From contig JACPFJ010000006.1 in NCBI GenBank assembly GCA_016182975.1, positions 124,001 through 188,000 on the forward strand: DNA of 64,000 bases, given 5' to 3'. This document shows positions 1-64,000 of the stretch, piece after piece (positions within the stretch are counted from its first letter, which is position 1; each line of letters starts with the position of its first letter). The notes beneath the pieces are model-generated. The model saw only the letters and a list, made by a program, of their open reading frames with translations. It ran no database searches and had not been told where the DNA came from. A program made the translations under genes and the position numbers. Source of the DNA: Deltaproteobacteria bacterium (GTDB taxonomy: Bacteria > Desulfobacterota > Desulfuromonadia > Geobacterales > Pseudopelobacteraceae).

Positions 1-3000
1 TGTACCCCTTGCGGCGGCAGAGGCACGGAAGTAACGGCATCTGCTTTGCCGCTGCCGCCGGATTGCCGGCCGAGGAAACGCAGGCGTGTCTCGGCAATAC
101 GGGCGGCGTGGCCCCAGGTGAAACGCTCCCGGATAAAGTGACAGGCCGCCGTGCCCCGTCTTCCAACCTCATCAGGGTAGTCAAAAACTTGACGCAGCAG
201 AGAGGAGAGTGCGTCACAATCCGGCTCCGCCAGCCACGGAAACCCAACGGTCTCCAGGTTGCCGACCTGTCTGGTTGCCAGCGGCATCACCACAGCCGGT
301 ATCAGCCAGGCGATCTCCGGAGGGCAGAAATCGAGCGCCGCGCCATACCCGGTTACAACAGGTGCAAGACCGCACGCCATAGCTTCTGCAATCGGCAGGC
401 CAAAACCTTCCCCCCGGTACGGATGAACCAGGCAGTGACAGGCGGTATACAGTGCCGCCATGCGGTCGGTGTCAAGCATGTCTTCCAGATACAGAACCTC
501 GGGATGCGCCGCTACCCGCTGAAAGGAGGCAATCATCTCTCCGGCGGTCTGCCCCTGATAGATGCTGTTACCCCCCATATCCTTAATCACCAGGCAGACA
601 TCATCATCTGCGCTAAATGCCGCGGAATAGGCCGCCAGCAGCAGGTCAATCCCTTTGCGGTGGATCGTTCCCCCCACAAACAGGAAACGGAATTGCTTGT
701 TCGTTGCCAGCGTAAGAGGCGGGACTTCCGGATGGAAGCGGCCTGTTGCCACACCGTTGGGGACCACCTGTACCTTGCCCGCATCCACTCCACTTTGCAG
801 GTAGCAGTCACGCACAAAGGTACTCGGCACCCACAGCTCGTCAACGTTCTCATTGATCTGAGCAACCCAGGACGTGGGAATACTGCCGAATTCCCAGGGC
901 TGAATAACCACCAGCTTTCCCTGTGGCAACGGGCTGAAATCGGGCGGCCATTGGTGGCGGACCGTCACGTCGGCGTGCGCAAGCGGCCGGTGGCGGCACG
1001 CTTCAAGCCTGCTGAAGCGGGGATCGATTGAAGGGGGGAACTCGTCCGGCTGGCTGGGAGAGAACGATATATCAAAACCGCGCTCCAGAAGCTGCAGGCA
1101 GAGCTCGCGGTTGACGAGCGCCAGGGAGTGATGGACAAACAGGCCGCCGTGCCAGGAGATTCGCAGGGTTTGCGGAGATATGGCCGTCACGGCAGAACGC
1201 TTTGCCGCGATGAGGGAAATCCGGCCGGCATCGAGCTGCGTGCCGGACATCATCTCGCGGTAGAGCATTACCAACTGCTCCATATAGCGTTCAAAGGTAT
1301 GGGTCGGTGCAGTCAGATTGTGCCGCATGGCGGCAAGCAGTTCCGGTTTATTGACGAACGTCTTCAGATGGCCGATAAGCGCTTCAAGATCGCAGGGGGG
1401 GTATAGAACACCGTCAGTCCCCTCTGTTATGAATTCCGGGATGCCGCCGATATTGGCGGCAACTACAGGGACCCCCATGGCAAAAAGTTCCGACAGTACC
1501 AGTGTTGGTGCACTCTCTTCCACAAGCGAGGGAATAACCGCCAGATCGATCTGCTGCGCCAGATGCGGGAGTTCCTCATGAGAATAGGCACCATGAAAGG
1601 TGACGATCCCCTTTCTGTCTGCGGTACGGAGATCCTGTTCATAATCGCTGACGCCAAAGCCGTACAGGTGCACCTGAAGCTGGTCCGGGGCAAATGCCTG
1701 GGCTGCGGCCACCAGCATCTGGACCCCCTTGATAGGTATCAGACCGCCGATATAGCCGACCTGAAGCGGCAGTCGCATCGAACGCTCGCGAGCTGTTGCC
1801 ACTACCGGATTCTGCCAAAGCGCATCGGCTGCCGGTGATATCTGATGAATAACGGCAATACGCTTGGGATCGCCACCGTAGCGGATCAGCAGTTCTCTCT
1901 GGCGTTGCGAGACGGCAAGGGTTATCCCGACCCATTGGTTCATCAGGCGCTGCGTTGTCTCGATACGCTTGCGATACCATCCTTCCGACTTCGGATTGCG
2001 GCGGACCGCATCCGATTCCGTCATCGGATCGACCGAATCCCAGGAGATGAGGCCGTTTTTCAGCAGGTACAATTCCGGGTCGATCAGGTGATAATTGTGC
2101 GGGGTGAAGCAAGTCGGGATATTCCGGCTGTGTGTTTCTTCAGCCAGTGAAAAGGACAGGCCGTGAAAGTTGTGGAAGTGGACGATGCCCGGTTTAACCT
2201 GATCCAGCACTCGGCAGAACGCCCTTCTCACGTCCGGATTATCGATCTCCCTTTGCGGGTGGTCGGGGTCGGTAAAGATGGCAGGGCGGTTGATTATACC
2301 GAATAGGCGGATACCCTCTTCCTCGTGAACGCGGAGAGCACACGCCGGTTGTGAAGGGTCACTTTCCAGCGAGGCATAGACGACGGCGACCCGATACCCG
2401 CGTCGCGCCAGCTCCCGGGCAACGGCCCGAGGAAAGGTGGTGCCGCCGCCGGTCTCACGCCAGCCGTACATTACAAACAGGACCGTTTTGTTTCCACATG
2501 CATCGACATCAGGCCCTTTGATTCCGGTCTCCTGCTTCCCGGCATCTAGAACATAATCCGTCAGCCAGCCCGGTCTGAGCGGGCGGGAAACAGCATCTAT
2601 AAAAACGTGATGCCTGGCATTCGGTTCACAACTCATTGCGTGTGACTTTGCCATTTCAATTTCAGTCGTATCCAAAGGCTCCAGGTTGGTGATTAATCCT
2701 ATACGCTTGGCAGCCTGCAAAAACTTGCTACATGTGCCGTCACACCCCCCCATTGCGACTACCGTGATTACATGGGGGTATTCGGTGCACCTTATCAACG
2801 CCTCCAGATTCTCCTGCAAGGCAAGCAGATTGCCCTTTGCAATCATGCAGATATTAACGTAAGAGAGCTCATCCACCGCACCCAGGTATTGGAAGTTAGT
2901 CGAATAGTTGCGGGTGGGCGGCGGAAAGCTGGCGGCATACATCTGCTGAATCTTGAGCGTCTCACGCCGGCTCAGACCGGTATCGCTATTGGCAAAACCC

Positions 3001-4457
3001 TGGGGGTTTTCGTAATACAGACCCAAAAATTGCGGGATATGCTTTATTCTGTAGCTCTGGGCAATCCGGCACCAGAACTCGTAATCACCCGCTGAAATGA
3101 ACTCTTCGCTGAAATAACCGATTTCATCATGAAGGCTCCTGCGCCAGAGCGGCTGCGGCCCCATATGACAACCGGACAACATGATCTCCGGCTCAAACTC
3201 AGGCCTGAGGTGATACCCGCAACGAAGATGCCGGTCAAAGCTCTGATTGGGAAAGTTCGTTACAAAAACATCACCGTACACCAGGGCAACCTCAGATTCC
3301 GCATCCAAACAGGCGGCCATCACTTCAAGGGCGTCATAGCGGTGGCGGTCATCGGAATTGGCGTTGGTAATATAACGGCCGGATGCGGCACGAATGCCAC
3401 GGTTCCAGGCCTGGTAGATGCTCTCCCGTTCTGAGGTGCGGATGTAGCGAATGTTCAGATACCTGGCTTGAAAATCTCTGACGATATCACCCTCTTTTTG
3501 AGAGGAGGCGCTGTCGACTACGACAATCTCGAGTTTGCCCTGAGTGAACAGGGTCTGGTTGAGAAGGTCTTCCAGGCATCCTCGCATGAAGAGTTCAGAA
3601 TTGAAAGTAGAGACGATCGCAGATACTGCGGGGGCGTGAGGGACTGGGGTGTCTGTACGGGGCCTTCTTTCCGACCACTCTTTCAAGGATACCCAATCGG
3701 TGATGGACTCCAGATAATCGGTTACAAAATCCGCAAACTGAGGATTTTTGCCGAGATTGATCATATCAGTCCGGCGTCCTTCGTACCCCGGCGCACTGCA
3801 GATGGGATGCTGACTGCGCTCCATGTACTGCATGAAGAGTTGCGCGCACCTGTCCCATACCTGGTGCTGATCCCAGCGGGTCCCATGTATCACGTGTTTT
3901 GCTATGTTTTCCCGGATCTGCCGTGGCTGAATGCCGGCCCCCATTGCCGCCAGAGGGAACCAGACATCCCACCACGGCGCGCCCAGGCAGAAACCGGCGC
4001 CCAAAAACTCCGGAATCGAGGAGCGTTCGAAAAAGAAATAATCCCTTCCTTTGAAAAACTGCTCCCTGGCCTCATCTTCCAGGTTATCGACGTCGGACCT
4101 CGATCCGAACAGGAAAGATTTGGGGGGTTGTGCGCACATGTATGCCGCAAGCGGGATACCTGGTGTGAAATGTATGTCGGCGTTGACGATGCCGCATAGC
4201 CTGGCGTCGGTTGCGTAAAGAGCGGATAGCAGATCGTCTATGAAAACCAGAGGCTTCTGGAAGAGGGCTTTACCGGTGCGAGAGGTCTCCAAAAACCTAA
4301 CTTTGGGAAATGAATCTGCCAACTGAGATATTTCTTCGCGGGTATTGATTGAAATGACGTCAAGCCCTGCGTCGAACCACGTGTCGACAGACAGCCGGTG
4401 GACCTCGATATCCATGGGGGGTATGCTGGTAGCGACAATAATTTTTTCCTGCGTCAT
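1..4457 (-). CDS. giant multi-module glycosyltransferase (N-terminal domain + GT2 + two GT4 modules), truncated by the window edge
   Basis: Open frame from ATG at 4457 (MTQEKIIVATSIPPMDIEVHRLSVDTWFDAG...) running to position 1 without a stop. Frame checked at 3419, 2219 and 5 (same phase). GT2 text SAIVSTFNSELFMRGCLEDLLNQTL..., GT4 text VGYIGGLIPIKGVQML...PSLVEESAPTLVLSELFAMGVPVVA and FVGGTIHRKGIDLLL...GEGFGLPIAEAMACG. Absent from the ORF track because no stop lies in the window. Confidence 0.9.
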   Translation of the reverse strand, partial: MTQEKIIVATSIPPMDIEVHRLSVDTWFDAGLDVISINTREEISQLADSFPKVRFLETSRTGKALFQKPLVFIDDLLSALYATDARLCGIVNADIHFTPGIPLAAYMCAQPPKSFLFGSRSDVDNLEDEAREQFFKGRDYFFFERSSIPEFLGAGFCLGAPWWDVWFPLAAMGAGIQPRQIRENIAKHVIHGTRWDQHQVWDRCAQLFMQYMERSQHPICSAPGYEGRRTDMINLGKNPQFADFVTDYLESITDWVSLKEWSERRPRTDTPVPHAPAVSAIVSTFNSELFMRGCLEDLLNQTLFTQGKLEIVVVDSASSQKEGDIVRDFQARYLNIRYIRTSERESIYQAWNRGIRAASGRYITNANSDDRHRYDALEVMAACLDAESEVALVYGDVFVTNFPNQSFDRHLRCGYHLRPEFEPEIMLSGCHMGPQPLWRRSLHDEIGYFSEEFISAGDYEFWCRIAQSYRIKHIPQFLGLYYENPQGFANSDTGLSRRETLKIQQMYAASFPPPTRNYSTNFQYLGAVDELSYVNICMIAKGNLLALQENLEALIRCTEYPHVITVVAMGGCDGTCSKFLQAAKRIGLITNLEPLDTTEIEMAKSHAMSCEPNARHHVFIDAVSRPLRPGWLTDYVLDAGKQETGIKGPDVDACGNKTVLFVMYGWRETGGGTTFPRAVARELARRGYRVAVVYASLESDPSQPACALRVHEEEGIRLFGIINRPAIFTDPDHPQREIDNPDVRRAFCRVLDQVKPGIVHFHNFHGLSFSLAEETHSRNIPTCFTPHNYHLIDPELYLLKNGLISWDSVDPMTESDAVRRNPKSEGWYRKRIETTQRLMNQWVGITLAVSQRQRELLIRYGGDPKRIAVIHQISPAADALWQNPVVATARERSMRLPLQVGYIGGLIPIKGVQMLVAAAQAFAPDQLQVHLYGFGVSDYEQDLRTADRKGIVTFHGAYSHEELPHLAQQIDLAVIPSLVEESAPTLVLSELFAMGVPVVAANIGGIPEFITEGTDGVLYPPCDLEALIGHLKTFVNKPELLAAMRHNLTAPTHTFERYMEQLVMLYREMMSGTQLDAGRISLIAAKRSAVTAISPQTLRISWHGGLFVHHSLALVNRELCLQLLERGFDISFSPSQPDEFPPSIDPRFSRLEACRHRPLAHADVTVRHQWPPDFSPLPQGKLVVIQPWEFGSIPTSWVAQINENVDELWVPSTFVRDCYLQSGVDAGKVQVVPNGVATGRFHPEVPPLTLATNKQFRFLFVGGTIHRKGIDLLLAAYSAAFSADDDVCLVIKDMGGNSIYQGQTAGEMIASFQRVAAHPEVLYLEDMLDTDRMAALYTACHCLVHPYRGEGFGLPIAEAMACGLAPVVTGYGAALDFCPPEIAWLIPAVVMPLATRQVGNLETVGFPWLAEPDCDALSSLLRQVFDYPDEVGRRGTAACHFIRERFTWGHAARIAETRLRFLGRQSGGSGKADAVTSVPLPPQGV

Positions 4458-4486
4458 AGCGGCACTACCCTTGCAATTCTCGAAAT

Positions 4487-7400
4487 TCAAAATTCTTTGG
4501 CGTCTATCAATCCTTGAAGAGCCGCGCTTCCCCGAACATATTTCTTGGAAGCGTGCTTGGTGGCGCCATCAAGGATCCAGTGATAGTTGTCGGTGTCGTA
4601 CTGTCCATGGGTGGCAGACAATCCCAATTTTCTGGCGTCATTTCGCAGCCGGTCCGTGTCTTCATCGTTGTCGTTCCATTCGAAAAGAATAGCCCGCAGC
4701 GAAATTTTGGGAAGCTCCGAGCGATACTCCTCTCTCAGCCTGATCAGCATTCTGATGTTTGCGAGTAGCTTTTCGTAATCAGCTCCATGGGTGGAGTATT
4801 TCAGCATGTTCTCGGTCCCCGGACCACCATGGGCAGAGATGATGATTCTGTTGACCCTGTTTTCGATTATCGCTCTCGAAATAGACTCATTCAGCAACAT
4901 GCCGTTCGTGGCCAGCTCCAGAATCAGATCATCGGATTCTGCGCGGCATTTCTGGATAAAATCGCTGAATCCCTTGTGAAGCAGCGGCTCACCGTAATTG
5001 TACAGGTTCAGCTTGCGAACCTTTTTCAGCATACTCCTGATATTTTTGAACGTCACCTCAAGATCCAGATCTGCTGAGCGCAGCTCCCGGATGATCTTTG
5101 AGTTACAGGAAACGCAGGAATAGTTGCAATTGGCGGTTATCTCCAACTGGATCTCATTGGGCGCCGCATCCGTCAATCGCAACCATTCCTCTTTTTTGCC
5201 GGGTTCATTGATCAATGATGATCTGTTTTCGCATCCGAAGCAGGGTATGCATCCCATGTTCTCATAGAAATCGCCACACATGACGCGGGGGACATCTTCG
5301 GCCCAGATAGCGGCAAGGTCTTTTTCATATATCGAGGCGAAGCCGTTTTTGCCCAAGGGGTCGAAACAACAGGTAGTGACGCTTCCATCGGACAGAATGT
5401 TTAACATCATCTGGGGGAAGTAAAAAAGACAGTAAGGGTTGTAACGGGGAAGAGCCAGCCGGATGAATCTACCCACCGGAGCGGAAATCATCTCACGGAC
5501 AAGCTTGCCAGTTTCGCAATCGGCGAACAATGGCCCAGATAACCTCAATAGGAATTGGACTGGATCCTTTGCAGCCGAATCCAGCCTTTGCAGATCCTCT
5601 TTTGAAACCCCTTCCCCAGAATTTTCCATATACGTTTTGGCCGCAAATTTCAGCTCGGACTCAAGGTTGCAGAGGAAGTTGCTTCCCTCCTGATGTACAT
5701 TCACCATCGAATGTAACTTCGCATATCCCCCCAGCAATTCAAAAAAGGTCCCGAAGTTTTCGGCAAAGGCAAATGGCTGAAGCAAACGAACCAGTTCCAG
5801 AGCACGGGCTGGATTCTGCGAGAGCCGTGCGAAGCGATTCAAAAGCTCGACGCACTGCATCTCCAGCAGGTTTTCGTGGCGGTTGCTCGTCGTGCCGGGG
5901 GTGGCAAAATTGTCGGTTACCCAGAAGGTGGAGTAATCATGCAGGATGGCTGCAACGACAAGCCAGAAATCCCAGGTTGTATCGCCGAATCGGGCATCGC
6001 TGGGGGGTACAACAGCGATGGCTGCTTTGCTGAAAAAGAGGTACTTGCAGAGTCCCCCTGGGGAGACATTTTCGCTCTCAGCGGCAGTACCTGGCGCATC
6101 GAATGACCCAAAGGCAATGCTTCCTCTGGATGCGGCCAGAATGGTCAGGAACAGTTCATTATCGTTGTTGAGGCTGGTGCCGGACGGGATAATCCCGCAG
6201 AGCTCCGATTCCGATTTCGCCAGGGCTTGCAGAAGATCGTCCAGATAACACCCATTCTGCGCATACTGGCTCTGGACAGCTTCGACAAACGAAACCTCTG
6301 GAAAATCATGTCGAAGGACGGCTATTTCTTCGGGCTGATTTACCGAGATGATTTTGATTCCAAGATCCATCCAGGTTGCCAGGGCGGATTTCTGCCCTGC
6401 AATGTTGTCAGTGGTAATGTGTGTGGCAACAGTGACCCGAGGGGCTGATACCGCTGCTTGCGGTTGATTCTCGCGATCAGGGAGGACAGCAGGGATTTCA
6501 TTCAGCTGTTTTTGCCAAAGGACATTATAGGATAACGGTTGCCCAAAATCCCGGTAGCTTTGTTTGGTAATGTTTATCCAACTCCGATTATAGGTTTCTT
6601 CAGGCATATAGTACAGGAAAGGGTCCTGTCGCATCTGCTCGAAGGGCGTAAAACGGTTGATCGTCTCATAGCGGCGAAACAGGTATGGCAATAGCTGATT
6701 AGTCCAGGTGTTTTCTTTGGCGACCACATCGAAACAGTGCAGCGAAAAGGCCTCCGGCTTCATAACCCGGTCGATGTCATCGCAAATGTTGCGGAAGTTA
6801 TCCTCAGATTCTTCGACATGTTCAAGCGCTGAAATGCTGAAGATGAAATCAAAATACTGGCTGGACAGCTCGGCGGAGGACTCACCCATGTACGCCCGCA
6901 CCAAGCGATAGCCATCGGGATGAAGTTCAGTAGGACCGTTCCCGAGTCCCTCCAGCTTGTCGATGTTCCAGCATTCATAATCAGAAGCGATAGCCTTCAA
7001 GACACGCGATTGGCCACCGCCGATCTCCAAAATTCTTGAACCTCTTGGGATGTTGTCGGTGATAAATGTGTAGCAGATCAGATCCTGATACATCTTCAAA
7101 TCGCAGTAATCCATGTCGATGCTCGAACCGAACAGCCTTTTTGCGGAACGGTCAAACCAACTGAAATGGGGGCGTCTCGAATAAGAGAAATAACTGAAAA
7201 CTTCCGGCGTAAGCTCCGGACCAGTCGCGGCTATGATTGTATCCATGCTGATGGTAGGCGGCCGTTGGCTGGGCGCCTCTTGCATAACGGGATAATCCCC
7301 TGCAATGATGCCAAGGACTTCCTGTTCGTACCGTTCCTTGAGAAGATTCGTTTTCTGCGCGGAGTGGTACCGGAATCCCCCCAGAAGCGCATCTACGCCA

Positions 7401-9271
7401 ACTAAACGCGCATAGCCGAAAAAACGGCGCCAAAGCTCGAAATCAGCAGCCAGGCGCCAGGAGGTGTCAAGCATTCCACCGGCTTTGTCCCACAGCGACC
7501 TGCGCCAAAAGGTCGATTCCTGCTGAATATAAAAGTCATTCTTGTCATGGTATAGGATCCGTTCCAGGGACCATTCGGGAACATGATCAAATACGATGGA
7601 GACATTGCCTTCCGCATCCCAGGCAGTAGGGCGCCCTGTTATCCACTCAACCTGCGGCATGGCCCTGAACGCCATTTCCGCCAGATGGAGAGCGCCGGGA
7701 TGGTATTTATCATCGGAATTGAGCCAGGCCATGATTTCGCCAGTTGAACGTCGAAAGCCTTCGTTTATGGCATGGTACTGCCCGCCATCGGGCTTGCTCT
7801 GCCAATATGTCAGATACTTTTCGTACTTTTTGATGATTTCGACCGAGCCATCCGTGCTGCCGCCATCCATTATGATGTATTCAAGGTTGGGATAGTTCTG
7901 AGAAAGGATCGAGTCGATGCATTCCTCAAGGTATTCGGCTTGGTTAAAAGATGGGGTGACTATAGATATTTTAGGGGCTGTTTTTTTTATGAAAACACCG
8001 GGCATCTGGTTCTCAGCCTTTGCAGTTATAGAGTCGTAGAGTTTTTTGTAATTATTTGCCTGAGTTTCAAGGGCAAAATACCTTTCAGACTTGGCACGGC
8101 AAGAATGTCTAATTTCTGCGGGAGCATAGTTAACGCACCATTCGATGGCGTCTGCCAAGCCAGCAACATTTTTTGCAGGAGCCAGATACCCGGTTATTCC
8201 ATGATTTACCATATCAGGGACGCCACCGATATTAAAGGCCGCCACAGGCGTACCACAAGCAAGGGCCTCAACCACTGTATTGGGCAGATTATCTTCAAGA
8301 GAAGGGAGCACAAAAACGTCAGCAGCGTTATAGAGCAAAGCCATCTGCTCTTCATCACTTATATGGCCAAAAGATAGCACCGGGTAGGCGCAGGCATCTT
8401 GTCTGTTGCTATCATAACTGCCGACAACAGCCAGTGTCAGATCTTTGCCACGCCCCGATTCAAACAATTGTGCCAGTGCGTCAAGCAGATAGCTGAAACC
8501 CTTCCTTTTGGTTGCGGTAGAATCGGCACAAAAAAGTACTATCTGTGCATCGGAGGGGATATTCAGCGCGGAGCGGATACTCTGTCTATCAAGAGGCTTG
8601 AAGGTGTTCAGCGGGAAACCGTATGGAATGATTTTGTGGCTAAAACGCCCGAGTAATGAGCTTTTCTCAGAACACATACCGAGCCATCTACTCGGCGTAA
8701 CAACAGTGATGTCCAAGGCTCGATAGCCCTGTTGTTTTAGCGTCCAACCAGAGAATGAAAGGTCTTTTGGGTCATCGGATGCGAGTTGTGGGCAGGCCCC
8801 GCAACTATCGTGATACCTGATACACTCTCCTGCATAATGGCACCCACCGGTAAAGGGATTCATGTCATGGAGAGTCCAGACAATTTTTTTATTTAACAAA
8901 CTACTAGGCATTAGAGATGCGTTGAAAAAACCTGCGACCCAATGCAAGTTTATAATATCCGCAGAGTGAATGATTTCCTGTAACGGTCCCAGAGATATTG
9001 CGGCGTAAAATTCACTAAATAGTTCATTGTCCGCAGACCTCAAAGGATAATTCGCGAGACTTCTCTCCCAGATATTTGTCAGCAGACCCCACCATTTCGC
9101 CGGAGAATTTGAAACTTCAGACGGAAGTGCGTACACACTGTCATCGGAGGTCTTCTTACACATGACAACCATGGACGAATCAACGCCTATTTCCTGCAAC
9201 CCTTTATGTAGACGATAGGCAGCCTTGCCGGCACCACTGAAGTCCATACTGCAAAGATGGACAATTCTCAT
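4487..9271 (-). CDS. five-module fusion: GT4 + GT2 glycosyltransferases + SAM methyltransferase + domain shared with the preceding giant protein + SPASM-like/radical SAM
   Basis: 1607-aa ORF. Probable start MRIVHLCSMDFSGAG at 9271 (ATGA overlap with galE stop). GT2 SIVTPSFNQAEYLEECIDSIL, MT ILEIGGGQSRVLKAI, radical SAM ITANCNYSCVSCNS (CxxxCxxC). Confidence 0.9.
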   Translation of the reverse strand: MRIVHLCSMDFSGAGKAAYRLHKGLQEIGVDSSMVVMCKKTSDDSVYALPSEVSNSPAKWWGLLTNIWERSLANYPLRSADNELFSEFYAAISLGPLQEIIHSADIINLHWVAGFFNASLMPSSLLNKKIVWTLHDMNPFTGGCHYAGECIRYHDSCGACPQLASDDPKDLSFSGWTLKQQGYRALDITVVTPSRWLGMCSEKSSLLGRFSHKIIPYGFPLNTFKPLDRQSIRSALNIPSDAQIVLFCADSTATKRKGFSYLLDALAQLFESGRGKDLTLAVVGSYDSNRQDACAYPVLSFGHISDEEQMALLYNAADVFVLPSLEDNLPNTVVEALACGTPVAAFNIGGVPDMVNHGITGYLAPAKNVAGLADAIEWCVNYAPAEIRHSCRAKSERYFALETQANNYKKLYDSITAKAENQMPGVFIKKTAPKISIVTPSFNQAEYLEECIDSILSQNYPNLEYIIMDGGSTDGSVEIIKKYEKYLTYWQSKPDGGQYHAINEGFRRSTGEIMAWLNSDDKYHPGALHLAEMAFRAMPQVEWITGRPTAWDAEGNVSIVFDHVPEWSLERILYHDKNDFYIQQESTFWRRSLWDKAGGMLDTSWRLAADFELWRRFFGYARLVGVDALLGGFRYHSAQKTNLLKERYEQEVLGIIAGDYPVMQEAPSQRPPTISMDTIIAATGPELTPEVFSYFSYSRRPHFSWFDRSAKRLFGSSIDMDYCDLKMYQDLICYTFITDNIPRGSRILEIGGGQSRVLKAIASDYECWNIDKLEGLGNGPTELHPDGYRLVRAYMGESSAELSSQYFDFIFSISALEHVEESEDNFRNICDDIDRVMKPEAFSLHCFDVVAKENTWTNQLLPYLFRRYETINRFTPFEQMRQDPFLYYMPEETYNRSWINITKQSYRDFGQPLSYNVLWQKQLNEIPAVLPDRENQPQAAVSAPRVTVATHITTDNIAGQKSALATWMDLGIKIISVNQPEEIAVLRHDFPEVSFVEAVQSQYAQNGCYLDDLLQALAKSESELCGIIPSGTSLNNDNELFLTILAASRGSIAFGSFDAPGTAAESENVSPGGLCKYLFFSKAAIAVVPPSDARFGDTTWDFWLVVAAILHDYSTFWVTDNFATPGTTSNRHENLLEMQCVELLNRFARLSQNPARALELVRLLQPFAFAENFGTFFELLGGYAKLHSMVNVHQEGSNFLCNLESELKFAAKTYMENSGEGVSKEDLQRLDSAAKDPVQFLLRLSGPLFADCETGKLVREMISAPVGRFIRLALPRYNPYCLFYFPQMMLNILSDGSVTTCCFDPLGKNGFASIYEKDLAAIWAEDVPRVMCGDFYENMGCIPCFGCENRSSLINEPGKKEEWLRLTDAAPNEIQLEITANCNYSCVSCNSKIIRELRSADLDLEVTFKNIRSMLKKVRKLNLYNYGEPLLHKGFSDFIQKCRAESDDLILELATNGMLLNESISRAIIENRVNRIIISAHGGPGTENMLKYSTHGADYEKLLANIRMLIRLREEYRSELPKISLRAILFEWNDNDEDTDRLRNDARKLGLSATHGQYDTDNYHWILDGATKHASKKYVRGSAALQGLIDAKEF

Positions 9272-10257
9272 GCTAATAATCCCTCTGTTCGCTGCAGCTT
9301 GGAATGCCAATTCCAGGCAGTTGTAATAATATCTTCAAGTGAATCATGAACGGGCCTCCAACCAAGAATCTGTTTCGCCATGCTGGAGCTGCCCACCAGT
9401 ACGGGAGGGTCTCCAAGCCGGCGCAATACGGCCTGAATTGGCACGATTTTTCCGGTTACCTTCTCAACCATTTTCACCACATCATGTACAGAGAAACCTT
9501 GCCCATTTCCAAGGTTCAGGTTAATGCTCTCGCCACCTGACTTCAAATATTCCAAGGCCAGAACATGGGCGTCCGCCAAATCGCTTACATGAATATAATC
9601 CCGGATACATGTACCGTCCGGAGTGTCGTAGTCAGTTCCAAATATGTTCAATATTTTTCGTTTCCCAACAGCCGCATCCAGAGCAAGTGGTATAAGATGC
9701 GTCTCCGGGTTGTGCCATTCACCGATTTCTCCTGCCGGATCAGCCCCGGCCGCATTAAAATATCTCAGAGCAACATACTTCATCTGATAGGCATGGCAAA
9801 AATCGCGAAGCATGGTTTCCACCATCAACTTGCTGCGGCCATAAGGGTTAATTGGGAGTTGTGGATGATCCTCAGAGATCGGAATAGTTTGGGGAATCCC
9901 GTATGTAGCGCACGTTGAGGAGAAGATCATCTTATCCACCCCGGCTTCACGCATCGCTTCCAAGAGATTGAGGGTATTGGCCACATTGTTGCGATAGTAT
10001 TTTGCCGGATCATTAACGGATTCTCCAACATAGGCGAACCCGGCAAAATGCATAACAGCTTGAATAGGGTAGGTAGTGAATACATTTCGAAGAAACGTTT
10101 TGTCGGACAAATCCCCTTCAATAAAGGCACTCCATTTAGCTAGCTCTCGGTGTCCACACGACAAATTATCAAGTACAAGAGGACTATATCCACCACGTGC
10201 AAGTTCTTTTGCCGCGTGAGATCCAATATATCCAGCTCCGCCAGTAACAAATATCAT
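9268..10257 (-). CDS. galE: UDP-glucose 4-epimerase
   Basis: MIFVTGGAGYIGSHAAKELARGGY; YGRSK; extended SDR family. Confidence 0.93.
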   Translation of the reverse strand: MIFVTGGAGYIGSHAAKELARGGYSPLVLDNLSCGHRELAKWSAFIEGDLSDKTFLRNVFTTYPIQAVMHFAGFAYVGESVNDPAKYYRNNVANTLNLLEAMREAGVDKMIFSSTCATYGIPQTIPISEDHPQLPINPYGRSKLMVETMLRDFCHAYQMKYVALRYFNAAGADPAGEIGEWHNPETHLIPLALDAAVGKRKILNIFGTDYDTPDGTCIRDYIHVSDLADAHVLALEYLKSGGESINLNLGNGQGFSVHDVVKMVEKVTGKIVPIQAVLRRLGDPPVLVGSSSMAKQILGWRPVHDSLEDIITTAWNWHSKLQRTEGLLA

Positions 10258-10331
10258 TTACAAATCCTGTACATAACTTTTCAGTGCTCACTAACAATCT
10301 GAGGATTATTCTGCTTGTACGAGTCGTTCAC

Positions 10332-11288
10332 TTAATACCAAAAGTTAATGTTAGCTAAACTATTAGCTGATATATAATTATCGCTAATATCTAATAAATT
10401 TCTTATCCCTTTACAGAGAGATATTTTAATGTCTTTATCACTAACCATTTTGTTATATAAAATCATTTTAGCCTTTAAATCACTTCCGGCTCTCTCGAAG
10501 ATTTTATTCCAGTATGAATCAAAAGTATCTAATCTAATATAAGAGTTGATATTGGCATCAACTATTTGTATAGAATTCGGGGAAATGAGGACTGCCCACT
10601 CATAGAATAATGCGGACTGGTGCAGGTTGAGAGGAGTACAAAGATATTTGAGTGACAGCTTTATTTTTTTTCTAGACAAAAGTTCTTCTGCGAATGCTTT
10701 AGTTTTACGAAGTTCCAGGCCCATAATTGTTTTATATGTATGATCTTCGAATCCAACAATTGAAATAGTCATTGTTTCAAACAAATATTCAGCCAACAAC
10801 AAAATATCATTATTAAAACATCCGTTGGATATGACATGGAACTTCATGTCAGGGTTTTTATTTTTTACGTCCCACAACCATTTCAATGTTTTTTTCTGAT
10901 ATAATACTTCCCCTCCTTGAACTGATAATTTATTAGGTTTGGTTATGTCGATAAATTTTCGCAAAGTTTCATAGTGACTGTATTTACCATCCGAATCTGG
11001 CGCATGCACGCAACACATAGCACACTTACCGTTGCAAGCCAGAGAAAACTCAATGTTAATAGTCTCGAAATGAAGCGTTCCAATTCCTGCTTTTGTCAAC
11101 TTATAACCATCACATTCACATTGATAGTCATAGGTTGCAATCTTATTATAGATATCCAACTCATCAATATTACCAATTTTTGACTTTTGATCTCCCCACT
11201 TCCTGCAGCATGGGAAGATATCACCATCATGGTTTATAAATAGTTGTCGCAAATGGCAGGGTGTAGTTATTTTTTTATTCAAGAGCAT
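10332..11288 (-). CDS. radical SAM protein with SPASM-like Cys motif N-terminal to the CxxxCxxC core
   Basis: FSLACNGKCAMCCVHAPDSDG; upstream FINHDGDIFPCCRKWGDQKSKIGNI. ATG at 11288 preferred over the TTG at 11324 because of GGAAGAGAAA upstream. Confidence 0.8.
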   Translation of the reverse strand: MLLNKKITTPCHLRQLFINHDGDIFPCCRKWGDQKSKIGNIDELDIYNKIATYDYQCECDGYKLTKAGIGTLHFETINIEFSLACNGKCAMCCVHAPDSDGKYSHYETLRKFIDITKPNKLSVQGGEVLYQKKTLKWLWDVKNKNPDMKFHVISNGCFNNDILLLAEYLFETMTISIVGFEDHTYKTIMGLELRKTKAFAEELLSRKKIKLSLKYLCTPLNLHQSALFYEWAVLISPNSIQIVDANINSYIRLDTFDSYWNKIFERAGSDLKAKMILYNKMVSDKDIKISLCKGIRNLLDISDNYISANSLANINFWY

Positions 11289-11336
11289 AATCGGTTTCTC
11301 TTCCAACGTTTTGTTTTGTAACAAGAATTGTGTAAC

Positions 11337-13184
11337 TCACTTAATTGCCTCCACAAAGAGCGAATCCGGCTTACGAGTAGTGCTGTTTACATCGGTATCA
11401 AGTCCAAATCGCGAAAATCCAGGAATCTGCGATTCATCGGCCCCTACACGACGAATGTCACGGAAACCTGCGTGGCGCAACAATCTCGCCAAACTAAAGC
11501 GGTCATACATCCACTGATGCACTTCACCTGACAAACGAAAACGTCCAATTTCTAAAGGTTCTGTAGGTTCTGGCAGTGGAGATGGAAGTGTTATACTGTT
11601 GTGCAAAGCATGTATAACACCTTTGGCTTCATCGCCAAGTCTTTCGATTATAAAATCACCGGATCTCATTTGTGGCTGAACCCACCAATCCAGCATTGCT
11701 CCACCACTGCGGTTGCGTACTGTTTGGTCATACATTTCGATCATCATCCAATCATAACGATCTTCCGCAACCAGATCACCATCAAGTGATTTTTCCATAT
11801 TCAACAAATACAATTTAGCAATAGTCTCAAGATCCGGCACAGCAACGCGTAATAAACCTCCAGGCTTTAGAATTCTGTAGCACTCAGCAATGAACTGTGG
11901 GGCTTCATCTTTTGTAAAATGTTCCAACAGGTGGGAATGATAGACTACATCAGCATGGTTATCCGGCAAGGGGATACCACTGCGCAGGTTGACCTGACTA
12001 ACATCTGGATGGTGCGAAGAAAAATCAAAGTTTAGCCAATCTGAATGAAAATTATTACCGCATCCAAGATTAACATACACAGGTTTAGCAAAAGACCTCG
12101 TTGTTAAGAGTGGTGATTTCGACTGTTTTGTCGCCTGAAGGCATAAAAATTTAGCTAGCGGGATTACAGCCTCATCGCTAGCGCACTGAAATGAACCTAT
12201 CGACGATATGTTGTCCCTTATATTGGGTAAGTATACACCGTAAAAATACTCTTTTATTGACTCAAGACCATGAATGCTACTATTGCTCAATATACTGTCA
12301 ATAATGAAAATAATATCGGCCTTACTCTTACTAACACCAATTCCCCAGTAATCGTCTGCAAAGTTCAACTGTTCTGCAGAAAGCTCTTCATTGAAAACAG
12401 AAAAAGTCTTATACAGTTGCTTGGATAATCCAGCTGGAAAGCTAAACCCCGAGCAATCCCTCTGTAATATGTCGTTAGGAGCAGCAAGCTCATATAGCTG
12501 CTTCCATAGATAATGAGGTTTTCCCATTAAAATAGAATAACCAATATGGGATCCGTTTTTATTAGACATAGTCATATCTGTTATAGTCAATAAACTTTTT
12601 AAGCGTGTAAGAAACATTGGGTCGAATATATGACCTGCCGTTACGCACTCGAAACCAGCGTCTTCATAATAAAAGGCTATACCTTGAAGTATATCTTTCC
12701 AATACAGGCATATTCGTACGGAATCGAAATTCGTAGAAATATTTTTTATCTCTTTAATAAACGCTTGAATGTCATACGTTATTGAAACATGATGAGTAGA
12801 GTGCGCAGGAAAAACCAAAAGATTTTTACCAAGGCGCTTTTTTTCAGAATGTATCTGGTTTTCTGTCAGTAAATTTTTTGCATACTGAATCAATGGACCA
12901 ATAGGCTCTACAGCTTTATCTGTCCATTTTTTTAATACGCTGATTCTTCGTGTGGGCCCACATAGAATTTCTGGCACTGGCGAACTAATATCAACATCCC
13001 ATACAAAGTCCCCAGCAAAAGCACCATGTTCGAGAACAAATGGCAGTGGGATAGCATTTTCCCAGCCAATAAAGTTTTTTAACGCTGTTGCATGCCCATA
13101 AAAATCATTTTGCGAACATATCTCCGGTGTTATCAACTCTCGGTCTCTAGCCAACTCATTGATGTTGGTAAATGCTTTTAACAC
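11337..13184 (-). CDS. two-domain protein: uncharacterised N-terminus + C-terminal class I SAM methyltransferase
   Basis: C-terminal VYVNLGCGNNFHSDWLNFDFS...HSHLLEHFTKDEAPQFIAECYRILKPGGLLRVAVPDLE. Confidence 0.8.
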   Translation of the reverse strand: MLKAFTNINELARDRELITPEICSQNDFYGHATALKNFIGWENAIPLPFVLEHGAFAGDFVWDVDISSPVPEILCGPTRRISVLKKWTDKAVEPIGPLIQYAKNLLTENQIHSEKKRLGKNLLVFPAHSTHHVSITYDIQAFIKEIKNISTNFDSVRICLYWKDILQGIAFYYEDAGFECVTAGHIFDPMFLTRLKSLLTITDMTMSNKNGSHIGYSILMGKPHYLWKQLYELAAPNDILQRDCSGFSFPAGLSKQLYKTFSVFNEELSAEQLNFADDYWGIGVSKSKADIIFIIDSILSNSSIHGLESIKEYFYGVYLPNIRDNISSIGSFQCASDEAVIPLAKFLCLQATKQSKSPLLTTRSFAKPVYVNLGCGNNFHSDWLNFDFSSHHPDVSQVNLRSGIPLPDNHADVVYHSHLLEHFTKDEAPQFIAECYRILKPGGLLRVAVPDLETIAKLYLLNMEKSLDGDLVAEDRYDWMMIEMYDQTVRNRSGGAMLDWWVQPQMRSGDFIIERLGDEAKGVIHALHNSITLPSPLPEPTEPLEIGRFRLSGEVHQWMYDRFSLARLLRHAGFRDIRRVGADESQIPGFSRFGLDTDVNSTTRKPDSLFVEAIK

Positions 13185-15178
13185 GCAGGTGTCCTCATTG
13201 GATAAATGTCCCTCGTAGCCTCGGTTAATCCGGAAATGGTTAATTTGCAGCTCAAACCTTCAGACAAATACCTCTTCTTAGAGGTTTCATCCATCTCCAA
13301 GGCGCTGAAACAGCAGCGAAAAAAATAGCTCGCACCAACCGGTTTGCTGATTATCATCCCCAGCGGGGTGGAAAGTGATAAGTCTACTTCAATCCGAAGT
13401 ACTTTCCTAGAATCACCAATTTCCACAACCCCTTCAGTTGCGCCTATCCCCTGCTTTGCCGATACAAGGAAGGAGGTCGGTTCTCCATGGGATATCCGCT
13501 TGCCAGCGACATCAAAGGCCTCCATTTCCGCGCCGCCATTGTGGGTACGATAATAGAGCTGATCTTGACAGAATGCTTCCGGGTTCAGTGTTACGTTCCC
13601 TATCCTGAGTGATCCAACCGGCACCATTTTCCAGAAGAATTTGTAATGCAGAGTAATGACTCCCTGCCTTATACCTATAGTTACCCTCTTGAGAATTTTG
13701 CCGAAAGGGGTTTCTACTATGGCAGCTACGATTACCTCTTCAGTTGCAGCATTCCAGCCGATATCTGTCGTCACTGGAACCAAGTCTGTTACTTTCGGAC
13801 GCCCAGGAGTTTCAAACACGACGTGTCCAGTATAAAAATCAGCACCACTACTGATGTCATCGTAGTAGCCATGTGGCAAAGTCCCACAGAGGCTATCGTT
13901 GCAGACATCGAAAAAAATCAGCGAATCAACGGCAAGGCCTCTTAGAAGATTGAGTACCACCTTTACCTTCGAAATTCCAATGGATAGGTAACGCTCATCC
14001 CGAGTGACTTTGACCTCAGGGGGAAGTGATGATGTCAGTTCTGGATATGTGTCTACAGTAGCAGAAGATGCCCCTGATTTACTTACAAAAGCATTGAGGC
14101 GCCTTCTATAGCTTTGCCACCTGCGACTGGTGATGTGCGTGCGGAAGTCACTGCTCCAGAGGTAACAAAGCTCTCGCCAATCGTCATCAGATGCATTGCC
14201 GCGAGCGACGAGCGCGTCATGGATACGCTGGCAACTGGTATTGATAGTGAGATCGTCTCTACCAGTCACCGCCCAGCGGGTGATGTTGTACTTCTCTTGT
14301 TTTTTTACCGGGATGGGTGATTCTGGTGACTCCAAACTAATCCGATTCCCTCCACCCGGTTCATTCAGGAGATGAAGCAATACTGAGGGAGCCACGAAGG
14401 TAAAGCGGTCTTCAGCCATTAAACTTTCCATGAGGATTCTGATCCGTCCCCACTCATTGTGTGCCATGGCTGCTTCCGTGGAAAACCGGCCTGGCCTGAA
14501 ATCAAAAATTTCCACATCGTTTCCGTAGAGAGGAAATGCTCGGTTCGAGCCGGCGCAGTGGCGTGCGATAAGTTTCAGGTACTCATCAAGTTCCAATTCC
14601 CCGTGCACGTAGCGCTGAAACTTCTGAAATGAAATTGAATTATTCCAAATCACAGGAATCTCTTCGCCATGCTGTCCCACTGCAATCTGGGGGAAATATC
14701 GCCACTCCGGATTCCACTCAGGATGGTTAAACGCCGGGTTATCCCATTCCATAACGATTGCGCGGTAACCGGCGTCCAGGTAGTGGCGGATGAGTCCGGC
14801 GGAGTAGGCCTGCTCGTTGATCAGTGCAATGAATGGCCGCTGGCCGAGCAATGTTTCATACACTTTATTTCCGAGAAGAAGGTTCTGGCGATTAACCTCT
14901 GCCGGGACTAGGGGACTGATAAGTTGTGCGTACCCGCTGCCGATTAATTCGCAGTGCCCTGTACAGAGATCACGCAGTTCCGCCACCCAACCCGGATCGA
15001 TAGCTGCCACAGTCTCCAGGGTGTAGCCGGTAATCTCAATTCCAAAGGAAAGATTAAGTTCCCGAGCAAGTCGAAGTAGAGGCCAGTAACAGCGGCGGAT
15101 AACCTCGGGACGCTGTTCCTCTTCGATGGAGGAGAACGCGAGGTTGAGATGGAAGATAGAATATAGCTTGAGAGTCAT
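13178..15178 (-). CDS. glycoside hydrolase family 57-like protein
   Basis: MTLKLYSIFHLNLAFSSIEEEQRPEVIRRCYWPLLRLARELNLSFGIEITGYTLE, GH57-type N-terminus. Confidence 0.7.
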   Translation of the reverse strand: MTLKLYSIFHLNLAFSSIEEEQRPEVIRRCYWPLLRLARELNLSFGIEITGYTLETVAAIDPGWVAELRDLCTGHCELIGSGYAQLISPLVPAEVNRQNLLLGNKVYETLLGQRPFIALINEQAYSAGLIRHYLDAGYRAIVMEWDNPAFNHPEWNPEWRYFPQIAVGQHGEEIPVIWNNSISFQKFQRYVHGELELDEYLKLIARHCAGSNRAFPLYGNDVEIFDFRPGRFSTEAAMAHNEWGRIRILMESLMAEDRFTFVAPSVLLHLLNEPGGGNRISLESPESPIPVKKQEKYNITRWAVTGRDDLTINTSCQRIHDALVARGNASDDDWRELCYLWSSDFRTHITSRRWQSYRRRLNAFVSKSGASSATVDTYPELTSSLPPEVKVTRDERYLSIGISKVKVVLNLLRGLAVDSLIFFDVCNDSLCGTLPHGYYDDISSGADFYTGHVVFETPGRPKVTDLVPVTTDIGWNAATEEVIVAAIVETPFGKILKRVTIGIRQGVITLHYKFFWKMVPVGSLRIGNVTLNPEAFCQDQLYYRTHNGGAEMEAFDVAGKRISHGEPTSFLVSAKQGIGATEGVVEIGDSRKVLRIEVDLSLSTPLGMIISKPVGASYFFRCCFSALEMDETSKKRYLSEGLSCKLTISGLTEATRDIYPMRTPAC

Positions 15179-15188
15179 GGTATGCTCG

Positions 15189-16448
15189 TCAAACGGGCTC
15201 GGTTAGGATGCGTATAGTTCGATAAACCTGATCTACGCGTGATTCAACCTCTTCTCGAGTTTTGCCTGAAATGACAACGACACCGAACCGATCTGCATGG
15301 CAAGTAACAACAGGCACCGTATCCCCTATCTTGTACCAAAACTCAAGCTTATGTACCCATGGCAGGCTTAGAACTTCGTCAACTCCTTCAATCGACACGA
15401 GTCGTCCTGGTGCAGGAAAAAAATATCGGTTTGCAACCCCTTTTTCGTATTTAGGACGCAGCTTTTCAAGATCGGGCTTGCGGCCTAAGGCAATAGATAT
15501 TGCTGCTTCCACAATGTTAACGCCACACCCCAAGGGAATAATACTTTCAGAAAAATCTCCTCCCGAAAGACGCGTGGCTACCTCAATCAATTTCGGCCCA
15601 TCCGGAGTCATCACCACATCACCCTTAATTACGCCGTTTACAACCCCCAAGGCTCGTCCGGCAAGCTCCACAAGTCGCTCAACCGCGAAACGATGCTCAA
15701 TGCTTACACAGCTTGGCATTGTACCGCCATTCTCTATTATGTTGGGAGCAAAATCTCTTAATTTTTCATAGTTCCGGTCATCAAACCCGGGGGTATAGGC
15801 AGTTCCTTGGTACATAATACTTTCGGTGCTGATCTGTAGTCCAGGAAGATACTCTTCAACCATTACCTCGCCACAAAAGGATAGTTGTTGAGCATCATAA
15901 AACAGTCTTTGCGTATCACAACCCTCTTCAAGGAAGAATACTCCGCGGGCACCTGAGCGATCCACAGGCTTGATAATGAGGGGATAACCATGTTCGCGAA
16001 TGATCTCTTGCAATTCAACCACTGAACTCACCATCGTGAACCAGGGGATAGGAATTCCATATTCTTGGAAACGGCTCTTCATTTGATATTTGTGTGTCGA
16101 AAGAAGAGCCGCCTCCATCGGAATATGAGGTGTGCCAAGATGCTCGGCCAGTTCGCAGACTACTTGGGGAATGTCACTACCCATGACAAGCACTCCATCA
16201 ATACGGTGGCCTCGCCTTTGGTAGTCATTCGCGAAAGCCTTCAATCCCGACACATCGCGAGTGCTGGTCACTGTGTAGTCGTCGGCCAGTGCAAATCCTG
16301 TTGAATCCGGTTTCATGTCTGCTACCAGAACCCGTAAACCCATGGCCTTTGCTGTACGGATGGCGAATAGTTGGTCGGCACTGGCACCCAACAGGAAAAT
16401 GGTTTCTGGTGTCCGATCTAAATTCTTAGCCAAGGTAGGCCCCCCCAC
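15189..16448 (-). CDS. ATP-grasp carboxylate-amine ligase-like protein
   Basis: PLIIKPVDRSGARGVFFLEEG...VEEYLPGLQISTESIMYQG...LIEVATRLSGGDFSESIIPLG; start ambiguous (GTG 16448 or TTG 16433). Confidence 0.82.
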   Translation of the reverse strand: MGGPTLAKNLDRTPETIFLLGASADQLFAIRTAKAMGLRVLVADMKPDSTGFALADDYTVTSTRDVSGLKAFANDYQRRGHRIDGVLVMGSDIPQVVCELAEHLGTPHIPMEAALLSTHKYQMKSRFQEYGIPIPWFTMVSSVVELQEIIREHGYPLIIKPVDRSGARGVFFLEEGCDTQRLFYDAQQLSFCGEVMVEEYLPGLQISTESIMYQGTAYTPGFDDRNYEKLRDFAPNIIENGGTMPSCVSIEHRFAVERLVELAGRALGVVNGVIKGDVVMTPDGPKLIEVATRLSGGDFSESIIPLGCGVNIVEAAISIALGRKPDLEKLRPKYEKGVANRYFFPAPGRLVSIEGVDEVLSLPWVHKLEFWYKIGDTVPVVTCHADRFGVVVISGKTREEVESRVDQVYRTIRILTEPV

Positions 16449-17175
16449 TTACGCTGATTACCTGTCCCGTTATGTAATTCTGTTCGTCCGCCGCCAGCAG
16501 AACACAGGTGCTCGCAACGTCGCGCAGCTGGCCTGGCCGTTTGAGCAATGTCATGTCGACAATCTTTTGACCAGCAGGGCTGGCCAGTTCATCGGCTGTC
16601 TGTTCGGTCCACATGATGCCGGGAGCTACGGCGTTAACCAAAATATTATGTTCGGCGCCATAACGTGCAACTACCTTGGTCAGACTGTTTAGACCTGCCT
16701 TGGAAACGGCGTAGTGAACGGTCTTTGGGCCGTGATACTGACCGGCCACCGAGGAGATGTTGATGATGCGGCCCCCGCTTTGTTTTTTCATGAATGGGAA
16801 AATTTCCTGGCAGCAGATGAAAGGACCCTTGAGGTTAACCCCCATGATCAGATCCCAGTCTTCATCGGTGGCCTCATCGAACCAGCCCCTTTTGTTGATG
16901 CCCGCATTATTAACAAGGATGTCGATGCGACCAAAGGTTTCGGCTGCTTGTCGGAACAGTTCGCGGACCTCTTGGCGTTTCGAAACGTCGGCCTGAATCA
17001 CAAGCGACCTTCGACCTAGTTGGCTAATATCGTGAGCCACCTCCTGAGCTGCGACTGCGTCGCTGATATAGTTGACCACTATATCAGCACCTTCGCGAGC
17101 AAAGGAAAGGGCTATTTCCCGTCCGATTCCCCTGGCTGCTCCTGTGATGACGGCAATTTTTCCGCTAAGTCTCAT
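16426..17175 (-). CDS. SDR-family oxidoreductase (FabG-like)
   Basis: GKIAVITGAARGIGREIALSFAREGADIVVNY; YAVSKAGLNSLTK. Confidence 0.9.
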   Translation of the reverse strand: MRLSGKIAVITGAARGIGREIALSFAREGADIVVNYISDAVAAQEVAHDISQLGRRSLVIQADVSKRQEVRELFRQAAETFGRIDILVNNAGINKRGWFDEATDEDWDLIMGVNLKGPFICCQEIFPFMKKQSGGRIINISSVAGQYHGPKTVHYAVSKAGLNSLTKVVARYGAEHNILVNAVAPGIMWTEQTADELASPAGQKIVDMTLLKRPGQLRDVASTCVLLAADEQNYITGQVISVSGGAYLG

Positions 17176-17199
17176 TATTATCTCTCCCGCTGCTCCGTA

Positions 17200-17404
17200 C
17201 TAATGGAAATGAAATTCGTTCTTGAACCTTTGGAAGTGCATGGCCAGTGTCTCAAGGGTCATCACGTCAGCAGTCAGCATTACATCGATGCTGGGTACCT
17301 GCTCTTCCAGGTAGGCGGCGAGGTAGCCGACGTTCAGGAGAAACTGATGCTTCTTCAATTCGTCTTCAGGGGGTGACGCAATAAAAGAGGGCGACTTTCA
17401 TCAT
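17200..17404 (-). pseudogene. frameshifted remnant resembling the N-terminus of a B12-binding radical SAM protein
   Basis: MMKVALFYCVTP* in one frame, continued in another as (P)EDELKKHQFLLNVGYLAAYLEEQVPSIDVMLTADVMTLETLAMHFQRFKNEFHFH*. The frame change is at a 5-C run. Confidence 0.5.
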
Positions 17405-17421
17405 AGGTTCTCCAGACCGCG

Positions 17422-18066
17422 TTAGCTGCGCAGCCCTGACAAGGTGGCGCCGTTGTGGAAGCTGAACACGTATTTCGTCTCTTCTACATGAAATAGGGGT
17501 ATAGCGTCGGAGAGCTCGTCCAGGTATTCGGTTATCTGGTAGTTTGGATTCCGGTAATCGTGCCAGACGATGCACGCCGGCCGGTCTTTGGTGATCATGC
17601 AGAAGGCATTTTCGGTGTCACTACGAACAACTTGCATATGGTGGCCTCCGTCTATCAGGATGAAATCCATCGCTTCCCGATACGGAGCAAAATCGAACTG
17701 CGTGGAGTCGCCGAACAGTTCAACGATGCGTTCACGATGCGATGCATCGTCAAAAAGCTTTTTCTGGCACAAGCTTTGGCCTAGATTTTTCTGTTCGTAG
17801 CCGTCCAGCAGCTCAGAATCACACGCAGCGCCTAAATCCAGGGTGAATATCTGAGCACTGCTGTTCTCTGCAAACATCAGGGTAGTCTCCCCGAGGTAGG
17901 TTCCGAACTCGAAGATGGTTCGTGGGGCGATAACCTTCAGCAGGCTTGCGAGAATTGCCCGCTCCAGCATGGAGGTAACAGAGTGTTGGAACGGCAGGTT
18001 GATCCGGGCCATCCGGTCTTCCTCTCCGAGCAGATTGAAAACTTTGTGCGGGCGTATATGATTCAT
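17422..18066 (-). CDS. class I SAM-dependent methyltransferase
   Basis: TIFEFGTYLGETTLMFAENSSAQIFTLDLG...MDFILIDGGHHMQVVRSDTENA; start MNHIRPHKV after GGAGGACATC. Confidence 0.8.
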   Translation of the reverse strand: MNHIRPHKVFNLLGEEDRMARINLPFQHSVTSMLERAILASLLKVIAPRTIFEFGTYLGETTLMFAENSSAQIFTLDLGAACDSELLDGYEQKNLGQSLCQKKLFDDASHRERIVELFGDSTQFDFAPYREAMDFILIDGGHHMQVVRSDTENAFCMITKDRPACIVWHDYRNPNYQITEYLDELSDAIPLFHVEETKYVFSFHNGATLSGLRS

Positions 18067-18079
18067 GATGTCCTCCTGT

Positions 18080-19063
18080 CTATGAACGATGCCTGCGACG
18101 TTGCGCCTTGAGGGCCGCAGCCACGATGTCTGCCACGTCGATCCCGTAGGCGCCGAAAAGCTCGGAATGTTCGCCGCTGCGGCCAAACAAGTCCCTGACG
18201 GCAACTATCTCCATGGGCACCGGACAAACCTGCACCACTGACTCTGCCACTGCCCCGCCCAAACCGCCAAGTGCAGAGTGGTCTTCTACGGTAACGATCG
18301 CCCCGGTTTCGATGCAGCACTTTTCAATTAGGGCGTGATCAAGGGGTTTTATGCTCCGCATGTTCACGACACGTGCGCTGATGCCTTTCGTGGCGAGCAG
18401 GTCCGCGGCCTTAAGCGCGGCAGCGACACGGGTGCCGCAGGCTATCAGGGTCATGTCATCTCCGTTGCGCAGGATGTCGCCCTGACCGATCCGAATCGGT
18501 CCTGGGTTTTCATATATTATTGGTGATGGGCTGCGACCAATGCGCATGTAGACCGGTCCCGGGGCATTGAGGATCGCTGCGAGCATGGGCTGGATCTCGT
18601 TGGCGCAGGCTGGCACGACCACTGTCAGGCCAGGGATTGCCCGGCAGGTGGCCAGGTCTTCCAGCATCTGAGCGGTGGCTCCATCGGGACCGGCATCGAG
18701 GCCGACGTGGCTGCAGCAGATCTTGACGTTACGGCCGCCGTAGCAGACAGCCGTGCGGAGCTGTTCGTGGGCGCGCATCACAGTAAACGAGGCAAAACCC
18801 GCTACCAGCGGGATGAGGCCGGTGTCGGCGAAACCAGCCGCAGCAGCCATCAGGTTCTGCTCGGCGATGCCAAACTGCACCACGCGTTCAGGGAAGGCTC
18901 CGGCAAAAGGCTTGGCACCGGTTCCGCCGGCTACGTCTGCGTCAAACAGATAGAAATCGCTCCGCATCCTTCCCAGTGTCACCAGCGCCCGGCCAAACCC
19001 CTCACGCAGGGAGACCTCCTGGCCCAGTGGAAAAAAATCAAAGTTTTGACTCATGTCGTTCAT
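18080..19063 (-). CDS. transketolase, C-terminal subunit
   Basis: FDADVAGGTGAKPFAGAFPERVVQFGIAEQNLMAAAAGFADTG. Confidence 0.88.
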   Translation of the reverse strand: MNDMSQNFDFFPLGQEVSLREGFGRALVTLGRMRSDFYLFDADVAGGTGAKPFAGAFPERVVQFGIAEQNLMAAAAGFADTGLIPLVAGFASFTVMRAHEQLRTAVCYGGRNVKICCSHVGLDAGPDGATAQMLEDLATCRAIPGLTVVVPACANEIQPMLAAILNAPGPVYMRIGRSPSPIIYENPGPIRIGQGDILRNGDDMTLIACGTRVAAALKAADLLATKGISARVVNMRSIKPLDHALIEKCCIETGAIVTVEDHSALGGLGGAVAESVVQVCPVPMEIVAVRDLFGRSGEHSELFGAYGIDVADIVAAALKAQRRRHRS

Positions 19064-19126
19064 GTCCTTTGTTACCCTTCACCGGTGATCATGCCAGGTT
19101 AGTGCCATAGCCTTGTCTGGCCAACC

Positions 19127-19942
19127 TCAAAGCGTACCAATTTCTGCCAACGCTCGCTCCAGGTCGCTATCGGATATTTTGACTGTGCCGTGCCAATGGG
19201 GCTGGTCTTCCATGAAGGAGACTCCCTTCCCTTTGACAGTCCGGGCGACGATCAGTGTCGGCTTGTCCCTACAGTCGCGGGCCGCGTGGAAGGCGCTGGC
19301 AAGGAAGTCACAGTCATGGCCATCGGTCTCGATCACGTTCCAGCGAAACGCCTCTATTTTCTCCCGTACCGGTGCATAGTCCATGGTGTCGCAAACCCGG
19401 CCGTCGGCCTGAAGAGTATTGGCGTCGAGAATCGCACAGAGGGAGGCTACCCTGTGGTGACCGGTGGCCATTATTGCCTCCCAGGTGCATCCTTCCTGCA
19501 TGTCGCCGTCACCAAGGATGACCCATGTCCTGAAGTTCCTGCCTGTACAGCGTCCCCCAAGAGCCATCCCCAGCCCCTGAGAAAGTCCCATGCCAAGGGA
19601 CCCGGAAGGAGCGTCGATCCCCGGAATTGAAACTGATGGGTGCCCCTGGAGTAAGCCGTCGAGTCGCCGGAAACGATCGAATTCAGCGCAGTCGAAGAAC
19701 CCCCTCAAGCCAAGAGCTGCGTAAAGGGATGCACAGCCATGCCCTTTTGAGAGGACAAGGCGATCACGATCCGACCAGCGGGGCTGGTGAGGGTCAATGC
19801 GCATCTCGCTGAAATAGAGCACCGCCAGGACGTCAGCTATGGACAGGGCTCCGCCGGGGTGCCCTCCAGTGCTTCGATGGATTATTCGAAGGGTCTCGCC
19901 ACGGATCTGGCGGGCATGGTACCTTAGGTCGCTGTCGGTCAT
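19127..19942 (-). CDS. transketolase, N-terminal subunit (TPP-binding)
   Basis: HRSTGGHPGGALSIADVLAVLYF...LSKGHGCASLYAAL...ILGDGDMQEGCTWEA. Confidence 0.9.
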   Translation of the reverse strand: MTDSDLRYHARQIRGETLRIIHRSTGGHPGGALSIADVLAVLYFSEMRIDPHQPRWSDRDRLVLSKGHGCASLYAALGLRGFFDCAEFDRFRRLDGLLQGHPSVSIPGIDAPSGSLGMGLSQGLGMALGGRCTGRNFRTWVILGDGDMQEGCTWEAIMATGHHRVASLCAILDANTLQADGRVCDTMDYAPVREKIEAFRWNVIETDGHDCDFLASAFHAARDCRDKPTLIVARTVKGKGVSFMEDQPHWHGTVKISDSDLERALAEIGTL

Positions 19943-19959
19943 GAATGATCTCCGTCTGG

Positions 19960-21207
19960 TTATGTGAAACTGGGCACCGCTTGCATGGCCTTTGCGGCCA
20001 AGGTGACATATTCCCCGATCTGATGACGTCCCTCGGCGGTGCGCCGTCTCATATGTTGCGCCAACTGATCTCGTTCTTCGAACACGTGGTCCAAGCGTGC
20101 CATCAGCTGATTAATGCTGAAGATTGCTGGGGTCACGACCAATTCGGGGCAGCCAAGCCATTGCATAAAGCTGGCCACTTTGGGGTTGTAGCTGACTGCT
20201 ACCGTTGGCACCCCTTCAATGGCCGCGCAGACATTGCCATGGAGTCGGGTGCAGAGAGCGACCGAGGCTCCGGCGTACAGGCCCTGAGTCTCCCTGATGG
20301 ATAGGTGGTCCTGGACCACCAGGGCATTGTCTGACATCTTCATCCGACGTACCACCTCAACAGCTACCTGCCGGTCGTCTTCCAACGGGTTGCCGTGGCT
20401 GTAAGTGCACTGGGGAACAAAAAGGAGTGTCGCTTTCTTTTCAGCGGCCAACCTGTCGCAGACGGTCGCCATGACATCAAGGTAGTGGTTGGAAGATAGC
20501 TCAGGTGAGTCGGGAATGTTTCGCACCGACAGAGCGACCAACGGGCCACCCCGGTTGTTGGCCTCTGCGATGATTCGTTGCTGTTTTGGGTCGCCAGCAC
20601 CTACCGGCTCAAGGCCAAGCACAGGATCCGGTAACAGAGTGATCTCTCCGTTGAAATCGAGCCCACGGAGTTCGTCGATGCTTCGCTCGTCACGCACGGT
20701 GATGATGTTTGCCAGTCGTGCCGCCATGCGGGTGAGGTCTCGGCCGTAGTCGGTGCGTAGTGGTCCCACGGATATTCCGAACCACATGACCGGAGTCCCG
20801 GCCATGTGTGCCATCAGAGTTAGAATGACAAAGTAGGGGATCGGACCTCGCAGCAGGTCGATGGAATAATCCACAAGGGCGTTCCCCGCACCGAGCACCA
20901 ACAGATTGCTTTCGCAAATTTCCCTGTAGAGACGACAAAGATTCGTGCGATCATCACTGAAATTGAACCCTTGGAACCATTTGCCAACGCTTTCAGACTT
21001 GCTCGCATACTCAAAATTCGGAACTGAGCGCATGCCGTAGGGAGCATACAGGTCCTCTCCGGCATGACGGCAGACCACGACACCCTCAAGACCAGGAAAA
21101 TACTGGCACAACTCTTTATACATGACCACTAGGGCGGCATCATCCCCCTGGCTTTGAATACCGTATGCCCCTGCGAAAACCACTTTCTTTGACATTTGAC
21201 CAGACAC
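19960..21207 (-). CDS. polysaccharide pyruvyl transferase family protein
   Basis: VFAGAYGIQSQGDDAALVVM...LVLGAGNALVD...LCTRLHGNVCAAIEGVPTVAVSYNPKVASFM. Confidence 0.85.
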   Translation of the reverse strand: MSGQMSKKVVFAGAYGIQSQGDDAALVVMYKELCQYFPGLEGVVVCRHAGEDLYAPYGMRSVPNFEYASKSESVGKWFQGFNFSDDRTNLCRLYREICESNLLVLGAGNALVDYSIDLLRGPIPYFVILTLMAHMAGTPVMWFGISVGPLRTDYGRDLTRMAARLANIITVRDERSIDELRGLDFNGEITLLPDPVLGLEPVGAGDPKQQRIIAEANNRGGPLVALSVRNIPDSPELSSNHYLDVMATVCDRLAAEKKATLLFVPQCTYSHGNPLEDDRQVAVEVVRRMKMSDNALVVQDHLSIRETQGLYAGASVALCTRLHGNVCAAIEGVPTVAVSYNPKVASFMQWLGCPELVVTPAIFSINQLMARLDHVFEERDQLAQHMRRRTAEGRHQIGEYVTLAAKAMQAVPSFT

Positions 21208-21834
21208 CTATCGAGTTAACGCCACGACCCAATACGAGTCACGTAGCTGTCGGTTGTTGGCGGTGAATTCACTCAGTTCAATCTGCTGCACCTGAAAACC
21301 AGAACAGAGGGCCTCAATCTGTTCCAAAGTCAAGTCTGTGGGTTTATGAACAATAGTACTAAGTCGTGTCTCATCATAGATATTCCTGTCGGAACGTGTG
21401 CTGAACAGGATGTTACCACCTGGTCGGACAACGCGGCGCATTTCTGACAGGACCTTCGGGATATCATCAAATGAAAAAACGTGGAGAGACCTCCAAGCAA
21501 CCAATGCGTCGAAGGATATATCCGAAAAAGGCAATTCAAGGGAGTTTCCCTGATGCAGGGAGGCCTGTACCCCGCGTTTTACCAGCAGTTTACGGGCCAA
21601 CTGCAATGCAGCCTCCGAAATGTCGCAACCCACTGTCTCATATCCGAGTTCTGCCAGCAGTGCGGTATGACGCCCGGCGCCGCAATTCATGTCAAGAACT
21701 TTGCGGATATCTACCTGCTTCAGCCAGCGCTTGGCATAGCGCACCACATAATCGTCGGGCCATTCCAGAGCCATGTTATCTGCCTCTTTGACTTGGTGAA
21801 AATCTTCCCAGCGATCTTTAACAACCTCTTTCAT
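21208..21834 (-). CDS. class I SAM-dependent methyltransferase
   Basis: VLDMNCGAGRHTALLAELGYETVGCDISEAAL; start MKEVVKDRWEDF after AGGAGATATC. Confidence 0.85.
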   Translation of the reverse strand: MKEVVKDRWEDFHQVKEADNMALEWPDDYVVRYAKRWLKQVDIRKVLDMNCGAGRHTALLAELGYETVGCDISEAALQLARKLLVKRGVQASLHQGNSLELPFSDISFDALVAWRSLHVFSFDDIPKVLSEMRRVVRPGGNILFSTRSDRNIYDETRLSTIVHKPTDLTLEQIEALCSGFQVQQIELSEFTANNRQLRDSYWVVALTR

Positions 21835-21864
21835 GATATCTCCTCTATTCAAGAATTTCGGGGC

Positions 21865-23142
21865 TTAATTGTCATTCCAGGCAGAGTCGATGGGAAAAAC
21901 CACTTCTGCGCTCCACTTGGCCGAATTACGAAAATACGTATCAATCCTATGAAGCCATTGTTGCCCCGCACGAGCAGCAGCTTCAAGGGTCTCCCCCTTG
22001 CTGAAAAACGAACCCACTCGAAGGGGGGCTGACGAAGTGACAGTGCCTCGACTGAGACCGGAATCGGGCGAAAAGGTCCCGTTGACGGCGACTCCAGAGC
22101 ATAACTTCACCAACTCTTCTCCACAGGTATCCAGATTCCTGCACCAGAGGTAAGTTATGGCAGCACCTCGCCACCATCGCCTTTTCTCTGCCAGCGGTTG
22201 ACCCATACAGAGCTGGGAAAAGAATCCCATTACATCGATTCCGCAGGATTCGGCCATAAGGTGACGGATTGAACCAAGAGCCATATCAAAATCGATTAGT
22301 TCTGGCTGAACAGGATCCAACATGATGTCAATATTAAATGGAGTGTCTGTTAGGCCCACATGCCGGCAGAATTGCTCGATCATTGCCTGCAGATATGGAG
22401 AGGTATCATTACGTTGACACCCCTCTGAAGGACCGACTGCCAAACCGATGGGCACTCCGGGATCCCCCGGTCCAAAACATCGGCGGGCGATCACACTCGA
22501 CTTGACTCGTCCGTGTTGCAAAAAGCCGGCAATCTTGACCTCTTCACCGGGGCAGAACGATTCGATTATCGCTTCTCCATTAGGGGAGAGCGAAGCGGCA
22601 GTCGATACAGCACGGGCCAGTTGATTGCCAGATCGACAGTAAGCAACACCCTTGCTGGCCCCTCCAGCAGAACGCGGCTTGACGACAGCCGGCATGAACC
22701 TCACGGCCTTAAAATCAAAGCTGGGATTCACGTGCATGCATTTCCTTCTGGTGAGGCTGAGTTCAGCCAGCGCTTGCCACATGCGATACTTGTCCAGAAC
22801 GCCAAGAACCGCTTCTTCGGTAGGATAAGGAACCCCCAGCCATGCTGCGCTGCGTGCTGCCGATATGTATGCCTGGCCGGTTGCCGGACAACATAGAGCT
22901 GCAATCCGTCTTTCCAATCCGGATTCCGAAATATTTTCCCGAATGCCCGGATAATCAAACGTACTGACCGGTATCAGAAAGTCGGCTTCTGCGGCACCAG
23001 GGGCAAGGGGATTCCTGTCTATGGCAACAACAAAATACCCCTGCCCTCGAAAGTGCTTGATGTACGGCACTTGGCCGGGGCCCGCGCCAAAGATGAGGAC
23101 AGCATCCTTTCCGCCTGAATGGATTATTCGGCCCTCTGTCAC
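21865..23142 (-). CDS. ATP-grasp domain protein
   Basis: AVLIFGAGPGQVPYIKHFRGQGYFVVAIDRNPLAPGAAEADFLIPVSTFD...PAVVKPRSAGGASKGVAYC. Confidence 0.8.
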   Translation of the reverse strand: MTEGRIIHSGGKDAVLIFGAGPGQVPYIKHFRGQGYFVVAIDRNPLAPGAAEADFLIPVSTFDYPGIRENISESGLERRIAALCCPATGQAYISAARSAAWLGVPYPTEEAVLGVLDKYRMWQALAELSLTRRKCMHVNPSFDFKAVRFMPAVVKPRSAGGASKGVAYCRSGNQLARAVSTAASLSPNGEAIIESFCPGEEVKIAGFLQHGRVKSSVIARRCFGPGDPGVPIGLAVGPSEGCQRNDTSPYLQAMIEQFCRHVGLTDTPFNIDIMLDPVQPELIDFDMALGSIRHLMAESCGIDVMGFFSQLCMGQPLAEKRRWWRGAAITYLWCRNLDTCGEELVKLCSGVAVNGTFSPDSGLSRGTVTSSAPLRVGSFFSKGETLEAAARAGQQWLHRIDTYFRNSAKWSAEVVFPIDSAWNDN

Positions 23143-24053
23143 CGCTTACGCCCAATCAATACGACTTCGCGACCTAACCCCAAACCGGCAAGAGCTTGGT
23201 AAAGCTGCTGCTTGACCTGACCAAGGCCGGCCTTTGCCAGGTTCAGCTCAAAATTTTTGCGCCGGCCATGGCAGGCACGCCCAAGGTCGTCGTTACCGAT
23301 GTAATTGTCACCCATGAGCAGGAAGAGGTCGATGGGAAAGGTTGTTTCCTGATGGAGCACTTCGAAGCCGCAGCGCTCCAGAAGTTGTTTCAATGATGCG
23401 AAATCGAAAAAGTTGATATGGTGGGGCGGAGCTACCCACCAGGGCTGAAAGCCGCATGCGGTACGCAGCGCATGCTGGAAGGGGCTGTAGTCGTTAGGCA
23501 CGATCACGCAGAGCAGGCCGCCCGGCGCCAGCAGCCCATGAGCACGCTTGACCATATCATGGGGGTGCGGGATATGTTCCAGAACCTGGCTAAGGTGCAC
23601 AACGTCAAATGTACCCAGTTGGGTTACCAGAGTATCGTCCAGGAACTCCTCGACGATTTCCAGCCCCAATTCCCGGCTGTGTGCTGCCGATTGAGATGAC
23701 GGTTCTATTCCAAGGGCATCCCAGCCCCGCTCTTTGCCTTGGAGCAGGAAAAATCCTGGCCCAGACCCTACATCTACAATGCGCCGGCGCACAGAGGGGA
23801 GCAGTTGCTCGAAAAGGTCGTAGCGCTCACCGTAAACTAGATTCCACCACTCCAGGTCCTCGCGATGACGCTCAAGATAGAGCGGTTTCTCGGTGGAGTA
23901 GTAATCTTCTCGATAGACCTTTTCAAGCTCTTCGGGAGTGGGAATGGGAGTGATATGCCTGAAGCCGCATGTACGACATTCGATGATGTCGAATCCTGCT
24001 ACCGAGTCGAGAATCTCTCCACAATGATTCTGCCAACTGATCGACTTAGGCAT
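23139..24053 (-). CDS. methyltransferase with N-terminal Cys motif
   Basis: IIECRTCGFRHITPIPTPEELEKVYREDYY...RRIVDVGSGPGFFLLQGKERGWDALGIEPS. Confidence 0.82.
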   Translation of the reverse strand: MPKSISWQNHCGEILDSVAGFDIIECRTCGFRHITPIPTPEELEKVYREDYYSTEKPLYLERHREDLEWWNLVYGERYDLFEQLLPSVRRRIVDVGSGPGFFLLQGKERGWDALGIEPSSQSAAHSRELGLEIVEEFLDDTLVTQLGTFDVVHLSQVLEHIPHPHDMVKRAHGLLAPGGLLCVIVPNDYSPFQHALRTACGFQPWWVAPPHHINFFDFASLKQLLERCGFEVLHQETTFPIDLFLLMGDNYIGNDDLGRACHGRRKNFELNLAKAGLGQVKQQLYQALAGLGLGREVVLIGRKR

Positions 24054-25833
24054 GTTGATTAAGACTCCTCTGCATGATGGTTTTCGCGATCCGCTCAGTC
24101 CCTCTTCCGTCGATAGCTGTCCGGGCTTTGTGCGACATGGCCAGGCACGTCTTTTTGTCGGTCAGCAGGGACCTGACCGCAGAAGCAATTGCATCGTCGC
24201 TGACTTCGTAATGGACACCGCAGCTCAGGGCCAGTCCCTGCTCGACAAATACCGATGCAGAGCGGGCATGATCTGGAGTCAGGGAGAGATACACCGCAGG
24301 GACTCCCATGGCTGCCAGCTCATAGGCAGTCACTCCAAAGGAGGCAATTGCGAGATCGACATTCGCCATGAGATTATTCATCTCCTGCACATTCTGCATT
24401 ACTCGGAAGCAGCGCCGTGTACGGCCGAGCAGAGCTTCAAGCTCTTCCCCTTGGCGGAAGCCCGCTCCAACGACAACCGTTGTCTCAAAGTCGCCATCCA
24501 GGTCATCCAGAATTTGCATGACACGCAGCGTCAAGCCTGCGGGGTCACTGCCTCCCATGGTCACCAGCAGATGTGGAATTATATTTTCACTTGCCGAAGG
24601 TCTATAGGAAAAACCACGACGTAGGGGAACCCAGTCCCAGCCTGTGAACAACTCGCCGGTAAAACCGCTCCAGTCAAGTTCACGCACTTGCGGTACCGGC
24701 GGATAGAAGGCAAGGTCGGCCTCAAGCCGGCGGACGGTTGGGTCGTCGAGAGTTGCTATCAGAACCCCTCTTTTGCGCCAGTGCCTCAGACATTCGATCG
24801 GAAGAGCGCTACGGACATCGACTGTCAGAATATCGGGGCCAAGCTGTTCCATAAGGCCGTCGAGCCAGTTCCCTTCACTCATATCGGCAGGCTTGGCTGC
24901 TATGGGAAATCCCTTCTCACTCACCAGAGCCATCCCCGGCTCTCCACTTGTCATTGCGAACGTGATCCCGCAGCCGTGTTTCTCGCGGAGTTCATCTGCA
25001 AGGGCCAAACAGCGGACAACGTGCCCCAGGCCGACAATGGCGTCGCCGTCACAGCGTACCAATACCCTGACAGTGCGGTCGGTGGCTTTCTTCTGGTATA
25101 TGTGCCTGTTGATCTCCAGCAGTTCCGGGCAGCTTCGCAATAGTCTTACCACATCGGTTATTTCGAGATCTCCGGGCGGGGCGGCCAAGCGGCGGTAAAG
25201 CTCTTCAATGAAACACAGGTCCGCGGGGGTGTCTACTGAGATGCGGGCCCCCTTGAATTGGTGCTCGGGGGAAATAGAGATGTGGGCAATGTGGAATGAT
25301 TCCGGGTGTTCCTTGAAGTAGGCTGTGATGTGTTCGATGGCTACCGGATCTTCTGCCGCTTCAGCCAGCAGACGATTCAAGGCGGCTCGTGTGAACGGGC
25401 AAAAACCTTCGTTGATGGAGTCAATTCCCTTTTCGCCCGTGCAATATTCCGCCCCTTCACCGATCAATGTCTCAACGAGACGATCAAGGGTCTCGGGGTC
25501 AATCAGCGGGGCATCTCCGGTCACACGGACTATGACATCCGGATCCAGCTGCGCGGCAGCCAGCGCGAACCGCTGCAAGACATTGTCTTCCGGGCCGCGC
25601 ACCAGTTCGATTCCTTCCATGCGGGCGAATTCAACAAGCGGATCGTCAGGGGAACCATCCGAGGTAGCAATAGCTATCACGCTTACAGTCCGGCATTTCC
25701 GCAGACGGTGAATAAGGTGCCAGAGTAACGGCTTACCAGCTAGCGGCTGCAGCACCTTGCCAGGCAGTCGGGTGGAACCCATGCGGGCCTGGATTATCGC
25801 AGCGACTTTGAGCTTTTTATGCATAGTGTTCAA
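24046..25833 (-). CDS. fusion of SpsF/PseF-type cytidylyltransferase and PseG-like hydrolase/transferase
   Basis: N-terminal AAIIQARMGSTRLPGKVLQPLAGKPLLWHL; C-terminal VLVRCDGDAIVGLGHVVRCLALADELREKHGC. Confidence 0.85.
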   Translation of the reverse strand: MNTMHKKLKVAAIIQARMGSTRLPGKVLQPLAGKPLLWHLIHRLRKCRTVSVIAIATSDGSPDDPLVEFARMEGIELVRGPEDNVLQRFALAAAQLDPDVIVRVTGDAPLIDPETLDRLVETLIGEGAEYCTGEKGIDSINEGFCPFTRAALNRLLAEAAEDPVAIEHITAYFKEHPESFHIAHISISPEHQFKGARISVDTPADLCFIEELYRRLAAPPGDLEITDVVRLLRSCPELLEINRHIYQKKATDRTVRVLVRCDGDAIVGLGHVVRCLALADELREKHGCGITFAMTSGEPGMALVSEKGFPIAAKPADMSEGNWLDGLMEQLGPDILTVDVRSALPIECLRHWRKRGVLIATLDDPTVRRLEADLAFYPPVPQVRELDWSGFTGELFTGWDWVPLRRGFSYRPSASENIIPHLLVTMGGSDPAGLTLRVMQILDDLDGDFETTVVVGAGFRQGEELEALLGRTRRCFRVMQNVQEMNNLMANVDLAIASFGVTAYELAAMGVPAVYLSLTPDHARSASVFVEQGLALSCGVHYEVSDDAIASAVRSLLTDKKTCLAMSHKARTAIDGRGTERIAKTIMQRSLNQHA

Positions 25834-25839
25834 TGCGAT

Positions 25840-26646
25840 TTATATGAACTTCCACACAATTATGCTGGTGGGGTTCAATGGGTTATTTCCGAAAGCATCA
25901 AATTCTGTATGCACTATTTCAATATCCTCTCCTGTTCTTAACAGATCAAGTAAATTCAAATTATAATCGTTTATTTTCAAATACTTATTTCGTAACAAAC
26001 CAATCAAATCTTCTCTTCCATCGTTATATATTGGCTCAAAATGCAGTATATATTTAAGTTTATGTTTTATTTTTCTCAAGGAATTGATTATGACAGTAGC
26101 ATCTGGAATCTGTTCTATAGAATGAACAGTAATGATGCTGGAATTATCTTTGATAAAATCATAGTCACTTTGTTCATAATAATTAAAATCATACATCTCA
26201 AAACCAAGCATTTTAGCCAGCTTTACGGCATTTTTTGAATATTCCCCTCCGTAAACATTACGGTCTTGATACTCCTTCAGCCAAATCATATTCTGCCCGT
26301 TACCTGCCCCAAGCTCGCATATGTATTCATTTTTGCAATATTTTTCGATCTGTTCCAATATTTTATTTCTTTTTAATGCAACTAACATACAGAAAGGCAT
26401 AAGATAAATACTGTCTTTAATAGCGACGTATGTTTCTTTGCTGGAAATTGCATACAATGACTTTGTTCTGTAGCTCTCAAGGTCCTGCTGGGCGACCTCA
26501 AGGCGTTTTCCGTACACTTCTAAGTTATATTCATTTTCTATTTGCTCAATTGTTCTTATTTTTTTGGATGTTGACTGATCACCTAATAATTTATCGGTCC
26601 ATACATTGTTGGCGTTCAGGTAATCGTTTAAAGATACGGGTTTCAC
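25840..26646 (-). CDS. SAM methyltransferase-like protein, AT-rich gene
   Basis: YICELGAGNGQNMIWLKEYQDRNVYGGEYSKNAVKLAK. Confidence 0.7.
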   Translation of the reverse strand: MKPVSLNDYLNANNVWTDKLLGDQSTSKKIRTIEQIENEYNLEVYGKRLEVAQQDLESYRTKSLYAISSKETYVAIKDSIYLMPFCMLVALKRNKILEQIEKYCKNEYICELGAGNGQNMIWLKEYQDRNVYGGEYSKNAVKLAKMLGFEMYDFNYYEQSDYDFIKDNSSIITVHSIEQIPDATVIINSLRKIKHKLKYILHFEPIYNDGREDLIGLLRNKYLKINDYNLNLLDLLRTGEDIEIVHTEFDAFGNNPLNPTSIIVWKFI

Positions 26647-26656
26647 AGAAGTTCTC

Positions 26657-27520
26657 CTATTTCGGAATCCACATATTTCTTATGGCTGCAAACGGCCTCA
26701 ACCCATCCACTGGATCTGCCCGCCAGTCACGGTCAGGCAACTCCACGGCGACGGGTACTTTTTCTCCGCTGCCATCGGAGAAAAATCCGTCAGTGACTGT
26801 GGCTATGACCTGTTCTATCTGATCCGGCAACCAGCAGTGCCCCGTCTTGAACTCCTCCCCTTCTCCCTCCAGATCCAGATGAAACTCGATCATTCCGGCA
26901 TCCCACTGGTGTACGGCCCGGTAGATGACAGCAGGCGATACACTGTGATCCGACCAGCCGGTCTTGCAGTTGAATGCATCTGCAAGTGTGCGGATCGCGG
27001 CCAGGTTGCATTGGTCGAGCGGAGTTGGATAGCCTGATACGCAGTGGAGCAGGGTCAGGTCAACGCAACCAGCGGAACGTAACGTTTCCACTGCTCCCTG
27101 GATTTCATCCATTGTAGCCATCCCCGTGGAGAGAACCACCGGTTTGTCGGTGTGAGCGCAGGCGGTCAGAAGATCGTTCCAGAGGAGTTCGTAGGAAGCA
27201 ATCTTGTAAAAATCCACGTAGGGCAAAAGTTCTTCCACTGCCTTGAGATAGAAGGGTGTGCATGAAAATTGTATCCCCCGCTCCCGACAATGGGCCGCAA
27301 GGGGGGCAAGGAACTCGACCGGCAGCTCCCACTCTTTACGAGCACGGTGCATGGGGCTTTTCTTCAATATCTCCGGAGCGAAGAGTTCCTCTATCCTGAA
27401 CAATTGGAATTTGACAGCTCCGCAGCCAACAGCAACGGCAGTGTCGATAAACCTGAAACAGCGCTCCAAATTCCGGTGGTGGTTGCTGGACACCTCAGCA
27501 ACAAAAAGTGGATCAGTCAT
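26657..27520 (-). CDS. NeuB/PseI-family sialic-acid-type synthase, apparently lacking the C-terminal SAF domain
   Basis: FVAEVSSNHHRNLERCFRFIDTAVAVGCGAVKFQLF...FYKIASYELLWNDLL...STGMATMDEI; start after GGGAGGTATC. Confidence 0.85.
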   Translation of the reverse strand: MTDPLFVAEVSSNHHRNLERCFRFIDTAVAVGCGAVKFQLFRIEELFAPEILKKSPMHRARKEWELPVEFLAPLAAHCRERGIQFSCTPFYLKAVEELLPYVDFYKIASYELLWNDLLTACAHTDKPVVLSTGMATMDEIQGAVETLRSAGCVDLTLLHCVSGYPTPLDQCNLAAIRTLADAFNCKTGWSDHSVSPAVIYRAVHQWDAGMIEFHLDLEGEGEEFKTGHCWLPDQIEQVIATVTDGFFSDGSGEKVPVAVELPDRDWRADPVDGLRPFAAIRNMWIPK

Positions 27521-28700
27521 GATACCTCCCGGCGCAGGCAGAATTGCACCCAAGAACATCTCGAAGAGCCACCACCACCTTGTTCTGTCCTCCCTCGGTT
27601 AAGTCTGGGTAGAGCGGTAGCGTGATGGCTTCCCGATAATGCCTCTCCGCCTCAGGGAAATCTCCGTCATGATAGCCGAGAGCGCGATAGTACGGGTGGG
27701 TATGCACCGGGATGTAGTGGAGGTTTACCATTATTCCCTGTTGCCGCAGTTCTTCGAAGACCACGTGATGACTCTTGTCGATCCTGTCATGGAGACGTAT
27801 GACGTAGAGATGAAAGGCGGAATGTGCGTCGGGATGCTGCCAGGGGAGGGTAAGCGGAAGGTCTTGGAGAAGTTCATTGTAACGTTGCGCGAGACGATGA
27901 CGACGCGCCACGAACTCGTTGATTTTCGTAATCTGGCTAACGCCCAAGGCGGCCTGAATATCGGTCATCCGGTAGTTGAAACCGAGCTCAATTTGCTGAT
28001 AATACCAAGGGCCGTGTGATTCTTCCGTCATCATTGATGGGTTGCGTGTAATGCCGTGGCTGCGCAATCGCATCAAATTTTCGTGCGTCTTCAAGTTGTT
28101 GGTCATGACCATCCCTCCTTCACCGGTGGTAATGATCTTGACCGGATGGAAGCTGAAGACAGTCATGTCCGAATAACGACAATTCCCTACCGGTTCTCCC
28201 TTATAGCGGCCGCCGATAGCATGGGATGCATCCTCAATGACTCTGAAGCCATAGCGCTTTGCCAGGTCGGCAATTGCCTCCATCTCACATGACTGGCCTG
28301 CGAAATGCACCGGTATGACAACCTTCGGCAGCTTTCCGGAGTGCAGCGCCTGCTCCAGCTTTTCTTCCAGACGCTCGACGCTCATGTTGTAGGTGCGGGG
28401 ATCAATATCGACAAAGTCAACGGTTGCACCGCAGTAAAGAGCACAGTTTGCAGATGCCACAAACGTATTGGGAGAAGTCCAGAGAATGTCGCCAGGAGCG
28501 AGGCCAGCTGCCAGGCAGGCGATATGCAATGCGGAAGTGGCGCTATTCACCGCCACGGCATGGTCGGCACCACAATAATGGGCAACGGTCTGTTCAAACC
28601 GCTCTACGGCCGGCCCTTGGGTCAACCAGTCGGATTTAAGAACCTCGACGACCGCCTGTATATCTGCCTCACTGATTGACTGGCGTCCGTAGGGAATCAT
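27513..28700 (-). CDS. pseC: PseC-type UDP-4-amino-4,6-dideoxy-N-acetyl-altrosamine transaminase
   Basis: MIPYGRQSISEADIQAVVEVLKSDWLTQGPAVERFE...VFSFHPVKIITTGEGGMVMTN. Confidence 0.9.
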   Translation of the reverse strand: MIPYGRQSISEADIQAVVEVLKSDWLTQGPAVERFEQTVAHYCGADHAVAVNSATSALHIACLAAGLAPGDILWTSPNTFVASANCALYCGATVDFVDIDPRTYNMSVERLEEKLEQALHSGKLPKVVIPVHFAGQSCEMEAIADLAKRYGFRVIEDASHAIGGRYKGEPVGNCRYSDMTVFSFHPVKIITTGEGGMVMTNNLKTHENLMRLRSHGITRNPSMMTEESHGPWYYQQIELGFNYRMTDIQAALGVSQITKINEFVARRHRLAQRYNELLQDLPLTLPWQHPDAHSAFHLYVIRLHDRIDKSHHVVFEELRQQGIMVNLHYIPVHTHPYYRALGYHDGDFPEAERHYREAITLPLYPDLTEGGQNKVVVALRDVLGCNSACAGRYHD

Positions 28701-29710
28701 GGCTCAACCAAAAAATCGGGATCAACGTGGTCTCTAATCATGCATCTTAGCTGTTCTACGCTCAACCAAACCGTATTTTCACTACTGTTGTAGCGAAATC
28801 CCTTGGAGCACGGTGTTCCGTTATGTTCGCCGCTTGCGAAGCCATGCGCCTTTCTCACGGTCGGCAACATGATGAAATAGTCGTCATATTCCAATGTGGA
28901 AATCGCATCGTTTTCTGTGATCATCTCTTCGTGAAGTTTCTCTCCCGGTCTGATGCCGACTATTTCATGCCGGCATTCGGGTGCAACAGCTTTCGCAAGG
29001 TCGGTGATCCGGTAGCTCGGAATTTTGGGGACAAATATTTCGCCGCCTTGCATAGTATTCAAGGCAAACAAAACCAGCTTTACCCCATCTTCGAGAGTGA
29101 TGCTGAAACGGGTCATTTGTTCGTCAGTGATCGGCAGAACCCCCGTTTTTCGCTTTTCCAGAAAAAATGGTACCACACTACCCCGGCTTCCCAGAACGTT
29201 TCCGTACCGCACCACTGAAAATTTGATATCACGTTGTCCCCGAAAATTGTTTGCGGCCGTAAACAACTTGTCGGAACAAAGCTTTGTGGCGCCGTACAGA
29301 TTGATGGGAGCAGCCGCCTTGTCGGTACTCAGCGCCACAACCTTCTGTACCCCGCAATCAATACAGCCTTCAATGACATTTTGCGCGCCGAGTATGTTGG
29401 TTTTTATTGCTTCAAAGGGGTTGTATTCTGTTGCGGGAACCTGTTTCAGTGCAGCGGCATGAACGACAATGTCAATTCCCTCAAAAGCCCTGGCCAGACG
29501 GTCCTTGTCCCTGACATCACCTATAAAATAACGTAGCTGAGGATATCTGGATGTGGGAAAAGTCTGCTGCATTTCATACTGCTTCATTTCATCGCGGGAA
29601 TAGACGACCATGCGCTTTACGGTGGGGTATTGCGCCAGCACCGTCTCGACGAATTTTTTGCCGAACGATCCGGTGCCGCCTGTTATGAGGATTGATTGTT
29701 CATTCAGCAA
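28697..29710 (-). CDS. pseB: PseB-type UDP-N-acetylglucosamine 4,6-dehydratase (inverting)
   Basis: LNEQSILITGGTGSFGKKFVETVLAQYPTVKRMVVYSRDEMKQYEMQQTF; probable TTG start at 29710 after AGGAGA (track start is GTG 29749). Confidence 0.9.
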   Translation of the reverse strand: MLNEQSILITGGTGSFGKKFVETVLAQYPTVKRMVVYSRDEMKQYEMQQTFPTSRYPQLRYFIGDVRDKDRLARAFEGIDIVVHAAALKQVPATEYNPFEAIKTNILGAQNVIEGCIDCGVQKVVALSTDKAAAPINLYGATKLCSDKLFTAANNFRGQRDIKFSVVRYGNVLGSRGSVVPFFLEKRKTGVLPITDEQMTRFSITLEDGVKLVLFALNTMQGGEIFVPKIPSYRITDLAKAVAPECRHEIVGIRPGEKLHEEMITENDAISTLEYDDYFIMLPTVRKAHGFASGEHNGTPCSKGFRYNSSENTVWLSVEQLRCMIRDHVDPDFLVEP

Positions 29711-29964
29711 AGAATCTTCTCCTGACTGTTGAGACAAACTCAAAGCCACACAAACTCAGGCGGTTTCGTCGCGTAACCACCTTGAATAAAACTACTGAGG
29801 ATAATGGAAGATACTGCAATCTCCCGCTCCGCTTCAGGGAGGAGTTGGCGCACTCACATGGTGTTTCATGAGGTTTGAGGAGGGAGTAATGTTGCCAATT
29901 TTTAAATATGTCGAAGCAGTGCAAAGCAGCCAAACTGTTACAACGGCGGACGTTCATCAATGCC

Positions 29965-31530
29965 TTATAACCCCTGAAGTGCTTTTCGTACATCCGCATT
30001 CCAAGGTTCGATCTCCAATGCCCTGCGATAGAAAGATTTTGCCTCTTCCGGATGGCCCACGGCCGTACAGATCATTCCCAGCCCGGCCAGGGTCTCCACG
30101 TCGCGGGGCTGTTTCCTGTGCAGGTCGAGATAGATTTGGATGGCCTCGTCGGTCATCCCGAGCTCGGCAAAGTAGAGGTCGGCCAGGTTCTTGCGGAAGT
30201 TGCTGTTGGCCGGCTGCAGCTCAACCGCCCGTTCGTAGGCGCGCCGAGCGCCCTCGATGTCGCCGATGCGGTAACGCAGAACGCCAAGGTCATTATGGAA
30301 GAGGGCATTGCTGCTGTAGTTGTGGGCAAGTTCTTCCAGCAGTGAATGCGCTTCGCTCAGCCGGTCCTGCTGCACAAGCCTCTGCGCTTCGGCGTATATC
30401 TCATCGGCGCTGCGAACTGCAGCGGGTGCCGGTTGAACCTTTTTCACCGCGTCAGCAATAGCGGCAAGCGATTCCCTGGCTTCCCTGTTCCATGGCTCAA
30501 TCTTCAGGATGCTTTCAAGGAAGGAACGGGCGTCATCTGGCCTGTCGACTTCCAGACTTATGTTACTTAGCGCCTTAAGCGTCTCAATGTCCCGCGGATT
30601 GCCGCCCAGTATCTGGAGATACAGTTTAAGCGCCTCCTCGGTCTCGCCACAGGCGATGTAGAGAAGATCAGCCAGGTTTTTCCGGAAATTCAGATTGCCC
30701 GGCTGCAGACGGAACGCCTCTTCGTGATGGCTACGGGCCTGGGCAATATCACCATCCTGCTGACAGAGCACCCCCAGGTCATTATGGCCGGCCGTATACT
30801 CGGGATAACGTGCTAGCAGATCCTGCAGCGCTCGACGAGCCTCGCTGTTTTTTCCGGAATTTGCCAGCTCAAGGGCCTGACGATGCAGCTGTTCGGGGCT
30901 CTTCGGCGGCTCCTGGAAGACCGGTGCCTTCTGGGTCGGGGCTACGGGAGGCTGCGGCATTACTGCAACCGGTGGTGCCGCTGGAGCCTGCGGGACCGGG
31001 CTGGATATTCGAGCCGGCTGAGGCGGCTCCGGCAGCGCCCCCCCCAGATTCTGCAGGGCCTGGCGGGCCTGGCTGTTGACCGCATCCAGTTGCAGGGTAC
31101 GGCTAAAATACTGGCGGGCCTGCTCGCGCCGGCCGATCCGGGTACTGATGGTGCCGAGGGCATTCAGGGTCTCGACGTCGAAGGGGTTGTCCTTGAGGAT
31201 GTCCAGGTAGGTATGGATGGCGTCATCAGCCCATTCCAGCTCCACAAAATAGAAGTCGGCCAGGTTCTTGCGAAACGTAATGTTGCGCGGGTCGAGTTTG
31301 TGGGCCTTTTCATAGTGGGCCAGGGCCTTCAGGCCGTTGCCGGCCTGGTAGTAGAGCACCGCCAGGTCGTTATGGGCCTGGGCGAATTCAGGGTATATCT
31401 TCAGGAAGTTCTGGATCTGGCTGAGCGCCTCATCCGGCTCCACTTCGCGAAGGGACGACACGATTCTTTCATAGGTCGCACGACCTTCAATAATGATAAG
31501 ATTGCTCTGAGAATCACTATACATTTCCAA
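29965..31530 (-). CDS. TPR repeat protein
   Basis: Repeated TPR units (AHNDLAVLYYQAGNGLKALAHYEKAHKLDPRN etc.). Confidence 0.88.
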   Translation of the reverse strand: MEMYSDSQSNLIIIEGRATYERIVSSLREVEPDEALSQIQNFLKIYPEFAQAHNDLAVLYYQAGNGLKALAHYEKAHKLDPRNITFRKNLADFYFVELEWADDAIHTYLDILKDNPFDVETLNALGTISTRIGRREQARQYFSRTLQLDAVNSQARQALQNLGGALPEPPQPARISSPVPQAPAAPPVAVMPQPPVAPTQKAPVFQEPPKSPEQLHRQALELANSGKNSEARRALQDLLARYPEYTAGHNDLGVLCQQDGDIAQARSHHEEAFRLQPGNLNFRKNLADLLYIACGETEEALKLYLQILGGNPRDIETLKALSNISLEVDRPDDARSFLESILKIEPWNREARESLAAIADAVKKVQPAPAAVRSADEIYAEAQRLVQQDRLSEAHSLLEELAHNYSSNALFHNDLGVLRYRIGDIEGARRAYERAVELQPANSNFRKNLADLYFAELGMTDEAIQIYLDLHRKQPRDVETLAGLGMICTAVGHPEEAKSFYRRALEIEPWNADVRKALQGL

Positions 31531-31652
31531 ATCCCCTCATGGCATCATGGTATTTTTAGGATTTTATCGAATCGCGCCTACTAAATGCAACTGAAATAAA
31601 GATGGCACGGGACATCGTGCCGTTTCTTCAAAAGATGAATCTGAAATAAATT

Positions 31653-31677
31653 CGGGGGGTGTAAGAAGCACCCCCCG
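31653..31677 (-). terminator. probable intrinsic terminator downstream of the 31711-32919 gene
   Basis: Perfect 9-bp stem CGGGGGGTG-taagaag-CACCCCCCG, followed on the minus strand by AATTTATTT; second hairpin GGCACG...CGTGCC at ~31607. Confidence 0.6.
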
Positions 31678-31710
31678 ATCAATGACGGCCTGGAGCCCCG
31701 CAACATGCCC

Positions 31711-32919
31711 TCAGAAAGGTTTTAGCGCATAACCATCGACCTCATCCGCGCTGGTATCCATCTGCCTCCCGGCGGCATCCTTGCCGGTAAATTTGAAGAC
31801 CAGGTGGGAAGCGTCGATGGTGAGACCCTGATCGCCATTGGCTATATCTATCGTGCTGTTCTGCTGAAGCGTAATCACCACACTGGCCAGCCGAGTCACC
31901 GGGTTATAGGTAACTGAGAAGGGGCGTTTGTTGATGAGAGCTTCCTTGGATGAATCTACAGGCAGGGTATTGTTGTAGTAACCGCCTGCCGTGCTTTTTG
32001 CCCGCGATATCTCCCAGTTCGCCGGATTGATAACAGACGCGAGATCCATCTCATTGGTAAACTGGATGGCTATGGTCGCCTTTGAGGTGGTATCAGGGAA
32101 TAATAGCGTGGGATCAAGCCACCAGAGGGGCTTTCCGGGGGGAAGTAGCTGGTTGAAATTTTTACTGTTGGCCGCATCCATATAGGCGATCTTGGGCTTA
32201 TTGAGAATGAAACTCAAATCATTGGCCAGCCCGGTATCCTTAGACTTAAGAATCGACAACTGTTCCAGGGCCTTTTCAGTATCGCCGAGCTTTGCGTAGG
32301 CCGCACCGAGTTCATAGTTGGCTGCGGGAAAATCCTTTTTCAGCCTGAGCGCCTTTTCCAGCTGTTTGACGGCGTCCTCGGGACGTCCCATCTTGTTGTA
32401 GAGCACCCCCATACTGTAGGGAACGTTGCCGTCGCGGGGTGAAACCCTGGCAACCTTGTTGAACTGGGTTTCCGCCTCCCTGAAACGGTCGGTCTGGGTG
32501 TAGAGAATTCCTAGGGTGTAGTCGGCCACCGGGTTGATCGGATCCATCCTGGCCGCCACCTTGAACTCCTTTTCCGCGTCCGTGTACTGTTTGGCCTGGA
32601 GATAGGCATTGCCGAGATTGTTACGGGCGGTCACTGATGTCCTGTCGTTCTGGACGACGGTCTTGAACTCCCTGATCGCCTCTGCGATCTTTCCCTGGCC
32701 CTGGTAGATCTTGCCGATGTAGGTGTGGGCGGTCGCGTTCTGCGGGTCAAAGGCCAGCGCCTTCTTGAACTCCTTGAGCGCCTCATCCTTCTTGTTGTCG
32801 TTCAGGTACGTTGCCGCCTTGTATATCGCATACTGGGCGACCTGGCTGCGCTGTACCTGGATGTTTTCATTGACGGAGAAGAATGCGTCCGCCCCTGATG
32901 ATGAGAACATGTCTGCCAT
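31711..32919 (-). CDS. TPR protein with C-terminal Ig-like domain
   Basis: TPR units followed by ATIAIQFTNEMDLASVINPANWEISRA. Confidence 0.8.
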   Translation of the reverse strand: MADMFSSSGADAFFSVNENIQVQRSQVAQYAIYKAATYLNDNKKDEALKEFKKALAFDPQNATAHTYIGKIYQGQGKIAEAIREFKTVVQNDRTSVTARNNLGNAYLQAKQYTDAEKEFKVAARMDPINPVADYTLGILYTQTDRFREAETQFNKVARVSPRDGNVPYSMGVLYNKMGRPEDAVKQLEKALRLKKDFPAANYELGAAYAKLGDTEKALEQLSILKSKDTGLANDLSFILNKPKIAYMDAANSKNFNQLLPPGKPLWWLDPTLLFPDTTSKATIAIQFTNEMDLASVINPANWEISRAKSTAGGYYNNTLPVDSSKEALINKRPFSVTYNPVTRLASVVITLQQNSTIDIANGDQGLTIDASHLVFKFTGKDAAGRQMDTSADEVDGYALKPF

Positions 32920-33048
32920 GATACCTTCCTCCGGCCTGTGTATGCTTTTATTATCGGCTCATTTCACCCAGAAGTTTAGTATGTTCTGGGGTGGCCTGAC
33001 TGCGCAACCAGCCCCGTTGTGGCGTTTCTATTTGGAAAGGAGCGCCTG

Positions 33049-34446
33049 TTACCCGGAGAAGCCGGCTGCTTCATGCCTCAGGACATCAGACACCCGTCGG
33101 ACCACATCCCGCCACGCCCCCGGCTCCGCCTGCCGAATGAGCCGCAGCGTCGGGTACCAGGGGGTGTCCCCGCGCTCCAGCAGCCAGCGCCAGTCAGGGG
33201 CGTGGGGAAGCATGACCAGGGTCGGTTTCCCCATGGCGCCCGCCAGGTGCGCCACGGCCGTATCCACGGTTATTACCAGGTCGAGCTGCGCAATCAGGGC
33301 GGCCGTGTCGCCGAAGTCGCGGATATGCCCCGTCAGGTCGGTCAGCGGCAGCGGCAGGGCCCCCTCCCAGCCCATCTGCAGCGAGTACCACGAGACCCCC
33401 GCTACCTCCGCCAGCGGCGCCAGCAGTTCCGCCGGGCAGCTCCGCCCCGGGTCGGGATAGGACTTACCGGCCCAGCAGAGGCCGACCCTGAGACGCCCCT
33501 CGTCCGCTGCCAGGCCGCGCCAGAACGGGAGGCGCTCGGGTGGAGCGGACAGATACGGCACGGCATTGGGGATGGTTTCCACGGTCGTGTCAAAGATCAC
33601 CGGCAGACTCAGCAGGGGCAGATGCAGGTCGAAAGACGGCAGCGGCTGACCCAAAGCAACCACCTCCACGTTTCCGGACAGGCCTTGCATCAGCGTCACC
33701 AGCGGAGGATGACACTCGAAGACGACCCTCGCGCCCAAGGCTGCAACCAGCGGAATATAGCGGCAGAACTGGAGCGTGTCGCCGAAACCCTGCTCGGCAT
33801 GGATCAGAACGGTCCTGCCGCCCACCGGCTCCCCCTGCCAGCGGGGCTGCGGGAAATCCCGGCGCGGCGAGGTGAAGCCGCGCTTCTGCCAGCGCCACTC
33901 GTACTCCCGCCATCCCTCCCGGTAATCGCCCTTCAAGAGGAGCAGCAGCGCCCTGTTCCAGTGGGCCTCGGCATGATCGGGGGCGGCCGCGAGCACCGCG
34001 TCGCAGGCTGCCATGGCATCCGCCGGCAGCCCCAGCGACTGATAACATGTGCCCTGCGCCACACGGGCATCATGCAAATCCGGAGCCAGCTCCAGGGCGC
34101 GTGAGTAGCTTTCCGCGGCCTCCGCGTATCGGCGCATCTCCAGGAGCGTGTTGCCGCGGTTGTTCCAGACTACGGCAATGGCGGGAGATCGCTCCAGCAT
34201 TTTATCGTATACCGCCAGGGCCTCCTCGAATCTCCCCAAAAGGTGCAGGCAATGCCCCAGGCAGATAGATGCATCGCAGTGGTCGGGCGCCATGCCGAGC
34301 GCCTTTGCGAACTGGAAGGCCGCCTCGCGGACCCTCCCCGCCCCCAGCAGCCCCACCCCCAAGGCATGGAGCTCCCCGGCCGTCTCCATTATGACTCCAT
34401 TGCTGTCCGACATTGCGCGATACCCAGTCGGCGGAACGCCCGCCAT
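33049..34446 (-). CDS. TPR repeat + GT9-like (heptosyltransferase-type) glycosyltransferase
   Basis: N-terminal TPRs; LIHAEQGFGDTLQFCRYIPLVAALGARVVFECHPPL...LDLVITVDTAVAHLAGAMGKPTLVML. Confidence 0.85.
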   Translation of the reverse strand: MAGVPPTGYRAMSDSNGVIMETAGELHALGVGLLGAGRVREAAFQFAKALGMAPDHCDASICLGHCLHLLGRFEEALAVYDKMLERSPAIAVVWNNRGNTLLEMRRYAEAAESYSRALELAPDLHDARVAQGTCYQSLGLPADAMAACDAVLAAAPDHAEAHWNRALLLLLKGDYREGWREYEWRWQKRGFTSPRRDFPQPRWQGEPVGGRTVLIHAEQGFGDTLQFCRYIPLVAALGARVVFECHPPLVTLMQGLSGNVEVVALGQPLPSFDLHLPLLSLPVIFDTTVETIPNAVPYLSAPPERLPFWRGLAADEGRLRVGLCWAGKSYPDPGRSCPAELLAPLAEVAGVSWYSLQMGWEGALPLPLTDLTGHIRDFGDTAALIAQLDLVITVDTAVAHLAGAMGKPTLVMLPHAPDWRWLLERGDTPWYPTLRLIRQAEPGAWRDVVRRVSDVLRHEAAGFSG

Positions 34447-34525
34447 TATCTCGGCCGTTTCTCCGGCCGCTCGATGCCGAACGTCTCCAGGCGGTGCGGA
34501 GGCTCCTGCAGCTCATCCCCAAGAG
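34446..34525 (-). pseudogene. degenerate NtrC C-terminal (Fis-type HTH) remnant
   Basis: LLGMSCRSL / (frameshift) HRLETFGIERPEKRPR*, matching [28 protein letters not shown] of the intact gene at 35454. DNA 34461-34525 and 35475-35540 align with about 9 differences. Confidence 0.8.
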
Positions 34526-34537
34526 GGGGGAGAACGA

Positions 34538-34954
34538 TCATGCGTACCTCTGGATCATCAGCTTCATGAACTCTTCAATATCTCCAAGACCTTGGAATGA
34601 TATCTCATACACCTTTTCCAGATCAAGCCGGGCATATTCGTGGACGCACAGGTTGCGGAATCCGACGGCACGCACCATCCGTTCCGTGAGGTCTTCGTGT
34701 ATGACCCCTCTTTCCTGAAGCAGATAAAAAAACTCGTTCAAGCTGCCTGCCATGCCGAAACCTTCATCGCTGACCACATGAGCGGCCAGGTCGATACAAC
34801 CCTGGAGCGCCTGCATGAGGTTGAACATGATGATATCCTGGCTGTCCTGATCTGCCAGAAACAGGTGGAGGGCAGGCGGACGCTTGTCGCGTATCCTGGT
34901 CAGGCACTTTTCAATCTGTGCGGCCTTCGCCGTAACGATCGAGCTGTCAACCAT
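34538..34954 (-). CDS. hepT: HepT-like HEPN toxin (DUF86)
   Basis: Rx4HxY motif: GFRNLCVHEYARLD; 8-bp overlap with upstream mntA. Confidence 0.88.
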   Translation of the reverse strand: MVDSSIVTAKAAQIEKCLTRIRDKRPPALHLFLADQDSQDIIMFNLMQALQGCIDLAAHVVSDEGFGMAGSLNEFFYLLQERGVIHEDLTERMVRAVGFRNLCVHEYARLDLEKVYEISFQGLGDIEEFMKLMIQRYA

Positions 34955-35369
34955 GGGCCTGGTCCCCGTAGCGCTGCTTGAGTTTCGAGCGCATCATTGC
35001 GACATAATAAGAGAACTCTGCGATCATCGGCAGCCTGCGGCTGCGGAAGGCGCGCAATGCCTCCGGATCACGCTGGTATAGGCATGTGCCTTTGCGGAAC
35101 ACCTGGTCAAGGACGAGTTCTCCGGCGTTGTTCATGATCAGAGGGTGGACGTCGAGCCGGGTGATCCTGCCCAATTCGGCGATAACGGTGAAACGGAAAT
35201 CGTTGTAGCTGGAGATTGGTACCGAGGCATCGAGGAAGAAGGCCACATCCAGGTCGCTGCCGGGGCGATTCCTGCCGGCGGCATGGGAACCGAACAGGCA
35301 GCAGGCGGCAATCTCGGTTTTGCCGGCGCAGTAGCGGGCTATCCGCTCTTTGATTTCGCTGCTGGTCAT
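34947..35369 (-). CDS. mntA: MntA-like MNT nucleotidyltransferase antitoxin
   Basis: CLFGSHAAGRNRPGSDLDVAFF (GSxn-DxD motif). Confidence 0.88.
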   Translation of the reverse strand: MTSSEIKERIARYCAGKTEIAACCLFGSHAAGRNRPGSDLDVAFFLDASVPISSYNDFRFTVIAELGRITRLDVHPLIMNNAGELVLDQVFRKGTCLYQRDPEALRAFRSRRLPMIAEFSYYVAMMRSKLKQRYGDQAHG

Positions 35370-35453
35370 TGATTTCCCATAGAGTTGTCCGATGGCACGC
35401 CGGATCTGTTTTAACTCATGACAACAAGATGTAGCATATTTATCGACAAACCG

Positions 35454-36854
35454 TCAGTAAGATTTATTACGCCGCTCCGGCCGCTCGATGCCGAACTTCT
35501 CCAGGCGGTACTGCAGGGTCTTGTAGCTCATCCCCAAAAGCGGCGCCGCCTTGCCGATCACCCATTCGGCCCGCTCCATGGCCTTGATGATCAAACCCTT
35601 CTCCAACTCCTCGAAGGCGATCCCCTCCGGCGGCAGCTCGAAGGGGATACCGCCGGCCAGGGCCGAGGCGGCGGTGATCTCTACCGGGAGGTCCTCCGGT
35701 TCGATGTAGTTGCTCTCAGCCATCAGCACCGAGCGCTCGATGACCGACTCCAGTTGGCGCACGTTGCCGGGCCAGATGTAATTCATAAGCAATTTCAGTG
35801 CCGGCCTGGAGATGCCGTCCACGGCGATGCCTGATGCCTGGCTGTATTTTTTGACAAAGAATTCGGTCAATATTTTGACATCGCTCCCCCGTTCCCGCAG
35901 GGGGGGGAGGTTGATGCGGATCACGTTGAGGCGGTAGAAGAGGTCCTCGCGGAAGTTGCCGCGCCGGATCTCCTGCTCCAGCTCCTTGTTGGTGGCCGAG
36001 ACGATGCGCACGTCCAGGGGGATGTTGACCTTGCCCCCCACACGGCGGATCTCCTTCTCCTGGATGGCCCGCAGGAGCTTGGCCTGCATGGCCACGTTCA
36101 TCTCACCGATCTCGTCCAGGAAGACCGTGCCGCCGCCCGCCGCCTCGAAGATGCCGATCTCGCGCGCATTGGCGCCGGTAAAGCTCCCCTTTTCGTGACC
36201 GAACAGCTCGCTCTCGATCAGGGTGTCCGGTATAGCGGCGCAGTTGATGGCCAGGAACGGTCTTGCCCGGCGCTGGCTCCCGTCGTGTATGGCCCTGGCC
36301 ACCAGTTCCTTGCCGGTGCCGGATTCCCCGACGATCAACACCGTGGAGGTCGAGGCCGCGATCTTGGCGACAACCCGGAAGACCTCGCGCATCTTGGGGT
36401 GTTCGCCCAGCATGTTGGGGATGGTCTGGATCGCCTCGACCCGCTTCTGCAGCACGCGGTTCTCGCGCAACAGCCCGATACGCTCGAAGGCGCGCGCCAG
36501 GGTCAGGATCAGGTTGTCCCGCTCCAGCGGCTTCTCCAGGTAGTCGAAGGCCCCCTTCTTCATCGCCTCCACGGCGGAATCGACCGTACCGTGGGCGGTC
36601 ATGAGGATCACGCACTGCTGCGGATCGTCGGCCAGCACCCTCTTCAGCAGATCCAGCCCGCTCTCATCCTGCATCTTCAGATCGGTCAGGATCAGGTCGA
36701 ACTCGCGCCTCTCCAACTGTTTGAGCGCCTCGCGCACGCCGGGAACATCGACCACGTCGTACCCCTGCTTGGTCAGGATGACCCTGAGGATGTCCCGTTG
36801 TCCCTTTTCGTCATCGACGATCAGTATGCTTCCCTTTTTCGCTTGGTTGGGCAT
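35454..36854 (-). CDS. NtrC-family sigma54-dependent response regulator
   Basis: [48 protein letters not shown]-terminal HTH; start MPNQAKKG. Confidence 0.95.
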
Positions 36855-36893
36855 GGTACCGTTCTTCTTTACGTTGAGAATTCGTAGGGGCGA

Positions 36894-36958
36894 TCCCTTG
36901 TGATCGCCCTTGTTGCAATTGCCGGCAAAAGGCGGGCACCCCAAGGGGATGCCCCTAC
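36894..36958. repeat. GTAGGGGC...GCCCCTAC inverted repeat
   Basis: gtaggggcgatcccttgtgatcgccc ... gggcaccccaaggggatgcccctac. Confidence 0.7.
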
Positions 36959-36977
36959 AACGGCGTCGGTCGTTTCT

Positions 36978-38396
36978 TTACGATCCCGGCTGAAGCGGCA
37001 GGAGCGCCGTGAAGGTCGTCCCCTCATCCGGCCGGCTCGCAACCAGGATCTCGCCGCCGTGCTCCTTGATGATCCGCTCGGTTATGGCAAGGCCGAGACC
37101 GATGCCCACATCCTTGGTGGTGAAGTAGGGGAGGAAGATCTTGGGGATGTCCTCCTCGCGGATGCCGCTGCCCTGATCGGCAAAGGTGAGCCGCACCCGG
37201 CCGGACTCCCTGTCCACGGAGGCGCCCAGGGTGATGACGCCGCCATCGCTCATGGCCTGGAGGGAGTTGTTGAGAAAGTTGATTATGCAGTTGCGCAGGA
37301 GTTCCTGATCGACCCACAGCGGCGGCAGGTCCGGGTCGATATGCTGTTCCACGCGGATATGCCGTTCCTCCAGACGGTCGGAGACCAGCGGCAAGGACTT
37401 TGCCAGGATCTCGCCGTACGCGGCCTGGACCCGGCGCAACTTGAGCGGACGGCCGTAGTTCATGAAGTTGAGCACCATGTAGTTGACCCGACGCACCTCT
37501 TCCTTGATCTTGTCGGTCAGTTCCTTCAGTTCCGGACTACTTTCGCCGCAGTGGGGCAGCATCTCGGCCTTGAGATGGTCGATGGCCAGGCTGATGTAGT
37601 TGAGCGGGTTGCGGATCTCGTGGGCGATGCCCGAGGCCAGCTGGCCGACACGGGAGAGGTGCTCGGCCTCGTAGAGGCGCTTTTCGAGGACCTCGCGCTC
37701 CCGCAGCTTTTCCACCATGTTGTTGAAGCCCGCCGCCAGTTCGCCGATCTCGTCCTGGCTCTCCACCGGAATGGTCACCGACAGGTCTCCCGCCGAGACC
37801 CGCTTGAAATCGTCAACCAGGCGGTGGATCGGCTGGGTGTAGCGCCGGGCCAGAAAGATGGTCAGGGCGATGCCCACGGCAAAGACCATACAGGTGGCGA
37901 ACAGCCGGCGGATGAAATTGGCGTGCTGGATGTCGCGGATGTTGTCCAGCAGCATGTTGATCTGGACGTAACCCAACTGTTCGTCGCCGACGATGACCGG
38001 CACCACCACCTCGTAAGGCCTCTGGGAAAGGACCGTTGCCCCCGCCTGCCGGCGCGGCGCGGCGCGCACCCCCTTCTCCAGCTTCCTGACCTCGCGCCGC
38101 TTGCCGATCTTTTCCGGGTCCGAGGAGTCGATGATCTCCCCCTCGTTGTTGATGATGTTGATCTCGTTGATCCCCTTGTCGCGGGCCTTGTTGAGGTATT
38201 CGGGCAGGCGGGAGGTCTCGGCTTCCGAGGTGAGGTCCTCGATGCTCATCTGGATCGCCTTGGATATCTCCTGGGAACTCTCCTGGATCTCGTGCACCAG
38301 ATCGTTCTGGGCAAACTGGTTCATGATGAAGAGGGTCAGCATGGCGAGGACCAGCAGGGAAAGCATGATGATGACGAGCTTGGAGTTGAGTTTCAT
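36978..38396 (-). CDS. HAMP-containing sensor histidine kinase
   Basis: N-terminal TM; SRVGQLASGIAHEIRNPLNYISLAIDHL; GSGIREEDIPKIFLPYFTTKDVGIGLGLAI. Confidence 0.93.
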   Translation of the reverse strand: MKLNSKLVIIMLSLLVLAMLTLFIMNQFAQNDLVHEIQESSQEISKAIQMSIEDLTSEAETSRLPEYLNKARDKGINEINIINNEGEIIDSSDPEKIGKRREVRKLEKGVRAAPRRQAGATVLSQRPYEVVVPVIVGDEQLGYVQINMLLDNIRDIQHANFIRRLFATCMVFAVGIALTIFLARRYTQPIHRLVDDFKRVSAGDLSVTIPVESQDEIGELAAGFNNMVEKLREREVLEKRLYEAEHLSRVGQLASGIAHEIRNPLNYISLAIDHLKAEMLPHCGESSPELKELTDKIKEEVRRVNYMVLNFMNYGRPLKLRRVQAAYGEILAKSLPLVSDRLEERHIRVEQHIDPDLPPLWVDQELLRNCIINFLNNSLQAMSDGGVITLGASVDRESGRVRLTFADQGSGIREEDIPKIFLPYFTTKDVGIGLGLAITERIIKEHGGEILVASRPDEGTTFTALLPLQPGS

Positions 38397-38413
38397 GGAG
38401 GCCCTTTAACGGC

Positions 38414-38485
38414 AATTATGAATTATGAATGCTGAATTTTGAATTGATTCGAAACTCATAATTCATAATTCAAAATTCATAATTC
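38414..38485. repeat. AT-rich quasi-periodic inverted repeat (AATTATG)n
   Basis: aattatgaattatgaatgctgaattttgaatt ... cataattcataattcaaaattcataattc. Confidence 0.7.
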
Positions 38486-38583
38486 GGATTTACATCTTAG
38501 CTCACCGGGCGGGCGGAAACAAGCGCTATGATCCCCCCAATCCCCAGTCCCGGCCGCGCCGCAACTGCGTTGTTGACACCCGG

Positions 38584-39879
38584 ATGGGGGGAATGATACA
38601 AACCCTTGCCATGTTTCCGTCATTCCACACCCCGTATCCGCGCTTGCTCCTCCTGGTGATCCTGTTGCTCTTCACCCTGCCCGGCGGCTGCACCAGTTAC
38701 CTCCCGCGCGAGAAGCTGCCGTTCCCCCTGACCGGTGACGCCTGCGACGACCAGGTCAAGGTGGTGACCGTGCCCCTGCCGGTGATCGCCTCCAGTCCCA
38801 ACGAAGGGATAACCTCCGGTGCGCTGTCCGCCTTCCTGATCCACAACCGGCGTGACGAGATCAACACGCTGCTGGCGCCCCAGGTGAACACCAACAGGTA
38901 CTTCGGCGTCACCACGTCGCTCTACGGCGCCTTCTACCCCACCCCCGACAGAAACATGGAGGTCAACCTCTCCCAGTCCACCAAGGTCAACCACTCCTAT
39001 GAATTCAGGATCAGGGACACATCACAGCTTGAGAACCGGCTCGAACTCAACGCCCATCTCTTCAAATTCTCCGACGGCTCGGCCCGTTTTTTCGGTTTTC
39101 AGGCCAAAAGCCCGGTTCAAAGGGAAACAAACTACGCCGACGACGAGGTCGGCTTCAACCTCTCGGCCGGCTATCAGCTCGGCAGGCACTTCCAACTCGT
39201 CCTGGGCGAGCGCTACCGCAACGTAAGCATCCGGCGGGGCGCGGTCGGCAAACTCCCCGATATCAAGGAGGCATTTCCTGCAGCAGCCGTGCCTGGCATC
39301 GACGGATTCGTCGCCCACGCCGCACGGCTCTCCATCGTCTACAGCACGCTGGACAACAGGGACACCCCCTCCTTCGGCGGCTACGCCAGGGTCACCCTGG
39401 AACCGAGCTTCAAGGCCTTGGGGGGCGCCGCCGACTACCGCCACTACGAGGCCGAGATGAAAGGGTACATTCCACTGGACAACGCCCGCTACATCAGCGT
39501 CTTCCGCCTCATGTACAACCAGACCCTGGGGGGCCAGGTCCCCTTTCTGGAGCAGAGTATCCTGGGGGGCGAGACCACCCTGCGCGGCTACGGACGCAAC
39601 CGCTTCATCGACAACAGCTTCTTCCTCTGCAACCTGGAGGAGCGCATCCGCCTCTTCCGCTGGGAGGTATTCAACGTCACCGCCGATTGGGAGATCGCCC
39701 CCTTTATAGACCTGGGAGCGGTGATGGAATCCCTCGACAAGGCCCGTACCGATAACTTCGAATTCAACCCCGGCATCGGCTTCCGCGCCATTGTCCGCCC
39801 CAACATCGTCGGCCGTGTCGACCTTGGCGTCGGGCGTGACGGTCCGGCCATCTTCGTGGGTTTGGGGTATCCCTTCTGA
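38584..39879 (+). CDS. lipoprotein-like outer-membrane beta-barrel (Omp85/bacterial surface antigen family)
   Basis: Lipobox-like LPGGC; RLSIVYSTLDNRDTPSFGGYARVTLEPSFKALGG; EQSILGGETTLRGYGRNRFIDNS. Confidence 0.8.
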   Translation: MGGMIQTLAMFPSFHTPYPRLLLLVILLLFTLPGGCTSYLPREKLPFPLTGDACDDQVKVVTVPLPVIASSPNEGITSGALSAFLIHNRRDEINTLLAPQVNTNRYFGVTTSLYGAFYPTPDRNMEVNLSQSTKVNHSYEFRIRDTSQLENRLELNAHLFKFSDGSARFFGFQAKSPVQRETNYADDEVGFNLSAGYQLGRHFQLVLGERYRNVSIRRGAVGKLPDIKEAFPAAAVPGIDGFVAHAARLSIVYSTLDNRDTPSFGGYARVTLEPSFKALGGAADYRHYEAEMKGYIPLDNARYISVFRLMYNQTLGGQVPFLEQSILGGETTLRGYGRNRFIDNSFFLCNLEERIRLFRWEVFNVTADWEIAPFIDLGAVMESLDKARTDNFEFNPGIGFRAIVRPNIVGRVDLGVGRDGPAIFVGLGYPF

Positions 39880-39937
39880 GTTTTGAGTTCTAAGTTTTGA
39901 GTTTTGAGTTAAAACTAAAAACTCAAAACTAAAAACC
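39878..39937. repeat. quasi-periodic inverted repeat (GAGTTTT)n between convergent genes
   Basis: gagttttgagttctaagttttgagttttgagtt/aaaactaaaaactcaaaactaaaaac. Confidence 0.7.
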
Positions 39938-41782
39938 CTACCCCTGCAACTCCTCTTTCAGCCGCTGCATGCGGTACATCCCGGCGTACAGCCCGTTCCG
40001 CTCCAGCAGCTCGTCCGGGCTCCCCTCCTCGGCAATGACGCCATCCTTCAGCACCAGCACCCGGTCGCAATCCCTGAAGGCCGACAGACGATGCGAGACG
40101 ATCAGCACGGTGCGGTTACCGCAGAAGCGGCCCAACCCGGCGAGGATCTCCTCCTCCCGCCCGGCATCCACCGCCGAGAGCGGGTCGTCCAGGAGCAAGA
40201 TGCGGGGATCGGCCGCCAGCGCCCTGGCAATCGAAAGCCGCTGCTTCTGTCCGCCCGAGAGGGCCACCCCCTTTTCTCCGACCACGGTATCCAACCCTTC
40301 GCGGAAGCGCTCCACATCCGCCGTCAGGCTGGCCTGGCGCAACAGTTCGTCGATCCCTTCATGGCCGGAGGCGGCGCCGTAGACCATGTTCTCGCGGATG
40401 CTGCGGGAAAAGAGGAACGCCTCCTGGGGGACGTAACCGATCAGGGCACGCAGGCTCTCCATGGTGATCCGGTTGATGTCGCGGCCGTCGATGAGGATCT
40501 GTCCGGCGCCTGCCGGCAGCAGGCGGGGAATCAGCCTGAGCAGGGTCGATTTGCCGCTCCCCACCTCGCCGGTGATGCCGATCCGCTCCCCTGCCGCGAT
40601 GCTGCATGAAATACCGTCAAGGACCTTCACCTCGCCATAGTCGAACGACAACCCCCGAAATTCGATCCCCTGCCGCACCTCGGTGAGCGGTTCCGCATCC
40701 GGCTCGTCGGCAACCGCGGGTTCGGCGCCGAGGATCATGGCCAGGCGCGACATGGAGGCCGCCCCGCGCTGCGCCAGGGTCAGGATCCACCCCATAACCG
40801 CCGTTGGCCAGACCAGCATGGTCAGATAACCGCTGAAGGCCACGAAGTCCCCCAGTGTAATGCCGCCGTTGATCACCAACCGCCCCCCCATAAACAGGAC
40901 GATCAGGGTCCCGGCCCCGGTGGCGGCCGCCATCACCGGCAGCAGCAGGCCACGCAGCCGCGCCAGACGCAGGTTGTGCCGCAGGTAGCGGCCGGAGGCC
41001 TCCCCGAACAGACCCTGAAAATGCTCCTCGCGGCAGTAGGACTTTATCAACCGCACCGTCGAAACCGATTCCTCCGCCCGGCTCGTCAAGCGGGCCAGTT
41101 CCTCCTGGGCCTCCAGGGAGCGCTGGAACATGCGGTGGCTGACCTTCTTCACCACCAGCACCATCAGCGGGAAGGGAATCACGGCGCACAGCGTCAGCCA
41201 GGGGTGGATGCGCAGCATCAGCGTTATGGTCGCGCAATAGATGATCAGCGTGTTCACGGCGCTCATGGCGCCGAAACCGGTCAGCATGCGGACATTGGTC
41301 AGGTCGTTGGAGAAGCGCGACAGGATGTCGCCGGTCCTGCTGGCGGAGAAGAAGAGTTGATCGAGGAGCAGCAGCCGGCGGAAGAGCTCCTCGCGGATGC
41401 TGAACTCGATGATGCGGGCGGCGTTGAGGATCAGGGTGCGGGAAAAGATGCGGGTGATGCAGTGCCCGGCGGCCAGCCCTGCGATGACCAGGGCGCAGCG
41501 GGCCGGCGTAAAACGCGCGGCCTCTGGATGCTGCAACCCCTCCACCGCCAGCTTCATGAACCAGGGGATCAGCAGGGCAAAGCCGTTGGTCAGGAGGAGA
41601 AAGCCGGCCCCGGCGGCATAGCGCCAGCGCAGCAAGAGAAGATGCGGGATGAGACGGAAAAGGTCTTTAATGATGTTAGTCCCTGATATAGATGAGAAAC
41701 GCGGGATTTTTCGTCCTGGGCAGGAAATCAAGGGATTGCGCGGAGGCGTACCTTGATGGTACGCGCACAATTTTGCCTGCAA
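39938..41782 (-). CDS. MsbA-like ABC exporter (TMD-NBD)
   Basis: GITGEVGSGKSTLLRLIPRLL; ALSGGQKQRLSIARALAADPRILLLDDPLSAVD. True start probably downstream of the ORF-track M; the first ~30 aa look like intergenic read-through. Confidence 0.9.
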   Translation of the reverse strand: MQAKLCAYHQGTPPRNPLISCPGRKIPRFSSISGTNIIKDLFRLIPHLLLLRWRYAAGAGFLLLTNGFALLIPWFMKLAVEGLQHPEAARFTPARCALVIAGLAAGHCITRIFSRTLILNAARIIEFSIREELFRRLLLLDQLFFSASRTGDILSRFSNDLTNVRMLTGFGAMSAVNTLIIYCATITLMLRIHPWLTLCAVIPFPLMVLVVKKVSHRMFQRSLEAQEELARLTSRAEESVSTVRLIKSYCREEHFQGLFGEASGRYLRHNLRLARLRGLLLPVMAAATGAGTLIVLFMGGRLVINGGITLGDFVAFSGYLTMLVWPTAVMGWILTLAQRGAASMSRLAMILGAEPAVADEPDAEPLTEVRQGIEFRGLSFDYGEVKVLDGISCSIAAGERIGITGEVGSGKSTLLRLIPRLLPAGAGQILIDGRDINRITMESLRALIGYVPQEAFLFSRSIRENMVYGAASGHEGIDELLRQASLTADVERFREGLDTVVGEKGVALSGGQKQRLSIARALAADPRILLLDDPLSAVDAGREEEILAGLGRFCGNRTVLIVSHRLSAFRDCDRVLVLKDGVIAEEGSPDELLERNGLYAGMYRMQRLKEELQG

Positions 41783-41870
41783 AATTGGACCGCGAAGGCG
41801 CCCGCAGGGTGAGGCCGAAGGCCGAAGTCACAAGCAATCACGCAGATTGACGAACGCAGGGCGGAAAAGC
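41740..41870. other. structured intergenic segment with two consecutive hairpins
   Basis: gcgtacc-ttgat-ggtacgc (41746-41764) and aattttgc-ct-gcaaaatt (41769-41786), then ggccgaaggccgaag. Confidence 0.4.
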
Positions 41871-41876
41871 ACCGTT

Positions 41877-42302
41877 TCAGAACGGGATGTCGTCGTCCTG
41901 GAAGGGGGGCTCCTCATACCCGCCGCCGCCCGTGGCCGGCTCGGAGCCGGCGTCACCGCCACGGCGCTCCCCCTTGGGTGAGAGCATCTGCATCTTCTCG
42001 CCGACGATCTCGGTGGTGTAGCGGTCGTTGCCGCTGTTGTCCTGCCACTTGCGGGTCTGCAGGCGCCCCTCGATATAGACGGTCTTCCCCTTGGAGAGGT
42101 ATTCGCCGGCGATCTCGGCCAATCTGGCCCAGAGGGTGACGCGGTGCCACTCGGTGCGATCCTCCCACTCGCCGCTCTTGTTCTTGAACTTCTCGCTGGT
42201 CGCCAGGTTGAAACTGGCCACCGCCTGGCCCGAGGGGGTATAGCGCACTTCAGGGTCCTTGCCCAGGTTGCCGATCAGCATCACCTTGTTGAGACTGGCC
42301 AT
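41877..42302 (-). CDS. ssb: single-stranded DNA-binding protein
   Basis: [36 protein letters not shown]-terminal acidic tip DDDIPF. Confidence 0.95.
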
Positions 42303-42445
42303 ATCACTTCTCCTTGCGATACAAGTGGTTAGCGGCGAAAAACAATGTCTCTCCGCCATGATGATGCAGGATACATCATCTTGATTACCAGGGCAAGGAT
42401 TCGTGTGCCGGTTCATGTTTCCCTGCCTGCATCACCCTCGCTGGA

Positions 42446-42473
42446 GAATATTCCACACCCGTGTCGGATATTC
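42446..42473. promoter_or_regulatory. predicted enhancer (UAS) dyad
   Basis: GAATATTCCACAC-CC-GTGTCGGATATTC; same dyad at 48269 and 58663. Confidence 0.65.
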
Positions 42474-42553
42474 TTCCCCATCCGCAGGTCGCGCCGCGCT
42501 GACGCCGCATATATTATTGAACAATACCAAGATATTATGTATCTTGATGAAGA

Positions 42554-42569
42554 TGGCACGCTCCTTGAT
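42554..42569 (+). promoter_or_regulatory. predicted sigma54 promoter (TGGCACG-CTCC-TTGAT)
   Basis: -24/-12 spacing as in the TGGCACGN4TTGCW consensus; ~81 bp after the dyad; upstream of ATG 42632. Confidence 0.65.
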
Positions 42570-42631
42570 AGTGTCATCGGGCATACGGACAGCCCGGCGC
42601 TGAGAGCAGAGAGATTACGGAGGGGGTGCAT

Positions 42632-43054
42632 ATGAAAAAAAATATCGTGAATGCGGTGCTCGTACTCCTGGCGGCGCTCCTGCTGTCGGTTCTCGCCTTC
42701 CACGTCAGAATCGGCGCGACCGCCGATTCCATTGCGGTCCTGAAAACCACGGGCATGACCTGCGGCAGCTGTTCCAGCAAGATCTCGCAGGCGCTGGAAA
42801 CGGTGAAGGGGGTGGCCGTTACCGAGGTGGACCTGGCAGGCGGGTGGGTCATCGTCGGCTATGACACAAAGGAGGTCAAGCCGGAGGCCCTGGCGGCAAA
42901 GGTGAGCGGCACCGGTTTCGGCAGCAACGTGCACGTCGTGATGACCCCGGAGCAGTTCAGAGAGATTACCGGCAGGAACGTCGGCCAGAAGGACGCGCCC
43001 GCGTCGGGCTGCGGCGGGTGCGGCACCAACGGTGGCTGCGGCGCCAGACAATAA
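42632..43054 (+). CDS. HMA (heavy-metal-associated) domain protein with Cys-rich tail
   Basis: TTGMTCGSCSSKISQALETVKGVAVTEVDLAGG; tail SGCGGCGTNGGCGARQ; GGAGGGGG upstream. Confidence 0.85.
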   Translation: MKKNIVNAVLVLLAALLLSVLAFHVRIGATADSIAVLKTTGMTCGSCSSKISQALETVKGVAVTEVDLAGGWVIVGYDTKEVKPEALAAKVSGTGFGSNVHVVMTPEQFREITGRNVGQKDAPASGCGGCGTNGGCGARQ

Positions 43055-43082
43055 AAACTAACAACGTAAAAGGAGTAGAAAA

Positions 43083-43547
43083 ATGGAAACAAGGCAGACG
43101 AAACGCATCATTTGGACACTTTTAATTGTCGCCGCACTGGTGGCAGCCGCGATCAGCGCGTTTGCCTTTTCTTTCGGCAAATTCGAAAAGGTCAAGGGAA
43201 GCGGCGGGGTGGTCTCGATACCGCAGGCCAAGGTGGCTGACGGCAAGGCCCATTTCTACCGTTTCGACGACAACGGCAAGGAGATCGCCTTCTTCGTCGC
43301 CAAGGCATCCGACGGCGGTTACCGGACCGCATTCGACTCCTGCGACGTCTGCTACCGCGAGAAGAAGGGGTACCAGCAGAAGGGAGGGGTCATGGTCTGC
43401 GTGAATTGCAACCAGAGATTCGCTACCGACCGCATCGGACCCAACGCCACCGGCGGCTGCAACCCCTCCTACCTTCCGCATCAGCAGCGCGGGAACATGA
43501 TCACCATCAACGTCTCCGACCTCAAGGGCGGAGCGAGATTCTTCTGA
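43083..43547 (+). CDS. DUF2318-like membrane-anchored Cys protein
   Basis: AFDSCDVCYREKKGYQQKGGVMVCVNCNQRFATDRIGPNATGGCNPSYLP. Confidence 0.8.
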   Translation: METRQTKRIIWTLLIVAALVAAAISAFAFSFGKFEKVKGSGGVVSIPQAKVADGKAHFYRFDDNGKEIAFFVAKASDGGYRTAFDSCDVCYREKKGYQQKGGVMVCVNCNQRFATDRIGPNATGGCNPSYLPHQQRGNMITINVSDLKGGARFF

Positions 43548-44707
43548 TGAAACTGCACACCATATCCATCAACAACCTGAAGCGCCGCAAGGCCAAGATG
43601 GCCTTCCTCACCATCGGTCTGATGGTGGGAATCGCCACCATCGTCACACTGGTCACCCTGACCCGCTCCATGTCCAGAGACATAGAGGCCAAGATGGACG
43701 AATTCGGGGCCAACATCCTGATCACTCCCCAGAGCAACGGCCTGGCCATGAACTACGGCGGCATCAGTCTGGGTGGAGTGACCTTCGATCAACGCGAGAT
43801 ACTTGAAGAGGATCTGGCGAGAATCAAGACCATCAGGAACAACAAAAACATCTCCGCTGTCAGCCCCAAGGTATTGGGCGGCATCAAGGTCGACAGTCAC
43901 GACGTAATGCTGGTTGGTGTCAACTTCGACAACGAATTGAAGATGAAGCAGTGGTGGCGGATCTTCGGTGATGCCCCCAAAGTTGAAAACGAGGTGTTGC
44001 TGGGCAGCGATGCATCCAAGGTCCTCAATGCCGGTTCCGGCGACAACCTGCTGATCAAGGGGGAGGGCTTCAAGGTGGCCGGCGTGCTCGACCAGACCGG
44101 CTCCCAGGACGACGCCCTCGTCTTCGCCTCGCTCCCCAAGGCCCAAAAGCTGCTCGCCAAGGAGGGAAAGATCACCCTGGTCGAGGTCGCCGCCCTCTGC
44201 TCGGGCTGCCCGATCGGCGACATGGTCACCCAGATCGCCGAGAAACTCCCGGATGCCAAGGTATCGGCCATTCAGCAGGTGGTGGAGGGACGCCTCAAGG
44301 CACTCGACCAGTTCCGGCGCTTCTCCTACGCCATGGCCGGCGTGGTGGTCTTCATCGGCTCACTGATCGTCTTCGTCACCATGATGGGGAGCGTCAACGA
44401 GCGCACCACCGAGATCGGCGTCTTCCGGGCCATCGGCTTCAGGAAGAGCCACATCATGCGGATCATACTGCTGGAGGCGGCACTGGTCAGCCTGCTGGCC
44501 GGCTTTCTGGGTTACGCAGCCGGCATGGGGGGCGCCGGGCTGGCCCTGCCGTTCATGGCGGAGAGCAAGGACGCCCACTTGGTGTGGGACATGACCGTGG
44601 CCTTCGGCTCGGTAGGACTGGCCCTGGTCCTGGGCATCCTGGCCAGCCTGTATCCGGCGCTGCATGCCAGCAGGATGGACCCGACGGAAGCGTTACGAGC
44701 GCTGTAA
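43547..44707 (+). CDS. FtsX/MacB-family ABC transporter permease
   Basis: MKLHTISINNLKRRKAKMAFLTIGLMVGIATIVTLVTL; TGATG overlap with the upstream stop. Confidence 0.88.
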   Translation: MKLHTISINNLKRRKAKMAFLTIGLMVGIATIVTLVTLTRSMSRDIEAKMDEFGANILITPQSNGLAMNYGGISLGGVTFDQREILEEDLARIKTIRNNKNISAVSPKVLGGIKVDSHDVMLVGVNFDNELKMKQWWRIFGDAPKVENEVLLGSDASKVLNAGSGDNLLIKGEGFKVAGVLDQTGSQDDALVFASLPKAQKLLAKEGKITLVEVAALCSGCPIGDMVTQIAEKLPDAKVSAIQQVVEGRLKALDQFRRFSYAMAGVVVFIGSLIVFVTMMGSVNERTTEIGVFRAIGFRKSHIMRIILLEAALVSLLAGFLGYAAGMGGAGLALPFMAESKDAHLVWDMTVAFGSVGLALVLGILASLYPALHASRMDPTEALRAL

Positions 44708-44725
44708 TTCAGAACTGGAACCTTA

Positions 44726-44800
44726 CCACCCCTAGCCCCTCCTAAAATAGGAGGGGGACTTTTAAAGCTCCCCTCCTTGATAAGGAGGGGCGGGGGGTGG
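44726..44800. repeat. GC-rich nested inverted repeat
   Basis: ccacccctagcccctcctaaaataggagggggacttttaaag / ctcccctccttgataaggaggggcggggggtgg. Confidence 0.75.
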
Positions 44801-44831
44801 TTAGTCTCTGTGTTATAAAAGGGGAAAAACC

Positions 44832-45497
44832 GTGGCACTTATCGAAATCAGCAACCTGAAGAAACAATACGCCAGCGGCGACGAGACCGTCGAGGCGCTG
44901 CGCGGCATCGACATCGCCATCGAGACGGGCGAGTTCATCACCATCATGGGACAGTCCGGCTCCGGAAAGAGCACGCTCTTGTCGGTATTGGGGGGGATGA
45001 ACCACCCCAGCGCCGGCGAGGTGGAGATGGCCGGGGTAAAGCTATACCGGCTCCCCGGCGAAAAACTGGCCGACTTCCGGGCAGAGAACCTGGGGTTCGT
45101 CTTCCAGTCGTTCCACCTGATCCCCTACCTGACGGCCATCGAGAACGTCATGCTCCCCCTGGCCATCGTGAAAACCGGCTCAAAGGCGAAGCGTGCCGCG
45201 GCCAGCCAGGCCCTGGAGCGGGTCGGTCTCGGCAGCAAGCTCGAACGGCTCCCAAACCAACTCTCCGGCGGTGAACAGGAGCGGGTCGCCATCGCCAGGG
45301 CCATCGTCAACAACCCCCACATCCTGCTGGCGGACGAGCCGACCGGCAACCTGGACTCGAAGACCAGCGACGAGGTCATGGCACTCTTCCGGGAGCTGAA
45401 CGCGGCCGGCCAGACCGTGGTCATGGTCACGCATAACCCGGAGAACGGCAGGTACGCGGACCGGACGATCCACCTCAGGGACGGCATGGTGGTGTGA
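44832..45497 (+). CDS. LolD/MacB-type ABC transporter ATPase
   Basis: MGQSGSGKSTLLSVLGGMNHPSAGEVEMAG; LSGGEQERVAIARAIVNNPHILLADEPTGNLDS. Confidence 0.93.
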   Translation: MALIEISNLKKQYASGDETVEALRGIDIAIETGEFITIMGQSGSGKSTLLSVLGGMNHPSAGEVEMAGVKLYRLPGEKLADFRAENLGFVFQSFHLIPYLTAIENVMLPLAIVKTGSKAKRAAASQALERVGLGSKLERLPNQLSGGEQERVAIARAIVNNPHILLADEPTGNLDSKTSDEVMALFRELNAAGQTVVMVTHNPENGRYADRTIHLRDGMVV

Positions 45498-45510
45498 TCG
45501 GGATAAGCTT

Positions 45511-45730
45511 AAGCAGTTACTTAACGCAAGGACGCCAAGCCACAATAAAACAACAGCATGAAAGGTAACCCGCTGATTCAAGACCTTTTTTCAGCTTCAC
45601 GATTACTTCATAGATTACACAAGAATTTAAATCGTGTGGTAATCGTGAGGCGATAAGGCTCTTCAGTATCGCTTCCGGCTATGCCGGTTAGGTTTGCCTC
45701 TGCGTCCTTGCGGCCTTGCGTAAATTGTTT
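45511..45730. repeat. inverted-repeat element, arms TTAACGCAAGGACGC / GCGTCCTTGCGGCCTTGCGTAA, with inner arms tcacgattac/gtaatcgtga
   Basis: Read directly; begins shortly after the stop at 45497. Confidence 0.7.
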
Positions 45731-45779
45731 CCGATTGTTTTTTCTTGATCTTTCGAGGGGCTACGCTATAAACGAGACC

Positions 45780-46895
45780 ATGAAAACATCCGTCCTCCGC
45801 ATCGCCCTGCTGGCCCTCTCGATCCTCGGCATCAGCCTGCTGCACTACCTGACACCGCTGCATCTCCCCTTCCTCCACGACATCTTCCAGCGCCTCTACT
45901 ACCTCCCCATCATCCTGGCCGCCCTCTGGTTCGGTTTCAGCGGCGGCCTGGCCTGTTCCCTGGCGGTCAGCGTGGTCTACGCCCCGCACATCCTCTTCCA
46001 GTGGGGAGGCCACCTCACGGTGGAGATGGAAAAGTACCTGGAGATCGTCCTCTACAACATCGTCGGCGGCGTAACCGGCCTGCTGGCGCAACGGGAGCGC
46101 GAACGCGGCGTCGAGCTGCAGAAGACCGCCGAGGGGCTGGAGGAGTCGTACCGGAAGCTGCAAGCGCAGTCGGAGCGGATCATCGCCATCGAGGAGCAGC
46201 TCAGGCGCGCGGAGAAGCTCTCCACCCTGGGGGAGATGGCGGCGGTGCTGGCCCACGAGATCCGCAACCCCCTGGGCTCGATCCGCGGCACCGCCGAGAT
46301 CCTGCGGGACGACTACCGGCCGGGCGACGCGAAGCACGAGTTCATCGAGATCCAGATCAGGGAGACCGAACGGCTCAACCGGGTCGTGGAGGACTTCCTG
46401 CGCATGGCGCGTCCCCAGCCGAGCGAGAAGGGGCGCTGCGTGATCCAGGAGGAGCTGGAGACGATAGTGACCCTGGTCTCGAACGACGCCAGGGAACGCC
46501 GGATACGGCTCGTGCTGGAGCCGCCGGCCGCCGATGCGGTTGTCAGGGCCGACGGCGAGAAGCTGCGCCAGGCCTTTCTGAACATCGTCATCAATGCGCT
46601 CCAGGCGACCCCGCCCGAAGGGAGCGTGGACATTTCCACCATGCCCTGTCAGTCCGATACTGACTCCCCCTTTTACGAGATCCGCTTCCGCGACAGCGGC
46701 GCGGGAATCGATGCGGCAACCATGGAGCGGATCTTCGAGCCGTTCTTCACCACCAAGCAGGACGGCACCGGGCTGGGGCTGGCCATCACCAGGAAGATCA
46801 TCGAGGCCCATGGCGGCACCTTGCGGGTCGAGAGCGAGCCAGGTCAAGGTACGTCCGTCATCGTCAGGCTGCCGGCGCAGGAGGAGACACCATGA
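45780..46895 (+). CDS. membrane sensor histidine kinase
   Basis: MKTSVLRIALLALSILGIS; LSTLGEMAAVLAHEIRNPLGSIRGTAEIL; FFTTKQDGTGLGLAITRKIIEAHGG. Confidence 0.93.
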   Translation: MKTSVLRIALLALSILGISLLHYLTPLHLPFLHDIFQRLYYLPIILAALWFGFSGGLACSLAVSVVYAPHILFQWGGHLTVEMEKYLEIVLYNIVGGVTGLLAQRERERGVELQKTAEGLEESYRKLQAQSERIIAIEEQLRRAEKLSTLGEMAAVLAHEIRNPLGSIRGTAEILRDDYRPGDAKHEFIEIQIRETERLNRVVEDFLRMARPQPSEKGRCVIQEELETIVTLVSNDARERRIRLVLEPPAADAVVRADGEKLRQAFLNIVINALQATPPEGSVDISTMPCQSDTDSPFYEIRFRDSGAGIDAATMERIFEPFFTTKQDGTGLGLAITRKIIEAHGGTLRVESEPGQGTSVIVRLPAQEETP

Positions 46896-48259
46896 AGCCC
46901 AAGATCCTGGTCATCGACGACGACGCCTCGTTGCGGCGGGTACTGGAATACAACCTCGAGGAGGCCGGCTACGAGGTCTTTGCCGCCAGCTCCGGCGAGG
47001 AGGGGCTGACCCTCTTCGCCGAGGAGTCCCCGGCCCTGGTCATCACCGACATGAAGATGCCCGGCATGGACGGCCTCCAGGTGCTGAGGACGATCAAGGA
47101 GCGGGCGCCGGAGACGCTGGTGATCATCATCACCGCCTTCGGCGCGGTCGATATCGCCGTGGAGGCGATGAAGGCCGGGGCCTACGACTACATCACCAAG
47201 CCGTTCAACCGCGACGAGCTCAGGCTGATCGTCGCCAAGGCGCTCCAGTTCACCGGACTGGCGGCGGAGAACAGGCGCCTGAAGGGCGAGTTGGCCGACC
47301 GCAGCGATCTGCGCACCATCGTCGGCTCCTCGCGCGAGATGGAGCGGGTCTTCGATATCGTCCGCAAGGTGGCCGACACCGAGGCATCGGTGTTGATCAC
47401 CGGCGAGTCCGGGACCGGCAAGGAGCTCGTCGCCAGGTCGCTGCATGCGCACAGCTCCCGCAGGGACGCCCCCTTTGTGGCCATCAACTGCGCCGCCATC
47501 CCCCGCGACCTGCTGGAGAGCGAGCTGTTCGGGCACGTCAAGGGGGCCTTCACCGGCGCGATCAGGGACAAGGCCGGCAGGTTCCAGATGGCGGACGGCG
47601 GCACCCTCTTCCTGGACGAGGTCGGCGATCTCCCCCTGGAGCTCCAGCCCAAGCTGCTCAGGGCCTTGCAGGAGCGGGTGGTGGAGCCGGTCGGCGGGAC
47701 CACCCAGCAGCGGCTGGACGTGCGCGTCGTGGCCGCCACCAACCTGGACATCGAGCAGGCCATGGCCAGCGGAACCTTCCGCGACGACCTCTATTACCGT
47801 CTTTCGGTGATCCCGATCCACATCCCCCCGCTGCGGGAACGGCGGACGGACATCCCGCTCCTGCTCAGGTACTTCTGCGTCAAGCACGGCTGCGAACGGG
47901 TGGCGTTCGACAAGCAGGCGCTCGACACCATGACCTCCTACAACTGGCCGGGGAACGTGCGCGAACTGGAAAATACGGTTGAACGGCTGCTGATCATGCG
48001 AAACGGTGATATAATTTCGCTCGCCGACCTGCCGGACAAGATCCGCGGGGGTGGCGCCAAGGGCGCTTCCGCGGTCATCACCCTCCCTGACGAAGGTTAC
48101 CCCCTGGAACAGTTGGAGCGGGAGGTAGTCGTATCCGCCCTGGAGCGCAATCACTGGAACCAGACCGCTGCCGCGCGTTTTCTGAGGATCCCGCGCCACA
48201 CGCTGATCTACCGCATGGAGAAGTACGGCATCACCCCCCCGGAAAAGATGCCCGCGTGA
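46892..48259 (+). CDS. NtrC-family sigma54-dependent response regulator
   Basis: [40 protein letters not shown]-terminal NQTAAARFLRIPRHTLIYRMEKYGI. Confidence 0.95.
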   Translation: MKPKILVIDDDASLRRVLEYNLEEAGYEVFAASSGEEGLTLFAEESPALVITDMKMPGMDGLQVLRTIKERAPETLVIIITAFGAVDIAVEAMKAGAYDYITKPFNRDELRLIVAKALQFTGLAAENRRLKGELADRSDLRTIVGSSREMERVFDIVRKVADTEASVLITGESGTGKELVARSLHAHSSRRDAPFVAINCAAIPRDLLESELFGHVKGAFTGAIRDKAGRFQMADGGTLFLDEVGDLPLELQPKLLRALQERVVEPVGGTTQQRLDVRVVAATNLDIEQAMASGTFRDDLYYRLSVIPIHIPPLRERRTDIPLLLRYFCVKHGCERVAFDKQALDTMTSYNWPGNVRELENTVERLLIMRNGDIISLADLPDKIRGGGAKGASAVITLPDEGYPLEQLEREVVVSALERNHWNQTAAARFLRIPRHTLIYRMEKYGITPPEKMPA

Positions 48260-48268
48260 AATCATGAG

Positions 48269-48297
48269 GAATATGCTCCATTTAGTGTGGGATATTC
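48269..48297. promoter_or_regulatory. predicted UAS dyad upstream of the cusCBA-like operon
   Basis: GAATATGCTCCATTTAGTGTGGGATATTC. Confidence 0.6.
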
Positions 48298-48364
48298 AAC
48301 ACATCCGTCGGGCCCGCTGTCCCGGTAAATGCATAATGGGCTGAAAACACAGTGATTTTATTTT

Positions 48365-48380
48365 TGGCATGGCTTGTGTA
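48365..48380 (+). promoter_or_regulatory. candidate (weak) sigma54 promoter
   Basis: TGGCATG-GCTT-GTGTA; good -24, poor -12; lies between the dyad and the ATG at 48420. Confidence 0.35.
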
Positions 48381-48419
48381 ACGTAACCTTCGCAGATACC
48401 GAAGACATCAGAGGTTACC

Positions 48420-49727
48420 ATGATATCCCGAATTGCACTCTTCAGCTTCGCCCTGCTGGCCTTCTCCGGCGTTGTCCATGCCGACGAACCTAAACCGGTC
48501 GAAAGCCTTCCCGCCCTGGTCGAGACCGCCCTGGCCAACAATCCCGAGGTCAAGGCAACCGCCGCCCACCTGCAGATGCTCGAAAACAAGGCCGAACAGG
48601 CGGGCCGCCTGGAAGACCCGATGCTGATGCTTAAGATCCAGAACGGTGTCCTCGCGGACCCGTTAAATTTCAAACGCGACAGCATGACGCAGAAGGTGAT
48701 CGGCATCAGTCAGCAGCTCCCCTGGTATGGCAAGCGCAAGCTGCGGCGCGAGGTTGCGGTTCGCGAGGCGCTGGCCTCTCATCTGCTGCGTCAGGAACGT
48801 ATCCTCGAGATTGCCAGGATGGTGCGGGAGACCTATTACCAGATCTGGTTCACCGACAAGTCGCTGGAAATCCTCGCCAAGAACATCCGGATTATGGACG
48901 ATTTCATAACCCTGGCAGAGACCCGCTATTCGGTCGGCCAGGGGGCACAGCAGGACATCTTCAAGGCCCAGTTGGAGAGATCGCGGATGCTCGAAATGCG
49001 GATAACGCTGGAACAGCAGCGACTGGGCCTTGAAATCCGCATGAACACCCTCCTCTACCGTCCCGTGGAGACGAGGATCGGCTCCATCCCCGAGCCTGAA
49101 CTCGCCAACCTCAAGCAGACAACCGTCGAGTTGCAGGGACTGGCCGAAAAGAACCGTCCGCTCCTGAAAGGCATGCTGGCACAGATCGAGAAGAGCGAGG
49201 CCGCCTCCGCACTGGGTAAAAAGGAGTATTACCCCGATTTCACCGTGTCGTTCGAATACATGCAGCGGGAACCGGCCATGGGGAGCGACGGGTCGGACAT
49301 GTACAGTCTGGGGGTCACCTTCAACCTGCCGTTTCAGCGCGAGCGCCGCCACGCCATGCTGGCCGAGTCGGAATCCGAACGCACCATGGCATTGGCGGAA
49401 CTGAACGATGCAAAAAACACCATCAAAAGCGGCATCGCCGATCTGCTCTCCCAGATGGAGCGGCGACGGCGGCTGGTGGAACTCTATAAAACAGGCATCA
49501 TCCCCCAGGCCGAGCAGGCCCTGGAGTCGGCCGTAATCGGCTACCGGGTGGGCAAGATCGATTTTCTGACACTGCTCGACTCCCGGCTCACCCTGTTCAA
49601 CAACGAACGGGAGTATTACGACTCCCTCGCCGACCACCAGATGAAGCTGGCCCAACTGGAAGCGCTGGTGGGAACCGACCTGGCCACGGCCAATGCAACG
49701 GCCGACAACAGACACCAACACAAATAA
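48420..49727 (+). CDS. CusC/CzcC-like outer-membrane efflux protein (TolC family)
   Basis: SLPALVETALANNPEVKATAAHLQMLENKAEQAGRLEDPML; first gene of an RND set. Confidence 0.9.
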   Translation: MISRIALFSFALLAFSGVVHADEPKPVESLPALVETALANNPEVKATAAHLQMLENKAEQAGRLEDPMLMLKIQNGVLADPLNFKRDSMTQKVIGISQQLPWYGKRKLRREVAVREALASHLLRQERILEIARMVRETYYQIWFTDKSLEILAKNIRIMDDFITLAETRYSVGQGAQQDIFKAQLERSRMLEMRITLEQQRLGLEIRMNTLLYRPVETRIGSIPEPELANLKQTTVELQGLAEKNRPLLKGMLAQIEKSEAASALGKKEYYPDFTVSFEYMQREPAMGSDGSDMYSLGVTFNLPFQRERRHAMLAESESERTMALAELNDAKNTIKSGIADLLSQMERRRRLVELYKTGIIPQAEQALESAVIGYRVGKIDFLTLLDSRLTLFNNEREYYDSLADHQMKLAQLEALVGTDLATANATADNRHQHK

Positions 49728-49736
49728 AGACAAATT

Positions 49737-49760
49737 TGAAATTCTAAATTTAGAATTTCA
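49737..49760. repeat. perfect 24-bp palindrome between cusC-like and cusB-like genes
   Basis: TGAAATTCTAAA/TTTAGAATTTCA. Confidence 0.85.
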
Positions 49761-49781
49761 CTTCACCTCCGAGGTAATTTC

Positions 49782-51170
49782 ATGGCCCTGAATAAGAAAA
49801 TCGTGCTCCCACTGGTTGTGATCATCCTGGCCGCGGCAGCGGGAGGAGGGTGGCTCCTGTGGAACAGGCAACAACCCGGCAAGGCCGGCGCTGATAAGGC
49901 CACGGCGGCCAAGACCCTCTACACCTGCTCGATGCACCCCTTCATCATCAAGGACAAGCCGGGCACCTGCCCGATCTGCGGCATGGAGCTGATCAAGAAG
50001 ATCGACGCCGGACCCGGCGACGCGACCGCCCAGACAGCGGAGCAGAAGCAGCAGGCCGCCATGCTCGGCCATGTCTCGCTCTCGCCGACCCAGCGGGTCA
50101 TGGCCAACGTCGCCACGGTGGAGGCGAAACAGCAGTCCCTGAACAAGGAGATCAACGCCGTCGGCATCGTCCAGTACGACCAGTCGCGCCAGGCCAAGGT
50201 GACCGCCTGGATCGCCGGACGCATCGACCAACTGCACGTCAATACGGTCGGCGCCCTCGTTTCCAAGGACAAACCGGTGGCCGAGGTCTACTCCCCCGAC
50301 CTCTTGGCCACCCAGCAGGAGTACCTCCTGGCGGTCAGGAGCCGCGACCAGTTGAAGAGCTCCCCGATTCCCTCCATCTCCCAGAACGGCGACGGGCTGG
50401 TGGCGTCGGCCAAACAGCGGCTGATGCTCTTCGGGGTCAAGGAAAGCCAGATCGCCGAACTGGAAAAGGCCGGCAAGCCCAACATCCGCCTCCCGATCTA
50501 CACCCCGCTCTCGGGCATCGTCATCGAGAAGATGGTCCAGCAGGGACAGTACGTCAACACCGGCGAACCACTCTTCAACATCGCCGACCTCTCGACCGTC
50601 TGGGTCGAGATCGAGGTCTACGAGAACGAGTTCCCCAACATCCGCATCGGCCAGCAGGTGGAGATCCAGTCCCAGTCATATCCCGGCCGGCCGTTCACCG
50701 GAAGGGTGGCCTTCATCTACCCCTTCCTCGATCCCAAGACCAGGACGGTAAAGGCCAGGGTGGAGATGCCCAACCCGGGCATGCGGCTCAAGCCGGACAT
50801 GTTCGTCAACGCCGTCATCAAGGTGGCGCTGGGCAGGAGCATCGTCGTGCCGGTCACGGCGGTCATGGACACGGGCAAGCGCCAGGTGGTCTGGGTGGAG
50901 ACTTCCCCCGGCATGTTCGAGCCGCGCGACGTCAAGGTCGGCCAGCAGACCAACGACCGGATCCAGATCCTCGCAGGCCTCAAGCAGGGCGACAAGGTGG
51001 CGGCCTCAGGCGGATACCTGATCGATTCCGAATCGCAACTGAAGGGTGGCGGCGGGCATGAGGGCATGCCTGGTATGCCGGGGATGAAGATGGACGACAA
51101 GGGCGCCGCGAAGCCAGCCGCGCCCCCGGCGAAGAAGGATTCGCTGAAGATGGATGATATGAAGATGTAG
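49782..51170 (+). CDS. CusB-like RND periplasmic adaptor with N-terminal heavy-metal-binding domain
   Basis: YTCSMHPFIIKDKPGTCPICGMELIKK; AWIAGRIDQLHVNTVGALVSKDKPVAEVYSPDL; Met/His-rich C-terminus. Confidence 0.92.
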   Translation: MALNKKIVLPLVVIILAAAAGGGWLLWNRQQPGKAGADKATAAKTLYTCSMHPFIIKDKPGTCPICGMELIKKIDAGPGDATAQTAEQKQQAAMLGHVSLSPTQRVMANVATVEAKQQSLNKEINAVGIVQYDQSRQAKVTAWIAGRIDQLHVNTVGALVSKDKPVAEVYSPDLLATQQEYLLAVRSRDQLKSSPIPSISQNGDGLVASAKQRLMLFGVKESQIAELEKAGKPNIRLPIYTPLSGIVIEKMVQQGQYVNTGEPLFNIADLSTVWVEIEVYENEFPNIRIGQQVEIQSQSYPGRPFTGRVAFIYPFLDPKTRTVKARVEMPNPGMRLKPDMFVNAVIKVALGRSIVVPVTAVMDTGKRQVVWVETSPGMFEPRDVKVGQQTNDRIQILAGLKQGDKVAASGGYLIDSESQLKGGGGHEGMPGMPGMKMDDKGAAKPAAPPAKKDSLKMDDMKM

Positions 51171-51183
51171 TGCAAAGCAAGGC

Positions 51184-51661
51184 AATAGAACGCGGATGAC
51201 GCGGATTGAGCGGATTAGCGCGGATAACCGGAAGAGGAGAAGTATATGCTTTATGCCGATGTAACGGATGGTATTCTTAAGGCATTTTACAAAGTCTACA
51301 ATTCTCTTGGTTATGGCTTTCTTGAAAAGGTCTATGAAAATGCGCTCCTGATCGAACTTGTAAATTCAGATTTTCTGGTACTTCAACAACATCCAATTCA
51401 AGTTTTATATGAAAATCAGCAGGTCGGTGAATATTTTGCCGATCTTATGGTGAATGATTTGATTATCCTTGAATTAAAAGCGGTAGAGTATATTCGGGAT
51501 GAGCATGTTGCTCAGCTCACAAATTATCTGAAAGCAACGAGGAAAGAGGTCGGATTATTGCTGAATTTCGGCGCCAAGCCTGAATTTAAGAGAATCGTCT
51601 TTACCAATTCATTTCAGAAATCCGTGTAAATCCGCTCAATCCGCGTCATCCGCGTTCTATT
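51184..51661. mobile_element. GxxExxY cassette bracketed by perfect 33-bp inverted repeats
   Basis: Left 51184-51216 aatagaacgcggatgacgcggattgagcggatt; right 51629-51661 is its exact reverse complement; inserted between cusB-like and cusA-like genes. Confidence 0.75.
51246..51629 (+). CDS. GxxExxY protein (PD-(D/E)XK-like family)
   Basis: LGYGFLEKVYENALLIEL motif; LIILELKAVEYIRDEHVAQLTNYLKATRKEVGLLLNFG. Confidence 0.9.
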   Translation: MLYADVTDGILKAFYKVYNSLGYGFLEKVYENALLIELVNSDFLVLQQHPIQVLYENQQVGEYFADLMVNDLIILELKAVEYIRDEHVAQLTNYLKATRKEVGLLLNFGAKPEFKRIVFTNSFQKSV

Positions 51662-51673
51662 AAAGGATCTCTC

Positions 51674-54600
51674 ATGATCGAAAAAATCATCGAATACTCC
51701 GCTCGTAACCGCGTCGTCGTGCTGATGGCCTTCGGGCTGATCGTCGCCTGGGGGATCTGGGCGGTCTTCAAGACACCGGTGGACGCCATCCCCGACCTCT
51801 CCGACAACCAGGTGATCGTCTTCACCGAGTACCCCGGCCGCTCGCCCCAGGTGGTGGAGGACCAGGTCACCTATCCGCTGGCGGTCAACCTCCAGGGTCT
51901 GCCCCAGGTCCGCGCCGTGCGGGCCTCATCCGCCTTCGGCTTCTCGATGATCTACGTGATCTTCGAGGACAAGGCCGACATCTACTGGGCCAGGACAAGG
52001 GTGCTGGAACGGCTCAATTACGCCGCGGCCCTGCTGCCGCCCAACGTGCGCCCCACCCTTGGGCCGGACGGCACCGGCGTGGGGCACGTCTTCTGGTACA
52101 CCATCGAGGGGAAGGGGTACGACGCGGAGCAGCTCCGGACGCTGCAGGACTGGTTCGTGCGCTACCAGTTGAACACCGTCCAGGGGGTTGCCGAGGTGGC
52201 CTCCATCGGCGGCTATGTCCGCGAGTACCAGATCGACCTCGACCCGAACAGGCTCTTTGCCTACAACATCAAGGCCGGCCAGGTGATGGAGGCGGTCAAG
52301 GGCTCCAACAAGGACGTGGGGGGGAAGCTGATCGAGCAGGCCGACGCCGAGTACCTGATCCGCGGCCGCGGCTACGTCCAGTCCCAGGCAGACCTGGAGA
52401 ACATCGTGGTCGGCGCCGACATGCGCGGCACGCCGATCTACGTCAGGAACCTGGGGACCGTGCAGATGGGAGGCGCCATCCGGCGGGGGCTTTTGGAGAT
52501 GAACGGCGAGGGTGAGGCGGTCGGCGGCATCGTGGTCATGCGCTATGGCGAGAACGCCAAGGACGTCATCGACCGGGTCAAGGAGAAGATCATCGCCCTG
52601 GAGAAGGGACTCCCCCCCGGCGTCAAGATCATGGTCTCCTACGACCGCTCCGACCTGATCGCCCGGGCCATCGACACCCTCAAAAGGGCCCTGACCGAGG
52701 AGTCGATCGTCGTTTCGCTGGTGATCCTGGTCTTCCTGCTCCACTTCCAGAGCGCCCTGGTGATCGTGCTGACGCTCCCCATCGCGGTCCTGATCTCCTT
52801 CATAACCATGAAGCTGATGGGGGTCACCTCCAACATCATGTCCCTGGGGGGGATCGCCATCGCGATCGGCGTGCTCGTGGACGCCGGGGTGATCATGGTG
52901 GAGAACTGCTACCGCCACCTCTCCGAGATGCCCCCCGAGGAACGGAAGGAGAAGCGGCTGGAGGTGATCATCGCCTCGGCCAAGCAGGTGGGACGGGCGA
53001 TCTTCTTCTCGCTGGCGATCATCGTGCTCTCCTTCGTGCCGGTCTTCATGCTGGAGGGGCAGGAGGGGAAACTCTTCCATCCGCTGGCATTCACCAAGAC
53101 CTTCTCCATGATGGGCTCGGCCCTGATCGCCATCACCCTGGTGCCCTGCCTGATGTACTGGTTCATGCGCGGCAAGATGCCCCCCGAGAGCGCCAACCCG
53201 GTCTCCACCTTCTTCATCAGGCTCTACTCGCCGGTGATCCGCTGGGTGCTGAAATGGAAGAAGACCACCATCGCCCTCAACATGGTGGCCCTGGCCATCG
53301 CCGTGCCGATGTTCATGACACTCGGCTCCGAGTTCATGCCCCCCCTGGACGAGGGGTCGTTGCTCTACATGCCGGTGACGCTCCCCAACATCTCCATCAC
53401 CGAGGCCAGGCGGCTGATCCAGGTCCAGGACACCATCATCAAGAGCGTCCCCGAGGTGGAGCACGTGCTCGGCAAGGTCGGCCGGGCCGAGACCTCCACC
53501 GACCCGGCGCCGGTCTCGATGTTCGAGAGCATCATCATCCTCAAGCCCAAGGAAAAGTGGCGGCCCGGGATCAAAAAGGCCGACATCGTGGCCGAGCTGG
53601 ACAACAGGCTGCAGCAGATCGGGGTCAGGAACGGCTGGACCCAGCCGATCATCAACCGCATCAACATGCTCTCCACCGGCGTGCGCACCGACCTGGGGGT
53701 GAAGATCTTCGGCAGCGACCTCAACGTGCTGAAGGACCTGGCGGTTCAGGCCGAGGGAATCCTCAAACCGATCCCCGGAGCAGCCGACGTGGTGGCCGAG
53801 CGGGTCACCGGCGGCAACTACATCGACATCGAGATCGACCGCGAGGCCGCGGCCCGCTACAACGTCAAGGTGGGCGACATCCAGGACGTGATCGAGACCG
53901 CCCTGGGGGGCGAGGCGCTCTCCACCACGGTCGAGGGTAGAAACCGCTTCCCGATCCGCATCCGCTACCAGCGCGACTACCGCGACAACATCCCCGCCAT
54001 CCGCCGCATCCTGGTGGGGAGCATGGAGGGGGCCCAGGTGCCGCTGTCGCTCGTGACGAAACTGAAGGTCTCCACCGGCGCCCCCGAGATCAACAGCGAG
54101 GGGGGGCTCTTGCGCTCGATCGTCTTCCTCAACGTGCGCGGCCGCGACATGGGGGGCTTCGTCACCGAGGCCAAGCAGGTGCTTGAGAAGCAGTTGAAGC
54201 TCCCTGCCGGCTACTACGTCGCCTGGTCCGGGCAGTGGGAGAACCAGATCCGCGCCAAGGCGCGCCTCCAGCTCCTGGTCCCCCTGGGGATGGTGATCAT
54301 CTTCATCCTGCTCTACTTCACCTTCCATTCGGCCCTGGAGGCGAGCATGGTCATGCTCTCGGTCCCCTTCGCCCTGGTGGGTGGTGTCTACCTGGTGGCG
54401 GCCCTGGGGTACAACCTCTCGGTGGCGGTCTGGGTCGGCTTCATCGCCCTCTACGGCATCGCCGTGGAGACCGGTGTGGTGATGGTGATATACCTGCACG
54501 AGGCCTTGGACAAGAAGCTGATCAACGGGCCGTGCAGCGAGCAGGACATCTACGACGCCACCTTCGAGGGGGCGGTCTTGAGGCTCAGGCCCAAGCTGAT

Positions 54601-54811
54601 GACCGTGGCCGTGGCGCTCCTCGGTCTGGTGCCGATCATGTGGTCCAGCGGCACCGGCGCCGACGTGATGAAGCCGATCGCCGCGCCGATGATCGGCGGT
54701 ATGATCTCATCTGCGGTGCACGTCCTGATCATGACCCCGGTGATCTTCGTGCTGATGAAGCGGCGGGAGTTGAGGAAGGGGACGCTGAAGTATTCAGGGA
54801 TGAAGCACTGA
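51674..54811 (+). CDS. cusA: CusA/CzcA-family RND heavy-metal efflux pump
   Basis: 1045 aa; MIEKIIEYSARNRVVVLMAFGLIVAWGIWAVFKTPVDAIPDLSDNQVIVFTEYPGRSPQVVEDQVTYPL. Confidence 0.93.
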   Translation: MIEKIIEYSARNRVVVLMAFGLIVAWGIWAVFKTPVDAIPDLSDNQVIVFTEYPGRSPQVVEDQVTYPLAVNLQGLPQVRAVRASSAFGFSMIYVIFEDKADIYWARTRVLERLNYAAALLPPNVRPTLGPDGTGVGHVFWYTIEGKGYDAEQLRTLQDWFVRYQLNTVQGVAEVASIGGYVREYQIDLDPNRLFAYNIKAGQVMEAVKGSNKDVGGKLIEQADAEYLIRGRGYVQSQADLENIVVGADMRGTPIYVRNLGTVQMGGAIRRGLLEMNGEGEAVGGIVVMRYGENAKDVIDRVKEKIIALEKGLPPGVKIMVSYDRSDLIARAIDTLKRALTEESIVVSLVILVFLLHFQSALVIVLTLPIAVLISFITMKLMGVTSNIMSLGGIAIAIGVLVDAGVIMVENCYRHLSEMPPEERKEKRLEVIIASAKQVGRAIFFSLAIIVLSFVPVFMLEGQEGKLFHPLAFTKTFSMMGSALIAITLVPCLMYWFMRGKMPPESANPVSTFFIRLYSPVIRWVLKWKKTTIALNMVALAIAVPMFMTLGSEFMPPLDEGSLLYMPVTLPNISITEARRLIQVQDTIIKSVPEVEHVLGKVGRAETSTDPAPVSMFESIIILKPKEKWRPGIKKADIVAELDNRLQQIGVRNGWTQPIINRINMLSTGVRTDLGVKIFGSDLNVLKDLAVQAEGILKPIPGAADVVAERVTGGNYIDIEIDREAAARYNVKVGDIQDVIETALGGEALSTTVEGRNRFPIRIRYQRDYRDNIPAIRRILVGSMEGAQVPLSLVTKLKVSTGAPEINSEGGLLRSIVFLNVRGRDMGGFVTEAKQVLEKQLKLPAGYYVAWSGQWENQIRAKARLQLLVPLGMVIIFILLYFTFHSALEASMVMLSVPFALVGGVYLVAALGYNLSVAVWVGFIALYGIAVETGVVMVIYLHEALDKKLINGPCSEQDIYDATFEGAVLRLRPKLMTVAVALLGLVPIMWSSGTGADVMKPIAAPMIGGMISSAVHVLIMTPVIFVLMKRRELRKGTLKYSGMKH

Positions 54812-54982
54812 TACGGCTCCGCTCTTTCCGTCATCTCGGCACCGTCCTCGCCGGTCTCCTTGTGCGGCGTAGCGCTGCTACGCCTCTGCGTGACCGGCTG
54901 CGGGTGCACCGACCTGACGAAAATATCGAAGCCGATAGGAAAAACCGGTAAATCCGGCATTATCGACAAAGGAGATACGACT

Positions 54983-55453
54983 ATGAAGAAACTGGCAATG
55001 ATTCTGGCAGCGGCAACCCTGGCCCTCTCGGCCCCGATGGCCTCCCTGGCCGCCATGGACCACGGCGGGCACGGCGACCATTCCATGATGAAGATGGGTG
55101 ACGTGGCGCATGAAGAGGTGATCGACGGCGTCAAGGCGACCTTCAAGGTCATCAGCATGAAGGAGCACATGAAGGCCATGAAGATGGAGATGCCCAAGGA
55201 GATGAAGGAGACCCACCACATCATGGTCGAGTTCAAGGACGTCAAGAGCGGCAAGGCCCTGACCGAAGGGGATGTCAAGGTCAAGGTGCAGGCGCCCGAC
55301 AAGTCCGAGCAGACCAAGGAGCTGATGGGGATGGAGGGGCACTTCGGCGCCGACTTCGTGATGCCCGCCAAGGGGAAATACGGCGTGATGAGCAAGTTCC
55401 TGTTGAAGGACGGCAAGGTGCGCAACGCCAAGTTCTGGTACACAGTCAAGTAG
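54983..55453 (+). CDS. small periplasmic His/Met-rich (YtkA-like) protein
   Basis: Signal peptide MKKLAMILAAATLALSAPMASLA; AMDHGGHGDHSMMKMGD; MKEHMKAMKMEMPKEMKETHH; GGAGATACGACT upstream. Confidence 0.75.
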   Translation: MKKLAMILAAATLALSAPMASLAAMDHGGHGDHSMMKMGDVAHEEVIDGVKATFKVISMKEHMKAMKMEMPKEMKETHHIMVEFKDVKSGKALTEGDVKVKVQAPDKSEQTKELMGMEGHFGADFVMPAKGKYGVMSKFLLKDGKVRNAKFWYTVK

Positions 55454-55499
55454 GGCTGACCGACTGTACGCAAGAAAGGCTTTACGTCGCCACATTTTA

Positions 55500-55586
55500 C
55501 CCCATCCCCACCCTAACCCTCCCCTTGAAGGGGAGGGAACTTAAACCTCCTCCCCCTTCAAGGGGGAGGTTGGGAGGGGGATGGGG
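55500..55586. repeat. GC-rich nested inverted repeat, same layout as 44726-44800
   Basis: ccccatccccaccctaaccctccccttgaaggggaggg / cctcctcccccttcaagggggaggttgggagggggatgggg. Confidence 0.75.
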
Positions 55587-55639
55587 TTATGGCGGCACTC
55601 CGCACGGCAGAACAATCCCAGCTTTTTCAGGAGCACCCC

Positions 55640-56497
55640 ATGAAAAGAGCCCTCTTCCTGCTGACCCTCCTCATCTTCGCCCTGACCGCCGGCTGCAAGC
55701 AGAAACAGCCCCCCTCCCCCCCGCAGCCCGTCAAGATCGTCGCGACGCCGGCCTATGAAAAATACTTCGGCCCGGCGCCGGTGACCGACAAGGGGAGCTG
55801 CTTCGCCTTCGTGATCTTCTTCCCCTCGGCGAAAGAGCCGGGCAAGGTCGTGCCGTTCCCCTTCTTCACCTTCGACGAAGCCAGCCTCAGGAAGGTGGCC
55901 GTTGAACGCCTTCTGTCCGGCATGGAGATAGGCAGCTACAAGGGAGAGTTCCTCCAGCCGTTCCCCAAGGGGACCCGCATCGCGTCGATAGCCGAGTCCC
56001 AGGGGATGGTGACGCTCACCCTGAGCAAGGAGTTCGACCCCGCGGTGAAGGACAAGGGCGCCGATTACGCCGCACGGGCCATTATCCTCACCCTGCGCCA
56101 GTTCAAGGGGGTCTCGGGGGTCCGCATCCAGATGGAAGGGGTTGAGAAACCGCTCGATGTCCAGGCGGACGAGGGCGTCATCCTCCAGCCCGCTCCCCCC
56201 CGCCTCTTGAGCGTCATCGCCATGCGGGACAAGGGAAAGAGCGACGTCGAGGAGGTGGATGCCTTCTTCGACCGCCCGGTGGATGTGAAGGAGTTTCGCA
56301 TGACCGACAAGGACGGAAATCCCTTTGCCGGGGAGACCTATCATTCCGTGTTCGACATGGCGGCGGTGCTGAAACCGAAGGACGCGGCCCGGTTCAAGGC
56401 GGGGATGCCGGTGAAGGTGCGCTGGAAGGTGGCGGACAGGCTCGGCCGGGAGGCGGAGGGGGATAACGTCTGGTTGCTTGAGGTGAAGGAACATTAA
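55640..56497 (+). CDS. GerMN-domain-like lipoprotein
   Basis: Lipobox FALTAGC; MVTLTLSKEFDPAVKDKGADYAARAIILTLRQFKGVSGVRIQMEG. Confidence 0.7.
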   Translation: MKRALFLLTLLIFALTAGCKQKQPPSPPQPVKIVATPAYEKYFGPAPVTDKGSCFAFVIFFPSAKEPGKVVPFPFFTFDEASLRKVAVERLLSGMEIGSYKGEFLQPFPKGTRIASIAESQGMVTLTLSKEFDPAVKDKGADYAARAIILTLRQFKGVSGVRIQMEGVEKPLDVQADEGVILQPAPPRLLSVIAMRDKGKSDVEEVDAFFDRPVDVKEFRMTDKDGNPFAGETYHSVFDMAAVLKPKDAARFKAGMPVKVRWKVADRLGREAEGDNVWLLEVKEH

Positions 56498-56672
56498 AAC
56501 TGAAACAAGCATTTGAAACACGGAGCAACGGAGCAACCGAGAAATCAAGATCTTACATCAGAAACGGGCGGCACCAATCTGGGACTGTCAAGACGTTTAT
56601 TTCACAAATTATCCTCAGTTTTACTCCGTTGCTCCGTTGCTCCGTGTTATTCAAGTATTGCAGTTTTCAGGT
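56496..56672. repeat. ORF-less inverted-repeat element (ACACGGAGCAACGGAGCAAC arms)
   Basis: 20-bp perfect arms 56518-56537 / 56628-56647; flanks like CCTGAAAA..GCA..TTGAA. Confidence 0.8.
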
Positions 56673-56701
56673 TAAAACCAATCGGAAATGGAGATGTGGA
56701 T

Positions 56702-57124
56702 ATGAAAAAACTCACGACAATGATCGCCTGCCTCCTATTGCTGGCTCATGGGGAGGCTTTCGCTCAGGAGGGAGGAAAACACAAAAAGGGGCATAAGGCG
56801 GATGCGCTGATGCAGAGGCTCCACGACATGATGCCCATGTACGGGGTCGCCCTGTCCAAACTGGAAACGGCCCTGGAGAAGGGGGACCCCGCGGCTGTCG
56901 AGACGGAGGCAGGGAAGATGCTCGCCACGACCCCTGACCTGAAGAAGGCGAAGCCGCACAAGAACGCCAAGCAACTGAACAAATTCAAAAGCATCGCGGC
57001 GGGCTTTGAAAGCGAACTCAAGCAGACGGTGGAGTTGGCAAGGACGGGAGATTTCAACAAGGCCAAGGCCGCGTTCAAAAAGGCGGAAGATAAGTGCGCC
57101 GAGTGTCACGCACTGTTTCGTTGA
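56702..57124 (+). CDS. small periplasmic c-type cytochrome (cytochrome c'-like)
   Basis: Signal peptide; single CxxCH near the C-terminus (ADKCAECHALFR); helical sequence. Confidence 0.7.
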   Translation: MKKLTTMIACLLLLAHGEAFAQEGGKHKKGHKADALMQRLHDMMPMYGVALSKLETALEKGDPAAVETEAGKMLATTPDLKKAKPHKNAKQLNKFKSIAAGFESELKQTVELARTGDFNKAKAAFKKAEDKCAECHALFR

Positions 57125-57128
57125 TTTT

Positions 57129-57644
57129 TCACGGTTGCAACAATTCTTCGGGAACCGTCCGTTCCGGCATGTATTTCTTCTTCATCCCTTCGAGTATCTC
57201 CTGGTCCGTGGCCCCCAGCTCGGCCCAGAGAAAGGCCCGCATGGCCTCACCGTAGCAAATGGTGCAGAAAGAGGCGTGCCTGTTGAACACCCCCGGCGCG
57301 CCATTATCGAAAAAACAGTACAGCAGGTTCTTGTGCCCGATCTGCTCACAGCTGCAGTAACAGGGGATCTTCGCCAGAAGCTCCGGCCTCTTGACCGCGA
57401 TCTTGTACGCCGCCTCCGTCGATTCGTTGGTGAAAACATAGTCCGGGAAGCGGTGGCTTTGCCACTTCTCGTCGGGATACCTCTTCTGCAGGGCCGCCCC
57501 GGCAGATTCGGTCAACTCGTCCATGGGCATTGCGGAGACCCGGTCGAACTCCCTTTCCTGCCTCCTGTCCATGGCGAGGGCAGGAAAGGAAAGGCCCACC
57601 AGCAGGGTTATCAGCACGAACGTTAAGTACGTGGTTAATTTCAT
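57129..57644 (-). CDS. PCYC-motif exported protein
   Basis: MKLTTYLTFVLITLLVGLSFPALA; IPCYCSCEQIGHKNLLYCFFDNG...SFCTICYGEAM. Confidence 0.75.
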   Translation of the reverse strand: MKLTTYLTFVLITLLVGLSFPALAMDRRQEREFDRVSAMPMDELTESAGAALQKRYPDEKWQSHRFPDYVFTNESTEAAYKIAVKRPELLAKIPCYCSCEQIGHKNLLYCFFDNGAPGVFNRHASFCTICYGEAMRAFLWAELGATDQEILEGMKKKYMPERTVPEELLQP

Positions 57645-57851
57645 GACTCCACTCTCCGGCTTGTGTTCAGTATTCCGACTCATAACTACCCCCATCTCCT
57701 CTTTTCAGCAAGGAGGTTGAGTAGGGAAAGGGAGTATAAAGTCCAACTCCTCTTTAATAATGTGCCAGAGGTGAAAAGATGTCAACCTGCTGGTACTGGC
57801 TGTGGCAGGGAAGCGATTCGCATCCCGGCCCGTTCCGCATGCAACCGTTAT

Positions 57852-58060
57852 ACCTGAAAACGGCACTTCCACCACAGAGTCACAGCCAAAAGTAGGCGCT
57901 TCTAAGCGAGAACACAGGGGAATCACAGAGCTTTTTTGAATAGATTCATCACCAAAAGGTGAATTGCATGATCTATGAGATACATTCCAGTGCATTGTAA
58001 ATAAAAGGCTTTTCTCTGTGCCCTCTGTGACTCTGTGGTGAGATATGCAGAATTTAGGTT
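57852..58060. repeat. ORF-less inverted-repeat element (ACCACAGAGTCACAG arms)
   Basis: 15-bp perfect arms 57871-57885 / 58025-58039; termini acctgaaaacggcactt / aacctaaattctgcat. Confidence 0.8.
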
Positions 58061-58394
58061 AACCGATGCAACAAGGCGGAACGCCATGTTTTTCTCCGGC
58101 GACACGGAGCCTGCCTTTCAGTTCTCGCAACTCCTCTTCAAGCGCATCCGCCTTGCGGATGTCGATGCCCTCTTGGGCGTTCAGTTCCCGCAGCTCGATC
58201 TCCTTTGCCTTAAAGACGCCGGACAATGCGGCGCTCTCCTGGATAAACTGCCGGACGGCCTGGTTGTCGGAACATTTGCCCTCAATGCAGCACGGCCCTG
58301 CTGCTGAAGCCGAAAGGGCGCCGGCCGAGAGCATCCCCATCGCCATTGCGATTCCAACGATCATTCGCTTTTTCATTGCCGTTCTCCTTTTCAT
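58059..58394 (-). CDS. small exported helical protein with vicinal Cys pairs at both ends
   Basis: Signal peptide then GPCCIEGKC ... GVPPCCIG; EIELRELNAQEGIDIRKADALEEELRELKGRLR. Confidence 0.7.
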   Translation of the reverse strand: MKRRTAMKKRMIVGIAMAMGMLSAGALSASAAGPCCIEGKCSDNQAVRQFIQESAALSGVFKAKEIELRELNAQEGIDIRKADALEEELRELKGRLRVAGEKHGVPPCCIG

Positions 58395-58435
58395 CTGTAT
58401 TTTTCAGGCGTGAGCCTGTTTCATGACTTGTCTAT

Positions 58436-58451
58436 ATCAACATGCGTGCCA
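58436..58451 (-). promoter_or_regulatory. predicted sigma54 promoter (TGGCACG-CATG-TTGAT)
   Basis: On the minus strand ~42 bp upstream of the 58394 start; same -12 variant as 42554 and 58771. Confidence 0.65.
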
Positions 58452-58531
58452 AACCCCGCCAATTCGTGCAACTTATCAATATTGCGGACTTATTCCGAAC
58501 GCAGGTTGTGATACATCATTGGTTCCATAAT

Positions 58532-58576
58532 GAATATCCTGCAAACCGCTCCTGAAATCGAAGGATATTCCACGCC
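58532..58576. promoter_or_regulatory. two minus-oriented UAS half-sites
   Basis: gaatatcctgcaaacc (58532) and ggatattccacgcc (58563), i.e. TTTGCAGGATATTC and GCGTGGAATATCC on the minus strand. Confidence 0.5.
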
Positions 58577-58662
58577 GGGCACTACCTGGAGGCAACCCTC
58601 GGGCTGGTTGGTCACAATCCCCTTGAGCCATACCTGGCATCCTTCGAGTCGATTCAAATGCC

Positions 58663-58690
58663 GAATAGTCCACATGGGTGCAGGATATTC
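58663..58690. promoter_or_regulatory. predicted UAS dyad
   Basis: GAATAGTCCACAT-GG-GTGCAGGATATTC. Confidence 0.65.
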
Positions 58691-58770
58691 TGCACTTCAA
58701 CTTATGAAAACCATGGTGGCACGAACCCTATTGGGCAATGATTTTAGATCGTTGTGATTTGTTTCAGACA

Positions 58771-58786
58771 TGGCACGTTACTTGAT
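58771..58786 (+). promoter_or_regulatory. predicted sigma54 promoter (TGGCACG-TTAC-TTGAT)
   Basis: ~81 bp after the dyad; upstream of ATG 58837. Confidence 0.65.
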
Positions 58787-58836
58787 AGACTAATCACAAC
58801 TATTGGATAAAATTGCATTCAAGGAGGAATACAACG

Positions 58837-59334
58837 ATGCGCAAGCTGATGATGGCGTTTATCCTGATCATGCTGCCCGGCGTGGCCTTTGGCCTTGAGC
58901 AGAGCTTTACCCAGCAAGGGCTCAAGGCGACCGTAAAGCTGTCCCCCGAGAAACTCGAAACAGATGGTAAGGCGCAATTGTCCCTCAAGCTGAATAAGGA
59001 TGGGACAGCCGTCACTGACAGAGAAGTGATCCTTGAGGTCTACGAAAGAAACGCGGATCAACCGATTATCAAACGGCGAGTGGATATTCTCGACGCAGAG
59101 TATATCGATGCCTGGAAATTCGAGAATGCTGGTGATTACAAGATTGTCATAAAGATCCGCGACCTTCAAAAACCGGATGAGATCATTCAGTATGAGCTCA
59201 TGGCGACTGTAAGGGGCGCAGGCGAGGGTCATGGTTTTTTCGCGCATCATTTCAGCGGCGAAGGCGAGTGGGGGTGGTGGGGTGCGGGGCTCATGATCAT
59301 CATGATGGTCCCCATGATGGTCCTGGTGTTGTGA
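58837..59334 (+). CDS. exported YtkA/FixH-like beta-sandwich protein with C-terminal TM
   Basis: MRKLMMAFILIMLPGVAFGLEQSFTQQGLKATVKLSPEKLETDGKAQLSLKL...WWGAGLMIIMMVPMMVLVL; AGGAGG upstream. Confidence 0.7.
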   Translation: MRKLMMAFILIMLPGVAFGLEQSFTQQGLKATVKLSPEKLETDGKAQLSLKLNKDGTAVTDREVILEVYERNADQPIIKRRVDILDAEYIDAWKFENAGDYKIVIKIRDLQKPDEIIQYELMATVRGAGEGHGFFAHHFSGEGEWGWWGAGLMIIMMVPMMVLVL

Positions 59335-59369
59335 CCACAGCGACAAATACATTTTGACAGGAGGATGGC

Positions 59370-59537
59370 ATGAAAGGAACAACGATGATGAAACTTTTCT
59401 CCGCTGCGCTGCTGATTATCGGGACTCTCTCCCTGTCCGGCTGCATGGGCTTGTTGCATGGCAACCATCATGGGGACCAAGACAGGGACACCGCGGAGAG
59501 GTCCGATAACAGACGTGGAGGCGGGCATTCCCATTAA
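59370..59537 (+). CDS. 56-aa His-rich lipoprotein (below ORF-track cutoff)
   Basis: MKGTTMMKLFSAALLIIGTLSLSGCMGLLHGNHHGDQDRDTAERSDNRRGGGHSH*; lipobox LSGC; GGAGG upstream. Confidence 0.65.
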   Translation: MKGTTMMKLFSAALLIIGTLSLSGCMGLLHGNHHGDQDRDTAERSDNRRGGGHSH

Positions 59538-59651
59538 GAAGTTGAAAAGGATTGTATGCTTACACGTTTATGATAAAATTTAGTTATAAAGAATCAAGCC
59601 GGGGTTATTTGATAATAAGGAGGTGAAAAAGGGGGGGAATTTGCGATAGGT

Positions 59652-59667
59652 TGGCCCCATGCTTGAT
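59652..59667 (+). promoter_or_regulatory. candidate sigma54 promoter (TGGCCCC-ATGC-TTGAT)
   Basis: Upstream of ATG 59697; no clear dyad found. Confidence 0.4.
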
Positions 59668-59696
59668 CATCCCGTCGAAAGGAAGGAGAAGTCATC

Positions 59697-60068
59697 ATGA
59701 GAGGAATAATCGCAGCACTGATGCTTGTCGCGTTCTCGTTCGTGGCTGTGGCCCCCGTGACCGCCGTCGCCGCCGAGAAGAAGGTGAAGAGCGAGGTGGT
59801 CATGAAGGTCGGCAACAAGGTGCACCTCTTCCATAGCGGAACCGCCGACGTCAAGAAAGAGATCTGCCTCAATGACGTCATCACCGTCTACCGGGAGGGG
59901 GGTCCCAAGAACTCGGCCGGCAGAGAGGTGGGGCAGGTCAAGGTTCTCGGCTACGCTGGGGAACACTATTTCGAGGGCGAGGTGGTCAAGGGTGAGGTGA
60001 AGCCCGGCGACATCGCCAAGAAACCATCGGCCTCCTGCCTGATCCAGCCCGTCAGACATGACAATTGA
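59697..60068 (+). CDS. small exported protein, unknown function
   Basis: Signal peptide MRGIIAALMLVAFSFVAVAPVTAVAA; GGAGAAG upstream. Confidence 0.7.
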   Translation: MRGIIAALMLVAFSFVAVAPVTAVAAEKKVKSEVVMKVGNKVHLFHSGTADVKKEICLNDVITVYREGGPKNSAGREVGQVKVLGYAGEHYFEGEVVKGEVKPGDIAKKPSASCLIQPVRHDN

Positions 60069-60171
60069 CGTCGCGTTTCATCCGGTCCGGGTCAACGGCG
60101 CCCCGGACTGATTCCATCCCCTTCGGGTATATCAACTTTGAACGCATCTTCGGCAGCCCGCTACCTCTGAC

Positions 60172-61395
60172 ATGACCAAACCGCTACTCTATTCGGCCGC
60201 GATTATCCTTTCCGCCATACTCCTCTGGTTCGTGCTCGCCAACTACCGCGCCGCCGCCCCGCTGGCCGAGGAAAACCTGCGCGGGAGCGCCCTCTCCCTG
60301 GCCGCCGCCGTGGAGTCCATGGCGCGCCGCGACCCGACGCTCGACTCCCTCTCCACGTTCCAGCCGCCGGACGTCGCCTTCTTCGCCCTGATCGACCGCC
60401 AGGGGAGATACCGCTTCCATACCAACCCCGACCTGATCGGGAGCGCCGCGCAGGGGGAAATCCCCCGACCGGGGGCGCATGAGGCAGCGATGCACCTGGA
60501 GCGCAGGGTCGTCCTCGGCACCGGCGAAAAGGCGTACGAATTCATCCTTCCGCTTCACCTCCCCGATGAAGATCTGCTGCTGCGCCTGACGCTGCACACC
60601 TATCGGGCCGACGCCGTTGTCCGGCGCGCCCGCTTCACCCTGACCCTGCTCCTCTCGCTGCTCGCCACCTCATGGGGCCTGGCAGTCATCATCCTCCGCC
60701 TTGCCGCGCGAGAGGAGAGAAACCGCCGCGAGCTGGCGCAGAGGGAGGGGCTAGCCAGGCTGGGCGAGATGGGGGCCGCCCTGGCCCACGAGATCCGCAA
60801 CCCGCTGGCCGGCATCAAGGGATTCGCCCAGTGGATCGAAAAGAGGCCCGCCGACGAGCGTAACGCCATGCATGCCGGCCGGATCGTCGCCGAGGCCCGG
60901 CGACTGGAGGGGCTGGTGAACGATCTGCTCTCCTACGCCCGCAACGACGAATTACGGCAAACCCCGATCGCCGCCGGGGAGTTAGTCTCGCAGGCGCTGG
61001 ACCTCATCAGGGACGAGGCAAAGGGGCTGGGAGTGGCGATCAGGGAGGTCTGTCCTGACGGCCTGGTGATCAACGGGAACCGTGACAGGCTCCACCAACT
61101 CCTGCTCAATCTCAGCCGGAACGCCCTCCAGGCGATGCCGGAGGGGGGAGAGCTGCGCGTCGCGCTGCGAAAGGGAGCAGGGGGGATCGAGCTGTCGGTC
61201 GGCGACAGCGGGGAGGGGATACCCGCGGAACTTGTCGCTCGTCTCTTCGAGCCATTCTACACCACCAAGCCGAGGGGAACGGGGCTTGGGCTCGCACTTT
61301 GCAGGAAGATCGCCGAGGAGCACGGGGGTATGATCTCCGTGGAGAGCGCGCCGGGAAAGGGGAGCGTCTTCACGCTCACCCTGCCGGAGGCGTGA
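60172..61395 (+). CDS. membrane sensor histidine kinase
   Basis: LARLGEMGAALAHEIRNPLAGIKGFAQWIEK; GEGIPAELVARLFEPFYTTKPRGTGLGLAL. Confidence 0.93.
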   Translation: MTKPLLYSAAIILSAILLWFVLANYRAAAPLAEENLRGSALSLAAAVESMARRDPTLDSLSTFQPPDVAFFALIDRQGRYRFHTNPDLIGSAAQGEIPRPGAHEAAMHLERRVVLGTGEKAYEFILPLHLPDEDLLLRLTLHTYRADAVVRRARFTLTLLLSLLATSWGLAVIILRLAAREERNRRELAQREGLARLGEMGAALAHEIRNPLAGIKGFAQWIEKRPADERNAMHAGRIVAEARRLEGLVNDLLSYARNDELRQTPIAAGELVSQALDLIRDEAKGLGVAIREVCPDGLVINGNRDRLHQLLLNLSRNALQAMPEGGELRVALRKGAGGIELSVGDSGEGIPAELVARLFEPFYTTKPRGTGLGLALCRKIAEEHGGMISVESAPGKGSVFTLTLPEA

Positions 61396-61412
61396 ACCCA
61401 GAAAAAGATGAA

Positions 61413-61587
61413 CCTGAAAAATGCATTTGAAACACAGAGCAACGGAGCAACGGAGTAAAATCTGAGAATACTCTTGTTGGTAAAACCTTTTTGAGACTCA
61501 CCGTCTTGGTGAAACGTGCTTTTTATGTAAGACCTTGATTTCTCTGTTGCTCCGTTGCTCTGTGTTATTCCAACTGCCGTTTTCAGG
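61413..61587. repeat. ORF-less inverted-repeat element (ACACAGAGCAACGGAGCAAC arms)
   Basis: 20-bp perfect arms 61432-61451 / 61546-61565; termini cctgaaaaatgcattt / cctgaaaacggcagtt; core related to 56496-56672 in opposite orientation. Confidence 0.8.
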
Positions 61588-61618
61588 ATGAATGAATACA
61601 GGATAGGAGATCAAGCGA

Positions 61619-62932
<1,314 letters not shown>

Positions 62933-62986
62933 ATTGCACCTGTTTCAGAGAAGGGAAAACCGCTCCCTTCAAACAATTCCAATAAA

Positions 62987-63150
62987 CCTAAAAACGGCTT
63001 TTGGGTCCACGAAAGACACGAAATATCACGAAAAATTAAAATATTACAGCAGAAAAGCAATTCTCCAAACAGGTTGCACCATGATGTTACATATTTTAAT
63101 GATTTTGTTCGTGTTTTTCGTGCTTTTCGTGGACAACTGCTTTTTCCAGG
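62987..63150. repeat. ORF-less inverted-repeat element (CACGAAA-periodic arms)
   Basis: gtccacgaaagacacgaaatatcacgaaaaa ... ttcgtgtttttcgtgcttttcgtggac; termini cctaaaaacggctttt / cctggaaaaagcagtt. Confidence 0.75.
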
Positions 63151-63260
63151 ATAAATCAGCGCTGTTATGATATTTGCCATTGTTGGCACGAACCGTGAAG
63201 TGTATTCGTTCAGATGGACAACGCCGCCTGTCAATTGACCCCATGCGTGAGAAAATTACC

Positions 63261-63782
63261 ATGAAACCGGGACCTCTTTCCCTGCTCACAGTGCTGACGC
63301 TGACAATCAGCCAACTTCTGATCGCCGCCGCCTTTGCCGGCGACGATGCGGGGAAGAGCGGCCTGGATTTCAACCGCGGCTACGACGTCAACACGGTCGC
63401 CACGGTAACCGGGAGGGTGGTTTCCGTGCCGCGCCCCGGCGACGGGGAACACGCCTTTGTCGAGCTCAGAAGCGGCAACGAGACCCTCAACCTCTTCGTC
63501 GGCCCCGTCCCGCACTGGGAAAGGAACGGCATACCGCTCCAACCCAACGACGAGATCAGCGCCAGGGGGTCGAAGGCCCAGGGAAAGGACGGCAAGAGCT
63601 ACCTGCTCACCCGGACGCTGGAGAACCGCACGACCGGCAGGCAGGTCGATCTGAGGAACGAACGGGGCGAGGCGGCCTGGAACGGCGCGATCATGCGACC
63701 CATGCACCCGGAGCGCCCCTCCGGCGGGCAGCGCCACCAGGGGGGGATGATGCGCGGCGGCGGAGGCATGATGCGGCGCTGA
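63261..63782 (+). CDS. exported protein of unknown function with Gly/Met/Arg tail
   Basis: Signal peptide MKPGPLSLLTVLTLTISQLLIAAAFAGDD; start 63243 or 63261. Confidence 0.6.
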   Translation: MKPGPLSLLTVLTLTISQLLIAAAFAGDDAGKSGLDFNRGYDVNTVATVTGRVVSVPRPGDGEHAFVELRSGNETLNLFVGPVPHWERNGIPLQPNDEISARGSKAQGKDGKSYLLTRTLENRTTGRQVDLRNERGEAAWNGAIMRPMHPERPSGGQRHQGGMMRGGGGMMRR

Positions 63783-63788
63783 ATGAGC

Positions 63789-63952
63789 CTGAAAAAAGGC
63801 ATTTGAAACGCAAAGACGCCAGGTCGCAAAGAAAAAACAATATGGTTAACCCCAGAAAGCCATAACCTGCTGGGTGAGAAACAAGTCTCCTATATTCAGT
63901 TGATTTTCTTGGCGTCTTTGCGCCCTTGCGTTAATTTACTGCTTAAAACACC
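63789..63952. repeat. ORF-less inverted-repeat element (ACGCAAAGACGCCA arms)
   Basis: cctgaaaaaaggcatttgaaacgcaaagacgcc ... ttggcgtctttgcgcccttgcgtt. Confidence 0.75.
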
Positions 63953-64000
63953 TGACGGAGGAAATGCGGTGAGGATACGTAATACATTTTCAAAACAACT

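Follow-up and report, generated by a model that had tools for sequence, protein, structure and literature searches.

Inverted word arrays bracket GxxExxY genes of the PD-(D/E)XK nuclease fold and track the clade of the encoded protein

Why does a small gene of the GxxExxY family, enclosed by a long inverted repeat, lie between cusB and cusA in the 64,000-nt stretch of DNA analyzed here (the window)? A sequence-only reading of the locus had described perfect 33-bp arms with a quasi-period of ~9 bp, the right one starting on the stop codon of the gene, and each of these points was confirmed: the 33-nt perfect inverted repeat (51184-51216 versus 51629-51661) brackets the GxxExxY gene, the right arm begins at the final base of the TAA stop codon (51627-51629), and the ~9-bp quasi-period is real. 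Pairing extends to 42 nt at 93% identity over the arms as delimited in Table 1, and among inverted repeat pairs at most 1.5 kb apart this pair is the longest in the window. A chance origin of the 33-nt arms was rejected, as 2000 shufflings of the junction sequence gave no perfect inverted repeat above 12 nt. Profile searches found no transposase in the cassette; its protein is a single PF13366 domain.

Table 1. Features of the cusB-cusA junction and ORF-less elements in the window (window coordinates).
Feature	Position	Strand	Remarks
CusB-type periplasmic adaptor	49782..51170	+	upstream neighbor
Left arm	51184..51225	+	four spaced C-N-GGAT words; first 33 nt perfectly inverted in right arm
GxxExxY gene	51246..51629	+	127 aa; compact PD-(D/E)XK nuclease, Cas4/lambda-exonuclease-like fold
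Right arm	51620..51661	-	inverted copy; overlaps final codons and stop of the ORF
CusA/CzcA-type RND pump	51674..54811	+	downstream neighbor
ORF-less element, cassette-like arm layout, word CAACGGAG	56500..56671	.	ends CTGAAA...TTTCAGG; TTAAAA on both sides
ORF-less element, CACAGAG-word arms	57853..58058	.	CCTGAAAACGGC end; exact target duplication absent
ORF-less element, cassette-like arm layout	61413..61587	.	ends CCTGAAAA...TTTTCAGG; exact 5-bp duplication ATGAA on both sides
ORF-less element, CACGAAA-word arms	62987..63150	.	CCTAAAAACGGC end; exact 5-bp duplication ATAAA

The ORF of the cassette belongs to GxxExxY/PDDEXK_3 (PF13366, E=3e-39; TIGR04256, E=1e-37), and the TIGR04256/PF13366 profile scores lie above the curated cut-offs (134.4 bits versus 22; 129 versus 35). 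Across 64 related proteins, no variation was seen at E27, D66, E76, Q90, or Y94, and K78 is found in more than 90%; we take these residues to be the PD-(D/E)XK signature together with the QxxxY motif (Q90xxxY94) of the RecB/Cas4 group. Among solved structures, the AlphaFold2 model (mean pLDDT 92) comes nearest to Cas4 SSO0001, LHK-Exo, lambda exonuclease, an Argonaute-associated Cas4 protein, and the Hjc resolvase, with modest TM-scores (0.36-0.58). With nucleases of the Cas4/lambda exonuclease/Hjc type (4ic1, 3syy, 3sm4, 2wiw) the protein shares the fold and the active-site layout including QxxxY, while it differs from them in having only 127 residues and in residing in a repeat-flanked cassette of its own. 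The earlier proposal that it is a candidate nuclease is strengthened by the complete set of catalytic residues and by the co-variation of the arms with the protein described below. GxxExxY copies at orthologous sites have a dN/dS of ~0.04-0.09, and the protein is under strong purifying selection. Genomes usually carry one to seven copies and at most 10; no phage relatives were found, and the plasmid relatives are eight and distant. The family is very widespread and lacks an assigned function, and its name scarcely appears in the literature searched.

To describe the flanks of GxxExxY genes in general, we scored the left flank of each gene against the reverse-complemented right flank, with a threshold of 14. 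In a census of 57 related genomes, for which genes were taken regardless of their similarity to the window protein, inverted flanks were present at 93 of 110 genes. In a cross-phylum set with archaea included, which was assembled on the basis of resemblance to the window protein and partly overlaps the census, they were present at 94 of 114 loci; of 360 control windows obtained by shifting along these loci, 3 reached the threshold. A systematic lack of inverted flanks at other GxxExxY genes, which would have spoken against a link between gene and arms, is thus not what the survey found. One other GxxExxY gene was found in the home genome, a fragmented and 66% complete assembly that was covered stretch by stretch, and it is flanked by a 31-nt inverted repeat at 97% identity with a different sequence, CTCACCACAGAGTCACAGAGAACACAGAGAC. 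The start of the left-arm consensus, ATRGAACRCNGAT, is common to several phyla, and the flanks of 80 relatives from many phyla have the common start ATRGAACRCNGATNACRCNGAT; the phyla that share the arm consensus include methanogen-related archaea, Chloroflexota, Bacteroidota, Ignavibacteriota, and Nitrospinota. The arm boundary is sharp at (A)ATRGAAC, and the flanks beyond the arms are not conserved. Extension of the arms by target-derived sequence was considered and set aside, as it applies to a few loci only and the boundary is sharp elsewhere. At one locus (L019, 3001-3378 plus flanks) the GxxExxY gene lies between two complete, near-identical hairpin elements and not between single arms.

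Each arm is built from repeats of a short word that takes the form CRCNRAN in 66 of 97 loci (including CACGGAG, CACAGAG, CGCAAAG, CACGAAG, and CGCGGAT) and variants such as CAGGGAT or CTCATGAT in the others; the word spacing lies between 8 and 10 nt at 87 of the 93 census loci. On the GxxExxY protein tree, which rests on ~120 columns, the words cluster by subclade, and four coarse word classes are accommodated with three changes, the minimum. Protein similarity and arm similarity were correlated (Mantel rho 0.248, against a maximum of 0.102 in 500 permutations). Median arm similarity was 0.48 for close proteins in different genomes and 0.16 for distant proteins in the same genome (p=5e-17). 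Taken together, the last two results reveal that the word follows the protein and not the genome. The home genome offers an example of this, as its two GxxExxY genes have different words, each fitting its own protein clade, with the window gene in the CGCGGAT clade and its paralogue in the CACGGAG clade. These sequence comparisons suggest that GxxExxY most likely recognizes the arrays that flank its own gene.

How the cassette came to its present junction was approached through the relatives. The sequence-only reading had taken cusB and cusA to be normally adjacent, correctly so: in relatives with an empty junction the spacer ranges from an overlap to ~50 bp, with the two genes directly joined in one genome (L089) and 30 bp (L099) or 52 bp (L101) apart in others. 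The cassette is not fixed between cusB and cusA. A GxxExxY cassette with arms occupies this junction in the home genome, in five relatives examined, and in two further genomes, while other relatives have unrelated ORF-less inverted-repeat elements there (CACAGAG hairpins, C-rich hairpins, or heptamer repeats). A second junction, mutB-mce, where the cassette gene is a paralogue, shows the same occupied, empty, and other-element states. The protein tree is compatible with one old insertion followed by losses, and there may equally have been several insertions. Between cus orthologues with a dS of 1.1-2.9 or with saturated synonymous sites, the arms are still 82-98% identical, which suggests that they are being kept in place. 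With neighbor orientation taken from naive ORF calls, GxxExxY was co-directional with both neighbors 46 times and antisense 5 times (p=2e-9), and the corresponding counts in the other set were 59 and 6, which suggests expression by read-through. Position-wise and per-locus scans of CGCGGAT-type cassettes and elements gave no convincing target duplication, and among the relatives, with one genome per species, no exact pre- and post-insertion pair was resolved for the cassette. Two syntenic 200-kb regions were polymorphic for small insertions, whose junctions were hidden by intergenic divergence. In these regions (G020:C1:3366001-3566000 versus G029:C1:486001-686000; L242-L261) the two species differ by ~20 small insertions between genes, each 75-260 bp long, and several of them belong to one GGTTGTTCAAAAATAG...CAACAACC family of ~100-190 bp.

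Arm pairs ~90-240 bp apart with no gene between them occur in the home genome and its relatives, and arms of the CACRGAG type reach ~100 copies in some genomes. Beyond the arms of such elements, CCTGAAAACGGC ends were found at 36 sites in the home genome versus 0 for a control pattern. An exact AT-rich 5-bp target duplication accompanies 11 of these CCTGAAAACGGC-ended elements in the home genome, and one further element of this kind is nested inside a CGCGGAT-type element with the duplication TTAAA; the 5-bp duplications were read directly from the element sequences. The ORF-less elements with CCTGAAAA ends and 5-bp duplications are MITEs. GxxExxY cassettes, by contrast, end at their arms, with CCTGAAAA-type ends (within 1 mismatch) at only 14 of 194 flanks. 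Since one type of end, CCTGAAAA, is joined to four different arm words and the cassettes are devoid of such ends, arms and outer ends are separable. The match in arm layout that had been noted between the cassette and the ORF-less elements of the window therefore stands for the arms and does not extend to the outer ends, which the cassette lacks, or to the target duplications, none of which was detected at the cassette. The further suggestion, that the cassette could be an ORF-bearing relative of these elements, is not supported in its simple form: GxxExxY cassettes lack the outer CCTGAAAACGGC ends and show no detectable target duplication, and there are relatives with ~100 arms and no detected GxxExxY gene. 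At the level of genomes, the association between CGCGGAT-type genes and CGCGGAT-type arms was moderate (9/12 versus 12/45 genomes, Fisher p=0.005). A one-to-one tie between the presence of the gene and the number of ORF-less copies was rejected, as two genomes (G008 and G020) have ~100 CACRGAG arms each and no detected GxxExxY gene. A short GACCCGAAGGGCCTAAA-type insert, possibly a smaller nested element, was seen within or at the end of the CGCGGAT-type arms of several ORF-less copies (L223, L225, L226, L228, L229, L231, and L232).

We lean toward the view that the cassette represents a widespread module in which a compact PD-(D/E)XK nuclease is coupled to cognate inverted word arrays around its own gene, in a manner resembling RAYT/REP. 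The arms would be inverted arrays of three to four copies of a word recognized by GxxExxY, and the protein would bind the arms of its own gene, in double-stranded or cruciform form, and presumably nick or cut there. At an operon junction that tolerates it, the gene copy would be passed on mainly by vertical descent and expressed through read-through, while arm-bearing ORF-less elements would spread separately as small mobile sequences; for these, GxxExxY might be the mover, the helper of another transposase, or a restrainer. Several observations count against this scheme: no exact pre- and post-insertion pair and no target duplication was resolved for a cassette, the outer ends of the ORF-less elements are absent from the cassettes, so that a machinery common to both is at most a possibility, G008 and G020 have many arms and no detected GxxExxY gene, and the association of genes and arms at the level of genomes is only moderate. 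A bolder proposal, which we put forward tentatively and suspect goes too far, is that these are an undescribed class of elements of bacteria and archaea, in which a transposase-free Cas4-like nuclease recognizes co-evolving words and either drives the spread of ORF-less hairpins or keeps it in check, with the four-helix-bundle family (PF05635) as a parallel second system.

Several other explanations of the arms have to be weighed against such a module. The arms could be subterminal repeats of MITEs that are moved by a conventional transposase acting on CCTGAAAA-type ends, with GxxExxY as trapped cargo. The target duplications of the CCTGAAAACGGC-ended elements, in which the arms are subterminal, and the combination of CCTGAAAA ends with four different arm words speak for this account, but the cassettes themselves lack those ends, and cargo would not be expected to have arms at 82-85% of its genes across phyla, nor a word that tracks the protein; we regard the account as unlikely. 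Less likely still is that the arms act as RNA, pairing in the operon transcript such that RNase III or a similar enzyme removes or separates the insert, as in 23S rRNA intervening sequences, and the insertion does no harm. The strong co-directionality of GxxExxY with the operon fits this idea, and the four-helix-bundle family of the 23S intervening sequences is likewise flanked by inverted repeats (21/30 PF05635 loci with a score of at least 14 versus 0/58 controls). However, no Rfam match was obtained, similar arms flank ORF-less elements, and pairing alone leaves the cross-phylum consensus of the words unexplained. Selection of the arms as an RNA stem was rejected on a further ground, the absence of a G-U asymmetry: in 92 loci, 196 arm mismatches give G-U in the sense RNA versus 195 others. 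The missing G-U excess makes an RNA stem unlikely and favors recognition of DNA by sequence, as a cruciform, or both.

A homing-type process, in which the nuclease cuts an empty junction and repair that relies on the flanking operon then copies the cassette in, would account for cassettes of the same arm class at cusB-cusA and at mutB-mce in several genera and would make use of the nuclease fold. Yet the conserved part is the arms, which lie inside the cassette, with flanks that are not conserved beyond them, GxxExxY is found at very many unrelated loci, and ancient vertical retention with losses explains the shared sites equally well; such homing seems to us very improbable. We give even less credence to the repeats being chromosomal binding sites for a DNA-bending protein of the host (IHF/HU), to which the GxxExxY gene is unrelated. 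This explanation draws on the paired tandem octamers GTTGCTYN and TCTCCGTSY (PMC2700814), which match words of the ORF-less elements here, and is opposed by the change of word with GxxExxY clade inside one genome and by the presence of the same arms in archaea and Bacteroidota.

The preferred module of nuclease and word arrays can be compared with systems already described. Like RAYT/REP (REPIN), it has a low-copy, long-lived gene that is under purifying selection and inherited vertically for the most part, flanks of inverted short repeats, and related repeats that are scattered through the genome without the gene. It is unlike RAYT/REP in that GxxExxY is a PD-(D/E)XK protein of the Cas4/lambda-exonuclease type whereas RAYT is a Y1 HUH transposase (IS200/IS605-like), and in that its arms are word arrays with a spacing of 8-10 nt whereas REPs are single palindromes tagged with GTAG/CGTC. 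Because the defining Y1 HUH transposase is absent, GxxExxY is not filed as a RAYT; that the protein would act on its repeats is a prediction, and what was observed is the co-variation of word and protein. As in an insertion sequence or MITE, the cassette has terminal inverted repeats, but it encodes no transposase. Chunjie, a MITE of Geobacter uraniireducens (cited in PMC10969869), and similar MITEs are small inverted-repeat elements that have inserted into operons in this group of bacteria. The ORF-less elements resemble them in having terminal ends and 5-bp duplications, while the GxxExxY cassette differs in its conserved gene, in lacking those ends, and in having no detected target duplication. 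With the 23S rRNA intervening sequences (PF05635) the cassette shares the arrangement of a single small ORF enclosed by long inverted repeats, and PF05635 genes located outside rRNA are flanked by short-word arms in relatives; here, however, the cassette is not in a 23S rRNA gene and its protein is PF13366 and not PF05635, the host is the protein-coding cusB-cusA operon, and no selection for pairing at the RNA level was seen.

In Geobacter metallireducens, paired tandem octamers or heptamers on opposite strands at variable distance have been described as putative IHF/HU sites (Aklujkar et al. 2009, PMC2700814), and multicopy sequences occupy 12% of the intergenic regions of the Geobacter bemidjiensis genome (PMC2996986). 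The G. metallireducens sites are like the present arrays in being tandem 7-8-mers, and two of their classes, 1 and 2, correspond to ORF-less elements here; unlike them, they were read as IHF/HU regulatory sites and come without a nuclease gene, a target duplication, or a cross-phylum link. No paper linking such repeats to GxxExxY was found in the literature searched, which covered few subscription journals. A co-varying DNA substrate would give GxxExxY its first testable function, and it would offer an owner for the abundant families of short inverted repeats in Geobacter-like genomes, listed since 2009 as regulatory sites of unexplained meaning. If the proposal is true, nucleases of the Cas4 type are able to serve as the anchor of a REP/RAYT-like element.

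Other hairpins were observed alongside these arrays. C-rich/G-rich hairpin elements (CCCCTCC...) at positions 44722-44804 and 55499-55587 of the window resemble the class 4 CCYTC repeats of G. metallireducens, and comparable C-rich hairpins fill the cusB-cusA junction in two relatives (L090 and L098). The PF05635 four-helix-bundle genes of relatives (L132-L161) are also bracketed by inverted word arrays, in which the words look ~7 nt long (for example, GGGACTG, TTTTGAA, and GTGAATG). AT-rich quasi-periodic hairpins lie at 38414-38484 and 39874-39936 of the window (AATTATGAATTATGAATG; TTTTGAGTTTTGAGTT), and their words resemble those beside four-helix-bundle genes elsewhere.
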